From Psychrobacillus sp. FSL K6-4046 (GTDB taxonomy: Bacteria; Bacillota; Bacilli; Bacillales_A; Planococcaceae), in the NCBI RefSeq assembly GCF_038624605.1, contig NZ_CP152020.1, positions 620,001-684,000 of the forward strand: DNA of 64,000 nucleotides, read 5' to 3'. Numbering within the stretch: position 1 is the first letter of the stretch; every line of letters starts with the position of its first letter. Both the position numbers and the translations under genes were made by a program. The notes beneath the pieces were generated by a model. That model was not told the origin of the DNA. It saw only the letters and a program-made list of their open reading frames with translations, and did not search any database. Below are positions 1-64,000 of the stretch, piece after piece.

Positions 1-1
1 T

Positions 2-73
2 AATGCTTCCATTGCTATGATTGTTTCTCCTGTTGTTGAAAAGGTAATCGAACGAGTGAAGACACATGCGTAA
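2..73 (+). CDS. C-terminal end of an upstream gene, possibly alpha-ribazole transporter CblT (partial)
   Basis: The window opens inside a reading frame whose last 23 residues end in VEKVIERVKTHA before a TAA stop. The next gene's ATG at 66 overlaps this end by 8 bases, so the two are probably translationally coupled. In Geobacillus the alpha-ribazole kinase gene cblS is paired with the small membrane transporter gene cblT, and the downstream gene here looks like cblS, so CblT is the inferred identity. The visible fragment is too short to confirm it on its own. Confidence 0.4.
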   Translation, partial: NASIAMIVSPVVEKVIERVKTHA

Positions 74-728
74 TGCTATATTATTGCCAAATGGAATAGT
101 ACTAACCACGGATAATTCGGCAGCGATAGGTGAAAAGGAAAACGATGTGGTGTCTATATCAGATGAGGCAGTAGCCTACTTTGCCGCTCGAGTCTCTATC
201 TTGGAGCAGTGGGCAGCTAGCGCGTACCCACAAACGATAGTGGTTCATAATTTTTCAGGGAATGACAGCTGGAACAAGTATATAAAAGGAATAAAGAAAT
301 TGTTTAATGAGATTGCAGAGGAATGTCCAACCATTACAGGTAGCAGCGAAACGAATATAGAAACCATGCAATCAGCCGTGGCTATTACGATGCTTGGTCA
401 GCAACAGCTAAAACACGATCAAGATGTTCAATGGTATGCCTACGGAAAGCCATGTGTAGGGGAAGAGGTTATTAAAGAAGCAGACAAAATCGCAGACTTA
501 AAAAAAGTTTGGGAGGCAATGAGGTCTGGATTGGTTCATGCTGTTTGGCCGGTCGGCTCTAAAGGAATAGCAGATGAATGTAAGCAACTAAAGCTCGAGT
601 GCGATATGAAAGGCTGGGAAGTCCAAAAATCTGCAGGTCCAGCAACGACGGTACTAGTAGGTATTAATAGGGAGAGACAGCAGGAAGCAAAACTATACTT
701 TGGCGAATACTTTCAAGCAATCATTTAG
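66..728 (+). CDS. cblS: Probable alpha-ribazole kinase (CblS-like, AIR-synthase-type ATP-binding fold)
   Basis: A 220-residue protein that would phosphorylate alpha-ribazole to alpha-ribazole phosphate, allowing a cell to salvage the lower-ligand precursor of cobalamin. The N-terminal segment DNSAAIGEKENDVV resembles the first nucleotide-binding motif of the AIR synthase/selenophosphate synthetase superfamily, and the length fits Geobacillus CblS. It overlaps the preceding gene by 8 bases, as expected for a cblT-cblS pair. Its own terminator follows directly. The window also carries icmF, which encodes a B12-dependent mutase, so a cobalamin salvage role makes physiological sense. The call rests on remembered family features and context; a generic AIRS-like ATP-binding protein is the alternative. 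Confidence 0.5.
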   Translation: MRNAILLPNGIVLTTDNSAAIGEKENDVVSISDEAVAYFAARVSILEQWAASAYPQTIVVHNFSGNDSWNKYIKGIKKLFNEIAEECPTITGSSETNIETMQSAVAITMLGQQQLKHDQDVQWYAYGKPCVGEEVIKEADKIADLKKVWEAMRSGLVHAVWPVGSKGIADECKQLKLECDMKGWEVQKSAGPATTVLVGINRERQQEAKLYFGEYFQAII

Positions 729-917
729 CTTACTTAGCCTTATAAAAAGCAGTCCATTTCCTAGTTGGAACAGACTGCTTTTTTTAGTGATTATAATATT
801 ACCCCTGAGATACATATGATGAATACCTTCATCCCCTGAGATCTTTATAAATAATTCCACATCATTTAATGTAAAAGTTCTTTCAAACCTAACTATATCT
901 CCAATCTTTAAAGACAT
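693..917 (-). pseudogene. Truncated MaoC-like hydratase remnant
   Basis: The minus-strand frame begins MSLKIGDIVRFERTF and continues with DVELFIKISGDEGIHH, which strongly resembles the N-terminus of small MaoC-type (R)-hydratase/hot-dog proteins. A good Shine-Dalgarno sequence (AAGGGGGAGA on the minus strand) precedes the ATG at 917. After about 37 residues (to about position 806) the resemblance stops, and the frame runs through the cblS terminator and into the 3' end of cblS. I read this as a gene that lost its body by deletion, keeping start, ribosome-binding site and N-terminal fold segment. A genuine 74-residue protein is possible but less likely. Confidence 0.5.
744..785 (+). terminator. 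Rho-independent terminator after the cblS-like gene
   Basis: An 11-bp stem (AAAAAGCAGTC paired with GACTGCTTTTT) with an 18-nt loop ends in a T run. It lies 15 bases after the stop codon at 728. Confidence 0.85.
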
Positions 918-1212
918 ATAATCTCCCCCTTAAAAGAATATTATATTACTTGTATAGCCAAGTCTTACTGGATGGTACAACTCGTAAAATCTAATGGAAA
1001 TGAAGCTATTTTTCTCGTCTTACGATTTTGGTATCTTTATCACTCCCAATTGAGGTATATTAAGAGACCGGTATCACCTTCAAAAGAAAGTTTCCGTAGA
1101 GCTTCAAGATGAGTTAATTTCTAGTACTCACTGCCGATAAAAGGAGGGTGATTACTATAGAAACATGGATTTTACGTTTATAGACACGAAAATGTAAAAG
1201 GAGATCAATTGA
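918..1212. other. Intergenic region without a recognised gene
   Basis: About 295 bases separate the divergent MaoC-like remnant and the MHYT gene. It holds the ribosome-binding sites of both neighbours. A second AAGGAGG lies at 1141-1147, followed 17 bases later by a 10-codon ATG frame (1165-1197) just before the MHYT gene; the spacing is too long for a convincing leader peptide. I see no RNA gene or repeat here. Confidence 0.4.
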
Positions 1213-3267
1213 ATGTTTGAAAATTATTTGGAAGAGGATATGGTCGTCATTCAAGGTGACTATGCTACTTCTGTTGTTATATTGTCCATTTTAATAGCCG
1301 TAATAGCCTCATATTCAGCCTTGACGATGAATGGAAGAGCGCAAAGGATTGGGTTTTTTCATCGAAATCTATGGTTAATGTTTGCTTCTATTGCTATGGG
1401 ATTTGGAATATGGTCTATGCATTTTGTTGGGATGAGTGCATTCTCCTTGCCTGTCCATATGACATACAATGTTACACTGACTGTTTTATCTATTGTGCCA
1501 GCAATGGTAGCATCGTTTATTGCCTTTTATTTATCTAACCTGCCGAAAAGAGGGCTTTGGGTTTATATCCTAGCTGGAGTTTCGATGGGAGCTGGTATCT
1601 CTACTATGCATTATATGGGAATGTATGCCATGAAAATGGATATCTTTTATTCTTATAACTACTTAATATTTATAGTTTCTATTGGTATATCAGTGGCAAT
1701 CTCGATGTTAGCCGTCTATATTTTTTCAAACCTGCAACTTTATATGAAAAATCGTTGGATTCAATTATCAACTGCTCTAATTATGGGTTTAGCAGTGTCT
1801 AGTATGCATTATACGGGTATGTCAGCAGTCACTTTTTATGTGCCTAGTGATTTTCATGCACACGCACTAGCACATGACATGGGGAATATAGGTGGTTTAG
1901 TTATCATTGTCACTGCAGGAATGGCGTTACTGCTTGGTATACTTTTTTTATTGGGTCAAATAGATCGTTATGTGGCGTACCACACGAATTTTTTTGATTC
2001 CTTTACAAAACTACCAAACCGGCGACTATTTGAGCAAGATCTTCGAAAGCATTTATTTCCGGAGTACTTAATCATATGGCAGCTTCATGGATTAGAGGAG
2101 CTCAATAAAGAATATAGTTATCAATTCGTTGATGAAGTGATTAAGCTAACAGCTCAAAGATTTCAAACAATGCGACCTCCATCCTCTGAACTATATAGAA
2201 TTGAAGAGAACCGCTTCGCTTTTTTGATGAAGGATGTTAAGGAAAGCTCACATGTAAAAGAAGCTATGCAGAGAATTTCTGAATATCTACAAACGCCATT
2301 CTTTATTGATGGGGAAAAAATATATCTTTCTTCCGTTTGTGCAGTTGCAGAAGCTAACAATAAAACCGAGGCAGCAACCTTGTATGCTAACGCTTTAGCT
2401 GTTATCCGCCACTCCTCTACTAAGTTTGAAAATGAGGTAATATTCTTTGATCCAGCAATTCACACACATGCTTTTGAGCGTGAGATAGTGGATGGAATTG
2501 GTCGTGCCATTAAGATGGGGGAACTGTTCTTAGTCTATCAGCCGAAAGTTTCTCTTAAAGGGAATCAGGTGGAAGGGTTAGAAACCTTACTCAGATGGAA
2601 CCACCCCATTCATGGGTTACTATCCCCGGCCTTGTTTATTCCTATACTCGAAGCACATAATCGAATGGAGAGAGTTACGGACTGGATAATTGAGGAAGTC
2701 TGTAAACAAATCGCAAGTTGGAGGGAAGAGGGGATCTCTTTTGGGCAACTTTCTATTAATATACCTGGAGACTATGTAACCTCACCAAAACTTCTCCAAG
2801 TACTCCAAGCTAATATGCGGAATTATGAGGTGTTAGCCTCTCAGCTGGAGCTTGAAATAACGGAAACGAGCTTTGTCAGAAACATAGAAAAAGCAATCCA
2901 AGCTGTCATCGCTTTTCGAAAGGAAGGGCTATCCGTAGCTTTAGATGATTTTGGCACAGGTGTTTCTTCTTTGTCCTATTTAAAAAAAATGCCTATTTCC
3001 ACGTTAAAGATAGACAAGTCTTTTATAGATGAAATTCCGACATCAGAAAAGGATTCATCCATACTGGAAGCAATGATTGGGCTTGGTCAATCGCTAAAAC
3101 TAACGATTGTGTTTGAAGGCGTAGAAACGAAGGAGCAAATAGAGTTCCTACGAAACACTTGCATCAAGCCGGTTGTACAAGGATATTATTACTCAAAGCC
3201 ACAATCCAGTGAAGAAATAGTGTTGTGGAATCAAGTCCACTTAGCGACATCTAAAGGATTGGCATAG
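1213..3267 (+). CDS. MHYT-GGDEF-EAL membrane protein, probable c-di-GMP phosphodiesterase
   Basis: This 684-residue protein starts with about seven membrane helices carrying three MHYT-type motifs (MHFVGMSAF, MHYMGMYAM, MHYTGMSAV), proposed to bind copper and sense a diatomic gas or redox signal. A GGDEF-like domain follows from about residue 265 (FTKLPNRRLF), but the active-site GGDEF is replaced by EENRF, so diguanylate cyclase activity should be lost. The C-terminal EAL domain (about 430-670) has ETL in place of EAL but keeps the Glu, SINIP, ELEITE, DDFGTG, LKIDKSF, FEGVET and QGYYYSKP motifs, so c-di-GMP hydrolysis is likely. AGGAGA stands 9 bases before the ATG. It is monocistronic with its own terminator. 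Confidence 0.85.
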   Translation: MFENYLEEDMVVIQGDYATSVVILSILIAVIASYSALTMNGRAQRIGFFHRNLWLMFASIAMGFGIWSMHFVGMSAFSLPVHMTYNVTLTVLSIVPAMVASFIAFYLSNLPKRGLWVYILAGVSMGAGISTMHYMGMYAMKMDIFYSYNYLIFIVSIGISVAISMLAVYIFSNLQLYMKNRWIQLSTALIMGLAVSSMHYTGMSAVTFYVPSDFHAHALAHDMGNIGGLVIIVTAGMALLLGILFLLGQIDRYVAYHTNFFDSFTKLPNRRLFEQDLRKHLFPEYLIIWQLHGLEELNKEYSYQFVDEVIKLTAQRFQTMRPPSSELYRIEENRFAFLMKDVKESSHVKEAMQRISEYLQTPFFIDGEKIYLSSVCAVAEANNKTEAATLYANALAVIRHSSTKFENEVIFFDPAIHTHAFEREIVDGIGRAIKMGELFLVYQPKVSLKGNQVEGLETLLRWNHPIHGLLSPALFIPILEAHNRMERVTDWIIEEVCKQIASWREEGISFGQLSINIPGDYVTSPKLLQVLQANMRNYEVLASQLELEITETSFVRNIEKAIQAVIAFRKEGLSVALDDFGTGVSSLSYLKKMPISTLKIDKSFIDEIPTSEKDSSILEAMIGLGQSLKLTIVFEGVETKEQIEFLRNTCIKPVVQGYYYSKPQSSEEIVLWNQVHLATSKGLA

Positions 3268-3297
3268 AAAGCATCGAGTGAGACTCGATGCTTTTTT
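3268..3297 (+). terminator. Rho-independent terminator of the MHYT-GGDEF-EAL gene
   Basis: The inverted repeat AAGCATCGAGT / ACTCGATGCTT has a tiny GAG loop and runs directly into TTTTTT, starting at the stop codon. Confidence 0.9.
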
Positions 3298-3355
3298 CAA
3301 ATTAGGAAAAGATAAGTTTTAGTGGCTAATCGATTCCGCTTTAAAAAGATGGGAG

Positions 3356-4021
3356 TTATTTCTGAGAAAGGCTAGTTTTTTTTAACACCTGATGGATATT
3401 AGAAAAGCTATCAAGAATATAATCCGCATGGATCAGCTCAGCTTCCTGTGAAAAATCAAACCGTACACCAATAGAGAGTAGATTGTTATCTGAAGCAGCC
3501 TTAATATCTGAGGAACGGTCCCCAACTACATACCCTCGCTTTACTCCATTCTCTTTCATGACTAACGACACTAATTCAGATTTATTCCCAGATTCAACTA
3601 AATCAATGCTATACATATCTTTTATCCACCTATTTAGAGTGTAATGCTCCATAATTGCCTCTAGATAGGCAGTTTGTCCATTACTTGCAATATACATGGG
3701 AAAATCCTTTGCAAGGTCCGCTAGAGTAGATTCTACACCCTCATATAATGCACCTCGATCGTTTTGAATCTGTTCGATAAGAGCCATTTGAAACAATTGA
3801 TTACTCTCCTCACGAACTGCATCGCTATGAGCTGGACATAAAGTTTCCCAAACAACGGGTAAAGGTACCCCCATAATCTCTCTGTATGTGTCAATCGGAG
3901 TTTCGCCGCTCCACAGGCCTTTATTTCGCAGTTGCTCAAAAGTAGCCTCAAGAGCAGGCTCTAATATTAGGTTTGTTTGAAACAACGTGCCATCCATATC
4001 AAAAATAATTGCTCGATCCAT
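3356..4021 (-). CDS. HAD-superfamily phosphatase
   Basis: A 221-residue haloacid-dehalogenase-type hydrolase. All four HAD motifs are visible: motif I IFDMDGTL near the N-terminus (nucleophile Asp), motif II IASNGQ, motif III Lys in GNKSELV, and motif IV VVGDRSSDIKAA. A helical cap domain between motifs I and II makes it a subfamily I phosphatase of the phosphoglycolate-phosphatase/beta-phosphoglucomutase type; the substrate cannot be told. I chose the ATG at 4021 because GGAAGG lies 9 bases upstream; the in-frame ATG at 4039 has no ribosome-binding site. It stands alone, divergent from the fadF region. Confidence 0.85.
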   Translation of the reverse strand: MDRAIIFDMDGTLFQTNLILEPALEATFEQLRNKGLWSGETPIDTYREIMGVPLPVVWETLCPAHSDAVREESNQLFQMALIEQIQNDRGALYEGVESTLADLAKDFPMYIASNGQTAYLEAIMEHYTLNRWIKDMYSIDLVESGNKSELVSLVMKENGVKRGYVVGDRSSDIKAASDNNLLSIGVRFDFSQEAELIHADYILDSFSNIHQVLKKTSLSQK

Positions 4022-4227
4022 TGGAACACATCCTTCCATTTAGTATTGATTACTAATCATGATCATTTCACCTTGATAATGACGCCGATTAGCATTGCTA
4101 AGATGCTTAATAGGTTAGGTTATCTAAAGCGTTATATTCGGAGTAGCGCCTATAAGTAATACACCATTAAGATTAAATCTGATTAATGTGAGGGGGGTCC
4201 TCTTTTATGGGGAGGTTTTGTGAGGTT

Positions 4228-4862
4228 ATGGGCCATCTCAAGACTTTTATGGGTCACTTCTTCTAGATTTATGGGACGTTTCTTATAAGATTATGGGACA
4301 CAGTATAACTTTAATGGGCGCTTTGAGAGTTTATGGGCCATCTCAAGACTTTTATGGGTCACTTCTTCTAGGTTTATGGGACGTTTCTTATAAGGTTATG
4401 GGACACATTAAAGACTTTTACGGGCGCTTTCCGAGTTTATGGGCCATATCAAGACTTTTATGGGTCACTACTTCTAGGTTTATGGGACGTTTCTTATAAG
4501 GTTATGGGACACATTAAAGACTTTTACGGGCGCTTTCTGAGTTTATGGGCCATCTCAAGACTTTTATGGGTCACTACTTCTAGATTTATGGGACGTTTCT
4601 TATAAGGTTATGGGACACATTAAAGACTTTTACGGGCGCTTTCTGAGTTTATGGGCCATCTCAAGACTTTTACGGGTCACTTCTTCTAGATTTATGGGAC
4701 ATTTCTTATAAGATTATGGGACACATTATACCTTTAATGGGCGCTTTGCGAGTTTATGGGCCATCTCAAGACTTTTATGGGTCACTTCTTCTAGGTTTAT
4801 GGGACGTTTCTTATAAGATGATGGGACACATTATACCTTTTATGGGCGCTTTGCGAGTTTAG
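4228..4862. repeat. Tandem array: six ~106-bp blocks, each of five ~21-bp ATGGG units
   Basis: Blocks start at 4228, 4333, 4439, 4545, 4651 and 4756 (step 105-106). Each block contains five subunits that begin ATGGGCC, ATGGGTC, ATGGGAC, ATGGGAC and A(C/T)GGGCG, with lengths near 21, 22, 22, 21-22 and 19 bases. Blocks are over 90 percent alike by eye. The flanks (4184-4227) contain one degenerate partial block. No frame survives the mixed unit lengths, so this is taken as non-coding DNA. Confidence 0.9.
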
Positions 4863-4899
4863 GTCACATTACTACTCTCTAATATTGCAGCATGCTTGG

Positions 4900-5021
4900 T
4901 GATTGAAGCGACAGGCGGCGACTCCTGGGGGAACAGCACGAGGGAGAGACTACAGGCTCGATCCGTGCCCCCAGGAAAGCGCCCGCCGAAAGCGAAAATC
5001 TGTGATTTCTAAATCTACTTA
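4900..5021. repeat. 122-bp structured repeat, copy 1 of a direct pair
   Basis: This stretch is identical by eye to 5094-5215. It is GC-rich against an AT-rich background and contains a long imperfect palindrome (CTCCTGGGGG...CCCCCAGGA, with outer GGCGGCG...CGCCCGCC arms). It resembles a GC-rich palindromic element dispersed in many Bacillaceae intergenic regions, as I remember them. Confidence 0.85.
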
Positions 5022-5093
5022 GATGTGAAGGTTATTATTAATCATTTATGTAAAACTCGATCCCAATATCTAAAATCCTTTCCCCATCCTATA

Positions 5094-5215
5094 TGATTGA
5101 AGCGACAGGCGGCGACTCCTGGGGGAACAGCACGAGGGAGAGACTACAGGCTCGATCCGTGCCCCCAGGAAAGCGCCCGCCGAAAGCGAAAATCTGTGAT
5201 TTCTAAATCTACTTA
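5094..5215. repeat. 122-bp structured repeat, copy 2 of a direct pair
   Basis: Second copy of the element at 4900-5021 in the same orientation, separated by a 72-base AT-rich spacer. The lack of visible divergence suggests a recent duplication or gene conversion. Confidence 0.85.
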
Positions 5216-5355
5216 ACAATGCGAGTTTCATTATTAAATTTATATCTATAATTCCTAAATACCATCTGCATTTAATATAATACTTTAACGCAAAGCCTAG
5301 AAGATTAAATTATTTTAAAAAAATAACATTTTTGAAAAGAATATATATTTCCCTA

Positions 5356-5384
5356 TTGACTGAATGCTCATTCAGTTTTAATAT
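5356..5384 (+). promoter_or_regulatory. Sigma-A promoter of fadF
   Basis: TTGACT (5356-5361) and TAATAT (5379-5384) are separated by exactly 17 bases and lie about 75 bases before the fadF ATG. The FadR-like palindrome fills the spacer. Confidence 0.7.
5359..5376. promoter_or_regulatory. FadR-like TetR operator overlapping the fadF promoter
   Basis: ACTGAATG-CT-CATTCAGT is a perfect 8+8 palindrome. It matches the B. subtilis FadR half-site TGAATG/CATTCA, although with a 2-base rather than a longer central spacer. Its place between -35 and -10 implies repression by a TetR-family protein that would be released by long-chain acyl-CoA. Confidence 0.65.
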
Positions 5385-5457
5385 TGTATTAATTCATATA
5401 ATTCTATTATAATGTTATTCTATTAGTAATTAGGCACATCTTAGAGGGGGAAAAGGA

Positions 5458-7611
5458 ATGAATCCATTGTTAATCGCAAACTGGGTGTTATTCATAGGTG
5501 TTGTACTGTATGCGGTATATCTATTTGTATATCTACTACGAACGAGATACGCATACATTAAATTGGGGAAAAAAGTTGAGTTTGAAGATAATGTGAAGGA
5601 AAGACTTCGCAAAATCTGGGTGTATGTATTTGGGCAAAAGAAATTATTAAAAGACAAGAAGAGTGGATCTATTCACGTCATGTTCTTTTATGGATTTATC
5701 TTAGTACAATTTGGAGCAATTGATTTTATCTGGAAGGGACTAGCACCTGATTCACATTTACCGCTAGGACCACTATATCCAGCATTTACATTCTTCCAAG
5801 AAATCGTAACATTAGTTATTTTAGTAGCAGTAATCTGGGCATTCTACCGCCGTTACGTAGAAAAGCTAGTTCGTTTAAAACGTGGATGGAAAAATGGCCT
5901 AGTACTGATTTTCATCGGTGGACTAATGGTGTCTGTATTAGTCGGTAACGGTATGGGAATGATTTGGCATGGACATGAGGCAACCTGGAGTGAGCCTGTA
6001 GCATCTGCTGTTGCAACCGTTTTCCAAGGGATACCTGAGGCAGCCGCAATCACTGTATTCTTTGTTATGTGGTGGATTCACTTATTGTTCCTATTATCAT
6101 TCTTAGTTTATATACCACAATCTAAGCATTTCCATTTAATTACTGGACCTGCAAACGTATATTTTCACCGTCTAGATAAAGTAGGTAGACTACGTCCTAT
6201 TAATTTTGAAGAAGAAGAGGACGAGGAAGCGGATGAAGAGGAAATGCCAGTCTTCGGTGTCGGTCGCGTCCAAGACTTTACACAAGCACAGATGATAGAC
6301 TTCTACGCGTGTGTAGAATGTGGTCGTTGTACGAATATGTGTCCAGCGACAGGAACTGGTAAAATGCTTTCTCCAATGGACTTAATCGTGAAGCTTCGTG
6401 ATCACTTAACATTTACTGGAGCAGTAGAAACGAAACAAAAACCATGGGTACCTTCATTAGCATTCCAAGGAACAAAAGGAAATCAACTAGCGATGGCAGC
6501 TGGTGCAGAAGGTGCAGTCATTGAAGATATTTACAGTCCTTCATTAATCGGTGATGTAATCACTGAGGAAGAGATTTGGGCTTGTACAACTTGCCGTAAC
6601 TGTGAGGACCAATGTCCAGTTATGAACGAGCATGTAGATAAAATTATAGACCTTCGCCGTTATTTAGTAATGACAGAAGGCAAAGTAAACCCGGATGCAC
6701 AACGTGCAATGACAAACATTGAACGTCAAGGCAATCCTTGGGGTCTTAACCGTAAAGAGAAAGAAAACTGGAGAGATGCTCGCCCAGATCTTCATATTCC
6801 TACTGTAAAAGAAGCTTCTAAAGCTGGGGAAGAAATTGAATATCTATTCTGGGTTGGGTCTATGGGATCCTTCGACAACCGTTCTCAAAAAATTGCTTTA
6901 TCGTTTGCTCATCTGATGAATGAAGCAGGAGTGAAATTCGCAATTTTAGGTAACAAGGAAAAGAATTCTGGAGACACACCGCGACGTCTAGGAAACGAAT
7001 TTATGTTCCAAGAATTAGCTGCAGCAAATATTAAAGAATTTGAAAAAGCAGAGATAACGAAGATTGTTACAATCGATCCTCATGCATATAATATTTTCAA
7101 AAATGAATACGGTGATTTTGGTTGGAATGGAGAAGTTCTTCATCATACAGAGTTACTATATGATTTAGTAATGGCGGGTCGCTTAAAACCTAAGCATGCG
7201 GTAAATGAAACAATTACCTTCCATGATTCTTGCTACTTGGGACGTTATAACGATGTGTATGATGCACCTCGTGAAATATTAAAATCGATCCCAGGAGTTC
7301 AGCTAGTAGAAATGGCGCGTAACCGTGAAAACGGGATGTGCTGTGGCGCTGGTGGAGGCTTGATGTGGATGGAGGAGCATGTTGGTAACCGCGTAAACGT
7401 TGCTCGTACAGAACAAGCGTTAGAAGTAAAACCAACCGTTATTTCTTCTGGATGTCCGTACTGCTTAACGATGCTGTCAGATGGTACGAAAGCGAAAGAA
7501 GTAGAAGATACAGTAGGAACATATGATATTGCTGAGCTTCTAGAAAAATCCATCTTCGGTGAGTCAGTGACTGAAATAGAAGAGGTTAACGAAGAACAGA
7601 ATGTTCAATAA
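5458..7611 (+). CDS. fadF: FeS oxidoreductase FadF (YwjF), electron acceptor partner of acyl-CoA dehydrogenases
   Basis: A 717-residue membrane protein believed to pass electrons from acyl-CoA dehydrogenases/ETF to the quinone pool. The first about 240 residues hold several transmembrane helices of NarI/DUF3483 type. Two 4Fe-4S motifs follow (CVECGRCTNMCP and CTTCRNCEDQCP), then two heterodisulfide-reductase-like cysteine-rich domains (DSCYLGRYNDVYDAPREI with MCCGAGGG, and SGCPYCLTM). The length fits B. subtilis YwjF. An acidic Glu/Asp-rich linker follows the membrane part. GAGGGGG precedes the ATG at good spacing. It heads the fatty acid/branched-chain oxidation cluster and is preceded by a FadR-like operator. 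Confidence 0.9.
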   Translation: MNPLLIANWVLFIGVVLYAVYLFVYLLRTRYAYIKLGKKVEFEDNVKERLRKIWVYVFGQKKLLKDKKSGSIHVMFFYGFILVQFGAIDFIWKGLAPDSHLPLGPLYPAFTFFQEIVTLVILVAVIWAFYRRYVEKLVRLKRGWKNGLVLIFIGGLMVSVLVGNGMGMIWHGHEATWSEPVASAVATVFQGIPEAAAITVFFVMWWIHLLFLLSFLVYIPQSKHFHLITGPANVYFHRLDKVGRLRPINFEEEEDEEADEEEMPVFGVGRVQDFTQAQMIDFYACVECGRCTNMCPATGTGKMLSPMDLIVKLRDHLTFTGAVETKQKPWVPSLAFQGTKGNQLAMAAGAEGAVIEDIYSPSLIGDVITEEEIWACTTCRNCEDQCPVMNEHVDKIIDLRRYLVMTEGKVNPDAQRAMTNIERQGNPWGLNRKEKENWRDARPDLHIPTVKEASKAGEEIEYLFWVGSMGSFDNRSQKIALSFAHLMNEAGVKFAILGNKEKNSGDTPRRLGNEFMFQELAAANIKEFEKAEITKIVTIDPHAYNIFKNEYGDFGWNGEVLHHTELLYDLVMAGRLKPKHAVNETITFHDSCYLGRYNDVYDAPREILKSIPGVQLVEMARNRENGMCCGAGGGLMWMEEHVGNRVNVARTEQALEVKPTVISSGCPYCLTMLSDGTKAKEVEDTVGTYDIAELLEKSIFGESVTEIEEVNEEQNVQ

Positions 7612-7656
7612 TAATTGCAATCACAAATTACTTTAAGTAAACTTAAACTAATGAGG

Positions 7657-7682
7657 AAGGGAGTGGAAATACTCCCTTTTCT
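7657..7682 (+). terminator. Rho-independent terminator between fadF and the thiolase gene
   Basis: AAGGGAGT and ACTCCCTT flank a 6-base loop and are followed by TTC. The short T run means termination may be partial. Confidence 0.7.
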
Positions 7683-7693
7683 TAACATTATTA

Positions 7694-7711
7694 ATCGAGC
7701 GAGCGTTCAGT
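7694..7711. promoter_or_regulatory. Degenerate FadR-like operator upstream of the thiolase gene
   Basis: Read on the minus strand, ACTGAACGCTCGCTCGAT matches the palindrome at 5359-5376 at 13 of 18 positions, with one good half-site. It lies 59-76 bases before the thiolase start, so the two transcription units may share a regulator. Confidence 0.4.
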
Positions 7712-7769
7712 CAGTGCTATTTTATTTAAATAATCTTGAAAGCGTATACAAATCAAAGGGGTGACTGTA

Positions 7770-8978
7770 TTGACGAAAACAGTAATTTTGGATGGGGCAC
7801 GTACAGCTTTTGGTAAGTTCGGTGGAGCACTTAGTAACTTAACAGCTTCCGATTTGGGAGGAGTTGCTATAAAGGAAGCACTTGTAAAAGCAGGTGTAAA
7901 TCCTGAACAAGTGGATGAAGTAATTATGGGAACGGTCCTACAAGCCGGGCAAGGTCAAATTCCTTCTAGACAGGCAGCTAACAAGGCTGGAATTCCTTGG
8001 AATGTTCAAACAGAAACGATTAACAAAGTATGTGCTTCTGGGATGCGAAGCGTAACGATGGCAGACCAAATTATTCGTTTAGGGGACGAAGAGGTAATCG
8101 TAGCTGGGGGAATGGAATCTATGTCCAACGCTCCATACTATTTGCCGAAAGGTAGATTTGGTTTAAGAATGGGCGATGGCCAAATGGTCGACGGAATGAT
8201 TTACGATGGTCTTTCTTGTTCATTCCATCCGAAGCGTGTTCATATGGGAACTTACGGAAATTCGACTGCTGAGACGTTTGAGTTATCACGTGAAAAACAA
8301 GATGAATGGTCATACAGAAGTCACAGCCGTGCGTTGAAAGCGATTGAATCTGGAATATTTGCAGAAGAAATTGTTCCGGTTGAGATTCCCCAACGGAAAG
8401 GTGATCCGATTGTTGTGACTCAGGATGAGGCTCCTCGGACGGATACTTCTGTTGAATCACTTGCTAAGCTGAAACCTGCATTTGGTAAAGAGGGCACTAT
8501 TACAGCTGGAAATGCACCTGGGGTAAATGATGGTGCTTGTGCACTTGTACTGACAAATGAAGATAAAGCAAAAGAGCTTGGAAAAGAGCCACTAGCATAT
8601 ATAGTTAGCCACACTGCCATTGCAATTGAGCCAGAAAACTTTCCACAAACTCCAGGACTTGTTATTAACAAGCTACTTGAGAAAACAGGGAAATCTATTG
8701 AAGACATTGATTTGTTTGAAATTAACGAGGCTTTTGCGGCAGTTGCGTTAGTGAGCAGTCAAATTGCTGGTTTATCAGAGGACAAAGTGAACGTGAACGG
8801 TGGGGCTGTTGCATTAGGTCATCCAATTGGAGCATCTGGTGCACGAATTATACTTACGCTTGCGTATGAATTGAAGCGTAGAGGGGGAGGCATCGGAATA
8901 GCTGCCATCTGTTCAGGTGGAGGCCAAGGAGATGCCATCATGATTGAAGTTCCAAAAACAGGGGGAAATCTAGCATGA
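7770..8978 (+). CDS. Acetyl-CoA C-acyltransferase (thiolase)
   Basis: A 402-residue degradative/biosynthetic thiolase that cleaves 3-ketoacyl-CoA, or condenses two acetyl-CoA. The nucleophilic cysteine is in NKVCASGM (near residue 90); the C-terminal GHPIGASGAR histidine and the AICSGGGQGDA cysteine complete the active site. GTG at 7761 would put the start inside the Shine-Dalgarno sequence AAAGGGG, so the TTG at 7770, eight bases downstream, is the likely start. Its stop overlaps the next gene by 4 bases (ATGA). It is the first gene of a thiolase-hydroxyacyl-CoA dehydrogenase-acyl-CoA dehydrogenase-acyl-CoA dehydrogenase-tetR-icmF run, a set known from Bacillus halodurans and Geobacillus relatives. 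Confidence 0.92.
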   Translation: MTKTVILDGARTAFGKFGGALSNLTASDLGGVAIKEALVKAGVNPEQVDEVIMGTVLQAGQGQIPSRQAANKAGIPWNVQTETINKVCASGMRSVTMADQIIRLGDEEVIVAGGMESMSNAPYYLPKGRFGLRMGDGQMVDGMIYDGLSCSFHPKRVHMGTYGNSTAETFELSREKQDEWSYRSHSRALKAIESGIFAEEIVPVEIPQRKGDPIVVTQDEAPRTDTSVESLAKLKPAFGKEGTITAGNAPGVNDGACALVLTNEDKAKELGKEPLAYIVSHTAIAIEPENFPQTPGLVINKLLEKTGKSIEDIDLFEINEAFAAVALVSSQIAGLSEDKVNVNGGAVALGHPIGASGARIILTLAYELKRRGGGIGIAAICSGGGQGDAIMIEVPKTGGNLA

Positions 8979-9826
8979 ACATTCAAAAGGTAATGGTAAT
9001 AGGCGCAGGGCAAATGGGTTCTGGGATTGCACAAGTCTGCGCACAGGCAGGCTATGAAGTGAAGCTAAATGACAGAGAAGAAAAATTCTTTGAGCGAGGC
9101 TTTCAAACAATCTCCAAAAATCTTTCTAGAAATGTAGAAAAGGGAAGAATGACCGAGGACGACAAACAAGCGGTTTTAAATAAAATCAGTAAGTCACTAT
9201 CAATTAACGATGCAAATGATGTAGATCTTGTCATCGAAGCAGCTGTAGAAAACATGGAAATCAAACAATCTATTTTTAAACAACTAGATGCTATTGCACC
9301 AGCTCATGCTATTTTAGCAACGAATACGTCATCACTTCCAATAACAGAAATTGCAGCAGCTACCAATCGTCCAGAACAAGTAATTGGCATGCATTTTATG
9401 AATCCAGTTCCCGTGATGAAGCTCGTTGAAATTATTAGAGGACTTGCAACGAATGATGAAGTTTATGCAGCGATTGAGGAAATGACGAAAAAGTTAAGTA
9501 AGGTTCCTGTTGAAGTAAATGACTTCCCAGGATTTGTTGCAAACCGTGTATTAATGCCAATGATCAATGAGGCAATTTATACATTATACGAAGGGGTAGC
9601 AACGAAAGAAGCAATCGATGATGTCATGAAGATGGGCATGAATCATCCAATGGGACCTCTACAGCTAGCAGACTTCATCGGTTTAGATACTTGCTTGTAT
9701 ATCATGGAAGTGCTTCATGAAGGATTTGGTGACAGCAAGTATAGACCATGTCCGTTATTGCGTAAATACGTGAAGGCTGGATGGCTAGGGAAGAAAACTG
9801 GAAGAGGCTTCTATATTTACGAATAA
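8975..9826 (+). CDS. hbd: 3-hydroxybutyryl-CoA dehydrogenase
   Basis: A 283-residue NAD(P)-dependent enzyme that interconverts 3-hydroxyacyl-CoA and 3-ketoacyl-CoA, feeding the thiolase encoded just upstream. The Rossmann motif GAGQMGSGIAQ is at the N-terminus, and NTSSLPIT, MHFMNPVPVMKLVEI (catalytic His) and FVANRVLMPMINEA follow in family order. The length is typical of the short-chain Hbd/MmgB type. ATG overlaps the thiolase TGA, implying translational coupling. Confidence 0.93.
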   Translation: MNIQKVMVIGAGQMGSGIAQVCAQAGYEVKLNDREEKFFERGFQTISKNLSRNVEKGRMTEDDKQAVLNKISKSLSINDANDVDLVIEAAVENMEIKQSIFKQLDAIAPAHAILATNTSSLPITEIAAATNRPEQVIGMHFMNPVPVMKLVEIIRGLATNDEVYAAIEEMTKKLSKVPVEVNDFPGFVANRVLMPMINEAIYTLYEGVATKEAIDDVMKMGMNHPMGPLQLADFIGLDTCLYIMEVLHEGFGDSKYRPCPLLRKYVKAGWLGKKTGRGFYIYE

Positions 9827-9846
9827 CCAACAAAGGGGATTTATTA

Positions 9847-10983
9847 ATGGAGTTAACATTCACTGAAGAGCAGCTAATGATGCGCAGCATGGTTCGTGAT
9901 TTTGCAAAAGCCGAAATAGAGCCTTTTATTGAACGGATGGAGCAAGGGGAGTTCCCTCGTGAAATTATAAAAAAAATGGGTGAGCTAGGTTTAATGGGGA
10001 TCACGATACCAGAGAAGTACGGTGGATCGGAGATGGACTTTACTAGCTATGTGATTGCCATCCATGAATTATCCAAGGTAAGTGCGGTTGTAGGGGTTAT
10101 CCTTTCCGTACATACATCCGTAGGGACGAACCCAATTCTTTACTTTGGTAATGAAGAACAAAAACAGAAGTACATCCCAAAGCTTGCATCTGGCGAGTAT
10201 CTTGGAGCATTTTGCTTAACAGAGCCATCTGCTGGGTCAGATGCAGGTGCTCTTAAAACGAAAGCAGTCAAAAAAGACGATCATTATGTGCTGAATGGAT
10301 CCAAGGTGTTTATTACAAATGGTGGAGAGGCAGATGTTTACATCGTATTTGCTTCGACGGATGCTTCGCAGGGCTCTCGCGGAATCTCCGCCTTTATCGT
10401 GGAGAAAGACACACCAGGATTTATCATTGGAAAAGACGAACACAAGATGGGCTTGCATGGATCGAGAACAGTCCAAATCACCTTCGAGGATATGAAAATT
10501 CCAGTAGAAAACCTTCTTGGAGAAGAGGGCGAGGGCTTTAAAATTGCTATGGCCAACTTAAACACGGGACGTATTGGAATTGCAACTCAAGCTCTAGGTA
10601 TAGGCGAAGCTGCTTTCGAAGCAGCGGTAGGATATGCAAAGGAACGCGTCCAATTTGGTAAGCCAATTGCTGCAAACCAAGGAGTCGGGTTCAAGCTTGC
10701 AGACATGGGAACAGCAGTTGAGGCAGCTAGATTACTAGTTTACCGAGCAGCCAATATGCGAGATAGAGGGCTTCCTTGTGGGAAAGAAGCGTCGATGGCT
10801 AAGCTATTCGCTTCTAAAACAGCGGTAGACGTAGCAATTGAGGCGGTTCAAGTATTTGGCGGCTATGGATACACAGAGGATTATCCAGTAGAACGCTACT
10901 TCCGAGATGCAAAGATTACCGAAATTTACGAGGGTACAAGTGAAATCCAACGAATCGTTATTAGTAAGCATTTGATGAATTAA
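9847..10983 (+). CDS. Acyl-CoA dehydrogenase, short-chain type (Bcd/MmgC-like)
   Basis: A 378-residue FAD enzyme that introduces the alpha-beta double bond in a short-chain acyl-CoA. Visible family blocks are LTEPSAGSDAG (flavin contact), VFGGYGYTEDYPVERYFRD and IYEGTSEIQ, the last containing the usual catalytic glutamate. The open frame extends upstream to 9781 inside hbd, but AAAGGGG at 9830-9836 points to the ATG at 9847, and MELTFTEEQ is the normal family start. It lies 20 bases after hbd in the same operon and is a paralogue of the next gene. Confidence 0.92.
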   Translation: MELTFTEEQLMMRSMVRDFAKAEIEPFIERMEQGEFPREIIKKMGELGLMGITIPEKYGGSEMDFTSYVIAIHELSKVSAVVGVILSVHTSVGTNPILYFGNEEQKQKYIPKLASGEYLGAFCLTEPSAGSDAGALKTKAVKKDDHYVLNGSKVFITNGGEADVYIVFASTDASQGSRGISAFIVEKDTPGFIIGKDEHKMGLHGSRTVQITFEDMKIPVENLLGEEGEGFKIAMANLNTGRIGIATQALGIGEAAFEAAVGYAKERVQFGKPIAANQGVGFKLADMGTAVEAARLLVYRAANMRDRGLPCGKEASMAKLFASKTAVDVAIEAVQVFGGYGYTEDYPVERYFRDAKITEIYEGTSEIQRIVISKHLMN

Positions 10984-11038
10984 GAGAGAACGAATATAGC
11001 AGACAAAAATAAATACGACAAAAAGGCGGAATGTACAA

Positions 11039-12178
11039 ATGAATTTTCAACTAACAGAAGAGCATGAAATGATTCGTAAAATGGTACGTGACTTTGCTGT
11101 GAATGAAGTAGCACCAACAGCTGCTGAACGTGATGAAGAGGAGCGTTTTGATCGTGAAATTTTCGACAAAATGGCAGAGCTTGGACTAACAGGAATTCCG
11201 TGGCCTGAAGAGTACGGCGGAATTGGATCGGATTATTTAGCTTACTGTATCGCAGTAGAAGAGCTGTCACGAGTTTGTGCATCTACAGGAGTAACGCTTT
11301 CTGCACACACATCTTTAGCTGGATGGCCAATATTCAAATATGGAAATGAAGAGCAAAAGCAAAAATATCTTCGTCCAATGGCAGAAGGAACAAAAATTGG
11401 TGGTTACGGACTAACAGAAGCAGGGTCTGGTTCCGATGCAGGTGGCATGAGAACAACTGCTAAATTAGATGGAGATCATTATGTGCTAAATGGCTCTAAA
11501 ATATTTATTACAAACGGTGGGATTGCAGACATTTATGTAGTGTTTGCTGTTACAGATCCAGAATCTAAGCATAAAGGAACAAGTGCATTTATCGTAGAAG
11601 CTGGATTTGAAGGATTCTCAGTTGGGAAAAAAGAGAAAAAGCTAGGAATTCGTTCATCGCCTACAACAGAAATCATCTTTGAAAACTGCCGTGTGCCTAA
11701 GGAAAATCTATTAGGTCAAGAAGGCGAAGGATTCATCATCGCTATGAAAACGTTAGATGGCGGTCGTAACGGTATCGCTGCTCAAGCGGTTGGTATTGCT
11801 CAAGGTGCTTTGGATGCTTCCGTTAGCTATGCAAAAGAGCGCGTACAGTTTGGTAAGCCAATCGCTGCAAACCAAGGTGTTTCCTTTAAGCTAGCAGACA
11901 TGGCCACATCGATTGAAGCTTCACGATTACTTACTTATCAAGCAGCTTGGTTAGAGTCTAATGGACTTTCCTACGGGAAGGAATCTGCAATGGCTAAGCT
12001 AATGGCTGGAGATACAGCTATGAAAGTTACAACAGAAGCAGTGCAGGTATATGGTGGATACGGGTATACGAAGGACTATCCAGTGGAACGTTTTATGCGT
12101 GATGCTAAAATAACTCAAATTTATGAGGGTACACAAGAAATTCAACGTCTTGTTATCTCTCGTATGCTTACTAAGTAA
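11039..12178 (+). CDS. acdA: Acyl-CoA dehydrogenase AcdA
   Basis: A 379-residue FAD-dependent acyl-CoA dehydrogenase and close paralogue of the gene before it. It has [30 protein letters not shown] and IYEGTQEIQ (catalytic Glu region). In B. subtilis acdA stands between fadF and rpoE, and this copy sits in the equivalent place, expanded by the thiolase/hbd/icmF genes. AAGGCGG lies 9 bases before the ATG. Electrons would go through ETF or FadF to the respiratory chain. The two dehydrogenases probably differ in chain length or branching preference, which cannot be read from the sequence. Confidence 0.92.
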
Positions 12179-12179
12179 C

Positions 12180-12818
12180 ATGGACAAAAAACACGAAGTA
12201 TTGACCTCTGTAAAGGACGGAAACTTAATTGAAAAAAGACGTCAGCAAATGATTCGAGCAGCTGTCACTTTATTCAAACAAAAGGGCTTTCACCGTACTA
12301 CTACAAGAGAGATTGCGAAGGAAGCGGGCTTTAGTATAGGCACGCTTTATGAATATATCCGCACCAAAGAGGATGTACTCTATTTAGTTTGCGATAGTAT
12401 TTATCATGAGGTTCATGGAAGGCTTTCAGAATTTCAGCCTGAAAAAGGCACGACGATGGAGGATTTGAAAAATGCGATATATCACTATTATGGGGTGATA
12501 GATGATATGTCGGATGAGTTTGTCGTCATGTACCAGGAATCCAAATCGTTACCAAAAAAAGCACTCGAATATGTATTAACGAAAGAGCTAGAAATGGTGG
12601 ATATCTTCCATAAAATCATGGTTGGCTGTATGGAGGCTGGGGAGCTGAAGCTAACTGCGGAGCAGGCTAAACTCTATGCTCATACCTTGGCTGTCCAAGG
12701 GCAAATGTGGGCATTTAGAAGATGGGCCTTGCGCAAGGAATTTACCATCGAGCAATTTACAGATCTACAAGTGCAGTTATTACTCAGTGGGATGGGTAAA
12801 GCGAAGGACGTTCTTTAA
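12180..12818 (+). CDS. TetR/AcrR-family regulator of the acyl-CoA cluster
   Basis: A 212-residue one-component repressor. The N-terminal helix-turn-helix reads TTREIAKEAGFSIGTLYEYI with the following TKEDVLY typical of TetR proteins; the C-terminal half would bind the inducer. The open frame extends into acdA, but the ATG at 12180, one base after the acdA stop, gives the normal length and suggests coupled translation, as no strong Shine-Dalgarno sequence is visible. It is placed between acdA and icmF, so local control of short or branched acyl-CoA metabolism is inferred. It could be the protein that binds the palindrome at 5359-5376, although classical FadR is usually encoded elsewhere. Confidence 0.85.
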   Translation: MDKKHEVLTSVKDGNLIEKRRQQMIRAAVTLFKQKGFHRTTTREIAKEAGFSIGTLYEYIRTKEDVLYLVCDSIYHEVHGRLSEFQPEKGTTMEDLKNAIYHYYGVIDDMSDEFVVMYQESKSLPKKALEYVLTKELEMVDIFHKIMVGCMEAGELKLTAEQAKLYAHTLAVQGQMWAFRRWALRKEFTIEQFTDLQVQLLLSGMGKAKDVL

Positions 12819-12867
12819 ATTAGTCCAGGGTTTGGAATAAATGTTCACACAAACAAGGAGGAACAAC

Positions 12868-15800
12868 ATGTCTAAGGTAGAAGTATATCGTCCAAAAAAT
12901 CATGTTCGTTTTGTAACGGCGTCGAGTCTTTTTGACGGTCATGATGCATCCATCAATATTATGCGCCGCATTTTACAGGCGAGCGGAGCAGAGGTGATCC
13001 ACCTAGGCCACAATCGTTCGGTTGAAGAGGTTGTTAATGCTGCTATACAAGAGGATGTTCAAGGGATTGCCATCTCTTCCTATCAAGGAGGACATGTCGA
13101 GTATTTTAAATATATGAAGGACTTACTTGCCGATAGGGGAGCACCTCATATTCGTATATATGGTGGTGGCGGTGGAGTAATTATCCCAAAAGAAATTAAA
13201 GAGCTGCAGGAATATGGTATTTCCGGAATATTTTCACCTGAAGACGGTCGAAAGCTAGGACTGCAAGGGATGATCAACAAAATGCTAATGGAGTGCGACG
13301 TTCCAACAGATCCTTCAGGAGCAAAAGAAACAATCGAGAAAGTTACAACTGAAAATCCGGAGGTACTCGCTCATCTGATTACACTAGCAGAAGAGGCACA
13401 TCACACCAAGGATTCCGAAACAAAGAGTATGCTTGAGCTGGCACAAGGCCTGTCTAAGAATACTCCGGTGCTAGGAATCACGGGTACAGGTGGTGCAGGG
13501 AAAAGCTCCTTAACGGATGAATTGATCCGTCGCTTTCTTCAGGAATTGCCAGATAAAAAGATAGCAGTTTTATCGATTGACCCTACAAAGCAAAAAACTG
13601 GTGGGGCTCTGCTTGGAGACCGTATCCGTATGAATGCTATTTTCAATAAACGAGTATTTATGAGAAGCTTAGCTACTCGTGGATCACGGACAGAATTATC
13701 AGGCGCAATTGCAGATGTATTAGATGTTGTGAAGGTTGCCGGCTATGATCTGATTGTTGTAGAGACAAGTGGAATCGGTCAAGGGGATGCCGAAATTACG
13801 AATGTTTCTGACCTCTCTATGTATGTCATGACTAGTGAGTTTGGAGCACCGTCTCAACTAGAAAAAATTGATATGATTGACTATGCAGACTTAATCGTTA
13901 TCAATAAATTCGAACGAAAAGGCTCTGAGGATGCATTAAGACAGGTGCAAAAGCAGTATCAACGCAGCCGGGAGCTATGGGATGTGGAGCTGGACAAAAT
14001 GCCAGTTTACGGTACAATTGCTAGCCAGTTCAATGACAAAGGCACTAACTCATTATTTGCAGCGTTAATCGATACGCTGAATAAAAAATTGGGCACAGAT
14101 TGGGCAACATCTTATGATCAGTTTGTGAAAACGCAAAAGCAAAATGTCATTATCCCTAACGATCGCAGGTACTACCTTCGTGAAATTACGGACACAGTTA
14201 GAGGCTATCATAACAAGTCTCAAGAGCAGGTAGAGTTTGCAAGACGATTGTTCCAACTAGAGGGTGCAATTGATGAGGTTAAGAAAAAAACAGCAGACGA
14301 TGCTTTAATTCAATCATTAGAATCTCTAGCCGAGGGCATTAAAGATGAATTAACGGCAGAATCAAAACGTATTCTAGACAACTGGCAGGCACTAAAAGAT
14401 GCGTATGCAGGCGATGAGTTTGTCACAAAAATTCGGGATAAAGAAATTCGTACAATTCTACGTACGGAAAGCTTGTCTGGCTTGAAAATCCCAAAAGTCG
14501 CTCTACCGAAATTTGTCGATTACGGGGAGATTTTGAAATGGGTTTATAAAGAGAATGTACCAGGATCGTTCCCTTATACTGCAGGGGTGTTCCCTTTCCG
14601 TAGAGAAGGAGAGGACCCTAAGCGTCAGTTTGCAGGAGAAGGAACTCCAGAGCGTACTAACCGTCGTTTCCATTATTTATCTAAGGATGACGACGCAAAG
14701 CGATTGTCTACAGCGTTTGACTCCGTAACGCTTTACGGAGAAGATCCTGATTATCGTCCAGATATTTACGGCAAGGTCGGGGAATCTGGTGTTAGCATTT
14801 GTACATTAGAGGATATGAAAAAGCTATATGCTGGCTTTGACTTATGTGCGCCATCCACGTCTGTGTCGATGACCATCAACGGTCCAGCTCCGATTATTTT
14901 AGCAATGTTTATGAACACGTCAATTGACCAGCAGGTACGCCTAAAGGAAGAAGAGCTAGGTAGAACATTGACGGTAGAAGAATTCACTCATGTGAAGGAA
15001 GCAACATTGCAAGTCGTTCGAGGTACCGTGCAGGCAGACATCCTAAAAGAAGATCAAGGACAGAATACGTGTATCTTTTCGACAGAATTCGCACTTCGAA
15101 TGATGGGGGACATCCAACAATACTTTATTGACCATAAGGTTAGAAATTACTATTCTGTTTCTATTTCTGGTTACCATATTGCAGAGGCAGGGGCAAATCC
15201 TATTTCCCAGCTGGCATTTACGATGGCAAACGGTTTTACGTATGTAGAGTATTATTTAAGCCGTGGGATGAATATTGATGAATTTGCACCTAATCTATCA
15301 TTCTTCTTCTCAAACGGGCTAGATCCAGAATATACGGTGATTGGTCGCGTTGCCCGTCGTATATGGGCTGTGGTTATGCGTGAAAAGTATGGGGCAAATG
15401 AGAGAAGCCAGAAGTTAAAGTACCATGTACAAACATCGGGAAGAAGTCTTCATGCCCAAGAGATAGATTTCAATGATATACGTACAACGCTTCAGGCCTT
15501 GATGGCATTGCAGGATAACTGTAACTCGCTCCATACAAACGCGTATGACGAGGCAATCACCACTCCTACAGAGGAATCTGTACGTCGTGCCATGGCTATC
15601 CAGATGATTATTACAAAAGAGCATGGTTTATCGAAAAACGAAAACTCTTTACAAGGCTCCTATGTAGTGGAAGAGCTGACTGACCTTGTAGAAGAAGCAG
15701 TTCTAATGGAATTTGATCGGATCAATGACCGTGGTGGTGTTCTTGGAGCCATGGAAACTCAGTATCAGCGTGGCAAAATTCAAGAAGAGTCTATGTATTA

Positions 15801-16125
15801 TGAGATGAAGAAGCATACAGGGGAACTTCCGATTATAGGAGTTAACACCTACTTAAATCCAAACCCTGCTTCTGAAGATGATATAGACAATATGGAACTT
15901 GCCCGTGCATCCAAAGAGGAAAAAGAAACTCAAATAAATAATTTAAGAGACTTCCAAGCTAAGCATGAAGCTAAAGTGGAGCATGCTTTAGAGCGCTTGA
16001 AGCAAGTTGCAATGAGTGGTGGCAATATCTTTGAAGAGCTCATGAGCACAGTCCAAATTGCTAGCTTAGGTCAAATTACTAATGCTCTTTATGAGGTCGG
16101 CGGTCAATATCGAAGAAATATGTAA
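12868..16125 (+). CDS. icmF: Fused isobutyryl-CoA mutase IcmF
   Basis: A 1085-residue adenosylcobalamin-dependent mutase that interconverts isobutyryl-CoA and n-butyryl-CoA (and often pivalyl/isovaleryl-CoA). Order of domains: B12-binding domain at the N-terminus with FDGHDAS (His25 should ligate cobalt) and IYGGGGG; a G-protein chaperone domain with P-loop GTGGAGKSS near residue 205; a linker; and the (beta-alpha)8 substrate domain with DVRGTVQ-like [17 protein letters not shown] and [12 protein letters not shown]. It matches the Geobacillus kaustophilus protein in layout throughout. AAGGAGG at 12855-12861 selects the ATG at 12868 over 12841. It links valine/isobutyrate carbon to the butyryl-CoA dehydrogenase, Hbd and thiolase encoded upstream. 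Confidence 0.96.
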
Positions 16126-16132
16126 AAATATT

Positions 16133-16164
16133 AGTGTCTCTATGTATATTAGAGGCACTTTTTT
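16133..16164 (+). terminator. Rho-independent terminator after icmF
   Basis: AGTGTCTCTA and TAGAGGCACT form a 10-bp stem with one G-T pair, followed by TTTTTT. Confidence 0.88.
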
Positions 16165-16213
16165 ATTATATTTTTTGTATAATGTATATATAAAGTCGTA
16201 GAGGAGAAGTGTG

Positions 16214-16372
16214 ATGAAAAAGCCTGTTCAAATTATGGTTATAATTGTTCTCCTTTTAACGACAGTTTGGTTGTATAATAAAAGACTCGCTTCCATACCG
16301 TTACTCTTGCTTTCTTTTTATTTATTTTCTATAGTTGGTAGGAAAATATCTCTTTTCAAAAAGAATAAATGA
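16214..16372 (+). CDS. Small two-helix membrane protein, 52 residues
   Basis: A short frame starts with ATG at 16214, ten bases after GAGGAGAAG. The protein opens MKKPVQIMVIIVLLL, a hydrophobic helix, passes a short YNKRLAS turn, then a second hydrophobic helix IPLLLLSFYLFSIV, and ends in a lysine-rich tail KISLFKKNK. A TATAAT lies at 16178-16183. Both termini would be cytoplasmic by the positive-inside rule. I recognise no family. The gene sits between icmF and rpoE, where B. subtilis has none I recall. Confidence 0.6.
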   Translation: MKKPVQIMVIIVLLLTTVWLYNKRLASIPLLLLSFYLFSIVGRKISLFKKNK

Positions 16373-16444
16373 ATGTAGCATATAACTTAATTGTTTGTAT
16401 ATAATGGAAAGTATGCAAGCGGACATAGAAAGGACGTGCACGAT

Positions 16445-17017
16445 TTGAATTTTCGTGAAATGACAACAGCACAATTACAAGAAGAATCACTAATAGATCT
16501 TGGATTTGCCATACTAGAAGACAAGAAAAATTCTTTAACATTAACAGAATTATTTGATGAGATTCAAAAGTTGAACGGCTTTACAGATGAAGAGATGGCA
16601 GATCGTAAGCCACAATTCTATACAGACATGAATATTGATGGACGTTTCCTAGCAATTGCTGAAAACCAATGGGGCCTTAGAGAGTGGTATCCAGTGGAAC
16701 AAATTGAAGAAGAAACTGCTCCAACTGTAAAAGTACGTAAGAAGAAAACAAAAGCAGTAGATGATTTAGACGATTTGGATGATTTGGATGAGGATGAAAT
16801 TATCTTTGAAGAAGAATTCGATGAATTTATTGAAGATGACGACGATGACGATGATGACGACGATGACGATGATGTAGTAGCAATCGATTTCGTGGAAGCG
16901 GAAATTGATGAAGTAGACGTAATCGAGGAAGATTTAATCGACGAAGACGATGAAGACTTTGAAATCATTGATGATGAAGATCTAGATGATGATGAAGAAT
17001 TAGACGAAGAAGAATAA
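16445..17017 (+). CDS. rpoE: DNA-directed RNA polymerase delta subunit
   Basis: A 190-residue Firmicutes-specific RNA polymerase subunit that speeds polymerase recycling and affects promoter selectivity and start-site nucleotide sensing. The folded N-terminal HARE-HTH domain (about residues 1-90) includes FYTDMNIDGRFLAI and WGLREWYPVEQIEE. The rest is an extremely acidic, disordered tail with a run of 13 consecutive aspartates near the middle. The longest frame starts at 16391, but the TTG at 16445 with AAAGGA ten bases upstream matches the family N-terminus. A TATAAT at 16400-16405 may be its promoter. The position between acdA/icmF and pyrG matches B. subtilis. Confidence 0.93.
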   Translation: MNFREMTTAQLQEESLIDLGFAILEDKKNSLTLTELFDEIQKLNGFTDEEMADRKPQFYTDMNIDGRFLAIAENQWGLREWYPVEQIEEETAPTVKVRKKKTKAVDDLDDLDDLDEDEIIFEEEFDEFIEDDDDDDDDDDDDDVVAIDFVEAEIDEVDVIEEDLIDEDDEDFEIIDDEDLDDDEELDEEE

Positions 17018-17020
17018 TTC

Positions 17021-17049
17021 TTGACTTCTACTAGCAAACGCTATAAGAT
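17021..17049 (+). promoter_or_regulatory. Sigma-A promoter of pyrG
   Basis: TTGACT (17021-17026), 17-base spacer, TAAGAT (17044-17049). Seven bases further the sequence reads GGGCTC at 17056, the start needed for CTP-sensing reiterative initiation. Confidence 0.75.
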
Positions 17050-17055
17050 TTTATT

Positions 17056-17128
17056 GGGCTCTTTTTGAAGAGACATACTCATGTGCATACGCGCTCCCCT
17101 GCTAAAACCAGCAGGAGGAGCGCTTTTT
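17056..17128 (+). promoter_or_regulatory. pyrG leader: CTP-responsive attenuator
   Basis: The predicted transcript begins GGGCUC. A terminator hairpin follows: GCGCTCCCCTGCT (17091-17103) pairs with AGCAGGAGGAGCGC (17110-17123), then TTTTT. In B. subtilis, CTP shortage stalls initiation at the first C so that extra G residues are added to the 5' end; the poly-G then pairs with the C-rich arm of the terminator and prevents termination. The CTCCCCT tract at 17094-17100 is the matching target here. Mechanism is transferred from B. subtilis pyrG; the elements themselves are all visible. Confidence 0.85.
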
Positions 17129-17146
17129 ATTATTGGAACACGATAA

Positions 17147-18757
<1,611 letters not shown>

Positions 18758-18781
18758 TTGAAGATAGAAAAATGAAAAGAC

Positions 18782-18827
18782 AGCATCGAGCACTTTACTC
18801 TTTTGTAAAATGTTCGATGCTTTTTTT
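18782..18827 (+). terminator. Rho-independent terminator after pyrG
   Basis: AGCATCGAGCA pairs with TGTTCGATGCT (two G-T pairs) across an 18-base loop and is followed by TTTTTT. Confidence 0.85.
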
Positions 18828-19048
18828 GTACATAAAAGTGATAATCTTTCACATAAACAGTAATGTAATTATTATACAGTATAGGTTATAATAGGATTAG
18901 TGAGGTAGGGAAGGAAGCGCCAAGTAGAAATTCTATTATAAAACATATAAATTTCAAATATTCCAATTACATATGAAACTTTGATGTAAGATAATAAGTC
19001 TACTATTCATAAAGGTTTTTTTGGTGAGAGCGAGTTAGCAGGCAAGGG

Positions 19049-19132
19049 ATTGTAGTAAAAAGTGGGCTCATTGTCGTAAAGTAGCGGGTGATTGTAGTAA
19101 AATACCGTTCTATTGTCGTAAAACTAGTCAGA
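19049..19132. repeat. Short array of four 21-bp units, ATTGT(A/C)GTAAA type
   Basis: Units start at exactly 19049, 19070, 19091 and 19112, a strict 21-base step. Each begins ATTGTAGTAAA or ATTGTCGTAAA, alternating A, C, A, C at the sixth base, while the last ten bases differ. It lies in the convergent gap between pyrG and ywjG; the rest of this roughly 400-base gap (18828-19048 and 19133-19235) shows no gene. Confidence 0.85.
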
Positions 19133-19235
19133 GCGAACTAGCGGAAGGAAGAAAGTTTCTTTCAGAAACAAACAACCGTTAAAGTCACGAGGCAGGCACT
19201 AATTCTAGTGAATAATGTTTGTATATTTTTCTCAT

Positions 19236-19266
19236 TAAAAAAAGCTAGCTTTTGGCAGCTAGCTTT
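19236..19266 (-). terminator. Rho-independent terminator of ywjG (minus strand)
   Basis: On the minus strand AAAGCTAGCTG and the matching AGCTAGCTTT surround a short loop and run into TTTTTT. Confidence 0.8.
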
Positions 19267-19277
19267 ATACCTAATAT

Positions 19278-19796
19278 TTATTCCTCACTTTTAAGTATTT
19301 CGTCGATTTGTAATTTAACAGCTTCATATACGAACAATCCAGCGAGTGCGTGTGGGAAAACTACTCTAGAGCCATCTTCAGCAGGAAGTAGTCCTTTAGA
19401 AATCTTTAAGGATATATATGTATATGCAAGATCAAATAACAAATTATCGTCCCCAGCCGGCTCGCTAGTTAAAACGCCAAAAGGGATAAACTGCTCACTT
19501 AAGCTTTTAGCGAGCGAAATTGCCTCATCATTAAGAGCGGAGCGAGTAATGATCCAAACTCTGTCTGCGCTAGTAAACTCTACATCAGGACTCCATCTTT
19601 CCATTTTTGGAAATGGCTCAGTAGCATACTGTGCATTTATCGCAATGCTATGCATTTCATCAAACGTTGCAAAATAGATTTTCCCTTCCCCTGCAGCCGC
19701 TTGTGCAAGGAGGCGAGCAGTTTCTTCTATGCTTTCTTCCTCGGAGCTAGCAATTCTTTGGAGCAGCCCGGAAAGTTGTGTTGTTAACATTTTCAT
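19278..19796 (-). CDS. ywjG: DUF2529 protein YwjG
   Basis: A 172-residue protein with the SIS-like architecture of the DUF2529 family; its biochemical role is unknown. The start MKMLTTQLSGLLQRI and the block ARLLAQAAAGEGKIY resemble B. subtilis YwjG, which occupies the same place between pyrG and spo0F. The frame can begin at GTG 19805, but AGAGG spaced 8 bases from ATG 19796 makes the latter preferred. It is divergent from spo0F with about 200 bases between the two starts. Confidence 0.85.
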   Translation of the reverse strand: MKMLTTQLSGLLQRIASSEEESIEETARLLAQAAAGEGKIYFATFDEMHSIAINAQYATEPFPKMERWSPDVEFTSADRVWIITRSALNDEAISLAKSLSEQFIPFGVLTSEPAGDDNLLFDLAYTYISLKISKGLLPAEDGSRVVFPHALAGLFVYEAVKLQIDEILKSEE

Positions 19797-19925
19797 TCTT
19801 TTCACCTCTAAATTATTATATAAGAATTTGGATAATCATTGTAGTAACTTGTATAGCAATCATAAAAAATGTGTCTATTATTAGGAGATTTTATCCTTTT
19901 TATCATAATATTTTCAACGGAAAAA

Positions 19926-19955
19926 GGAGGAAAGAGGAATGTTTGTAGCGAATAT
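19926..19955 (+). promoter_or_regulatory. Candidate sigma-H promoter of spo0F
   Basis: GGAGGAAAG (19926-19934) fits the sigma-H -35 consensus RNAGGAWWW at all but the last base; after a 12-base spacer AGCGAATAT (19947-19955) fits RNNGAATWW fully. It lies about 40 bases before the spo0F ATG. B. subtilis spo0F is known to have a sigma-H promoter. Confidence 0.6.
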
Positions 19956-19994
19956 TACATTACTAGAAAATACGGTAAAAAGGGGTCTTCCTTC

Positions 19995-20351
19995 ATGAAA
20001 CAGTTACTAATTGTAGATGATCAACTTGGGATACGGATGCTCTTAAAAGAAGTTTTCGCTCAAGAAGGGTACGAGATTAGCCTAGCATCAAATGGTTATG
20101 AGGCATTGAAGCAATTAGAAGAAAAGCCGATTGCTGGTGTATTATTGGACATGAAAATACCAGGTATGGATGGGATTCAAATTTTAAAAAAAATAAAAGA
20201 ACAATCACCTGAATTACCAGTGATGATGATGACCGCTTATGGTGAGTTAAATCTCATACAAGAGGCGATGGGCTTAGGCGCATCTCTCTATTTTACAAAG
20301 CCCTTTGATATTTTTGAAGTAAGGGATGCTGTGAACAATTTACTAAAATAA
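19995..20351 (+). CDS. spo0F: Sporulation phosphorelay response regulator Spo0F
   Basis: A 118-residue single-domain receiver protein that accepts phosphate from sporulation kinases and passes it to Spo0B. The acidic pocket Asp8-Asp9 (IVDDQLGIR), the phosphoacceptor Asp52 (VLLDMKIPGMDG), Thr in MMTAYGEL and Lys in TKPFD are all present, as is the closely conserved GELNLIQEA helix. There is no output domain, as expected. The frame can be opened at 19869, but MKQLLIVDDQ at 19995 with AGGGG upstream is the homologous start. Neighbours ywjG and fbaA match B. subtilis. Confidence 0.96.
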   Translation: MKQLLIVDDQLGIRMLLKEVFAQEGYEISLASNGYEALKQLEEKPIAGVLLDMKIPGMDGIQILKKIKEQSPELPVMMMTAYGELNLIQEAMGLGASLYFTKPFDIFEVRDAVNNLLK

Positions 20352-20363
20352 TGAGGGTATGAG

Positions 20364-20391
20364 CAGGCAGTGGAAAACATCGCCTGTTTTT
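20364..20391 (+). terminator. Rho-independent terminator after spo0F
   Basis: Short stem CAGGC/GCCTG with a 13-base loop and a following TTTTT. The stem is only 5 bp, so efficiency may be modest. Confidence 0.55.
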
Positions 20392-20549
20392 GTTATGATT
20401 GTGTAGGAAATGAGTAGGCTAACTCTAAACAGTTTATTTGGACAAAATATAGGGTATTTTATTATGTGGAACGTTTAGAGGTGTGTCCTGCTTAAGCATT
20501 TGATTAATTATTTGCGATGTACCAATTAAAATATAGGAGGTCCTTTTAA

Positions 20550-21407
20550 ATGGCTTTAGTTTCTATGAAAGAAATGCTTGAAAAAGGTAAAAAAGAAGGC
20601 TATGCAGTTGGACAATTCAACATTAATAACTTGGAATTCACGCAGGCTATTTTACAAGCAGCTGAAGAAGAAAAGTCACCAGTTATTCTAGGTGTTTCTG
20701 AAGGCGCTGCAAAATACATGGGCGGATTTACAACAGTTGTACATATGGTTAAGGGATTAATGGCGGACTATAATATTACAGTTCCGGTAGCAATTCATTT
20801 AGATCATGGTTCAAGCTTTGATAAATGTAAGGCTGCAATTGATGCTGGATTTACTTCTGTCATGATTGACGCATCACACCATCCTTTCGAAGAAAATGTA
20901 GAAATTACTTCAAAAGTGGTAGAGTATGCTCATGCTCACAGTGTTTCCGTAGAAGCAGAGCTAGGGACTGTTGGCGGTCAAGAAGACGATGTAATAGCAG
21001 ATGGCGTTATTTATGCCGACCCAGCAGAATGTGCAGAGCTTGTAAAACGCACTGCAATTGACTGTCTTGCACCTGCTCTTGGATCCGTTCATGGTCCGTA
21101 TAAAGGTGAACCAAACTTAGGTTTTGAGGAAATGGAAGAAATTTCTAAGTTAGCTGATTTACCGTTAGTACTACATGGCGGAACTGGTATTCCAACAAAA
21201 GACATTACAAGAGCTATTTCATTAGGTACAGCTAAAATTAATGTAAATACAGAAAACCAAATTGCTGCAACAAAAGCAATTCGTGAATACCTAGCAGCTA
21301 ACGAAGAACAATACGATCCACGTAAGTATTTAATCCCAGCACGTGATGCAATAAAAGCAACTGTGATTGGAAAAATGCGTGAATTCGGAAGTTCTAATAA
21401 AGCATAA
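20550..21407 (+). CDS. fbaA: Class II fructose-1,6-bisphosphate aldolase
   Basis: A 285-residue Zn-dependent aldolase that splits fructose-1,6-bisphosphate into dihydroxyacetone phosphate and glyceraldehyde-3-phosphate. Visible active-site blocks are [11 protein letters not shown] (zinc histidine and catalytic Asp), [15 protein letters not shown] (zinc histidine), LHGGTGIP and [15 protein letters not shown] stands 9 bases before the ATG. It has its own transcription unit between spo0F and tal, as in B. subtilis. Confidence 0.96.
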
Positions 21408-21426
21408 GTAATATAAATAGCTATAA

Positions 21427-21483
21427 AGGAGAAGTGCTCTTTGGCTCTTAAGTAGAGTGACAAGAGGGACTTCTCCTGTTTTT
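21427..21483 (+). terminator. Rho-independent terminator between fbaA and tal
   Basis: AGGAGAAGT (21427-21435) pairs with ACTTCTCCT (21469-21477), and inner CTCTT/AAGAG arms extend the stem. GTTTTT follows. Confidence 0.75.
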
Positions 21484-21508
21484 CCATCAAGAGGAGGATA
21501 TTATTAAT

Positions 21509-22156
21509 ATGAAATTTTTTATCGATACAGCAAACTTTGACGAAATAAAAGAAGCACACTCATGGGGAGTAATCTCAGGTGTTACTACAAATCCATCTTT
21601 AGTAGCAAAAGAAAATATTTCTTTTCACGATCGTTTACGTGAAATCACAGCTTTAGTAGATGGTTCAGTAAGTGCAGAGGTTATAGCTTTAGATGCAGAA
21701 GGTATGATTAAAGAAGGTAGAGAGCTAGCTGCAATTGCACCAAACATCACAGTTAAGCTTCCGATGACACCAGAAGGCTTAAAAGCATGTTCGGTTTTCC
21801 GTGCAGAAGGTATTAAAACTAACGTAACTTTAATCTTCAGTGCAAACCAAGCACTAATGGCAGCGCGTGCTGGTGCTACATATGTTTCTCCTTTCTTAGG
21901 ACGTTTAGATGATATTGGCCATGATGGTATGGAATTGATTGCTAAAATCTCAACTATATTCTCTATCCATAACATTGACACAGAAATCATCGCTGCCTCA
22001 ATCAGACATCCACAGCATATTACGGATGCAGCATTAAATGGTGCACATATCTCTACTACTCCATTTAAAGTTTTAAAACAATTATTCAATCATCCTTTAA
22101 CTGATAAAGGAATTGAAGGTTTCCTAGCGGATTGGAACAATAGAAAAAGCGAGTAA
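21509..22156 (+). CDS. tal: Transaldolase / fructose-6-phosphate aldolase family
   Basis: A 215-residue small (class 3) transaldolase of the MipB/TalC type, which transfers a dihydroxyacetone unit in the non-oxidative pentose phosphate pathway. [16 protein letters not shown] is the typical start, TTNPSL the family signature, and the Schiff-base lysine is in [22 protein letters not shown] and ASIRHPQHI complete the family blocks. GAGGAGG precedes the ATG. It is 21 bases from murA2, and both may be co-transcribed. Confidence 0.95.
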
Positions 22157-22176
22157 CCAACACGAAGGAGAACGGT

Positions 22177-23454
22177 ATGGAAGTTTATAAAATAAAAGGA
22201 GGAAACACCCTCCGTGGCACGATTAAAGTAAGTGGGGCAAAAAATAGTGCAGTAGCTCTTATTCCCGCTTCGTTGATGGCTAATTCTCCCGTTACAATAG
22301 AAGGCTTACCTGAAATATTGGATGTTTTCACCCTAAAGGAAATTTTAGAAGAGGTTGGTGCAAAAGTAACCTTCTCTGAGGGGACTATGGTGATAGATCC
22401 GACAAATGTTGTAGATATGCCTATGCCTAATGGTAATATTAAAAAGTTACGAGCATCTTATTACTTAATGGGTGTTATGCTAGGGAAATTCAAAAAAGCA
22501 GCTATTGGGCTGCCGGGCGGCTGTCATTTAGGCCCTCGACCAATTGACCAGCATATTAAAGGGTTTGAAGCGTTAGGTGCAGAAGTGAGCAATGAGCACG
22601 GAGCAATCTATTTGAGAGCAGACGAGCTAGTTGGATCAAAAATATATCTAGATGTTGTAAGTGTGGGCGCCACAATTAACATCATGCTTGCTGCCGTCCT
22701 AGCAAAAGGTAGAACTATTATCGAAAACGCTGCAAAAGAGCCAGAAATCATTGATGTGGCAACGTTACTTTCAAATATGGGAGCTAATATTAAAGGTGCA
22801 GGAACAAACGTGATTCGTATTGATGGGGTAGAAGAGCTGCACGGTACAAAGCACACGATTATTCCGGACCGTATAGAGGCTGGCACTTTTATGATTATGG
22901 CTGCACTTGCCGGTGATGGAGTAACCATTGATAATGTCATTCCATTTCACGTGGAAGCTTTAACTGCAAAGCTTCGAGAAATGGGAGTAGCTGTAGAAGA
23001 GTTTGAAGAGAAGGTATTTATTCCTAAAACGACAAATTTACAAGCTGTTGACGTTAAGACACTTGTTTATCCTGGATTTGCCACGGATCTTCAGCAACCT
23101 TTTTCTGTTTTATTGACACAAGCTACCGGAACTTCGGTCATTACTGATTCTATTTATTCAGCGCGGTTTAAACATATTGATGAGTTACGCCGCATGAATG
23201 CAAATGGAAGAGTAGATGGTAGAACTGCTGTGCTAACTGGACCTGTTAAGCTAGAGGCTGCAACCGTTCGAGCGAGTGATCTTCGCGCAGGGGCTGCTCT
23301 GGTACTGGCAGGCTTAATAGCAGACGGTGAAACCGAAATTCAAGATATCTACCATATAGACCGAGGATATAGCTCATTAATCGAGAAGCTACAAGGTATA
23401 GGGGCAGATATTAGAAGAGTGGAAGTACTGGAAATCGAACAAAATAATAGCTAG
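22177..23454 (+). CDS. murA2: UDP-N-acetylglucosamine 1-carboxyvinyltransferase (second MurA paralogue)
   Basis: A 425-residue enzyme catalysing the first committed step of peptidoglycan synthesis, transferring enolpyruvate from PEP to UDP-GlcNAc. The fosfomycin-target cysteine lies in [22 protein letters not shown] at the N-terminus and [13 protein letters not shown] near the C-terminus are typical. A second copy is at 48551-49846; the gene order here (tal upstream, glpX and rho downstream) corresponds to B. subtilis murAB. GAAGGAGAA gives the start. Confidence 0.95.
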
Positions 23455-23485
23455 AAAAATGGAGGGTATTTTCTCCATTTTTTTA
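23455..23485 (+). terminator. Rho-independent terminator after murA2
   Basis: AAAAATGGAG / CTCCATTTTT stem with an 8-base loop and T run directly behind the stop codon. Confidence 0.9.
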
Positions 23486-23549
23486 GAAACTAGACATAAC
23501 TTAGGTGATTTCTGTCGATCGAGAGACAGGCGATTGCGCTTTTCTTATT

Positions 23550-23669
23550 GTCTAGCTCCATCGCCTTGCCCCTCGGGGTCAAATGGATAAAAGCTCCGGT
23601 GGCTGAAGAGATGCCTCCTCGCTTTTCTCCATTTGCCTGTCGGGTCAGAACAGGCGATTGCGCTTTTCT
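23550..23669. repeat. Bacillaceae-type interspersed palindromic repeat, copy 1
   Basis: It runs from GTCTAGCTCCATCGCC to GCGATTGCGCTTTTCT. Complementary arms GGTCAAATGGATAAAAGC and GCTTTTCTCCATTTGCC make a long hairpin. A 24-base tail fragment of another copy (CAGGCGATTGCGCTTTTC) lies just before it at about 23527-23545. No gene is present between 23485 and 23881. Confidence 0.85.
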
Positions 23670-23673
23670 ATCT

Positions 23674-23794
23674 GTCTAGCTCCATCGCCTTGCCCCTCGG
23701 GGTCAAATGGATAAAAGCTGCGGTGGCGGAAGAGCTGCCTCCTCGCTTTTCTCCATTTGCCTGTCGGGGCAGACATAGGCGATTGCGCTTTTCT
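23674..23794. repeat. Bacillaceae-type interspersed palindromic repeat, copy 2
   Basis: Second head-to-tail copy, beginning GTCTAGCTCCATCGCC five bases after copy 1. It differs from copy 1 at only a few positions, mostly in the loop (GCTGCGGTGGCGGAAGAGC against GCTCCGGTGGCTGAAGAGA). Confidence 0.85.
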
Positions 23795-23881
23795 TATTTG
23801 ACAAATATGCTACAATGATATCGGAAGAAACAAATTCGTATGTATTTATATACAATCCGTAATACGGGAGGCACAAACGAA

Positions 23882-24844
23882 ATGGAACGTAGTTTATCAA
23901 TGGAATTAGTCCGAGTGACTGAAGCAGCCGCTATTGCATCTGCTCGCTGGATGGGACGAGGATTAAAAAATGAAGCAGATGATGCAGCAACTACTGCAAT
24001 GCGTACAGTATTTGACACTATCCCTATGGAGGGTGTTGTAGTAATTGGGGAAGGTGAAATGGACGAGGCACCGATGCTATATATCGGAGAAAAGCTTGGC
24101 CATGGCACAGGAGGTCCTCAAGTAGATGTAGCAGTAGACCCTTTAGAAGGTACTAATATTGTAGCTTCTGGTGGCTGGAATGCATTGGCAGTTCTAGCAA
24201 TTGCAGATCGCGGAAATTTACTTCATGCACCAGATATGTATATGGAAAAACTGGCAGTAGGACCTGAATCCGTTGGCCAAGTGGACATAAATGCGTCTGT
24301 ACTTGATAATTTACGTGCTGTTGCTCGTGCAAAAAACAAAGATATTGAAGACGTTGTTGCGACTATCTTAGGTCGTCAGCGCCATGAAAAAATTATCGAA
24401 GAAATTAGAGCAGCAGGCGCTCGCATCAAGCTAATTACCGATGGCGATGTAGCTGGGGCGATTAACACTGCTTTTGATAATACTGGTGTTGATATTTTAT
24501 TCGGCATGGGAGGAGCTCCAGAAGGAGTTATCTCAGCAGTTGGATTAAAATGCTTAGGTGGAGAAATTCAAGGGAAGCTTGTTCCTCAGGATGAGGCAGA
24601 ACTTGAAAGATGTAAAAAGATGGGACTAGATGTTTCCAAGGTATTGCGTATGACTGACCTTGTAAAAGGCGATGATGCCATCTTTGCAGCAACTGGAGTT
24701 ACTGATGGAGAGCTCCTACGTGGAGTGCAGTTCAAAGGCGCTTTTGGTTCCACGCATTCTATCGTAATGCGCGCCAAATCCGGAACTATTCGTTTCGTAG
24801 AAGGCCGTCACAGCTTAAACAAAAAACCGAATTTAGTACTATAA
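23882..24844 (+). CDS. glpX: Class II fructose-1,6-bisphosphatase GlpX
   Basis: A 320-residue gluconeogenic phosphatase. Metal and substrate motifs of the GlpX family are clear: [22 protein letters not shown], and [15 protein letters not shown]. The longest frame begins at 23840, but GGGAGG at 23866-23871 selects ATG 23882, giving [10 protein letters not shown] as in homologues. It lies between murA2 and rho, as in B. subtilis (ywjI). A TTGACA at 23798-23803 just after the repeat pair, with TACAAT at 23811, has too short a spacer, so the promoter is unclear. Confidence 0.94.
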
Positions 24845-24860
24845 AACTAAACTTCTTTGT

Positions 24861-24886
24861 ATACCCGATAGTTCTCTATCGGGTAT
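24861..24886. terminator. Hairpin after glpX, without a T run
   Basis: The perfect inverted repeat ATACCCGATAG-TTCT-CTATCGGGTAT follows the glpX stop by 16 bases. The next bases are CCTCTAATAAAA, so it is a weak intrinsic terminator at best; it could serve as an mRNA 3' stabiliser or a Rho/NusG-linked stop. Confidence 0.5.
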
Positions 24887-24963
24887 CCTCTAATAAAACT
24901 TCTTTCCTTTTATCCAGTTTCAATAAGTAAACAACAAAATATAGTAAAGAGTGGTGCGTGCTA

Positions 24964-26247
24964 ATGACACAAACAACGATCAATGAGCTAGAGAATATGA
25001 CCTTAAAAGAGCTCTATACTCTTGCGCGCAAGTATAAAATAGCTGCTTATAGTAAATTATCAAAAAAAGAACTTATTTTTGCAATCTTAAAATCTCGTGC
25101 AGAGCAAGAAGGCTTTTTCTTTATGGAAGGTGTTTTAGAGATCATTCAGCAGGAGGGCTTTGGCTTCCTACGACCGATTAACTATTCTCCTAGCTCCGAA
25201 GATATTTATATTTCCGCGTCACAAATTAGAAGATTTGATTTGCGTAACGGAGACAAAGTAACAGGGAAAGTACGACCACCAAAGGAAAGCGAACGTTATT
25301 ACGGTCTTCTGCATGTAGAGCTAGTAAATGGAGAAGATCCTGAAATTGCTAAAGAGCGAGTTCATTTCCCAGGACTAACACCTTTGTATCCAGATCGCCA
25401 TATTAAATTGGAAACTGTTCCAGAGAAGCTATCTACTAGAATTATGGATTTAGTAGCTCCAGTAGGTTATGGTCAGCGTGGTTTAATTGTTGCTCCACCA
25501 AAGGCTGGTAAAACTTTATTAATAAAAGAAATTGCTAATGCTATTACTACGAACCATCCAAATGCAGAGCTAATTGTATTATTAATAGATGAGCGCCCGG
25601 AGGAAGTAACAGACATCGAGCGTTCTGTAAAAGCTGATGTAGTAAGCTCCACATTTGATGAGGTACCAGAAAATCACGTTAAGGTAGCAGAGCTTGTCTT
25701 GGAAAGAGCTATGCGCCTTGTAGAGCATAAGCGTGATGTTATTATCCTAATGGATTCTATCACTCGTTTAGCACGTGCTTACAATCTTGTAATACCGCCA
25801 AGTGGACGTACTTTATCAGGTGGTATTGACCCTGCTGCATTCCATCGTCCAAAACGCTTCTTCGGTGCTGCGCGTAATATCGAAGAGGGTGGAAGCTTAA
25901 CTATTTTAGCCACTGCTTTAGTTGATACTGGATCACGAATGGATGAAGTTATTTACGAAGAATTCAAAGGTACAGGAAACCTAGAGCTTCACCTAGACCG
26001 TAGTCTAGCAGAGCGCCGTATCTTCCCGGCCATTGACATCCGTCGTTCAGGAACAAGAAAAGAAGAATTGTTAATTCCTAAAGACCAATTGGATAAACTA
26101 TGGGCTATTCGCAAAACTTTCTCTGATTCTTCCGATTTTGGAGAGCGTTTCTTGAAAAAACTACGCTTAACGAAAACGAACGAAGGTTTCTTCGAGCAAT
26201 TGAGTGAGGAAATGAAAGCACATCGTAGTGGTAAAGTGTCACTATAA
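24964..26247 (+). CDS. rho: Transcription termination factor Rho
   Basis: A 427-residue hexameric RNA helicase that ends untranslated transcripts. The N-terminal Rho-N helix domain ([13 protein letters not shown]) is followed by the cold-shock-like RNA-binding fold ([25 protein letters not shown]). The ATPase core has Walker A APPKAGKT, Walker [17 protein letters not shown], the Q-loop/R-loop region [13 protein letters not shown] and [16 protein letters not shown] 24958 lies within the likely Shine-Dalgarno area, so ATG 24964 is taken. A strong terminator follows. Confidence 0.97.
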
Positions 26248-26267
26248 TTGAACTAATAACTTTAAAT

Positions 26268-26303
26268 GGAGACTCAAGACAACAGTCCTGAGTCTCCTTT
26301 TTT
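26268..26303 (+). terminator. Rho-independent terminator after rho
   Basis: GGAGACTCA / TGAGTCTCC stem, 12-base loop, TTTTTT tail. Confidence 0.9.
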
Positions 26304-26382
26304 GATGTTTTTAAATAATGATTTCATAAATGAAAACTTTTCTAACTGCACACTCGTCTAATGTGCAAAAGGGGGGACAACG

Positions 26383-26934
26383 GTGGAGCGAATGCTAATG
26401 GGGGATACTAAATCCGAGAATTATGAGCAGCTCATCGATGAACTGATGAGTACACATGGTCAGGATATATTGCAGCTAGTCTATGCTTACGTACATAACG
26501 AAACGATTGCTGAGGATTTAACACAAGAGATTTTTGTGAAGTGCTACAAAGGGTTACCGAGTTATAGAGGCCGATCATCTATTAAAACATGGTTATGGCG
26601 CATTGCCATCAATCATGCCAAGGACTATTTAAAAAGCTGGTATAACCAAAATGTTAGGATAACAGAAGATACGTTTCTAAATAGAGCTACATTGTCTTCA
26701 AGTGTAGAACAAATCATTGTCCAGCAAGATGAGGATGCATCGCTTGCAGCGGCAGTCATGAGCTTACCTATTAAATATCGTGAAGTAATTTACTTAGCTT
26801 ATTTTGAAGAACTGACCATGAGGGAAGCAGCAGCCGTTTTGCAGCTTAATGAAAACACCATTAAGACGAGGCTGCGCAAAGGAAAACTTCTATTAAAGAA
26901 TATATTGGAGGGGTCTGAGTGGAAGAACGATTGA
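26383..26934 (+). CDS. ECF-type RNA polymerase sigma factor
   Basis: A 183-residue extracytoplasmic-function sigma factor. Region 2 (about residues 20-85) contains AEDLTQEIFVKCYKGL and SSIKTWLWRIAINHAKDYL for -10 recognition; region 4 (about 125-175) has LPIKYREVIYLAYFEELTM followed by the helix-turn-helix EAAAVLQLNENTIKTRLRKGK. No region 3 is present. GTG 26383 follows GGGGGG at 6 bases. The gene overlaps the PadR-like gene by 16 bases, and that overlaps the HAAS/FtsW gene, so all three form one operon. It sits between rho and rpmE, which are adjacent in B. subtilis. I see no classical anti-sigma factor; the following genes may take that role. Confidence 0.85.
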   Translation: MERMLMGDTKSENYEQLIDELMSTHGQDILQLVYAYVHNETIAEDLTQEIFVKCYKGLPSYRGRSSIKTWLWRIAINHAKDYLKSWYNQNVRITEDTFLNRATLSSSVEQIIVQQDEDASLAAAVMSLPIKYREVIYLAYFEELTMREAAAVLQLNENTIKTRLRKGKLLLKNILEGSEWKND

Positions 26935-27329
26935 AGGGCTTAAAAAAAGCTATGAAAAGTACTACATTTGAGCATCTGCAATTTTCAGAGGTACATCAAA
27001 AAGTAAATGACCAAATTAAACAACTCTCTCCAGCTGCTTTAACAGAAGAGATTTTACCTCTTTTAGTAGAATCTAAGACGGGTAGTGAGTTAGTAGAGCT
27101 TCTGCATGTAAGAGGAGAAAAATCTATTAGATGTAATGAAGGAGCTGTATATACCTCACTTCATCTGGCGGAACAAAACGGTGAGCTAGAATCCTTTTGG
27201 ACTGAAGGAGAAAAGTATTATAGATTATCGAAAAAAGGACATAAGCTATTACAGAAAAAGCATTCTTCTACAGCAACTCGTTTCTCACTAAGGCAGTTAT
27301 TTCACGAGGTGACTACAGATGAGCATTAA
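26919..27329 (+). CDS. PadR-like winged-helix regulator
   Basis: A 136-residue protein whose C-terminal two-thirds read as a PadR-type winged helix: KTGSELVELL, then GAVYTSLHLAEQNGELESFW (recognition helix region) and EKYYRLSKKGHKLLQ (wing). The N-terminal about 35 residues are unusual for PadR and may form a short helical extension. GTG 26919 has AGGGG upstream, inside the sigma factor gene. PadR proteins are commonly encoded beside HAAS-domain membrane proteins, which is exactly what follows here (11-base overlap). A DNA-binding repressor of the same operon, or a direct sigma-factor partner, are both possible. Confidence 0.7.
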   Translation: MEERLKGLKKAMKSTTFEHLQFSEVHQKVNDQIKQLSPAALTEEILPLLVESKTGSELVELLHVRGEKSIRCNEGAVYTSLHLAEQNGELESFWTEGEKYYRLSKKGHKLLQKKHSSTATRFSLRQLFHEVTTDEH

Positions 27330-28647
27330 AGAATATTTACAGTCAGTTATTGCACATATTCGCTCTAAAGAGGCAAAAAGTTATGTGGAAGCTGAGCTAG
27401 CTAATCATATGGAACACTCGAAGATGTCTTGGATGACAAAAGGATATACGGAAAAGGAGGCAGAGGGTAAAGCTGCTTCCGAAATGGGCAGTCCTACCGT
27501 GCTCGGTAAATCATTAAATGAAATCCACAAGCCTAGAATAGATTGGCTGCTTCTCTCCTTACTAATTGGAATATTATTACTGAGCTTTTTGCCAATTATA
27601 GCTTTGAATCAGCCACATTATGAGTACAGATATGGTCATATGATTCCTGCGTTTTTATCTAATCATGTAATTCATATTATCTTAGGCTTTGGCGTTGCTC
27701 TTGGATTAATGTTTTTGGATTATCGAAAGTTTGCACAATTGGGTTATGTTTTTTTCGGCATTGCCTCCTTATTTATAATATTTTTATATAGTTTTTACAA
27801 TGCACAAATAAACGGAAAAGTAATGATCCAAGTTGGATTTATTAGTTTAAAGGTTTGGATGTCGATCCCACTTTACTGTATTGCCTGGGCAGCATTGTTT
27901 TCTAAACAGAACTTTGCCTTATGGAAAGCGACTGTACTAGTAGGAATTTCATTTATTTTATTTAGCTTTAATGCGGACTTGTCAATTTTATTAATATACG
28001 GAGCTCTTGTTGGAGTATTATTCATGAAAAGTAAGTTTTCTAAAAAACAAAAAAGTATAGTTTTTGGAGCTGTGGCAGCTTTAATCATTAGCTTCATCAT
28101 ATTTACGTGGTTCAGCTATCAAAATGGAAGTATTGCAAAATACCAGATAGCACGTCTACTGGGCTTCTTTAATCCAGCAAGTTATGCTGAAGGTGCAGGA
28201 TATATGAATGTATTGCTTACAGATTTACTTCAAGGAGCTAAATGGTTTGGAGCAGGAACGACCTATAAACTTCCAGAAGCACATACAGATTTAGTTTTTG
28301 GACATCTCATTCAATCCTATGGTTTAGCTATGGCGATTGGAATATTTATAATACTAAGCTTAGTGATTGTGCGCTTTTTACACAATACTTCTTCAGTGAA
28401 GGACTCCTTCGGAAGATTAATCATTACAGGATGTATTACAATTTTTTCGACACAATTCATCTATGCCGTTGGAATGACAGTTGGGTTAGTTCCAATTGTA
28501 TCGATATCACTACCGTTTTTTAGCTACGGATTTATGCCAACCGTACTCAATGCTTTCTTAATAGGCTTAGTCCTTAGCGTATATAGACGAAAACACTTTG
28601 TACAGACACTCCACGTTCCTAAAATAACTTCTAAGGTAAGTCATTAA
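27319..28647 (+). CDS. HAAS-domain fused to a FtsW/RodA/SpoVE-family membrane protein
   Basis: A 442-residue protein with an N-terminal HAAS domain of about 75 residues (YLQSVIAHIRSKEAKSYVEAE, GYTEKEAEGKAASEMGSP, LGKSLNEIHKP) followed by about ten membrane helices of the SEDS family. SEDS marks include the FNADLSILLIYG loop (usual QPDxG), PEAHTDLVFGHLIQSYG and LPFFSYGFMPTVLNA. SEDS proteins polymerise glycan strands with a partner penicillin-binding protein, but none is encoded nearby. Several usual SEDS residues differ (NADLS for QPDLG, FMPT for GGSS), so catalysis is uncertain. The fusion of a signalling helix domain with a SEDS fold downstream of an ECF sigma suggests an envelope-sensing module. 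Confidence 0.78.
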   Translation: MSIKEYLQSVIAHIRSKEAKSYVEAELANHMEHSKMSWMTKGYTEKEAEGKAASEMGSPTVLGKSLNEIHKPRIDWLLLSLLIGILLLSFLPIIALNQPHYEYRYGHMIPAFLSNHVIHIILGFGVALGLMFLDYRKFAQLGYVFFGIASLFIIFLYSFYNAQINGKVMIQVGFISLKVWMSIPLYCIAWAALFSKQNFALWKATVLVGISFILFSFNADLSILLIYGALVGVLFMKSKFSKKQKSIVFGAVAALIISFIIFTWFSYQNGSIAKYQIARLLGFFNPASYAEGAGYMNVLLTDLLQGAKWFGAGTTYKLPEAHTDLVFGHLIQSYGLAMAIGIFIILSLVIVRFLHNTSSVKDSFGRLIITGCITIFSTQFIYAVGMTVGLVPIVSISLPFFSYGFMPTVLNAFLIGLVLSVYRRKHFVQTLHVPKITSKVSH

Positions 28648-28662
28648 ACAAAAACTAATGAC

Positions 28663-28691
28663 TTGTCTAGAACGTGAAGACATGTTATTAT
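28663..28691 (+). promoter_or_regulatory. Candidate sigma-A promoter of rpmE with a ~110-nt leader
   Basis: TTGTCT, 17 bases, TATTAT. The resulting leader of about 110 nt before rpmE contains ATTGACATCAATCGG and further pairing possibilities. Leaders of L31 genes in Firmicutes are known autoregulatory RNA candidates, so the leader may be structured. Confidence 0.5.
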
Positions 28692-28811
28692 ATGAAACGT
28701 AAGTTTATACATTTCTGCTACATATGCGATTGACATCAATCGGATCGTGTAAGGTATCAGTTTCATAACCAACTCTGTTCCAGATGGTTCAGGGCGAGAG
28801 GAGAGATAGAG

Positions 28812-29027
28812 ATGAAAGCAGGAATTCATCCCGATTACAAAGAAGCAACAGTATCATGTTCATGTGGTAACACATTCACAACTGGTTCTGTAAAATCAGA
28901 CATTAAAGTCGAGTTCTGTAACGAATGTCACCCATTCTATACTGGACGTCAAAAATTCGCAGCTGCGGATGGCCGTGTTGATCGCTTCAACAAAAAATAC
29001 GGAATTAAAGAAGAAACTCAAGACTAA
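28812..29027 (+). CDS. rpmE: 50S ribosomal protein L31, zinc-binding type
   Basis: A 71-residue ribosomal protein of the large subunit, located at the central protuberance bridging the small subunit. Four cysteines in SCSCGNTF and FCNECHPF mark it as the zinc-containing (C+) paralogue, replaced by a Cys-less form under zinc limitation in many Bacillales. GAGAGGAGAG precedes the ATG. The place upstream of tdk and prfA matches B. subtilis. Confidence 0.97.
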
Positions 29028-29031
29028 TAAC

Positions 29032-29071
29032 AAAATACCTGCAGAGCACTTAGTGCTTTGCAGGTATTTTT
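29032..29071 (+). terminator. Rho-independent terminator after rpmE
   Basis: AAATACCTGCA pairs with TGCAGGTATTT; an inner GCAC/GTGC mini-stem tops the hairpin and TTTTT follows. Confidence 0.9.
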
Positions 29072-29088
29072 GTTTATAGTTTAGGAAA

Positions 29089-29237
29089 TTATAAAATTCT
29101 CAATCTGTGGATAGTGTCTAGCGCAAGCAGCCTTGCCCCTCGGGGTCAAATGGATAAAAGCTCCGGTGGCTGAGAAAATGCCTCCTCGTTTTTCCCCATT
29201 TGCCTGTCGGGGCAGAGATAGGCGGTTGCGCTTTTCT
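29089..29237. repeat. Interspersed palindromic repeat, copy 3, with extended 5' flank
   Basis: The core (29116-29237) matches the copies at 23550 and 23674. It is preceded by TAGGAAATTATAAAATTCTC and CTGTGGATA, a flank also found before copy 5 (52281-52314), so the full element is longer than the palindrome. It starts just after the rpmE terminator. Confidence 0.8.
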
Positions 29238-29241
29238 TGAT

Positions 29242-29363
29242 GTCTAGCTCCACCGCCATGCCCCTCGGGGTCAAATGGATAAAAGCTCCGGTGGCTGAGA
29301 AAATGCCTCCTCGCTTTTCCCCATTTGCCTGTCGGGGCAGAGATAGGCGCTTCTGCTTTTCTT
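29242..29363. repeat. Interspersed palindromic repeat, copy 4
   Basis: A head-to-tail neighbour of copy 3 in the same orientation, from GTCTAGCTCCACCGCC to GGCGCTTCTGCTTTTCTTG. The region from 29072 to 29457 contains no gene apart from these repeats. Confidence 0.85.
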
Positions 29364-29457
29364 GTGACAATTCCTTTAAAATAGTTTCGGGGAATACACC
29401 CGTATGATATAAATAGATAGAAGCAAAATACATAGTCGATAAGTAAGGAGATATATC

Positions 29458-30036
29458 ATGGCTCAACTATTTTTTAAGCACGGCGCGATGAACAGTGGAA
29501 AATCAATAGAAATTCTAAAGGTAGCACATAATTATGAAGAACAAAACAAACCAGTCGTTATTTTCACACCTGGTATTGATACTCGTGATGAGGTGGGACA
29601 CGTCTCTAGCCGAATTGGTTTGAAGAGAAAGGCCACTGCAATTTATGATGAAACGAACCTATATGAAGTAGTAAAAGAAATAGATCCGAAACCATATTGT
29701 GTGTTAATCGATGAGGTGCAATTCTTAAAAAAAGAGCATGTTCTTCAGCTTACACAAATTGTAGATGAACTAAATATCCCTGTCATGGGCTTTGGCTTAA
29801 AGAATGACTTCCAAAACGAAATGTTCGAGGGCAGTAAATATATGCTGATCTATGCGGATAAAATCGAAGAAATGAAAACGATATGCTGGTTCTGCCATCG
29901 CAAAGCAATCATGAACTTACGAGTGGATGAGAGCGGTCAACCAGTATATACAGGAGAACAAATTCAAATCGGTGGAAATGACTCCTATTATCCAGTTTGC
30001 CGCAAATGCCACTCCAATCCACCGCTTACTCAGTGA
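29458..30036 (+). CDS. tdk: Thymidine kinase
   Basis: A 192-residue type II thymidine kinase that salvages thymidine to dTMP. The P-loop is HGAMNSGKS, the Walker B-like segment [10 protein letters not shown] (catalytic Glu), and the zinc ribbon CWFCHRKA paired with VCRKCH near the C-terminus. The lid/thymidine pocket [19 protein letters not shown] is conserved. AAGGAGA lies 9 bases before the ATG. No terminator is visible; a repeat array begins 31 bases after the stop. Confidence 0.96.
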
Positions 30037-30066
30037 ACGAGTAGGTATTTCTAATACAATATAGAG

Positions 30067-30563
30067 AACCTTGCAGAGAAGAAGCGAAACCTTGCAGAGA
30101 TGGCGAAGAACGTTGCGGAGACGGGCATAAACCTTGCGGAAATGAGCAAGAACCTTGCAGAAAGCCAAAAACCTTGCGGAGACGAAGCCGAACGTTGCAG
30201 AGATGGCGATGAACCTTGCAGAGACAGGGAATAACCTTGCGGAAATGAGCAAGAACTTTGCAGAAAGCCAAAAACCTTGAGTAGACGAAGCCGAACGTTG
30301 CAGAGATGGTGATGAACCTTGCAGAGACAAGGACTAACCTTGCGGAAATGAGCAAGAACCTTGCAGAAAGCCAAAAACCTTGCGGAGACGAAGCCGAACC
30401 TTGCAGAGATGGCGATGAACCTTGCAGAGACAGGGACTAACCTTGCGGAAATGAGCGAGAACCTTGCAGAGACGAGGATAAACCTTGCGGAAATGGGCAA
30501 GAACCTTGCAGAAAGCCGAAAACAAGTTCGGAGACGAAGCAAAACTTTGAACAAACGGTTCCC
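30067..30563. repeat. Tandem array of ~24 units, 21-bp AACCTTGCRGA type
   Basis: Units beginning AACCTTGCAGA or AACCTTGCGGA start at 30067, 30088, 30109, 30130, 30151, 30170, 30191, 30212, 30233, 30254, 30273, 30294, 30315, 30336, 30357, 30376 and onward to about 30543. The step is 21 except for single 19-base units at 30151, 30254, 30357 and 30502, so most of the array has a 103-base higher-order period (four 21s plus one 19). It lies between tdk and prfA. Confidence 0.92.
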
Positions 30564-30594
30564 ACCTGTGCAGTTGAGCTATCAATCCGTAAAG

Positions 30595-30681
30595 TAGCGG
30601 AGGGCGAGCGAAATTGTATCTTCGCGAGCCCTTTACTGAATAGAATAGGTATATATTCTTTCATTAGCATAAAGGCTCTTT
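30595..30681. repeat. Two-hairpin dispersed repeat, copy 1
   Basis: It shares most positions with 49965-50050: TAGCGG, then GCGAAATTGTATCTTCGCGAGC (arms around ATTGTATC), TTTATGAATAGA-type text, and TTAGC near the end. The first stem has a two-base mismatch here (GGGCGAGC against GCGAGCCC). It sits between the array and prfA. Confidence 0.75.
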
Positions 30682-30760
30682 AAAATAGAAAAAGTAGCAA
30701 GGACTCTGCTTTTTCTTTATAATAGTACTATTAGACATATAAATGAACGAGGTGAGCACG

Positions 30761-31840
30761 ATGTTTGATCGATTACAATCGGTAGAAGACCGTTATAATA
30801 ATTTAAATGAATTGCTTAGTGATCCAGATGTAGTGAATGATACGAACAAGCTAAGAGAGTATTCAAAAGAACAATCGAATCTACAGGCGACAGTGGATGC
30901 GTATAGAGAATATAAGGATGTTAAAAGCCAATACCAGGATGCAAAGCAAATGCTTGATGAGAAGCTAGATGCAGATATGCGTGAAATGGTAAAGGAAGAA
31001 GTGAACGAGCTAGAAGGTCAGATTGCTGAGCTAGAAGAGCGTTTACGTATTTTGTTGATCCCGAAAGATCCGAATGATGACAAAAACGTTATTATGGAGA
31101 TTCGTGGAGCTGCGGGTGGAGATGAGGCAGCCTTATTTGCAGGAAATCTTTTCCGTATGTACAGCAGATTTGCGGAAACACAAGGCTGGAAAATCGAGGT
31201 TATGGAATCGAATCCAACTGGTTTAGGCGGATATAAAGAAATAATCTTCATGATTAATGGGAATAATGCCTATTCGAAGATGAAATACGAAAATGGTGCA
31301 CACCGCGTGCAACGTGTTCCAGAAACTGAGTCAGGCGGCCGTATTCATACATCCACTGCAACAGTAGCAGTTCTTCCAGAAGCGGAAGAGGTAGACGTAG
31401 AGATTCACGAAAAAGAAGTTCGTGTAGATACTTTTGCATCATCAGGTGCTGGTGGTCAATCGGTTAACACAACTATGTCAGCTGTTCGTATGACCCATTT
31501 ACCTACAGGGATCACAGTTTCCATGCAGGATGAAAAATCTCAGATTAAAAACAGAGAAAAAGCGATGAAAATTCTTCGTGCACGTGTAGCGGATAAGTTC
31601 CGTCAAGAAGCGCAAGCAGAGTATGATGCTGTCCGTAAATCAGCGGTTGGTACTGGTGACCGTTCGGAACGAATTCGCACATACAATTATCCACAAAATC
31701 GCGTGACTGACCATCGTATTGGTTTAACTATTCAAAAGCTAGACCAAATTTTAGAAGGTAAGCTAAATGAAGTAGTGGATGCACTGATTTTAGAGGATCA
31801 AGCTGAAAAGCTAGAAAGAATGAATGATACAAATGTCTAA
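30761..31840 (+). CDS. prfA: Peptide chain release factor 1
   Basis: A 359-residue RF1 that reads UAA and UAG in the ribosomal A site and triggers peptide release. The codon-recognition PxT-type motif lies in the middle ([10 protein letters not shown]), and the catalytic GGQ loop is [12 protein letters not shown] near residue 230; its glutamine is methylated by PrmC, encoded next. The frame opens at 30743, but GAGGTGAG five bases before ATG 30761 selects [12 protein letters not shown], the family start. Its 3' end overlaps prmC by 17 bases. Confidence 0.96.
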
Positions 31841-32690
31841 GACCATTTATGAGGCCCTGAACCGGGCTTCTTCTTTTTTAGAGGAAAATAACCGTGAAAA
31901 AGAAGTAGCTCGTTATATTTTTCAATTTGTCCTAGGAAAAAATTACTCTGAGCTTATGATGACCATGTATGAGGAGATATCAACTGATTCTTTTAATACT
32001 TTCTGGAGTTATGTAGAGGAGCATGCAACCGGTAGACCATATCAATATATTATTGGTCAGGAAACCTTTTATGATCGAGAATTTTTAGTGAACGAGTCTG
32101 TTTTAATTCCGCGACCTGAAACGGAGGAATTAATAGAAGAGGTAAGAAAGCGTGTGCCGCTCCTATTTAAGGATAAAAACCCATTATATGTTGCCGATAT
32201 TGGCACAGGAAGTGGGGCCATTGCTATTACTATTCAAAAGGAAGTACCAAACGCCAAGGTGACGGCTACAGATATATCCGAGAAAGCATTACAGGTGGCT
32301 ACAAAAAATGCGGAGAGACTGTCCGCACTTATCGACTTTAAGCAAGGAGATTTGGCAGAGCCTATATCACATGAAAAGTGGGATATTGTTTTATCGAATC
32401 CACCTTATATTGCACATTCAGAGGCGCCAAGCTTATCAGATACCGTGATCGATTATGAACCACATTTGGCTTTATTTGCAGATGAGGATGGTCTTTTACT
32501 TTATCGTAAATTATCAGAGCAGCTTCCTTCCTTGATGAATTCAACTAGTTTAATAGGTTTTGAGATTGGCTATGAGCAGGGGCCAGCTGTTGCTGGAATG
32601 CTTCAAAAAGCCTTTCCTAAAGGGAATGTAGAGGTTATTCAAGACATTAATGGAAAAAATCGTTTTGTTTTTTGTACAAATGCTGAATAA
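31824..32690 (+). CDS. prmC: Release factor glutamine methyltransferase PrmC
   Basis: A 288-residue S-adenosylmethionine-dependent methyltransferase that modifies the GGQ glutamine of RF1/RF2. The Rossmann glycine motif is [13 protein letters not shown], and the family-defining NPPY box is [11 protein letters not shown]; an N-terminal helical substrate domain (about residues 1-75) precedes [11 protein letters not shown]. Two start codons are possible (31824 and 31833), both inside the prfA end without a strong Shine-Dalgarno sequence; translational coupling to prfA is likely. Confidence 0.94.
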
Positions 32691-32735
32691 GATATGAATC
32701 TATTGGTAACAATGTTCCTAAGGGAGGAATGTTAC

Positions 32736-33266
32736 ATGTTACCAGATTACGAGATAAAAAGAGCAAGTAAAGTAGGACAAAAAATAGATGCAGTTATTCT
32801 CTTTGTATGGATGCTATTGGTTATTCAAACGATTTTATTTGTTTTTATTCATAATGCGGAACAAACGGAGGCGATGCGCTTTCGATTAGTTGCTAACAGC
32901 AACACCGCTTATGATCAGCAGGTGAAAATGGAAGTACAGGAAAAAATAGCGCCAATCTTAGTAAATTATGAAAAGGATCCGGACGCTACAATAATAGAAC
33001 TAGAGAAAACAGTTGTGAGTCTATCCAGTAGCTTGCAGGAGAAGATGACAATCACACAAGGTCAAACGATCTTTCCGCCAAAGGAATGGGAAAGTGGAAT
33101 TGCAGCTCAGACGCAGGTGGAGGCAATTGTAGTTTCTATCGGTAGTGGAAGAGGAGATAATTGGTGGTGCGGTCTATTTCCTAAAGCATGCTATAAAGAA
33201 GAAGTAAAAGAAGAAAAGCCTAAATTCTTTGTTTGGGAATGGTTAAAAAAGAAATTTTCCACATAG
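32736..33266 (+). CDS. spoIIR: Stage II sporulation protein R
   Basis: A 176-residue forespore-expressed secreted signalling protein that triggers SpoIIGA to process pro-sigma-E in the mother cell. A single N-terminal membrane/export segment (AVILFVWMLLVIQTILFVFI) precedes the conserved MRFRLVANSNT block, and DNWWCGLFPKACY is the family signature. It is shorter than the about 224-residue B. subtilis protein, lacking a long Lys/Glu-rich insert before the final FVWEWL. AGGGAGG at 32721-32727 selects ATG 32736 instead of 32694. It follows prmC as in B. subtilis. Confidence 0.92.
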   Translation: MLPDYEIKRASKVGQKIDAVILFVWMLLVIQTILFVFIHNAEQTEAMRFRLVANSNTAYDQQVKMEVQEKIAPILVNYEKDPDATIIELEKTVVSLSSSLQEKMTITQGQTIFPPKEWESGIAAQTQVEAIVVSIGSGRGDNWWCGLFPKACYKEEVKEEKPKFFVWEWLKKKFST

Positions 33267-33372
33267 TTTTCCACAATTGTCTGAAAGTTATTAACATTTT
33301 GTGGATAAGGTTCTAAAAAAGGAGAAGTTACGTATGAATACAAAAATTTTATCTGTGGGTAACTTATCCACA
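33255..33372. promoter_or_regulatory. DnaA-box cluster between spoIIR and ywlC
   Basis: Five nonamers match or nearly match the DnaA box TTATCCACA: TTTTCCACA at 33255-33263 and 33267-33275, TGTGGATAA (perfect, inverted) at 33300-33308, TGTGGGTAA (inverted, one mismatch) at 33354-33362, and TTATCCACA (perfect) at 33364-33372. The first two overlap the spoIIR stop and the last two the ywlC start. I recall that B. subtilis has a strong DnaA-binding cluster near ywlC, which would make this conserved. Confidence 0.7.
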
Positions 33373-34365
33373 GAAGAAATAAGTTATACAGAGGCCGTCC
33401 AATTATTACATTCGGGTGAAGTGGTAGCTTTCCCAACGGAAACTGTTTACGGCTTAGGGGCCATCGCAACGAATGAAAAAGCGGTAGCGAAAATTTTTGA
33501 AGCAAAAGGCAGACCCCAGGATAATCCTCTTATTGTGCATATTGGATCTAAGGATGAAATTAGTGATTTTATCTCTCACATCCCGGAAAAGGCTCAGCTA
33601 TGTATGGATGCATTTTGGCCTGGACCATTAACGTTAATACTTCCGCTGAAGGAAACTGTTTTGGCTTCCAATGTTAGCGCAGGCTTGAATACTGTCGGGG
33701 TAAGAATGCCTAATCATCCTGTAGCTTTAAAACTTTTACGTGAACTAAAACTTCCGGTTGCTGCTCCGAGCGCAAACCGAAGTGGAAAACCTAGCCCAAC
33801 TAAAGCAAGACACGTGCACAAGGATTTAAATGGTAGAATCCCTGCTATAATAGATGGCGGAGCAACTGGGATGGGACTTGAATCGACGGTGCTTGACTGT
33901 ACTAGCGAGATTCCAACTATTCTACGACCAGGTGGAGTAACAAAGGAAATGCTTGAACAAGTTATTGGCAAGGTCAATGAAACAAAGCTTGTAGATAAAT
34001 CAGAAGCTCCAAGAGCACCTGGCATGAAATATGCTCACTATGCCCCGAATGCACCTGTCTATTTAATAGAGGCATCTGTACAATCGATACAAGAAGCTAT
34101 CGCTAGTATACATAAGGAAGATAAAAAGGCTGCCCTCATTGCAACGGATCAATTGAAAGTAGTAGATGCCAACTATTATTTTTCACTTGGTAACAACGAA
34201 CAAGTAAAAGAAGCTGCTCATTTGTTATATGAGGCACTTAGAAGCTGCGACGATACAGATGCAGATATCGTGCTTGCCCCTGTTTTCAAAAAGGATGGCG
34301 TTGGAGCAGCAATTATGAATCGTTTAGAAAAAGCTGCAGATGGTAAATGGTTTTTCGAAAAGTAA
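33334..34365 (+). CDS. ywlC: Threonylcarbamoyl-AMP synthase (YwlC, Sua5/TsaC family)
   Basis: A 343-residue enzyme that makes L-threonylcarbamoyladenylate from threonine, bicarbonate and ATP, the first step of t6A37 formation in ANN-decoding tRNAs. The YrdC fold has FPTETVYGLGA, KGRPQDNPLIVHI, and APSANRSGKPSPT; a C-terminal Sua5 domain (about residues 240-343) follows the PRAPGMKYAHYAP linker. The frame opens at 33301, but AAAGGAGAAG before ATG 33334 fixes the start. The N-terminal codons carry two DnaA-box-like sequences. Confidence 0.95.
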   Translation: MNTKILSVGNLSTEEISYTEAVQLLHSGEVVAFPTETVYGLGAIATNEKAVAKIFEAKGRPQDNPLIVHIGSKDEISDFISHIPEKAQLCMDAFWPGPLTLILPLKETVLASNVSAGLNTVGVRMPNHPVALKLLRELKLPVAAPSANRSGKPSPTKARHVHKDLNGRIPAIIDGGATGMGLESTVLDCTSEIPTILRPGGVTKEMLEQVIGKVNETKLVDKSEAPRAPGMKYAHYAPNAPVYLIEASVQSIQEAIASIHKEDKKAALIATDQLKVVDANYYFSLGNNEQVKEAAHLLYEALRSCDDTDADIVLAPVFKKDGVGAAIMNRLEKAADGKWFFEK

Positions 34366-34399
34366 AACAAGTTAAAAAAGGTTGTCTATATTTTGTATT

Positions 34400-34455
34400 C
34401 TCTCCGGTCCATTTGCATACATTTAATTATGCAAATAGACGGGAGAGATTTTTTT
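34400..34455 (+). terminator. Terminator hairpin overlapping the mntP translation start
   Basis: A 20-bp stem (34400-34419 with 34428-34447; two mismatches) has an 8-base loop and is followed by TTTTTTT at 34449-34455. It ends the ywlC transcript. The 3' arm contains GGGAGAG, the mntP Shine-Dalgarno sequence, and the T run contains the first base of its TTG start, so the hairpin may also control mntP. Confidence 0.85.
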
Positions 34456-34957
34456 GTGGACAGAAATATTAGCAGGATTCTTAATGTCGGTAGATGTACT
34501 TATCTTATTTTCTCTTGTATCATATAGAAAACAGGTTTTGACTCTAGCTGCTTGGGTTGCATCCTTACATATGCTCTTCCCCTTAATAGGTTATTATGCA
34601 GGTGTTTTGGTACAAACCTATTTACAGCAGGCAAGCCCTTATTTATCAGGAGTTCTGCTAACCTTGGTAGGTCTTCAAATGGTATTATCAAAATCTCCAA
34701 AAGAAATACCGATGATGCCACCGTATATCTTGGCTATAGTAGCGAGTCTAGATACCTTCTCCGTCAGTATTTCCTTTGGTATGCTCCAAGTAGAAAAGTT
34801 CATTTTTATTCTAAGTGCAGGCATCTTCGCTTTTGTTGGAGTAATTGTTGCACAGAAAATTATATATAAAAGCACTGTGATGAACAGAGGTATGATTATG
34901 AAACTGGCCGGTGGAGTTTTACTAGTCATGGGTTTGCTTACTCTTCAAAATATATAA
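34454..34957 (+). CDS. mntP: Manganese efflux pump MntP (YwlD)
   Basis: A 167-residue polytopic membrane protein with six hydrophobic helices in two repeated halves. The acidic residues of the proposed Mn path sit in LMSVDVLILF and ASLDTFSVSISFG, the two half-repeats. It is somewhat shorter than the usual 180-190 residues. The start is TTG at 34454, 6 bases after GGGAGAG; both lie at the end of a terminator-like hairpin. The position between ywlC and ywlE matches B. subtilis ywlD. Confidence 0.85.
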   Translation: MWTEILAGFLMSVDVLILFSLVSYRKQVLTLAAWVASLHMLFPLIGYYAGVLVQTYLQQASPYLSGVLLTLVGLQMVLSKSPKEIPMMPPYILAIVASLDTFSVSISFGMLQVEKFIFILSAGIFAFVGVIVAQKIIYKSTVMNRGMIMKLAGGVLLVMGLLTLQNI

Positions 34958-35002
34958 CAAAATAAACAGCCTATACACACTAACATAAAGGAATGATCTA
35001 GT

Positions 35003-35449
35003 ATGAATATTTTATTTGTCTGTACAGGAAATACTTGTAGAAGTCCGATGGCAGAGGCAATTTTAAAAGCAAAGAACTTAGATAATGTAAATGTGAAGTC
35101 AGCAGGTATTTATGCAATGGATGGAGAAAATATGTCTCTAAATAGTCAAAAAGTTCTAATGGACAACAACATTCCTTTTACCCATAAATCCTCCTCCCTA
35201 CAGCCGTCTATAGTTGAGTGGGCAGATTTAATTTTAACGATGACTGCTGCCCATAAACAAGCTCTGATTTTTGCTTTTCCCGAAGCAATTTCTAAGATTT
35301 ATATGTATAAAGAATTCGCAACTCCGGACGATATACAGGATGTAATGGATCCTTTTGGAGGAAACTTAGGTATATATGAACGGACTTATGAAGAGCTTAG
35401 TGAACTAACAGAGGGATTAGTGAAGAGACTACAGGGGGAAAAGGGATGA
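35003..35449 (+). CDS. ywlE: Protein-arginine phosphatase YwlE
   Basis: A 148-residue low-molecular-weight phosphatase that removes phosphate from arginine residues placed by McsB, opposing Clp-targeted protein degradation. The P-loop is [11 protein letters not shown] with nucleophile Cys7 and Arg13; Thr11 in the loop is the residue known to confer arginine over tyrosine specificity. The general acid is in [18 protein letters not shown] precedes the ATG. It overlaps the following chemoreceptor-like gene by 4 bases. Confidence 0.95.
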
Positions 35450-36756
35450 AAGAGAAAAGAAAGAAGCACGCCTTTGGATTTCAAAAGAAGATAGTGCTTT
35501 TTGTAACGGTTCTTGCATTAATTACGTATTCAACAAGTGCATTGTTTATCAATTATGTACAACCTTATTTACAGACGATGGATATAAATATAGGAGCCCT
35601 TCCATTTGAAATTCTTACATATGCTTTAGGTATATTCTGGTCAGGCCTTCTTGCTTACTTTTTCAGTGGATTAATCATCAAGCCTCTGTTTAACTTGGAG
35701 AAGGTTGCAACACTTGCTTCAGAAGGTAAAATTGGCGTGGATGTAGAAGTTCCAAACTCTAAAGATGAGATTCAATCCGTAGCTATTGCCTTCCAAACGA
35801 TGTTAGAAAATCTTCGTGAAATGGTCCAAGGAATAGAAGAAAACTTTGATAAAACAAACAACAGTGTACAAAAGCTTGCAGAAGAAGCTTCCGTTGCATC
35901 TGATCAGGCAGAGGCAATCGCCTCTACTATAGCTCAAATTTCCGAAGGAGCAGAGCAATCCGCTATGGCTGTGCAAGAAACAGCTGAGTCAGTAGAGGAT
36001 GTTAGAGTACTTGCTTCGGAGGTAAATAAGCGTGCTGAAAAATCTTCTGTACAGTCAAAAGAAATGATTACCGAGCTATCAGAAACTACTAAGGTCATAC
36101 AATCTTTAGTGAGTGGTATACAAAAAATTGCCTCTGGCAGTGAATCTGCTTTAGGGAATGTTCATCAGTTAGAAGAGAATGCCAGCAAGGTTGAAAGTAT
36201 TATTCAGTTAGTTGGAGACATAGCAGCACAAACTAATCTGCTGGCACTGAATGCTTCTATAGAAGCTGCACGTGCAGGAGAGCATGGTAAAGGTTTCGCA
36301 GTAGTAGCAGAGGAAGTACGTAAACTTGCAGATGAAAGTGCGAAGGCGGTACAAGGTATTTCTACTCTTATTCTAGCGATACAAAGTGATGTTCAAACAG
36401 TAGTTCAACAGATGACGAACCAGGTAAGCTTTGCAGTTGGGGAAGCCAAACGTGTATCTGAAACGAATGCTGCAGTAGAAGGCATGTCGACAAAAGTTCA
36501 TGAAATGGCTGAATCAGTAGTAGAGATTTCTTCTCTTGTAGAAAAACAGCTTTCTAATATAGAAAGCACTGCTCGACAATCTCAGGATGTGGCAGCGATT
36601 GCAGAGGAAACTTCAGCAGGAGCAGAGGAAGTAAGAAGTGCTACGGATGAACAAGCTCGCTCTATTGAACAGGTTGATATTTTAACAGAAGACTTAAAAC
36701 GTCAGTCCGAGGATTTGTTCCAGGTGATCTCTCAGTTTGACCGTACTGCCCGATAA
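35446..36756 (+). CDS. Methyl-accepting chemotaxis-like signal transducer
   Basis: A 436-residue protein with two membrane helices close together (about residues 15-37 and 52-77) and only about 15 residues between them, so almost no extracellular sensor. A HAMP domain follows (about 78-130), then a long methyl-accepting coiled coil whose tip reads [20 protein letters not shown] and [20 protein letters not shown], the CheA/CheW contact region. A signal in the membrane or inside the cell is implied. The ATGA overlap with ywlE couples it to arginine dephosphorylation genes; B. subtilis has rpiB directly after ywlE, so this gene is an insertion. Confidence 0.9.
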
Positions 36757-36871
36757 TGTTATAAAATGAATATGTCAAAAACGGATACAGCTCAAACGAT
36801 TTGAGTTGTATTTTTTTGCTCAAAAAGATGGTATGATGAATTTGAGTACTAAACAGAAAAGAGGGAACAAG

Positions 36872-37309
36872 ATGAAAATTGCAATTTCTTCTGATCACGG
36901 AGGCAATAACCTTCGTAAAGAAATTATTCAACAGCTTGAAGAACTCGGACTTTCCTATAAGGACTTTGGTCCACAGACAAATGATTCTGTCGATTACCCT
37001 GACTATGCAGCACCGGTAACAGAAGGTGTAGCAAGTGGAGAGTATGATCGTGGAATTTTAATTTGTGGGACAGGTATTGGAATGTCCATCGCTGCCAACA
37101 AGATTAAAGGAATTCGTTGTGCTTTAGTGCATGATGTTTTTTCTGCTAAAGCAACACGTTGTCATAATGACTCTAACGTTCTTGCAATGGGAGAGCGAGT
37201 AATTGGTCCAGGCCTTGCACGAGAAATCGTGGCAACTTGGTTAGCTCAAGAATTTGAAGGCGGTCGTCACGAACGCCGTATTGAAAAAATTTCAGCTTTA
37301 GAAAAATAA
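36872..37309 (+). CDS. rpiB: Ribose-5-phosphate isomerase B
   Basis: A 145-residue RpiB/LacA-LacB family isomerase that interconverts ribose-5-phosphate and ribulose-5-phosphate. MKIAISSDHGGNNLRKEI, YPDYAAPV, ILICGTGIGMSIAANK (catalytic Cys) and CHNDSNVLAMGERV are all family blocks. The longer frame from 36806 has no ribosome-binding site; GAGGGAAC selects ATG 36872. It lies 21 bases before ywlG. Confidence 0.95.
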   Translation: MKIAISSDHGGNNLRKEIIQQLEELGLSYKDFGPQTNDSVDYPDYAAPVTEGVASGEYDRGILICGTGIGMSIAANKIKGIRCALVHDVFSAKATRCHNDSNVLAMGERVIGPGLAREIVATWLAQEFEGGRHERRIEKISALEK

Positions 37310-37330
37310 CATGGAATAGAGGGATTTCAG

Positions 37331-37876
37331 ATGGAAGCAAAAAATTTGTGGCAACAGCAAATGGAACAGCTTCTCCTGGAAGTGGAGCAGCAAATAACGT
37401 TTCATGAAAATGATTTGTTCGTTGTAGGATGCTCTACCTCTGAAGTAATAGGGAAAAAGATAGGAACTGCCGGTGGGTTAGAGGTAGCAGAGGTTTTATT
37501 TGAACCGATTCGAGCATTTGCCGAGCGCAATAAAATACTTCTGGCCTTTCAAGGCTGTGAACATATCAATCGTGCATTAACAATGGAAAGAGCCACACAG
37601 CAGCTATATAGACTGCCGGAGGTTTCAGTTATTCCAGTTGTTCGTGCAGGAGGCTCTATGTCTGCCTACGCATATACCCAATTTCAGGAGCCTGTAGTGG
37701 TGGAACATGTGCAGGCTAAAGCAGGACTTGATATTGGTCAAACCATGATTGGCATGCAGCTGCAACCAGTTGCTGTACCGATACGTGTATCCACCAAAAT
37801 GGTAGGGGAAGCGATTATAACGATCGCTAATACTCGACCGAAACTTATTGGCGGGCTACGAGCATTTTACGGATGA
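37331..37876 (+). CDS. ywlG: UPF0340 (TIGR01440) family protein YwlG
   Basis: A 181-residue protein of a widespread Firmicutes family of unknown function, predicted to be an alpha/beta cytosolic protein. Conserved blocks seen here are [50 protein letters not shown] and [16 protein letters not shown]. It stands between rpiB and glyA as in B. subtilis. Its TGA overlaps an upstream ATG of the glyA frame. Confidence 0.9.
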
Positions 37877-37896
37877 ATTTAGAGGAGGAACTAGAA

Positions 37897-39132
37897 GTGA
37901 AAAAGATTCAATCACAAGATCCAGCAGTATTTGAGGCAATGTTATCAGAGAAAAAACGTCAACAATCAAACATCGAACTTATTGCATCAGAAAACTTTGT
38001 TTCAGAAGCTGTAATGGAAGCACAGGGTTCTGTTCTGACAAATAAATATGCAGAGGGCTATCCTGGTAAACGCTATTACGGTGGCTGTGAGCATGTAGAC
38101 GTAGTAGAGAATATTGCTCGCGATCGCTTAAAAGAAATTTTTGGAGCAGAGCATGCAAATGTGCAACCACATTCTGGTTCTCAGGCTAATATGGCCGTTT
38201 ATATGACAGCTTTACAGCCTGGTGACACTATTTTAGGGATGAACTTGTCACACGGCGGGCATTTAACGCATGGTTCTCCTGTAAACTTTAGTGGAATTCA
38301 ATATAATTTCATTGAGTATGGTGTAAACAAAGAAACAGAAATGATAGATTACGAGGAAATTCGCTCTATCGCTCTAGAACACAAGCCTAAAATGATTGTT
38401 GCTGGTGCAAGTGCATATTCACGTACAATTGACTTCGCTAAATTCCGTGAAATTGCGGATGAAATTGGAGCATACTTATTCGTAGATATGGCTCATATAG
38501 CAGGTTTAGTAGCTGCAGGTCTTCATCCAAACCCAGTACCACACGCTCATTTTGTGACTTCTACAACGCACAAAACGTTACGTGGACCACGTGGTGGATT
38601 GATTTTAACTACTGAGGAATTCGCTAAGAAAATTGATAAAACTATTTTCCCAGGTATCCAAGGCGGTCCATTAATGCATGTAATTGCTGCAAAAGCGGTT
38701 GCGTTCGGTGAAGCACTTCAACCTGAGTTTAAAGAATATCAACAGCAAGTAGTTGCAAATGCTAAGGTACTAGCTGACAGCTTAACAGCAGAAGGAGTTC
38801 GTATTGTTTCTGGCGGTACGGATAACCACGTTATGCTATTAGATGTTTCTGCACTAGGCTTAACTGGTAAAGTTGCAGAGCATGTACTAGATGAAGTAGG
38901 AATTACTGCTAACAAAAATACAATTCCTTTCGATACTTCTAGCCCATTCATTACTTCAGGAGTTCGTGTAGGAACACCAGCGGTAACTTCACGTGGCTTC
39001 AAAGAAGAAGAAATGAAAGAAATTGCTTCTATTATTGCTAAGCTATTAAAGAATCATGAGGATGCTACAGTAATTGCTGAAGCAAAAGAAAGAGTGCAAG
39101 CTCTAACTGATCAATTCCCTCTATATAACTAA
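37897..39132 (+). CDS. glyA: Serine hydroxymethyltransferase
   Basis: A 411-residue PLP enzyme that converts serine and tetrahydrofolate to glycine and methylene-THF, the main one-carbon source. The Schiff-base lysine lies in [40 protein letters not shown] and [15 protein letters not shown] are typical. A frame is open from 37873 (overlapping the ywlG stop), but GAGGAGG at 37882-37888 and GTG at 37897 give [12 protein letters not shown], matching the usual N-terminus. A terminator follows. Confidence 0.96.
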
Positions 39133-39142
39133 CTGTTGTGTG

Positions 39143-39174
39143 GGAGGCCTATGACTGTGTCATAAGCCTCCTTT
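39143..39174 (+). terminator. Rho-independent terminator after glyA
   Basis: GGAGGCCTATGAC pairs with GTCATAAGCCTCC around a TGT loop (one bulge/mismatch), followed by TTTC. The T run is short. Confidence 0.7.
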
Positions 39175-40103
<929 letters not shown>

Positions 40104-40353
40104 AATACGGCATTTTCTCTATCGAGAGTAAAATTAGGATAATTAGGTAATGCTTGCAGTAAGTTGGCTTTCCAGTTTCAGATGGAGGGTCAACCTGCTG
40201 CATAAATGTATGGTAAGATGGTAACGTGTGCTAAATAAGAGAAGTATTTTTACGGTGAAAACTCTTGTTTTGAAAAAGTTGCGAAATTTTCTTTTAAATT
40301 TGTCGATAAATTGTCAATCTAGTCATCTACGTGAAGTTTTTCACTGATAGCAA

Positions 40354-40382
40354 TTGACATCAAATAGCCCCTATTGTATGCT
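40354..40382 (+). promoter_or_regulatory. Sigma-A promoter of the atp operon
   Basis: TTGACA (40354-40359), 17-base spacer, TATGCT (40377-40382). No other good promoter is visible before atpI. Confidence 0.65.
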
Positions 40383-40388
40383 TACAAA

Positions 40389-40705
40389 GGATAAATCATG
40401 ATAGGGGTTTCATGCGTGAAACACTTGATGTATCAACTTTCTACTAGATTCACAGTTTTTACTTATATTAGGGGAAACGTGAGTACACTTTTATGCGTCA
40501 TTTGACGTCCGTTACAAGAGATAGCTCTATTTTCAGCGATTCTCTCACAGCTTGTAGGTTCTATAGAAGATACGTTCACGTTTTAGTGAATTGATCATAC
40601 TTTTGGAACCACTCCAATCTTTTAGTGATTTGTCTATGCCAGGTCTTATGACTAGAGCAGCGAGAATCGCTACCATTCGAAAATATGATTCAGGAGATTA
40701 GACCA
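40389..40705 (+). promoter_or_regulatory. Long structured leader of the atp operon
   Basis: If the promoter at 40354-40382 is used, the mRNA has about 317 untranslated bases. AGCGATTCTC (40535-40544) is perfectly complementary to GAGAATCGCT (40662-40671), and the enclosed part contains smaller hairpins such as TTCAC-GTTTTA-GTGAA. The 3' arm ends 20 bases before the atpI Shine-Dalgarno AGGAGA. TTTCATGCGTGAAA near 40408 is another small palindrome. The remaining gap (40104-40353) shows nothing else. Confidence 0.45.
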
Positions 40706-41077
40706 ATGCTAGAAATGCAACGTATTTTTACGAGGCAAAAAAAGTACATATTTTTTTTGCTTGCGATATGTGTTCTTGGATGGGCATTTACGCCATATCC
40801 TGCTATTTTTGCGGGCTTAGCAGTAGGTTCCTTATTCGGTCTGTATAATTTCTGGATACTAGTACGAAGAATGGAAAAATTTGATCGTGTGATGTTAGGT
40901 GAAAAGGGACGAGCAGGCTTAGGGACAAGTTTTCGATTTGCCTCAGGTATTGCTGCAGTTGCAATTGCACTTATTTTCCCAGATGATATTCATCTAATTA
41001 GTACGGTTATCGGATTAATGATTCCCTATGTTCTACTTATAGTAGAACGAATTTTGTTAGTTAGAAATCAGCCATGA
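40706..41077 (+). CDS. atpI: ATP synthase accessory protein AtpI
   Basis: A 123-residue four-helix membrane protein that assists c-ring assembly or Mg2+ supply for F1Fo ATP synthase. The start region MLEMQRIFTRQKKYIFFLLA and the LVRRMEKFDRV loop resemble B. subtilis AtpI. The frame starts at 40685, but AGGAGA at 40692-40697 with 8-base spacing selects ATG 40706. First gene of the nine-gene atp operon. Confidence 0.9.
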   Translation: MLEMQRIFTRQKKYIFFLLAICVLGWAFTPYPAIFAGLAVGSLFGLYNFWILVRRMEKFDRVMLGEKGRAGLGTSFRFASGIAAVAIALIFPDDIHLISTVIGLMIPYVLLIVERILLVRNQP

Positions 41078-41085
41078 GTATGTGA

Positions 41086-41817
<732 letters not shown>

Positions 41818-41879
41818 TATAACTGTTTAGGAAACTAGGCAGAAAATAAAAAAAAACAACATTCCAAGGAGGAAATTAA

Positions 41880-42107
<228 letters not shown>

Positions 42108-42249
42108 TATTTATATTTAGGTCTATAATGGCGGAAACTAACTCCGCCATTCTCTTTATGAAAAAACATGAATTAGAAAATAATAAACACAAGTTTAAAC
42201 ATTATAGAAGCAAGATCTCTTAATAGCGTTTGAAAGGAGTGAAACAATC

Positions 42250-42777
42250 GTGTCTTTTGAATACCTAGTACTTGGTGCTGGTGATACTCATAATGGGTTA
42301 AATGTTTGGGATATCGCAGCTACATTATTCTTCTTCATCTTATTGATGATCCTATTGAAGAAAGTGGCTTGGGGTCCTTTAATGGGAATCATGACACAGC
42401 GTGAAGAGTTGATCGCGAGCGAAATCGAAGCAGCTGAAACTAGCCGTCAAGAATCTCAGCGTCTACTTGAAGAACAACGTGACTTACTAAAAGAAGCACG
42501 CACAGAAGCGTTAGCGATTGTAGAAAATGCGAAGAAGCAAGGGGAAGCATCACGTGAAGAAATTATCACAACTGCTCGCTCTGAAGCTGCGCGTTTGAAA
42601 GAATCTGCTATCCGTGAAATCGATACAGAAAAAGAAAGAGCGATTGCAGCGGTACGACAAGAAGTCGTTTCACTATCTGTACTTGCAGCAGCTAAAGTTC
42701 TTGAAAAAGAAGTGTCGGAAGAAGATAACCGTGCGCTAATCGAGGCAACGATTGCGAAGGCAGGCGAAGTTAATTGA
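42250..42777 (+). CDS. atpF: ATP synthase Fo subunit b
   Basis: A 175-residue stator subunit with one N-terminal membrane helix (LFFFILLMILLKKVAWGPL) followed by a long charged coiled coil that reaches the top of F1. Start GTG 42250 with AAAGGAG upstream. Its stop overlaps the atpH TTG start. Confidence 0.95.
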   Translation: MSFEYLVLGAGDTHNGLNVWDIAATLFFFILLMILLKKVAWGPLMGIMTQREELIASEIEAAETSRQESQRLLEEQRDLLKEARTEALAIVENAKKQGEASREEIITTARSEAARLKESAIREIDTEKERAIAAVRQEVVSLSVLAAAKVLEKEVSEEDNRALIEATIAKAGEVN

Positions 42778-43310
42778 GTAATTCAACTGTAGCAAAACGC
42801 TATGCCATCGCTTTGTTCGATCTAGCACAACAAAAAAACGAAATTCAAGCAGTAGAAAATGATTTACGTGAGCTTAATGTAGTCTGGAAAGGCAATAAAG
42901 ATTTGAAAACATTGTTTACATCTCCTAAGCTTTCTATAGATAAGAAAAAAGAGCTAGTACGTCAAATTTTCTCAAACGCTAATCCAATCGTCATCAATAC
43001 ACTTCTAGTGCTTATTGACAAGAAAAGATTAAGCGAAGTTACAAACATCATTGAAGAGTTTATGACCCTTTCTAATGAAGCACAAGGTGTTGCAGATGCA
43101 AAGGTTTATACAACTCGTGAGCTAACAGAGGTAGAACGTGCAAATGTTTCTTCTGTATTTGCTAAAAACGTAGGTAAACAATCATTACGTATTCAAAACA
43201 TCGTTGATCCATCTATTATTGGTGGTATCCGCGTTCAAATCGGAAACCGCATTTACGACAGCACTCTAAGTACAAAATTAGATCGCTTAAAACGTAACTT
43301 GATCGGTTAA
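42774..43310 (+). CDS. atpH: ATP synthase F1 subunit delta
   Basis: A 178-residue stator subunit linking b to the alpha3beta3 head. The N-terminal helical domain (KRYAIALFDLAQQ) and C-terminal GGIRVQIGNRIYDSTLSTKL are conserved. TTG at 42774 shares bases with the atpF TGA, so translation is coupled. Confidence 0.95.
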   Translation: MSNSTVAKRYAIALFDLAQQKNEIQAVENDLRELNVVWKGNKDLKTLFTSPKLSIDKKKELVRQIFSNANPIVINTLLVLIDKKRLSEVTNIIEEFMTLSNEAQGVADAKVYTTRELTEVERANVSSVFAKNVGKQSLRIQNIVDPSIIGGIRVQIGNRIYDSTLSTKLDRLKRNLIG

Positions 43311-43325
43311 TATTATGAATTATGA

Positions 43326-44846
<1,521 letters not shown>

Positions 44847-44875
44847 TATCTTTGTCTAAGTGAAAAAAACAATAA

Positions 44876-47201
<2,326 letters not shown>

Positions 47202-47204
47202 TAA

Positions 47205-47630
<426 letters not shown>

Positions 47631-47644
47631 TTTGGACGAAACAT

Positions 47645-47678
47645 AAAACGGGCAGATTTATTTCTGTCCGTTTTTTTT
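47645..47678 (+). terminator. Rho-independent terminator of the atp operon
   Basis: AAACGGGCAGA pairs with TCTGTCCGTTT; TTTTTTTT follows. Confidence 0.92.
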
Positions 47679-47990
47679 CTTGCAAATCAGCTATAATTTA
47701 CGAACTCCAGTGGATAATACAGATTATTCGTCATAAAATAAGGTATAAAAAGAAATGTTTATTTAGAAGGCAGGATAGTATTTCAGTAAGAATTTTGATT
47801 GACTAATTGGAACTGTAATCTTTCTCGGCTATTAAATGAACAGGTAGTTAGTCTTTTGATCATTTATACTTTTTTATAGACTATACATGTATTATTTACA
47901 TTTTTGATCAAATGAAAACATGGAAGAATTTGATGAATATTCTTCTTAGAAGTATAAAAACGAAAGATTTAGCTAAAGTGGAGGGGAAAT
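47679..47990. other. Intergenic region atpC-ywzB
   Basis: About 310 AT-rich bases with no gene, repeat or convincing hairpin. The 62-codon frame at 47912 has no ribosome-binding site and overlaps ywzB out of frame. Confidence 0.4.
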
Positions 47991-48224
47991 ATGGGTCTTT
48001 TAAATTCAGAGCAAGCATTAATTGCCATTCTTGCAAATATCTTTTTTATTGGTATTTCGTTTTATGCTTTACAAGCTCTTATGGTGGACAAATTTATTAA
48101 AAAGAATCATGTATTTCAAGCCCAGCTTTTCTTTATTTTGGCAAGCATTATGTTAGGTTCTACAGTAGCAAACTTTTTCTTAAATTTAACTTCCTGGTCT
48201 AACCAGTTACAGTACTTATTTTAG
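47991..48224 (+). CDS. ywzB: DUF1146 membrane protein YwzB
   Basis: A 77-residue small membrane protein with two hydrophobic helices (LIAILANIFFIGISFYAL and FFILASIMLGSTVANFFL) joined by a short basic loop. The DUF1146/YwzB family lies between the atp operon and murA in many Bacillales. GTGGAGGGG is 7 bases before the ATG. Function unknown. Confidence 0.88.
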   Translation: MGLLNSEQALIAILANIFFIGISFYALQALMVDKFIKKNHVFQAQLFFILASIMLGSTVANFFLNLTSWSNQLQYLF

Positions 48225-48233
48225 TAGAAGATC

Positions 48234-48278
48234 CTACATGCTCATGCAAATTATGGACAAGTTTGTATGAGCATGTAG
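48234..48278. repeat. 17-bp inverted repeat (long hairpin) after ywzB
   Basis: CTACATGCTCATGCAAA (48234-48250) pairs with TTTGTATGAGCATGTAG (48262-48278), with one G-T pair and an 11-base loop. No T run follows on either strand, so it is not a standard intrinsic terminator. Confidence 0.75.
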
Positions 48279-48434
48279 AATCTCCTCATATTTCCTGGGA
48301 AATATGCTGTCGAAGATGTTTATTACAAAACATGTAGGGTAATTTATAAATATCTACACGAAAAGACTGGGTACTACGTATAATAGACTAAGAAAATTTA
48401 CCAAAAGAGGACATGAAAATAGGGTTTTCGGTGC

Positions 48435-48463
48435 TTGTATATAGTCGAAATACGTTGTATGAT
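48435..48463 (+). promoter_or_regulatory. Candidate sigma-A promoter of murA
   Basis: TTGTAT (48435-48440), 17 bases, TATGAT (48458-48463), giving a leader of about 80 nt before the GTG start. Confidence 0.5.
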
Positions 48464-48550
48464 GATATTGTTTTGAAATAATAAACAACACCATACATAT
48501 TTTTCTTTTATATATCAGCTAAAGAGGATTATGAACGCGGAGGGAACTAA

Positions 48551-49846
48551 GTGGATAAAATTGTTGTTAAAGGCGGCCAAAGGTTAACAGGTAACGTACG
48601 GGTCGAAGGTGCTAAAAATGCAGTATTACCTGTATTAGCAGCAGCTCTACTCGCGACAAAGGGTAAGAACGTAATTAAAGATGTACCAACACTTGCAGAT
48701 GTTTTGACGATAAATGAAGTACTAAAAAGTTTAAATACAGAAATTTCATATAGCCCCGAACTAAACGAAGTAATAATTGACTCTCAACAAAAATTATCAA
48801 GTGAAGCACAGTTTGAGTATGTGCGTAAAATGAGAGCATCCATTCTTGTAATGGGACCAATTCTTGCTCGTAATGGTTTTGCTCGAGTTGCATTACCAGG
48901 TGGTTGTGCTATTGGCTCTAGACCAATTGACCAACATTTAAAAGGCTTTGAAGCAATGGGTGCAGAAATTTCATTTGGACATGGATTTGTCGAAGCTAAA
49001 ACAACTGGACGTTTAAAAGGTGCTAAAATCTATCTAGACGTACCAAGTGTTGGAGCGACAGAAAACATCATGACTGCAGCAGCTCTAGCTGAAGGAATTA
49101 CAGTTATTGAAAACGCTGCGAAAGAACCAGAAATTGTTGATTTAGCAAACTTTATCAATGAAATGGGCGGTAAAGTTAAAGGTGCAGGTACAGATACAAT
49201 CCGTATCGAGGGTGTAGAAGAATTACACGGTACTGAGCATCACATTATTCCGGACCGTATTGAAGCAGGAACTTTTATGGTTGCTGCAGCAATTACAAAA
49301 GGCGATGTATTAATTGAAAATGCTGTACCAGAGCATATGACAGCTCTTATTTCTAAAATGCAGGAAATGGGCATTGAGATTAAAGAAGAGGGCCAAGGTC
49401 TTCGTGTGCGCTCTAATGGAAACTTAAAATCAGTGGATGTTAAAACAATGCCACACCCTGGATTCCCAACAGATATGCAATCACAAATGATGGCATTGAT
49501 GATGACAGCTCACGGTACAGGTATTATTACAGAAACAGTTTTTGAAAACCGTTTTATGCACGTAGAAGAATTTAGACGTATGAATGGTAATATGAAAATT
49601 GAGGGACGTTCTGTGATGATGGATTCTCCATCTAACCTACAAGGTGCAGAGGTGGCGGCTACGGATCTTCGTGCAGCTGCAGCTCTAATTATTGCAGGTT
49701 TAGTGGCTGAGGGCGTAACTCGAGTAACACAGCTTTATCATTTAGATCGCGGTTATGTTAATTTTGACAAAAAGTTAGCTGCTTTAGGTGCTGACATTGA
49801 GCGTATTGGAACAGAAAATACCGAAAAAGCGGCTCAGCTCGTTTAA
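48551..49846 (+). CDS. murA: UDP-N-acetylglucosamine 1-carboxyvinyltransferase (primary MurA)
   Basis: A 431-residue first enzyme of peptidoglycan synthesis and paralogue of the gene at 22177. The PEP-binding cysteine is in [15 protein letters not shown]. The place after the atp operon and before spoIID corresponds to the essential B. subtilis murAA. GTG 48551 has GGAGGG 7 bases upstream. A strong terminator follows. Confidence 0.96.
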
Positions 49847-49854
49847 TCATATGA

Positions 49855-49892
49855 AAGGCACAATGCATTTATTCCTGCATTGTGCTTTTTTT
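49855..49892 (+). terminator. Rho-independent terminator after murA
   Basis: AAGGCACAATGCA / TGCATTGTGCTTT stem, 8-base loop, TTTTTTT. Confidence 0.92.
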
Positions 49893-49964
49893 GTGGATTT
49901 TTTTACATTAAATCAGGAGTGGTTTTACGGGCAATAGAAAGTAAGCAAGGATTTCACTAACGAA

Positions 49965-50050
49965 TAGCGGGTAGCTCGCGAAATTGTATCTTCGCGAGCT
50001 GTTTTATGAATAGAAGAGCAATCTATTCCTTCGTTAGCTAAAATGCTTTT
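49965..50050. repeat. Two-hairpin dispersed repeat, copy 2
   Basis: Copy of 30595-30681. Here the first stem is perfect: AGCTCGCGAA-ATTGTATC-TTCGCGAGCT. The second, GAATAGA-AGAGCAA-TCTATTC, is also intact. The rest of the murA-spoIID gap (49893-50210) has no gene. Confidence 0.75.
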
Positions 50051-50210
50051 AAGTGTATAAAGCATAAGGAACACTTGTTTAATTTCCTAATTAGTATTTT
50101 AAGCCGTTTTGAGAAGAGTAATACTTTTAAGATATTTTCCCTCAACTATTTATAAAAAATGGGTTCTATACCCCTTAAAATGCGTTTAAATGGGTATTTA
50201 TCTAGTAGAC

Positions 50211-50239
50211 TACTATTCTTTTAGGAAGATGCATAGAAG
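50211..50239 (+). promoter_or_regulatory. Candidate sigma-E promoter of spoIID
   Basis: TACTATT (50211-50217) fits the sigma-E -35 KMATATT at six of seven; after 14 bases CATAGAAG (50232-50239) fits CATACAMT at six of eight. spoIID is a classical sigma-E gene in B. subtilis. Confidence 0.45.
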
Positions 50240-50282
50240 CTTGTCCGTCATGAGATAGTTTTGTACTGCATATAGTAATCCT

Positions 50283-51224
50283 ATGAAACAATACATTCTC
50301 TTAATAATCCTTTGCATCGGTCTAATGATTTTGCCTTTTCTTATGATTAAAGACAAAGTGAAAGAAAAGGCTGTACCAGAAGTCGTACCTGAAATTGAAG
50401 TTGACTGTCCAATACTAATTGAGGTGAAAGGGGTAAAGGAGAAAATTCCTCTTGAAACGTATGTGTTAGGGGTAGTTGCTGCAGAAATGCCAATCACATT
50501 CCATGAAGAAGCATTAAAAGCACAGTCGATTGCTGCGAGAACCTACGTTTTAAGAGAAACTGATTATGGATCAAAGTCAATTGATAAGACAGTACAAAAG
50601 CAAGTGTATGTAGGTCCAGAAGAAAGGAAAAAACGCTGGGGGGACTCCTTTAAGGAATACGAGGACAAGCTTCAACGAGTCGTAGCTTCTACAGAAGGTG
50701 AAATTATTGTCTATCAGGATCAGCTAATAACTGCGATGTTCTTTTCTACGAGCAATGGTCAAACAGAAAGCGCTGAGAACTATAGTGGATATGCAATACC
50801 TTATTTGGTATCCGTACCAAGTCAGAAGGAAGAAGAGTATTCAAAGAAGGTGCAACAAACGTTTGAGTTCACTCATAAAGAGTGGGCGGACGCGTTTAAG
50901 ATCAAATGGTCTAATAATATCGTAGGCAATGTGAAAATAGCACATACTGATTCAAATCGAGTAAAGACTATCGAAATGAACGGGAAAAGCTGGACAGGCA
51001 GAGAGGTTAGAACATTACTTGGCTTGCCTTCTACTGATTTCAAGATAGCTTTTCAAAATGATAAAGTGATAGTGGAAACTACTGGTTACGGGCACGGAGT
51101 AGGGATGAGCCAATACGGTGCCGAGGTTCTAGCAAACGATTCCAAAAAAGCACATGACATATTATTGCATTACTATACAGGAACAAAAATAAAAAGTTTT
51201 TCTCCATGTTTAAAATCTCCTTAA
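50283..51224 (+). CDS. spoIID: Stage II sporulation protein D, lytic transglycosylase
   Basis: A 313-residue mother-cell membrane enzyme that cleaves glycan strands during engulfment, together with SpoIIM and SpoIIP. An N-terminal membrane helix (YILLIILCIGLMILPFLMI) precedes the catalytic domain; the catalytic Glu is in VVAAEMPITF, and SIAARTYVLR, FFSTSNGQTES and GYGHGVGMSQYGA are signature blocks. The start MKQYILL fits the family, yet no Shine-Dalgarno sequence is visible in the preceding 40 bases. Confidence 0.95.
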   Translation: MKQYILLIILCIGLMILPFLMIKDKVKEKAVPEVVPEIEVDCPILIEVKGVKEKIPLETYVLGVVAAEMPITFHEEALKAQSIAARTYVLRETDYGSKSIDKTVQKQVYVGPEERKKRWGDSFKEYEDKLQRVVASTEGEIIVYQDQLITAMFFSTSNGQTESAENYSGYAIPYLVSVPSQKEEEYSKKVQQTFEFTHKEWADAFKIKWSNNIVGNVKIAHTDSNRVKTIEMNGKSWTGREVRTLLGLPSTDFKIAFQNDKVIVETTGYGHGVGMSQYGAEVLANDSKKAHDILLHYYTGTKIKSFSPCLKSP

Positions 51225-51255
51225 TATGCCAACAATGCAATTAGAGGTGATGAAA

Positions 51256-51915
51256 ATGAGAGAAGAACAATCTAAAAAGCCTTCTCAGCAGAAGAGTAAG
51301 AACCCGAAAAAACCTTGGTTTTGGCCACTAGTATATGCAGGTTTTTCGGTAGCGTTTGTCGGAATGATTTGGGGTTATAATGTGTATGTCAGCGATGATT
51401 CTGCAGAAGAATCAGAATGGACAGACGCAAGTAATCCAGACAAAGTTGCAATTGAAACGAATGCAAAAGCGGAATCTATGAAATATCCTTTTAAGGAAGC
51501 TATGCTAGATAACGTGGAAATTGTACAGCACTATTATGATTTAGAGGCAGACGAAGCAACTCGTGAGAAATCATTGCTTGTGTTTGACCAAACTTACGTA
51601 GCGAGCACTGGTGTATCTTTAACGATGAACAATGAGCCATTTGAAGTTGTAGCAGCATTAAGCGGTAAAGTGGAAGCAGTAAACGTAGACCCATTCCTAG
51701 GAGACGAAATCGTAATCTCTCATGCAAATGGTATGCAAACAAAATATCGTTCTGTCGCTGGCATTCTAGTAAAAGCAGGAGACGAGGTTGAACAAGGCCA
51801 AGCTCTTGGAACTGCAGCTGAAAATGAATGGAATCCTACTGCAGGTATCCACCTTCAATTTGAAGTACTTGAAAATGGAGTCCTTGTTAACCCGGAATCA
51901 TTACTAGCATTTTAA
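51256..51915 (+). CDS. spoIIQ: Stage II sporulation protein Q (degenerate LytM domain)
   Basis: A 219-residue forespore membrane protein that pairs with SpoIIIAH across the septum as an engulfment ratchet and channel. Layout: basic cytoplasmic N-terminus, one membrane helix (LVYAGFSVAFVGMIWGYNVYV), then a LytM/M23 domain (about residues 105-215). The first zinc motif HxxxD is replaced by STGVS, while IHLQFEV remains of the second, so the domain should be inactive. AGAGG eight bases before ATG 51256 fixes the start; 51226 lacks one. It follows spoIID by 31 bases. Confidence 0.9.
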   Translation: MREEQSKKPSQQKSKNPKKPWFWPLVYAGFSVAFVGMIWGYNVYVSDDSAEESEWTDASNPDKVAIETNAKAESMKYPFKEAMLDNVEIVQHYYDLEADEATREKSLLVFDQTYVASTGVSLTMNNEPFEVVAALSGKVEAVNVDPFLGDEIVISHANGMQTKYRSVAGILVKAGDEVEQGQALGTAAENEWNPTAGIHLQFEVLENGVLVNPESLLAF

Positions 51916-51981
51916 TTCATAATAGCCCACTCGTATGCATAAAATGGTGAAAAGTTCCTTTACTAACGAAAGGAAGAGTTG

Positions 51982-52242
51982 GTGCACGAAACGATTCGTC
52001 ATAGATGCATACGATTGGGTGAAATGGTAATTGAAACAAAGAAAACAGTTCGCGCCATCGCGAGCAAAACAGGTCATTCCAAAAGCACCGTACACAAAGA
52101 CTTAACGGAAAGACTTCATCTGGTAGATCCAGTCCTGGCTAAGGAGGTCAAGGAAATTCTTGCCTACCATAAGTCAGTCAGGCATCTGCGAGGCGGAGAA
52201 GCTACGAAACAGAAATGGAAGACCAAAAAAGATGATAGGTAA
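51982..52242 (+). CDS. spoIIID: Sporulation transcription factor SpoIIID
   Basis: An 86-residue mother-cell DNA-binding protein that modifies sigma-E transcription and turns on sigK. The helix-turn-helix segment KTVRAIASKTGHSKSTVHKD and the C-terminal basic region YHKSVRHLRGGEATKQK are strongly conserved. TTG 51979 lies too near AGGAAG, so GTG 51982 (MHETIRHRC) is taken, as in homologues. mbl follows after the repeat region. Confidence 0.96.
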   Translation: MHETIRHRCIRLGEMVIETKKTVRAIASKTGHSKSTVHKDLTERLHLVDPVLAKEVKEILAYHKSVRHLRGGEATKQKWKTKKDDR

Positions 52243-52275
52243 GGTCGTGAAATGAACTATTTCACGGCCTTTTCT
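52243..52275 (+). terminator. Rho-independent terminator after spoIIID
   Basis: GGTCGTGAAAT / ATTTCACGGCC stem with GAACT loop directly after the stop codon, then TTTTCTT. Confidence 0.85.
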
Positions 52276-52280
52276 TATTG

Positions 52281-52443
52281 GTAGGAAATTATAAAGTTCT
52301 GATTCTGTGGATAAATTGATGTCTAGCTCCACCGCCTTGCCCCTCGGGGTCAAATGGATAAAAGCTCCGGTGGCTGAGGAACTGCCTCCTCACTTTTCTC
52401 CATTTGCCTGTCGGGGCAGTGACAGGCGATTACGCTTTTCTTC
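52281..52443. repeat. Interspersed palindromic repeat, copy 5, with extended 5' flank
   Basis: Flank TAGGAAATTATAAAGTTCTG plus CTGTGGATAA (52305-52314) precedes the palindromic core (52321-52443). The flank is shared with copy 3 at 29089 and contains a perfect DnaA-box nonamer (TGTGGATAA, 52306-52314). Like copy 3 it begins right after a terminator. Confidence 0.82.
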
Positions 52444-52552
52444 TATGTAACGGTAGTATGGTTGGATAAAAAAAGATTATACATACGAAAAAGGAAAATA
52501 TACTTTCCAAAATTAGTAAGTGAAAGGTAAGATATTTGAAAGGGGTGTGGAG

Positions 52553-53002
52553 TTGAAAAGGAATAATATTTTTATTGGAGGCGTGATATTGATATTGTTA
52601 TTCGCAGGCATTCTTCTATACAATTATTTTTCCAAGGAACTTACAGTAGGAGACGTTTTAGAAGAAAATTACATTAGTAAAGAGGCAGCAATATCCGTTC
52701 AAAAGATAAAAGATGGAAAAATAATACCCATTCAAATTTCAGAGGATAAACAGAATGATTTAGTGAGGTTATTCGAGGATATAAAGCTAATTAAATCAGA
52801 CGAAAGATATCCCGTCCTCGATGCGGATTATATAATTGCTCCTAAATCAAATTACTCGCAAAAAGTGTACTTATTTCTCGATGAAAATATAATAGTTTTC
52901 AGTGAAAAAACAAGTGATAGTTATGTAATTCAAAATAAAGATTTACGCAAACGACCAAACTATTACTGGATTAATCACGTATTTTCTAAAGTACTTCAGT
53001 AG
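52553..53002 (+). CDS. Hypothetical single-pass membrane-anchored protein
   Basis: A 149-residue protein with an N-terminal basic stub (LKRNN) and one hydrophobic helix (IFIGGVILILLFAGILLYNYF), then an extracytoplasmic domain of about 120 residues rich in Lys, Asp and Ile. I recognise no family. The frame can start at 52520, but the TTG at 53 of that block (52553) follows GGGGTGTGGAG and is preferred. It lies between spoIIID and mbl in a repeat-rich gap and has no counterpart at this place that I know in B. subtilis. Base composition is more AT-rich than its neighbours, which hints at later acquisition. Confidence 0.55.
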   Translation: MKRNNIFIGGVILILLFAGILLYNYFSKELTVGDVLEENYISKEAAISVQKIKDGKIIPIQISEDKQNDLVRLFEDIKLIKSDERYPVLDADYIIAPKSNYSQKVYLFLDENIIVFSEKTSDSYVIQNKDLRKRPNYYWINHVFSKVLQ

Positions 53003-53086
53003 CTAGCTAATTGAGGTGCTTTTTATTTTGCTCAATTGACGAATATAACATATTCATATGTAAACTTACGCATACTACAATTACGT

Positions 53087-53192
53087 TGCAGAGCAGTTTC
53101 CGCAACTGCAACACTCTAAGTGGCTAGCGCAACACTGTGATCAAAAGGCGCAACACTTTTGGATTTCCCGCAACACTTTGAGCTGATTTACT
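53087..53192. repeat. Short array of 21-bp GCAACACT units
   Basis: GCAACACT begins at 53108, 53129, 53150 and 53170 (steps 21, 21, 20), with a degenerate unit before it. Two units are repeated at 53347-53385 inside the longer duplication described next. Confidence 0.8.
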
Positions 53193-53638
53193 TTGCGGAA
53201 TAAATCCCTGTGAGCGGTGATATTTTCAAAAACCCTTTCCAATCGATATCAATTATGCAAGCGGTCTCCCAGTACGAAGCGAATTGTGTGGAAATTGTGT
53301 GTGACACAGGGACAGACCCAAACGCACACTTTGATCAAAAGGCGCAACACTTTTGGATTTCCCGCAACACTTTGAATTGCTTTGCTTTGCGGAATAAATC
53401 CCTGCGAGCGGTGATATTTTCAAAACCGTTTTCCAATTGAAATCAACTTATGTGAGCACCCCCAGTACGAAGCCAATTGTGTGGGAATTGTGTGTGACAC
53501 AGGGACAGACCCAAATCCTTGCAAACAGTGATATTTTCAAAACCGCTTTCCACTAGATATCAACTATGCAAGCGATCCCCCAGTCACGAAGCGAATTGTG
53601 TGGAAATTGTGTGTGACACAGGGACAGACACAACTCCC
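53192..53638. repeat. Three ~130-bp direct repeats ending in GACACAGGGACAGACCC
   Basis: Copies lie at about 53192-53324, 53386-53518 and 53516-53638. Each runs from GTGATATTTTCAAAA through AATTGTGTG(G)AAATTGTGTG to TGACACAGGGACAGAC. Between the first two stands a copy of the GCAACACT array (53325-53385). The terminal motif resembles REP-type ends associated with IS200-like (Y1) transposases in Bacillaceae as I remember them; no transposase gene is present. Confidence 0.75.
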
Positions 53639-53900
53639 CTATATGTAACTTTTTTATAAATAAAGAGCCCCCTATTTAATTTAAACCTAAAGTCCCGATA
53701 TAAGAGTAAGAACACTTACCTAGACAGGAATAGTGATAATAGTTTCTAATTCGTCAAAAATTTCTATTTTTTTATACTTTTTTGTCCAAAATGCTATTTA
53801 AAAAAACTGTTATTCTGACAAAACTATGATAAAATTAGATGTTAGATACATTACGGAGTTTACATATAAAAGTTTTAGTGAGGAAGGGGAAACACTAGTA
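53639..53900. other. AT-rich region upstream of mbl
   Basis: About 260 bases. CTGACA at 53815 and AT-rich hexamers near 53829-53847 could belong to the mbl promoter, but no pair has good spacing. No gene is seen. Confidence 0.35.
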
Positions 53901-54893
53901 ATGTTTGCAAAAGATATAGGAATTGATTTAGGGACAGCAAATGTGTTAATTCACGTGAAGGGCAAAGGAATTGTATTAAACGAGCCTTCCGTGGTTGCTT
54001 TAGATAGAAATACGAATAAAGTACTAGCAGTTGGAGAAGAAGCTCGACAAATGCTAGGTAGGACCCCAGGAAATATTGTAGCGATTCGTCCATTAAAAGA
54101 TGGAGTAATTGCTGATTTTGATGTGACAGAAGCGATGCTTAAGCATTTTATCAATAAATTAAATGTAAAAGGCTTTTTATCGAAGCCTCGTATTTTAATA
54201 TGCTGTCCTACAAACATTACAAGTGTTGAACAAAAGGCAATTCGCGAAGCAGCAGAAAAGTCTGGTGGGAAAAAGGTTTATTTAGAAGAGGAGCCAAAGG
54301 TTGCTGCGATTGGAGCAGGCATGGATATCTTCCAACCTAGCGGGAATATGGTTGTGGATATTGGTGGTGGAACTACTGATATCGCGGTACTTTCTATGGG
54401 TGATATTGTTACTTCTGAATCCATTAAGGTTGCTGGAGACGTTTTTGATAATGATATTCTTCAATATATTAAAAAAGAGTACAAGCTGCTGATCGGAGAA
54501 CGAACTGCAGAAAATATTAAAATTGCGGTAGGAACAGTTTTTCCAGACAGTCGTCATGAGGAAATGGATATTCGCGGACGGGACATGGTAAGTGGTTTAC
54601 CAAGAACGATTATGATCAAGTCCGATGAAATTGAACATGCACTTAGAGAGTCTGTATCGGTTATTGTACAATCGGCTAAAAATGTGCTAGAAAAGACTCC
54701 ACCAGAGCTATCTGCAGATATTATTGACCGTGGCGTAATTATTACCGGTGGTGGAGCATTATTGCATGGAATGGATACTTTATTGATGGAAGAATTGAAG
54801 GTTCCTGTGTTTACTGCAGAAAGACCGATGGATTGTGTTGCTATTGGCACTGGAATTATGCTTGATAATATCGATAAAATAAGTAGAAGATAA
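53901..54893 (+). CDS. mbl: Actin-like rod-shape protein Mbl
   Basis: A 330-residue MreB paralogue that forms filaments at the membrane and guides side-wall synthesis. MFAKDIGIDLGTANVLIHVKG carries the first phosphate loop, VDIGGGTTDIAVLS the second, and IDRGVIITGGGALLHGMD the adenosine motif. GGAAGGGGAAA before ATG 53901 fixes the start; the frame from 53826 runs through promoter-like DNA. Between spoIIID and flhO as in B. subtilis. Confidence 0.95.
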   Translation: MFAKDIGIDLGTANVLIHVKGKGIVLNEPSVVALDRNTNKVLAVGEEARQMLGRTPGNIVAIRPLKDGVIADFDVTEAMLKHFINKLNVKGFLSKPRILICCPTNITSVEQKAIREAAEKSGGKKVYLEEEPKVAAIGAGMDIFQPSGNMVVDIGGGTTDIAVLSMGDIVTSESIKVAGDVFDNDILQYIKKEYKLLIGERTAENIKIAVGTVFPDSRHEEMDIRGRDMVSGLPRTIMIKSDEIEHALRESVSVIVQSAKNVLEKTPPELSADIIDRGVIITGGGALLHGMDTLLMEELKVPVFTAERPMDCVAIGTGIMLDNIDKISRR

Positions 54894-54909
54894 GAGTGGA
54901 GGCTTTATC

Positions 54910-55746
54910 ATGTTTCGAGGATTTAATACAGTAGCATCCGGAATGATTGCCCAACAGCGAAGAACCGAGCTATTAACCAATAATATGGCAAATGCGAATA
55001 CACCAGGCTTTAAAGCAGACCAATCAACTATTCGTTCGTTTCCTGATATGTTAATGTCACGTTTAGGGCCGACTAAAATTCCAACAGAGAATCCGATAAG
55101 CGGAAAATCTCTTTCTACAGTTGGTGGAATTAGTACAGGCGTGTATATGTCTGAGATTGTTGCCTTGCAAACACAAGGACAACTAAAGCAAACGGATTTG
55201 AATACAGATCTTGCTTTAATAGATGGTGGGCTTCCAGTGGATGCTGAATCAGGAAAAGCAGGTGCATTATTTTTCCGACTCGAGCATCCTGCAGGTGGAG
55301 AGGCATACACTAGAAACGGTAACTTTACATTAGACGCAGCAGGCTTTCTGACGAATGCTCAAGGGTTATATGTATTAAATTCTTCCGGACAACGCATTCA
55401 AATGCAAAATGATGACTTCCGCGTAGGCGATGATGGACAGATTTATGTGGATAACGAGTCAGTTTCTCAAATTGGTGTTTCATTTGCAGCAACACCTGAT
55501 CGTTTAGTTAAACAAGACAATGGTTTATTTAGAACCGAAGATGGCAATGAGCTACCTTCCGCATATGACAATGGAGAAGTAAGCTTTGCGATGCAGCAGG
55601 GCTATATTGAAGGATCTAACGTGGACACTGCAAAGACCATGACAGAACTCATGTCTGCGTATAGAACGTTTGAGGCAAATCAAAAAATACTTCAAGCATA
55701 TGATCAAAGTATGCAAAAAACAGTCAACGAGGTTGGCCGAGTTTAA
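54910..55746 (+). CDS. flhO: Flagellar rod/hook-basal body protein FlhO
   Basis: A 278-residue axial protein of the FlgF/FlgG type that builds the distal rod. The N-terminal motif LLTNNMANANTPGFKAD and the C-terminal GYIEGSNVDTAKTMTELMSAYRTFEANQKIL are the D0 coiled-coil helices shared by rod and hook proteins. GTGGAGG precedes the ATG. It is 16 bases after mbl and followed by its paralogue flhP. Confidence 0.92.
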   Translation: MFRGFNTVASGMIAQQRRTELLTNNMANANTPGFKADQSTIRSFPDMLMSRLGPTKIPTENPISGKSLSTVGGISTGVYMSEIVALQTQGQLKQTDLNTDLALIDGGLPVDAESGKAGALFFRLEHPAGGEAYTRNGNFTLDAAGFLTNAQGLYVLNSSGQRIQMQNDDFRVGDDGQIYVDNESVSQIGVSFAATPDRLVKQDNGLFRTEDGNELPSAYDNGEVSFAMQQGYIEGSNVDTAKTMTELMSAYRTFEANQKILQAYDQSMQKTVNEVGRV

Positions 55747-55767
55747 CTAATGAAGGAGGTGCGGTAA

Positions 55768-56607
55768 ATGCTACGTACTATGATTACAGCAACCAACACG
55801 ATGTCCCAATTACAAAACCAATTAGATATTATAGGGAATAACCTTTCCAATTCTAATACGCATGGTTATAAATCAAAAGAAGTTAAGTTTCAGGAATTAC
55901 TGTATCAGCAATTTAACAATGATAAGTTAGATAAAGCCGACAGACAGTCACCTGTAGGTATTCGTTACGGGGTGGGAGCAGCGCTTGCTCAGTCGCAGAT
56001 GAATTGGAAGCAAGGGAGTATCCAATCTACTGGTAGAGACCTAGATTTTGCTTTCCAGGAGCCTAAGCAATATTTTCAGGTAATTATGCCAGACGGCCAA
56101 AATGGTGAAAAAACAGCTTATACTCGTCAAGGAGCGTTTTATGTTTCTCCGGTAGAGAATGGTCAGCTGATGCTCGTTAACGGGGAAGGATATCCAGTTG
56201 CCGACGCACAAGGACAAGCGATTACCTTACGAGAAGGTGTTTCCAGATTCTCTGTCAATGAATCCGGAGTCTTAGTAGCAGAGTATCCAGATGGCACAAC
56301 TGATCAAAGAGAATTAGCGGTTTCTGTACTGCAAAAGCCTCAATTCATGGAACACTTGTCTGCTGCGTATATTGTTATACCAGAGAATTTAGATGAGTTA
56401 GGTGCAAATGCTGAGGATGTTATGGTAGATTTACAAGGAGCGGCCAGAGGAGAAATTTCCTTGAGCAACCAAGTGTTAGAAATGTCTAATGTGGATGTTT
56501 CCAAAGAGATGACAGACTTAATGACCACTCAACGGCAGTATCAGTTTAGTGCACGTTCCATTTCCATTGCAGATCAAATGATGGGCTTAATTAATGGGAT
56601 ACGCTAG
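55768..56607 (+). CDS. flhP: Flagellar rod/hook-basal body protein FlhP
   Basis: A 279-residue paralogue of FlhO. LDIIGNNLSNSNTHGYKSKE and LSNQVLEMSNVDVSKEMTDLMTTQRQYQFSARSI hold the two D0 helices. AAGGAGGTG lies 9 bases before the ATG. In B. subtilis FlhO and FlhP form the distal rod that links to the hook. Confidence 0.92.
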   Translation: MLRTMITATNTMSQLQNQLDIIGNNLSNSNTHGYKSKEVKFQELLYQQFNNDKLDKADRQSPVGIRYGVGAALAQSQMNWKQGSIQSTGRDLDFAFQEPKQYFQVIMPDGQNGEKTAYTRQGAFYVSPVENGQLMLVNGEGYPVADAQGQAITLREGVSRFSVNESGVLVAEYPDGTTDQRELAVSVLQKPQFMEHLSAAYIVIPENLDELGANAEDVMVDLQGAARGEISLSNQVLEMSNVDVSKEMTDLMTTQRQYQFSARSISIADQMMGLINGIR

Positions 56608-56622
56608 TAAGGAGTAATTTGT

Positions 56623-56919
56623 ATGACAGAAGAAGTAAAATCTTCTAGCAGACAACAACGTAGGCTAGAAAAAGCACAAGGGCAAGCAAATAAGAAAGAA
56701 CCAGTAAATGAATCAACAGAACAAACGAAACAAACTAAATGGGTTCAAATTCGTATGTTTCCAATTTGGTTGCGTATCCTAATTGTTGCGGCTCTTATAG
56801 CAGTGGCAGTAGCTGCTGGACTTATGGTCGGCTACGGAGTAATAGGCGAAGGCGAGCCAAAGGATGCGCTCAAATGGGAAACGTACCAGCATATATTTGA
56901 CATTAAAGACGGTAAATAA
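56623..56919 (+). CDS. EpuA / RpoB-associated small membrane protein
   Basis: A 98-residue protein with a basic, Gln/Lys-rich cytoplasmic half (SSRQQRRLEKAQGQANKK) and one C-terminal membrane helix beginning FPIWLRILIVAALIAVAV and ending MVGYGVIGEG. This is the EpuA family, often misannotated as RNA polymerase subunit beta because of a fused name; its role is unclear. It stands between flhP and fabZ, 16 bases from each. Confidence 0.8.
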   Translation: MTEEVKSSSRQQRRLEKAQGQANKKEPVNESTEQTKQTKWVQIRMFPIWLRILIVAALIAVAVAAGLMVGYGVIGEGEPKDALKWETYQHIFDIKDGK

Positions 56920-56934
56920 TTGGAGGGCGATTCC

Positions 56935-57375
56935 ATGCTAACAACGGAGCAAATACAAGCTATTCTACCTCATCGATATCCATTTTTAATGGTAGATCGT
57001 ATTTTGGAAATAGAAGAGGGTAAAAGAGCGGTAGGATTAAAAAATGTAACGATTAATGAAGAATTCTTTAATGGTCACTTTCCTGGATATCCGGTAATGC
57101 CAGGCGTTCTTATTGTGGAAGCGCTAGCCCAAGTTGGAGCAGTGGCAGTATTACAAATTCCTGAAAACAAAGGAAGACTCGCTTTCTTTACAGGAATAGA
57201 TAACTGTCGTTTCAAACGCCAAGTGAAGCCAGGCGATCAACTGAAACTTGAAGTGGAGCTGACTAAGCTTCGCGGGCCGATGGGTAAAGGCCACGGTATT
57301 GCGACAGTAGATGGCGAGCTTGTTTGTGAAACAGATATCCTGTTTGCACTAGGACCTGTTCAAAATAACATTTAA
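56935..57375 (+). CDS. fabZ: 3-hydroxyacyl-[ACP] dehydratase FabZ
   Basis: A 146-residue hot-dog-fold enzyme of fatty acid elongation. Catalytic His and Glu are in [22 protein letters not shown] (written as two parts: [11 protein letters not shown] and LIVEALAQ), and [12 protein letters not shown] is the family start. TTGGAGGGCG is the ribosome-binding site for ATG 56935; the TTG at 56920 lies too close to the previous stop. Confidence 0.95.
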
Positions 57376-57529
57376 TCGTATTATTTCACCTCTAGATAAG
57401 TATATACAATTTCATTTTTGTTGAAAAAAGAGGTAATAATGCCATAGGATAGTTCCTTCTTCTCTTGGATAACCTATCGTAAGTCACATGAAGATGTGAT
57501 GACGATATCAAGAAAGGAGGAATTTTTTT

Positions 57530-57904
57530 ATGTGGAAAAAAGCTGTTCCTACTATTGCATTATGTTCGTTTTTATTGGTTGGATGTAATAACGATGAAGC
57601 AGTACCATCAAACAACGAAACACCAATGGGAGAGTTAAACAATGGTAATCGTGTGATCACCCCTTCACCAGGTGGAGATACTGGTAACGGTGTTGGAGGT
57701 AATGGCGGTGGAGCTGGTACTGGCACAACTGATGGTATGAACGAAGGTAACGGACGTAGTGGCGATTATGATGGCAACCGTGGTATAAATAACGATGATA
57801 ATAACGGTACAATGGGTGGAAACAATGGTAATGGTAATTCAACTCTAGACAGAGATAAAGGAACATGGGTAGAAGAACCTACTGTTGATGGCAATGACCG
57901 ATAA
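57530..57904 (+). CDS. Gly/Asn-rich putative lipoprotein
   Basis: A 124-residue protein with a lipoprotein signal (KKAVPTIALCSFLLVGC, lipobox LVGC) and a low-complexity mature part rich in Gly, Asn, Asp and Thr (GNGVGGNGGGAGTGT, NNDDNNGTMGGNNGNGN). After lipidation it would be attached to the outer membrane face by Cys19. AGAAAGGAGG is 9 bases before the ATG. I recognise no family; the composition recalls spore-coat or envelope low-complexity proteins. Confidence 0.7.
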   Translation: MWKKAVPTIALCSFLLVGCNNDEAVPSNNETPMGELNNGNRVITPSPGGDTGNGVGGNGGGAGTGTTDGMNEGNGRSGDYDGNRGINNDDNNGTMGGNNGNGNSTLDRDKGTWVEEPTVDGNDR

Positions 57905-57919
57905 AGAAATTCTTCACAT

Positions 57920-57957
57920 AAAGAAAAGCTGATTCCAGTTGGAGTCAGCTTTCTTTA
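57920..57957. terminator. Bidirectional terminator between the lipoprotein gene and ywpF
   Basis: AAAGCTGATTCC / GGAGTCAGCTTT stem with AAAG and CTTT on the sides, so it can end transcription from both genes, which converge here. Confidence 0.7.
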
Positions 57958-58379
57958 TCTTTCTTTAAGGAAGGTCTAGTTTTCATGTCCTTTTCAAATT
58001 GGGTTAATAATTCTTCTCCGATTAACCCATCCTCAATTAGCTCTGCCAGTAATGATTCGGCATATTTTCTACGTACACGCTTTAACGTTCCACGAAGCAG
58101 GACGGAAAGGTGATCACCAATTTTTTTCACGGAGTATGTCGCTACTTCAAAATGAGCTGGTTCATTTTCCGGGTAAGAGATGACAACCTTTGCGTTAAAC
58201 AATTCATTCGATGCTTTTAATTCATTAAAGAAATCCTCATGTTTTTGGTCGATAAATAACTCTAAAATCCAAGATCGACTGGTATTCTCTTGGTTAATCA
58301 CAATACCATCCTCTAAAAGAATCGGCAGTTCTTCATTATTACGAATAAGGGATACGGAAATCATTTTAAAAGTTTTCAT
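57945..58379 (-). CDS. ywpF: YwpF-family protein
   Basis: A 144-residue protein of a small Bacillales family of unknown function. KTFKMISVSLI at the start and LEDGIVINQENTSRSWILEL are the recognisable blocks. On the minus strand AAGGTGG is 7 bases before ATG 58379; the TTG at 58385 is too close. It is divergent from ssbB by about 250 bases, as in B. subtilis where ywpF and ssbB are neighbours. Confidence 0.8.
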   Translation of the reverse strand: MKTFKMISVSLIRNNEELPILLEDGIVINQENTSRSWILELFIDQKHEDFFNELKASNELFNAKVVISYPENEPAHFEVATYSVKKIGDHLSVLLRGTLKRVRRKYAESLLAELIEDGLIGEELLTQFEKDMKTRPSLKKDKES

Positions 58380-58508
58380 AGACAATCCACCTTTAGTCTG
58401 GCTAATTATTCTCCATTATAGCATAGCGATTCTATGGAAAAAAATAATTATGAAACTAGCAAATTTCTATTTTTGATTTTTAAGAATGAGAGGGAGAAAG
58501 GGGTTGTC

Positions 58509-58575
58509 GAAAAAGAGGTTTTCAATTTTAAATTTTAGTCTGGAATAACGCCCCAAAACGCTAAAATGCGACTTT
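58509..58575 (+). promoter_or_regulatory. Possible ComK-box elements upstream of ssbB
   Basis: AAAA-AGAGG-TTTT at 58509-58521 is a perfect ComK AT-box half, and AAAA-TGCGA-CTTT at 58563-58575 is a near match. The 41-base distance is longer than the known 8, 18 and 31 spacings but close to one more helical turn. B. subtilis ssbB is ComK-activated. Confidence 0.35.
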
Positions 58576-58626
58576 GCCAATTATGCTTGTAAAGCTTATG
58601 ATATGGCTAATAAAGGAGGTGACAGA

Positions 58627-59025
58627 TTGAATACAGTTTCGATAATTGGAAGAATGACGAAGGCTCCACAGCTGAAACACTTATCCGAGGGGAGAGTACA
58701 AACAGGATTTGTAGTTGCTGTAAGCAAGGGCTATAAGAGCGAAGAAGCAAATTTTGTCCTTTGCACGATTTGGGGGAAACTAGCTGAAACAACTGTGAAG
58801 TACTGTGGAAAGGGCTCCTTGGTAGGAATTACTGGCCGCTTAAATACGAGATCTTATGAAAAAGGAGAGGGCATAAGAGTATTCGTTACGGAGGTTATAG
58901 TGGAGGATATCCGATTTTTAGCTACCAAAAATCGTGACGAAACAGAACAAAGTAAAGAAGAAAATAAGCAAGTAGAAAGTGATTTTGAATTTCCAGCAGA
59001 ACAAATAAAAAAACTTCCAGTGTAA
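58627..59025 (+). CDS. ssbB: Single-stranded DNA-binding protein SsbB type
   Basis: A 132-residue OB-fold protein: NTVSIIGRMTKAPQLKHL, FVLCTIWGKLAETTVKYC and GITGRLNTRSYEKGEG. It ends in QIKKLPV and lacks the acidic DDDIPF-type tip used by replicative SSB to recruit partners, like the competence-specific SsbB. AAAGGAGGTGA precedes the TTG at 58627. Confidence 0.88.
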   Translation: MNTVSIIGRMTKAPQLKHLSEGRVQTGFVVAVSKGYKSEEANFVLCTIWGKLAETTVKYCGKGSLVGITGRLNTRSYEKGEGIRVFVTEVIVEDIRFLATKNRDETEQSKEENKQVESDFEFPAEQIKKLPV

Positions 59026-59065
59026 AAATTTGAATGGCCGCAACCAAATCAAATGATACAAGAGA

Positions 59066-59098
59066 GAAAAAACCTGACCAATCGCTGGCCAGGTTTTT
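59066..59098. terminator. Bidirectional terminator between ssbB and ywqA
   Basis: AAAAACCTGACCA / TGGCCAGGTTTTT stem with T runs on both strands; the two genes converge. Confidence 0.88.
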
Positions 59099-59108
59099 GC
59101 TAAAAAAT

Positions 59109-61820
59109 TTAAATGGAAAGGGTGAGTAAATCCTTCAAGTCTGCATCTGACATTTCCGTGATCCATTGACTAGAATGAATCAGTTCCTCAGACAATGCCT
59201 GCTTCTCTTCAAGTAGCTTATCAATTTTTTCTTCAATGGTACCAATTGTTATAAACTTATGAACATGAACAAAATTCGTTTGTCCGATTCGATAAGCTCT
59301 ATCTGTCGCTTGGTTTTCAACCGCAGGATTCCACCAGCGATCAGCATGAAGGACATGGCTAGCAGCTGTAAGATTCAGTCCTGTTCCCCCTGCCTTCAAT
59401 GATAGAAGGAAAACTGGGAACTCCTTGGCCTGAAATGCTTCAACTAAATGGTCACGCTGATTTTTTGGCATACTTCCTGTTAGGAAAGGAGCGTCAATTT
59501 GGAACAGCTCCGTCAAGCAATGCTGTAGTAAATGGCCCATTCCAATGTATTGGGTGAAGATGAGACATTGCTCGCCTCGGGCAGCGATTTCACCAGCCAG
59601 AGTCACAATTCGTGCTAGCTTTTCAGAGCGTTCAAGCATGTCATCTGCGTCATCAAAAGGCTCCTTCAAGTATAGTGCAGGGTGGTTACATAGTTGCTTT
59701 AACTTACTAAGCATTTTTAAGATGAGTCCTTTTTTCTCAAAGCCGGAAAGCGTATCCAACTTACTGACCGTTTCTTGTATGAGAGACTCATACAAAGCCG
59801 CTTGCTCGGTTGTGAGGCCACAGTATTCTCGCTGCTCCAGCTTTTCTGGTAGGTTAAGCAATAATTCAGGATCCTGCTTCGTTCTTCTAAGTAGGAAGGG
59901 CTGGATTTTGACACGTAGCTTATGCTTCACAGAGTCCGAATTATCTCGCTCAATTGGTGCTATATAGTTTTCCTGGAACTTACGGAAAGAGCCTAAATAT
60001 CCCTTGTGGATAAAGTCGAAGATGGACCATAGCTCGGATAGTCTGTTTTCAACCGGTGTTCCAGTTAAAGCGATATGATGCTTACCAATTAGCTTACGAA
60101 TGGCACGTGATTGTTTGGTATGCATGTTCTTTATATTCTGAGCCTCATCGAGTGTAATACTAGACCATTCGATTTCCTGTAATGCTTCAATGTCCTGCAT
60201 TGCAGTACCGAAAGTGGTAATGACAACATCTGCTTCTTTGTCTATTTCCCGTGTTCGTGCTGTCCCATAATGAGTTTGAACAGTTAACGATGGAGCAAAT
60301 TTAGCAAGCTCCTTCTGCCAGTTTCCAAGAACAGAGGTCGGACAAATAATTAAAGATGGTGTCTTTTGTTCACCGCTTTCATGAACATGGAGCAGATAGG
60401 CGATTAATTGAACAGTTTTTCCAAGCCCCATGTCATCTGCAAGACAGGCACCAAACTTTTCATTGCGCATAAAGACAAGCCAGTCTAATCCTAGCTGCTG
60501 ATATGGGCGTAGTGAGGTTAATAGGTTGGATGAGACATCAACCGTAGGATAACCTTTTTTCTCTGAAAGTTGTTCCATTAACACCTTAAGAGATTGCTGC
60601 ATTTCAAATTGAAATAGTGGATCCTCATCGGACTGCTCGTCATCATCAATGGCTAAAGCAATTTCTTCAGGAATCTCACGGAACAATAGCTCCTTAACCG
60701 TCCAATTTTCATCCTCGGACTGCTTCATCAACTTTCGGATTTGTTGCATCCAAGCAGCATCAATTCGGAACCATTCGTTTCCTGCTTGAATATAAGAACG
60801 GTTTTCATTGACCATTTTTTGAAATTCATCTGCAGAAATTTCGTGACCGTTTAAAGAAAAGTTCCAGTTAAACTGAAGAATTTCATTTAAACCTGCAGCT
60901 GTCTTATACGTATTAGCAGTCTTTGCGATTGTTTTTACCTTCATTTTGGATTCCTTGAGGCTCTTCAGCCAGCTCGGAAGGACAACCTCAAACCCAAGGG
61001 CCTGTAATTTGATCAAATCATCACGTAAAAAAACACGCACTTCTTCATCAGTTAACGGTGAAGAGAAAAAGGTAGATAATTCTACAGCATCAATGGAGGA
61101 AACAAGGGAAAATATTTTATCCTGAGTTTCCTCGATGTAGGTGCTATGATCTCTCCATTTGTCTGGCAGTGCTTCCTTAATAGGTGATGTCTTTTTACGA
61201 TAGGCAGGCGTCCAATAGACACTGCTTTTCTTACCGCGAACAACTGTCTCTATTAACCAAGTGTCATCTGCTTCATCTGGCTCGGATAGACGTAAGGCAA
61301 CCAATAGATTCGGATGAGTCGATTGGGACTTTATCGGCCAGCCGCCCTGCTGGAAGAAAGGTATTAAGGCAGGTAAATCCTCCATCGTCAGCCCGGCCTG
61401 AAACAGCTTCTGCTGAATGGCATGCTGGACAAGCTGCTTTCCTCGTTCTTCAAGCGGAGCCAAAACCTCTAAGTTATTCTCCTTTAGCTCGACTGTGTTC
61501 CAAAGGTCAGGTGAACTCCAAACGCCTCCAGCTTCTTTAAACGTCGTTAGCCATTCTTGAGCAGACTCATTTGCCGCAGAAAAGGTGATAAAGGGATGCC
61601 CTTCGGAAGAAAAAATCTCCATTACCTCTACTGGAGAAGCTACTAATACGTTATCCTCAATTTGTGCATTGAGTCCAAAAAAGCTTTCACGATGATTTAA
61701 GTAGAGAGCCTCCACCCATTCTTGAATAGAAGCTGCATTTGTAGATAAAAGAAAGCTTCCATTTGCTGCTTGTTCGATATACAGAGAAAATTCTTTTGTA
61801 ATAGATAAAGGCTTATTCAT
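59109..61820 (-). CDS. ywqA: SNF2-family DNA helicase-like ATPase YwqA
   Basis: A 903-residue Swi2/Snf2 DNA translocase. An N-terminal region of about 430 residues (DUF3670-like) precedes the two RecA lobes: Walker A DDMGLGKTVQ (near residue 460), motif II ITLDEAQNIKN, motif III LTGTPVENRLSELWSIFDF, and motif VI DRAYRIGQ after RWWNPAVENQATD. It overlaps ywqB by 4 bases, so the two are co-translated. The pair is thought to act together in DNA processing or repair; in other bacteria RapA-type relatives recycle RNA polymerase. Confidence 0.92.
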   Translation of the reverse strand: MNKPLSITKEFSLYIEQAANGSFLLSTNAASIQEWVEALYLNHRESFFGLNAQIEDNVLVASPVEVMEIFSSEGHPFITFSAANESAQEWLTTFKEAGGVWSSPDLWNTVELKENNLEVLAPLEERGKQLVQHAIQQKLFQAGLTMEDLPALIPFFQQGGWPIKSQSTHPNLLVALRLSEPDEADDTWLIETVVRGKKSSVYWTPAYRKKTSPIKEALPDKWRDHSTYIEETQDKIFSLVSSIDAVELSTFFSSPLTDEEVRVFLRDDLIKLQALGFEVVLPSWLKSLKESKMKVKTIAKTANTYKTAAGLNEILQFNWNFSLNGHEISADEFQKMVNENRSYIQAGNEWFRIDAAWMQQIRKLMKQSEDENWTVKELLFREIPEEIALAIDDDEQSDEDPLFQFEMQQSLKVLMEQLSEKKGYPTVDVSSNLLTSLRPYQQLGLDWLVFMRNEKFGACLADDMGLGKTVQLIAYLLHVHESGEQKTPSLIICPTSVLGNWQKELAKFAPSLTVQTHYGTARTREIDKEADVVITTFGTAMQDIEALQEIEWSSITLDEAQNIKNMHTKQSRAIRKLIGKHHIALTGTPVENRLSELWSIFDFIHKGYLGSFRKFQENYIAPIERDNSDSVKHKLRVKIQPFLLRRTKQDPELLLNLPEKLEQREYCGLTTEQAALYESLIQETVSKLDTLSGFEKKGLILKMLSKLKQLCNHPALYLKEPFDDADDMLERSEKLARIVTLAGEIAARGEQCLIFTQYIGMGHLLQHCLTELFQIDAPFLTGSMPKNQRDHLVEAFQAKEFPVFLLSLKAGGTGLNLTAASHVLHADRWWNPAVENQATDRAYRIGQTNFVHVHKFITIGTIEEKIDKLLEEKQALSEELIHSSQWITEMSDADLKDLLTLSI

Positions 61821-63397
61821 AATGGCAGGTTTCCTTTCTCTATTTCTTGTTGCAAGGCGCGAAGTCGGCGATACTTTTCACGAACACTTTCTACGTAAGC
61901 ATTCCAATAGTCAATTTCGTTTGCTTTCTTCGCCACCTGTTTCATTTTCTTCCAAACGCGAACAGCTTGCTTGTAGCTGTATCTGTTTTTTTCTTGGATA
62001 TAACGCATGGCATAATGATGATAAAGTGGAAGAAGTACTTCAGGAGCCTCCTCTCTTACAACCGCTAAACCACAGGACTCCGTATACTCTAGTGAAGAGT
62101 TGGTAGCCTGGTGAAGCGCCATCCATTCTTTATACCGCTTCTGTTCGATTAGTAAACTGGAGTATGCCTGGATCCCGTATAAACCAAAAGATAAATATAG
62201 CTTTTCCAGTTCCTCTGTTGTTAAGTCCACTTGGTTGAATAGTATTTGCAGTCTTCTAATGAGCATAACCTTTGCTGGATGTTGAATGACTTCCGTTAAA
62301 TAATAGGAGATATGAGGCAATAGCTTTCTACTCAGCTCATTTACTAAATCCTTGTTGGACGCATGTAGAGCCTTTTCACTAACCTCTACCCACTCTAGTA
62401 GTTGGTTTCTATCCATATTCTCCGCTGCTTCCAAAAGCTCATCAATCATAGACAGGGTAAGATAGAAATATGGCAGCACCATATTTAACATGAGTCCATC
62501 TTCTTCTATAGTAAGCTCCTGCAGGTATTTAACCTCTTGCATACGAGTAGCCTTATCCGTTACTAGGGCATCCCAGAAAGCCAAGTATATGTGCTTTCGG
62601 TAATAGATCAGCCCTTCCTCCTCATAGTAAAAGGAACGTATAATTTCCATCATTCGATCGTAAAACGGATCTGCTGCGAACATTCTAGGTTTTGCAGCTA
62701 GCTGGGACAGACTCTCATCTAAATCCTCCGTATAGTTTGTTAAAAACTGATACACTCGGTTGCGCATATTAGTTTCGGCATATTCATTAAAATAAAACCA
62801 GGCACGTTGCAGAATACCTAGCTTGACATACACATCAAAAATAGGTTGCCATTCTCGCTCAAATGGTCGAGATTTTCGAACCTGAGCTTCAAGGTCATGG
62901 ATTGCAAATTCTAACAAATAGAAGCTTGTTGGCGGGTAACTTGAGATAAACTTTCGGAAAAAATTATCGATAATTAAATCCCAGTTTTTCGGATTTCTTT
63001 CATTGGAAAGTAACGATAGTTGTAGATGCTCCGAGTTGGATTTCCAATTAGAAACCCAATCCGATAAGGAAAAGTTTTGTTGATATAGATAAAAAACGGC
63101 TGCAACAATATGTCTACATGGCTTTTGCATTTGGCAAGGACAATGAATGAGGTCTACCATCGGCAAATATTTAACCTCAATATTCGTTACATCTCGGATA
63201 ACAAAATCTACCCGGTTTTCGGATAGGGAATAATTTGATATGGATACCGCACCATTACGTACAAAAAAGGTTGCTCTTCTTACGAGTTCCTCATCTTCTG
63301 TGACTGTCGGATTTAATTTCTCTTCTATATTTCTCATCGATGTATCTATATATTCTTTATAATGACGAGCTAATTTTTGATACGAAGTTAGGTTCAA
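61817..63397 (-). CDS. ywqB: SWIM zinc-finger protein YwqB
   Basis: A 526-residue protein with a SWIM zinc finger near residue 75-100 (LIHCPCQMQKPCRHIVAAVF, CxC...CxH) followed by a long helical region (TPR-like repeats of about 400 residues). SWIM domains bind DNA or protein. On the minus strand AGGAGA is 7 bases before TTG 63397; the ATG at 63433 lies inside a TATAAT box and has no ribosome-binding site. It is operonic with ywqA. Confidence 0.85.
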   Translation of the reverse strand: MNLTSYQKLARHYKEYIDTSMRNIEEKLNPTVTEDEELVRRATFFVRNGAVSISNYSLSENRVDFVIRDVTNIEVKYLPMVDLIHCPCQMQKPCRHIVAAVFYLYQQNFSLSDWVSNWKSNSEHLQLSLLSNERNPKNWDLIIDNFFRKFISSYPPTSFYLLEFAIHDLEAQVRKSRPFEREWQPIFDVYVKLGILQRAWFYFNEYAETNMRNRVYQFLTNYTEDLDESLSQLAAKPRMFAADPFYDRMMEIIRSFYYEEEGLIYYRKHIYLAFWDALVTDKATRMQEVKYLQELTIEEDGLMLNMVLPYFYLTLSMIDELLEAAENMDRNQLLEWVEVSEKALHASNKDLVNELSRKLLPHISYYLTEVIQHPAKVMLIRRLQILFNQVDLTTEELEKLYLSFGLYGIQAYSSLLIEQKRYKEWMALHQATNSSLEYTESCGLAVVREEAPEVLLPLYHHYAMRYIQEKNRYSYKQAVRVWKKMKQVAKKANEIDYWNAYVESVREKYRRLRALQQEIEKGNLPL

Positions 63398-63431
63398 ACA
63401 AATCTCTCCTAATAAAAAAGGCTTTCCTTCC

Positions 63432-63437
63432 ATTATA
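63432..63437 (-). promoter_or_regulatory. -10 box of the ywqBA operon
   Basis: A perfect minus-strand TATAAT about 35 bases before the TTG start of ywqB. No strong -35 is present. Confidence 0.5.
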
Positions 63438-63499
63438 CGTTTAAACCTGCTCGAATAAAAGCCAAAGGGAGAGCAAAACTGTTTCCGAGGAAAAAAAGC

Positions 63500-63536
63500 A
63501 AAATAAAAAGCCTCACTAGTATTGAAGAAAGTGAGG
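63500..63536 (-). terminator. Rho-independent terminator of the XRE gene (minus strand)
   Basis: CCTCACT and AGTGAGG flank a 12-base loop; on the minus strand CTTTTTATTTT follows. Confidence 0.8.
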
Positions 63537-63539
63537 ACC

Positions 63540-63935
63540 TTACTCTGTTTTTAATTTCTTTATATACCGCTTGAGCTCTTTGTCGTCGTTAGAATGTGAT
63601 TTAATATCCATCACTAACTCACGGAACTCTTTCAGATGCTGTAGTGGTGCGATGTTTTCCTCGTAAAAGGACTCTAAGTATCTTGCTCGGCTTTCTCGCG
63701 CCTCTAGCCCAGGGTTCTTACTTTTAGAAGGCTTGCCCATCAGCATATGTAAAAAATCATCCTTAGGTATGGCATAAACCTCCTGGATTGTTCCCAGTAA
63801 GGTGATAGGGATTGCTAAATCACCTTTTTCGTACTTAGACAAAGCAGAATGATCAATGCCCATTCTTTTCGCAGCTTCCATTTGTGTAATATCTAATTGT
63901 TCACGGTACGCTCGGATATGCTCGTAAAAGGCCAT
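63540..63935 (-). CDS. XRE-family transcriptional regulator
   Basis: A 131-residue protein with an N-terminal lambda-repressor-type helix-turn-helix (about residues 8-62): LDITQMEAAKRMGIDHSALSK and YEKGDLAIPITLL. The C-terminal 60 residues are charged and helical and may dimerise or bind a partner. On the minus strand GAGGAGG precedes the ATG. It is monocistronic, near ywqBA. Its targets are unknown. Confidence 0.85.
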   Translation of the reverse strand: MAFYEHIRAYREQLDITQMEAAKRMGIDHSALSKYEKGDLAIPITLLGTIQEVYAIPKDDFLHMLMGKPSKSKNPGLEARESRARYLESFYEENIAPLQHLKEFRELVMDIKSHSNDDKELKRYIKKLKTE

Positions 63936-64000
63936 ATAATTCCTCCTCTACAATGCCACAAGAATAACGAAAAGAGAGAAGGTTAGATTAAAAATCGCCA

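Follow-up and report, generated by a model that had tools for sequence, protein, structure and literature searches.

The window analysed here, a stretch of 64,000 nucleotides from a Psychrobacillus chromosome, carries an array of short direct repeats between the genes for thymidine kinase (tdk) and peptide chain release factor 1 (prfA). The features of this locus are as follows:

29458..30036, + strand: tdk, thymidine kinase (Pfam PF00265), left flank of the array
30067..30563, + strand: family A array (AACCTTGCRGARAYG core), 24 units, 21-bp step, 103-bp five-unit blocks
30151..30169, + strand: 19-bp junction unit
30254..30272, + strand: 19-bp junction unit
30357..30375, + strand: 19-bp junction unit
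30502..30520, + strand: 19-bp junction unit, at the degenerate 3' end
30743..31840, + strand: prfA, peptide chain release factor 1 (Pfam PF03462/PF00472), right flank of the array

Unit-by-unit parsing gave 22 clean units of the AAC[CGT]TTG type and two degenerate ones, and TRF independently recovered the periods of 21 bp and 103 bp. Both results bear out the sequence-only reading of this DNA, which had described about 24 units with a 21-bp step and a 103-bp period. The four 19-base units that it had placed at 30151, 30254, 30357 and 30502 are exact, and all remaining steps are 21. Upstream of tdk, an L31-Firmicutes ribosomal protein leader (RF03156) precedes the L31 gene at 28773-28803. At 23522-23794 and 29115-29364, a repeat of 124-125 bp (CCCCTCGGGGTCAAATGGATAAAAGCTCCGGTGGC...) stands in tandem pairs, and it is also scattered through the genome (L015, L029, L350).

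Three further arrays had been claimed in the window, at 4228, 19049 and 53087, and all of them are present, with TRF reporting the first at 4217-4861:

about 4205..4861, + strand: family D array (TTTATGGGnCACTT; TTTATGGG units), 28 core matches, steps 20-22, block of about 106 bp
19049..19127, + strand: family C array (ATTGTMGTAA), 4 units, step 21
about 53087..53180, + strand: family B array (CGCAACACTT), 4-5 units, steps 20-21

The proposal that they share an identical 21-base step holds for the array at 19049 and fails for those near 4205 and 53087, where the step is 21 ± 1. The description of the four arrays as having unrelated units is likewise only partly right, since the tdk core, read as its reverse complement (YGCAAGGTT), has YGCAA in common with CGCAACACTT, families A and B adjoin each other at three loci, and ACACTT recurs in the TTTATGGG family. 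Directly after the family D array, at about 4900-5250, we also noted two long near-identical repeat copies beginning GATTGAAGCGACAGGCGGCGACTCCTGGGGGAACAGC. Beside the family B array, a 115-119 bp repeat containing TGTGTGACACAGGGACAGAC or similar lies at 53396-53638; such repeats also occur at L017 9739-10073 and 19614-20000.

The Psychrobacillus chromosome has at least 64 intergenic array loci and at least seven core families. The array segments number 74 and add up to about 15.4 kb; they lie at 64 loci and at one additional locus that lacks a called left flank. This locus set comes from whole-genome pattern and similarity searches, read back with fetched flanks; the pattern searches cover the whole genome, and the unbiased figures come from sampled stretches that make up about 32% of it. 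In 864 kb of evenly spread stretches of the same genome, the window included, intergenic 6-mers recurred 435 times at lag 21 and about 90 times at neighbouring lags, with further peaks at lags 42 and 63, and coding DNA from the same 864 kb displayed the codon period alone, without a peak at lag 21. With 393 kb more (1.26 Mb), 11 intergenic regions matched themselves at lag 21, and no other lag between 13 and 33 gave more than two such regions (63-bp window, at least 60% identity to itself at the given lag). The sequence-only reading would have been contradicted by the lack of a genome-wide 21-base peak; instead, the peak is present in intergenic DNA in both scans and supports its suggestion that helical spacing is under selection, or that some mechanism builds the arrays, as opposed to the spread of a single mobile repeat.

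Written in a common orientation, the cores are:

Family A: YGCAAGGTT
Family B: CGCAACACTT
Family C: TTACKACAAT
Family D: TTTATGGGnCACTT
Family E: TTTAGGTGnCACTT
Family F: AATCGGTCGGTT
Family G, the seventh: CGGTGATAAA, with arrays of 5-6 units spaced by 20-21 bp at L334 about 2210-2340, at L349 about 6020-6130 and near the start of L153

Families A, B, C, D/E and F were mapped over the whole genome, and family G was seen in sampled stretches. All 101 listed pairs of family C are spaced by exactly 21, with 18-22 permitted by the search, and in family F of this genome 36 of 37 steps are 21, with other steps again permitted. The spacing rule has exceptions, as families B, D, E and G accept steps of 20-22.

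Each unit consists of a conserved core of 10-12 bp followed by a spacer of about 9 bp that lacks conservation, the information content being 1.5-2 bits per core position and near 0 at spacer positions. Single arrays have 3-7 units, most commonly five or six, and the long arrays of families A to E are tandem blocks linked by a unit of 18-20 bp; taking all families together, 39 of 54 inner blocks have the five-unit size. The spacers tell how such arrays have grown. Those of neighbouring units are no closer to each other than those of different loci (identity 0.31 vs 0.34 in C, 0.33 vs 0.36 in F, 0.33 vs 0.30 in D, 0.28 vs 0.32 in B and 0.40 vs 0.34 in A), and 21-bp slippage is therefore not their source. 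At lags 4-5, families A, C and D reach identities of 0.57-0.69, so that duplication has mainly been of whole blocks. In family F of the window strain, the identity at lag 2 is 0.47 vs 0.33, a hint of a 42-bp sub-period, which indicates that unit pairs have also been duplicated there. Judged from the spacers, then, copying does not proceed by single 21-bp units. At L330 in the genome G015, F spacers likewise resemble each other at every second unit.

We compared the window strain (G000) with Psychrobacillus sp. BL-248-WT-3 (G011), which belongs to the same species. All 56 adjacent F steps at the fetched loci of G011 are 21. A strain comparison for copy-number change had been suggested, and the two strains differ in whole units or blocks at several loci, for example with 5 vs 2 units at 1243730 and 6 vs 3 at 293020. 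At three loci, picked for being diverged and with their units paired in order by hand, orthologous arrays mismatch at 11 of 144 core positions (8%) and at 42 of 108 spacer positions (39%; p=2e-9), and spacer length is unchanged (0 indels in 12 spacers).

Related species retain the 21-bp step and alter the central core bases genome-wide (ATCGGTCGG/ATCGGATGG; TTTATGGG/TTTAGGAG), the exchange involving two or three central bases. Among 161 genomes of the family, the TCGGTCGG array pattern was restricted to its own species. Where this species has ATCGGTCGG, the genomes G009 and G015 have ATCGG[A/G]TGG arrays, found at nine loci with all 21 listed pairs at step 21, and two of these loci are orthologous to ATCGGTCGG array loci. 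Similarly, TTTATGGG and TTTAGGTG arrays dominate in the species of the window, and P. faecigallinarum has TTTAGGAG, including at two orthologous loci. The tdk–prfA gap itself holds family A arrays in G011 and P. faecigallinarum, about five GGTCTCG units in G009, and about five GGTTGCTC-type units each in G010 and G003, with steps near 21 in the last three genomes. Further cores at 20-21 bp occur in other Psychrobacillus species and in two other genera (G085, G035). We did not find clear 21-bp arrays in five of nine other genera, of which 60-80 kb each was sampled, and two more were ambiguous; the system is thus not universal in the family. In P. faecigallinarum (Sa2BUA9), 0-2 degenerate units are left at most F loci examined, as expected if a putative trans factor has been lost there.

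These comparisons bear on the main rival to a binding function, namely a functionless array-building process in which a mutational or copying mechanism (slippage, template switching or integrase-like unit addition) adds two-turn steps. The variation of strain copy numbers by whole units or blocks, the clear block-level duplication and the 42-bp sub-period of the F arrays are all consistent with such a process. However, duplication of single units predicts neighbours that resemble each other, which their spacers do not, and the mechanism explains neither the conservation of cores next to free spacers nor the concerted change of the central core between species. We consider it unlikely that copying without function accounts for the arrays. 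Between the two options left by the sequence-only reading, the data favour selection on core and spacing, because the spacers of neighbours are no closer than those of different loci, and because orthologous spacers diverge while core and step are kept.

Convergent gaps account for 28 of the 64 array loci (44%), compared with 48 of 268 background intergenic gaps of at least 150 bp (18%; p=4.5e-5), and divergent gaps are under-represented (7 of 64 vs 62 of 268; p=0.04). Many arrays lie directly beyond a hairpin with a T run, as seen in the sequences rather than by systematic count. With respect to the neighbouring genes, orientation is mixed in families B, C, D, E and F and consistent only in A (4 of 4 tandem gaps). 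It follows replication in A (10 of 11) and D (11 of 12), base 1 being taken as near the origin, in agreement with the skew profile, and this alignment of A and D is not predicted by a simple orientation-free DNA site. An all-against-all comparison of the flanking proteins revealed no common family except IS transposases and common paralogues.

The enrichment in convergent gaps would also be expected if the arrays were sites at which, for example, DNA gyrase or a nucleoid protein wraps or bends the DNA and relieves supercoiling where genes converge, like BIME-2 of E. coli; the 21-bp step would then serve anisotropic bending and not sequence recognition. At about 105 bp, the module is wrap-sized for gyrase. 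Moreover, a 10.5-bp AT period is present in family D (p=0.006) and weakly in F (p=0.06), with p=0.01 for six families combined. The within-unit rhythm is nevertheless not significant in A, B, C and E, and bending requires far less specificity than is seen in the cores, in which two or three central bases are exchanged between species; wrapping or bending sites are a quite unlikely explanation. Intrinsic curvature was rejected: only family D shows a clear 10.5-bp AT rhythm, that of F being marginal.

Several arrays have received insertion sequences:

G000 749.9-751.5 kb (L137), 925.0 kb (L141), 2474.9 kb (L155), 2874.5 kb (L157) and 3411.3 kb (L050): 1.5-kb IS256-family element (PF00872) inside arrays
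G000 249.4 kb (L334): sixth IS256-family copy, inside a gene
L141 923637-924818 and L153 about 2212691-2213880: two identical IS3-like elements, in or beside D/E arrays

The six IS256-family copies are near-identical, five of them lie within 21-bp arrays (families C, D and F), and an 8-bp target duplication is readable at some sites. Exclusive targeting of arrays is rejected by the copy within a gene. An enrichment in arrays is likely, its size being uncertain because array loci were fetched deliberately and other DNA was merely sampled. One could argue that the arrays are neutral leftovers in safe intergenic DNA, used as insertion sites, given the five IS256-family and two IS3-like copies in or beside them and their siting away from promoters. 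Yet the sixth IS256 copy sits within a gene and, unlike neutral DNA, the arrays keep core and step while their spacers drift; we therefore regard neutral leftovers as decidedly improbable.

A coding role (heptapeptide repeats) or a structured RNA appears hardly credible. A minus-strand frame of G000 is open over 165 codons, but it is not kept in G011 or P. faecigallinarum, has no coding score and is shifted by the 19-bp units. The sequence-only reading had held that the apparent NLAExxx heptapeptide frame is not a gene and had named a conserved protein product from a single frame as evidence to the contrary; the frame proved unconserved across the strain and species orthologues. As for RNA, fold z-scores range from -1.2 to 1.4, and Rfam reports no family in the window apart from the L31 leader elsewhere. 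Positions 30000-30600 contain no inverted repeats, so the arrays are not palindromic.

The layout of about five non-palindromic direct repeats at roughly 21 bp, together with several families per genome and fast core change, is also reminiscent of plasmid iterons, whose spacing is 19-22 bp. The arrays might accordingly be decoys that titrate or handcuff the replication initiators of incoming plasmids, with core families tracking plasmid groups. However, we obtained 0 matches to A or F arrays in 72,556 PLSDB records, among which plasmids of the genus are possibly under-represented, and a decoy function seems very unlikely to us. Phage origin was rejected for family D, with zero matches in a pattern scan of 2.9 million viral contigs, and for C and F, where the ten matched stretches that were read are simple TCGG repeats or unrelated coding-like repeats.

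On balance, we lean towards the view that the arrays are helically phased recognition sites for putative sequence-specific DNA-binding proteins whose specificity changes between species. Selection for protein binding is suggested by the conserved core, the constant phase, the free spacers of constant length, the independence of neighbouring spacers and core changes that extend across a species. Cooperative phased operators, too, keep a core and its helical phase while leaving the spacers free. The observations themselves comprise the layout, spacing and distribution of the arrays, their core-versus-spacer divergence and the species-specific core change. In the proposed model, each unit would offer a core of 10-12 bp, which takes up about one helical turn, and a free spacer filling roughly the next turn, so that all cores of one array would face the same side of the DNA and side-by-side cooperative binding would be possible. 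The functional module would then be about five sites, that is, about 105 bp or ten turns, and long arrays would repeat this module in tandem, with a unit of 18-20 bp at each joint. The seven or more core families may be served by several proteins, or by one protein family with several specificities. A shift of specificity between species would change the cores at many loci together, with position and step staying the same. The binding protein, its cooperativity and its function are what we infer from sequence. Most likely, the arrays would act on DNA as local nucleoprotein structures, and their location outside genes, preferentially in convergent gaps and often past a terminator hairpin, points to the insulation of converging transcription or supercoiling, or to chromosome organisation, as the most likely purpose.

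A broader claim can be made tentatively, namely that the arrays belong to an undescribed chromosomal system in which a fast-changing family of DNA-binding proteins would coat five-site phased modules at scores of intergenic loci, with several core types per genome and cores changing in concert per species. This reading is possible, though we would not yet hold it to be probable. Its logic resembles that of the fast-evolving zinc-finger/hotspot pairs of eukaryotes. We found no description of such arrays in Bacillales in the open literature, to which the search was confined; novelty is thus likely rather than certain. If the binding-site proposal is true, current annotation overlooks a DNA-binding system of Psychrobacillus and its relatives that is genome-wide and has multiple specificities. 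These bacteria would also offer a ready-made natural series of arrays, with the same step and different cores or the same core and different spacers, useful for learning how cooperative binding depends on helical phasing and on the number of sites, as well as a model for how a binding protein and scores of sites shift specificity together. In addition, the arrays provide natural VNTR markers, and an IS256-family element apparently uses them as landing sites.

Several known systems share part of this description. CRISPR and TIGR arrays likewise combine a conserved repeat with variable spacers of constant length. CRISPR loci have repeats of about 23-50 bp, unique spacers and cas genes, whereas the whole unit here measures 21 bp (a repeat of 10-12 bp and a spacer of about 9 bp), dozens of loci are occupied in both orientations, and no cas-like or other common gene is adjacent. 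Minisatellites (VNTRs) also differ in copy number among strains by whole units or blocks. In contrast to arrays grown by unit slippage, neighbours here have only the core in common, their spacers are as unlike as those of other loci, and similarity is raised only at block-level lags (and at lag 2 in F).

The TAACTGA direct repeats of Beggiatoaceae, cyanobacteria and Bacteroidetes (PMC4679880) are dispersed intergenic sets of short direct repeats too, with few copies per set and no known function. They consist of one heptamer common across phyla, lie mostly just upstream of start codons and have been proposed to act on RNA (PMC4679880). The Psychrobacillus arrays instead have several longer and different cores, spacers, a fixed step, species-specific cores and a preference for convergent gaps, start-to-start gaps being under-represented.

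Plasmid iterons come close in architecture: they are direct repeats of 17-22 bp spaced by two helical turns, with about five non-palindromic copies that are bound side by side. While iterons sit at a replication origin beside a rep gene, the arrays described here are dispersed over at least 64 chromosomal loci, with several families on one chromosome, no PLSDB match (A, F) and no replication initiator identified beside them.

Finally, the REP/BIME elements of enterobacteria resemble the arrays in their many extragenic copies (64 loci here), their preference for gene ends and convergent gaps, their tandem modules and the IS insertions inside them, and IS elements that target REPs are known there, as is an associated RAYT transposase. 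The REP/BIME unit is a palindromic stem-loop, whereas the arrays lack inverted repeats and have fold z-scores near zero; they are direct repeats with a fixed 21-bp step, at least seven cores in one genome and species-specific core change.
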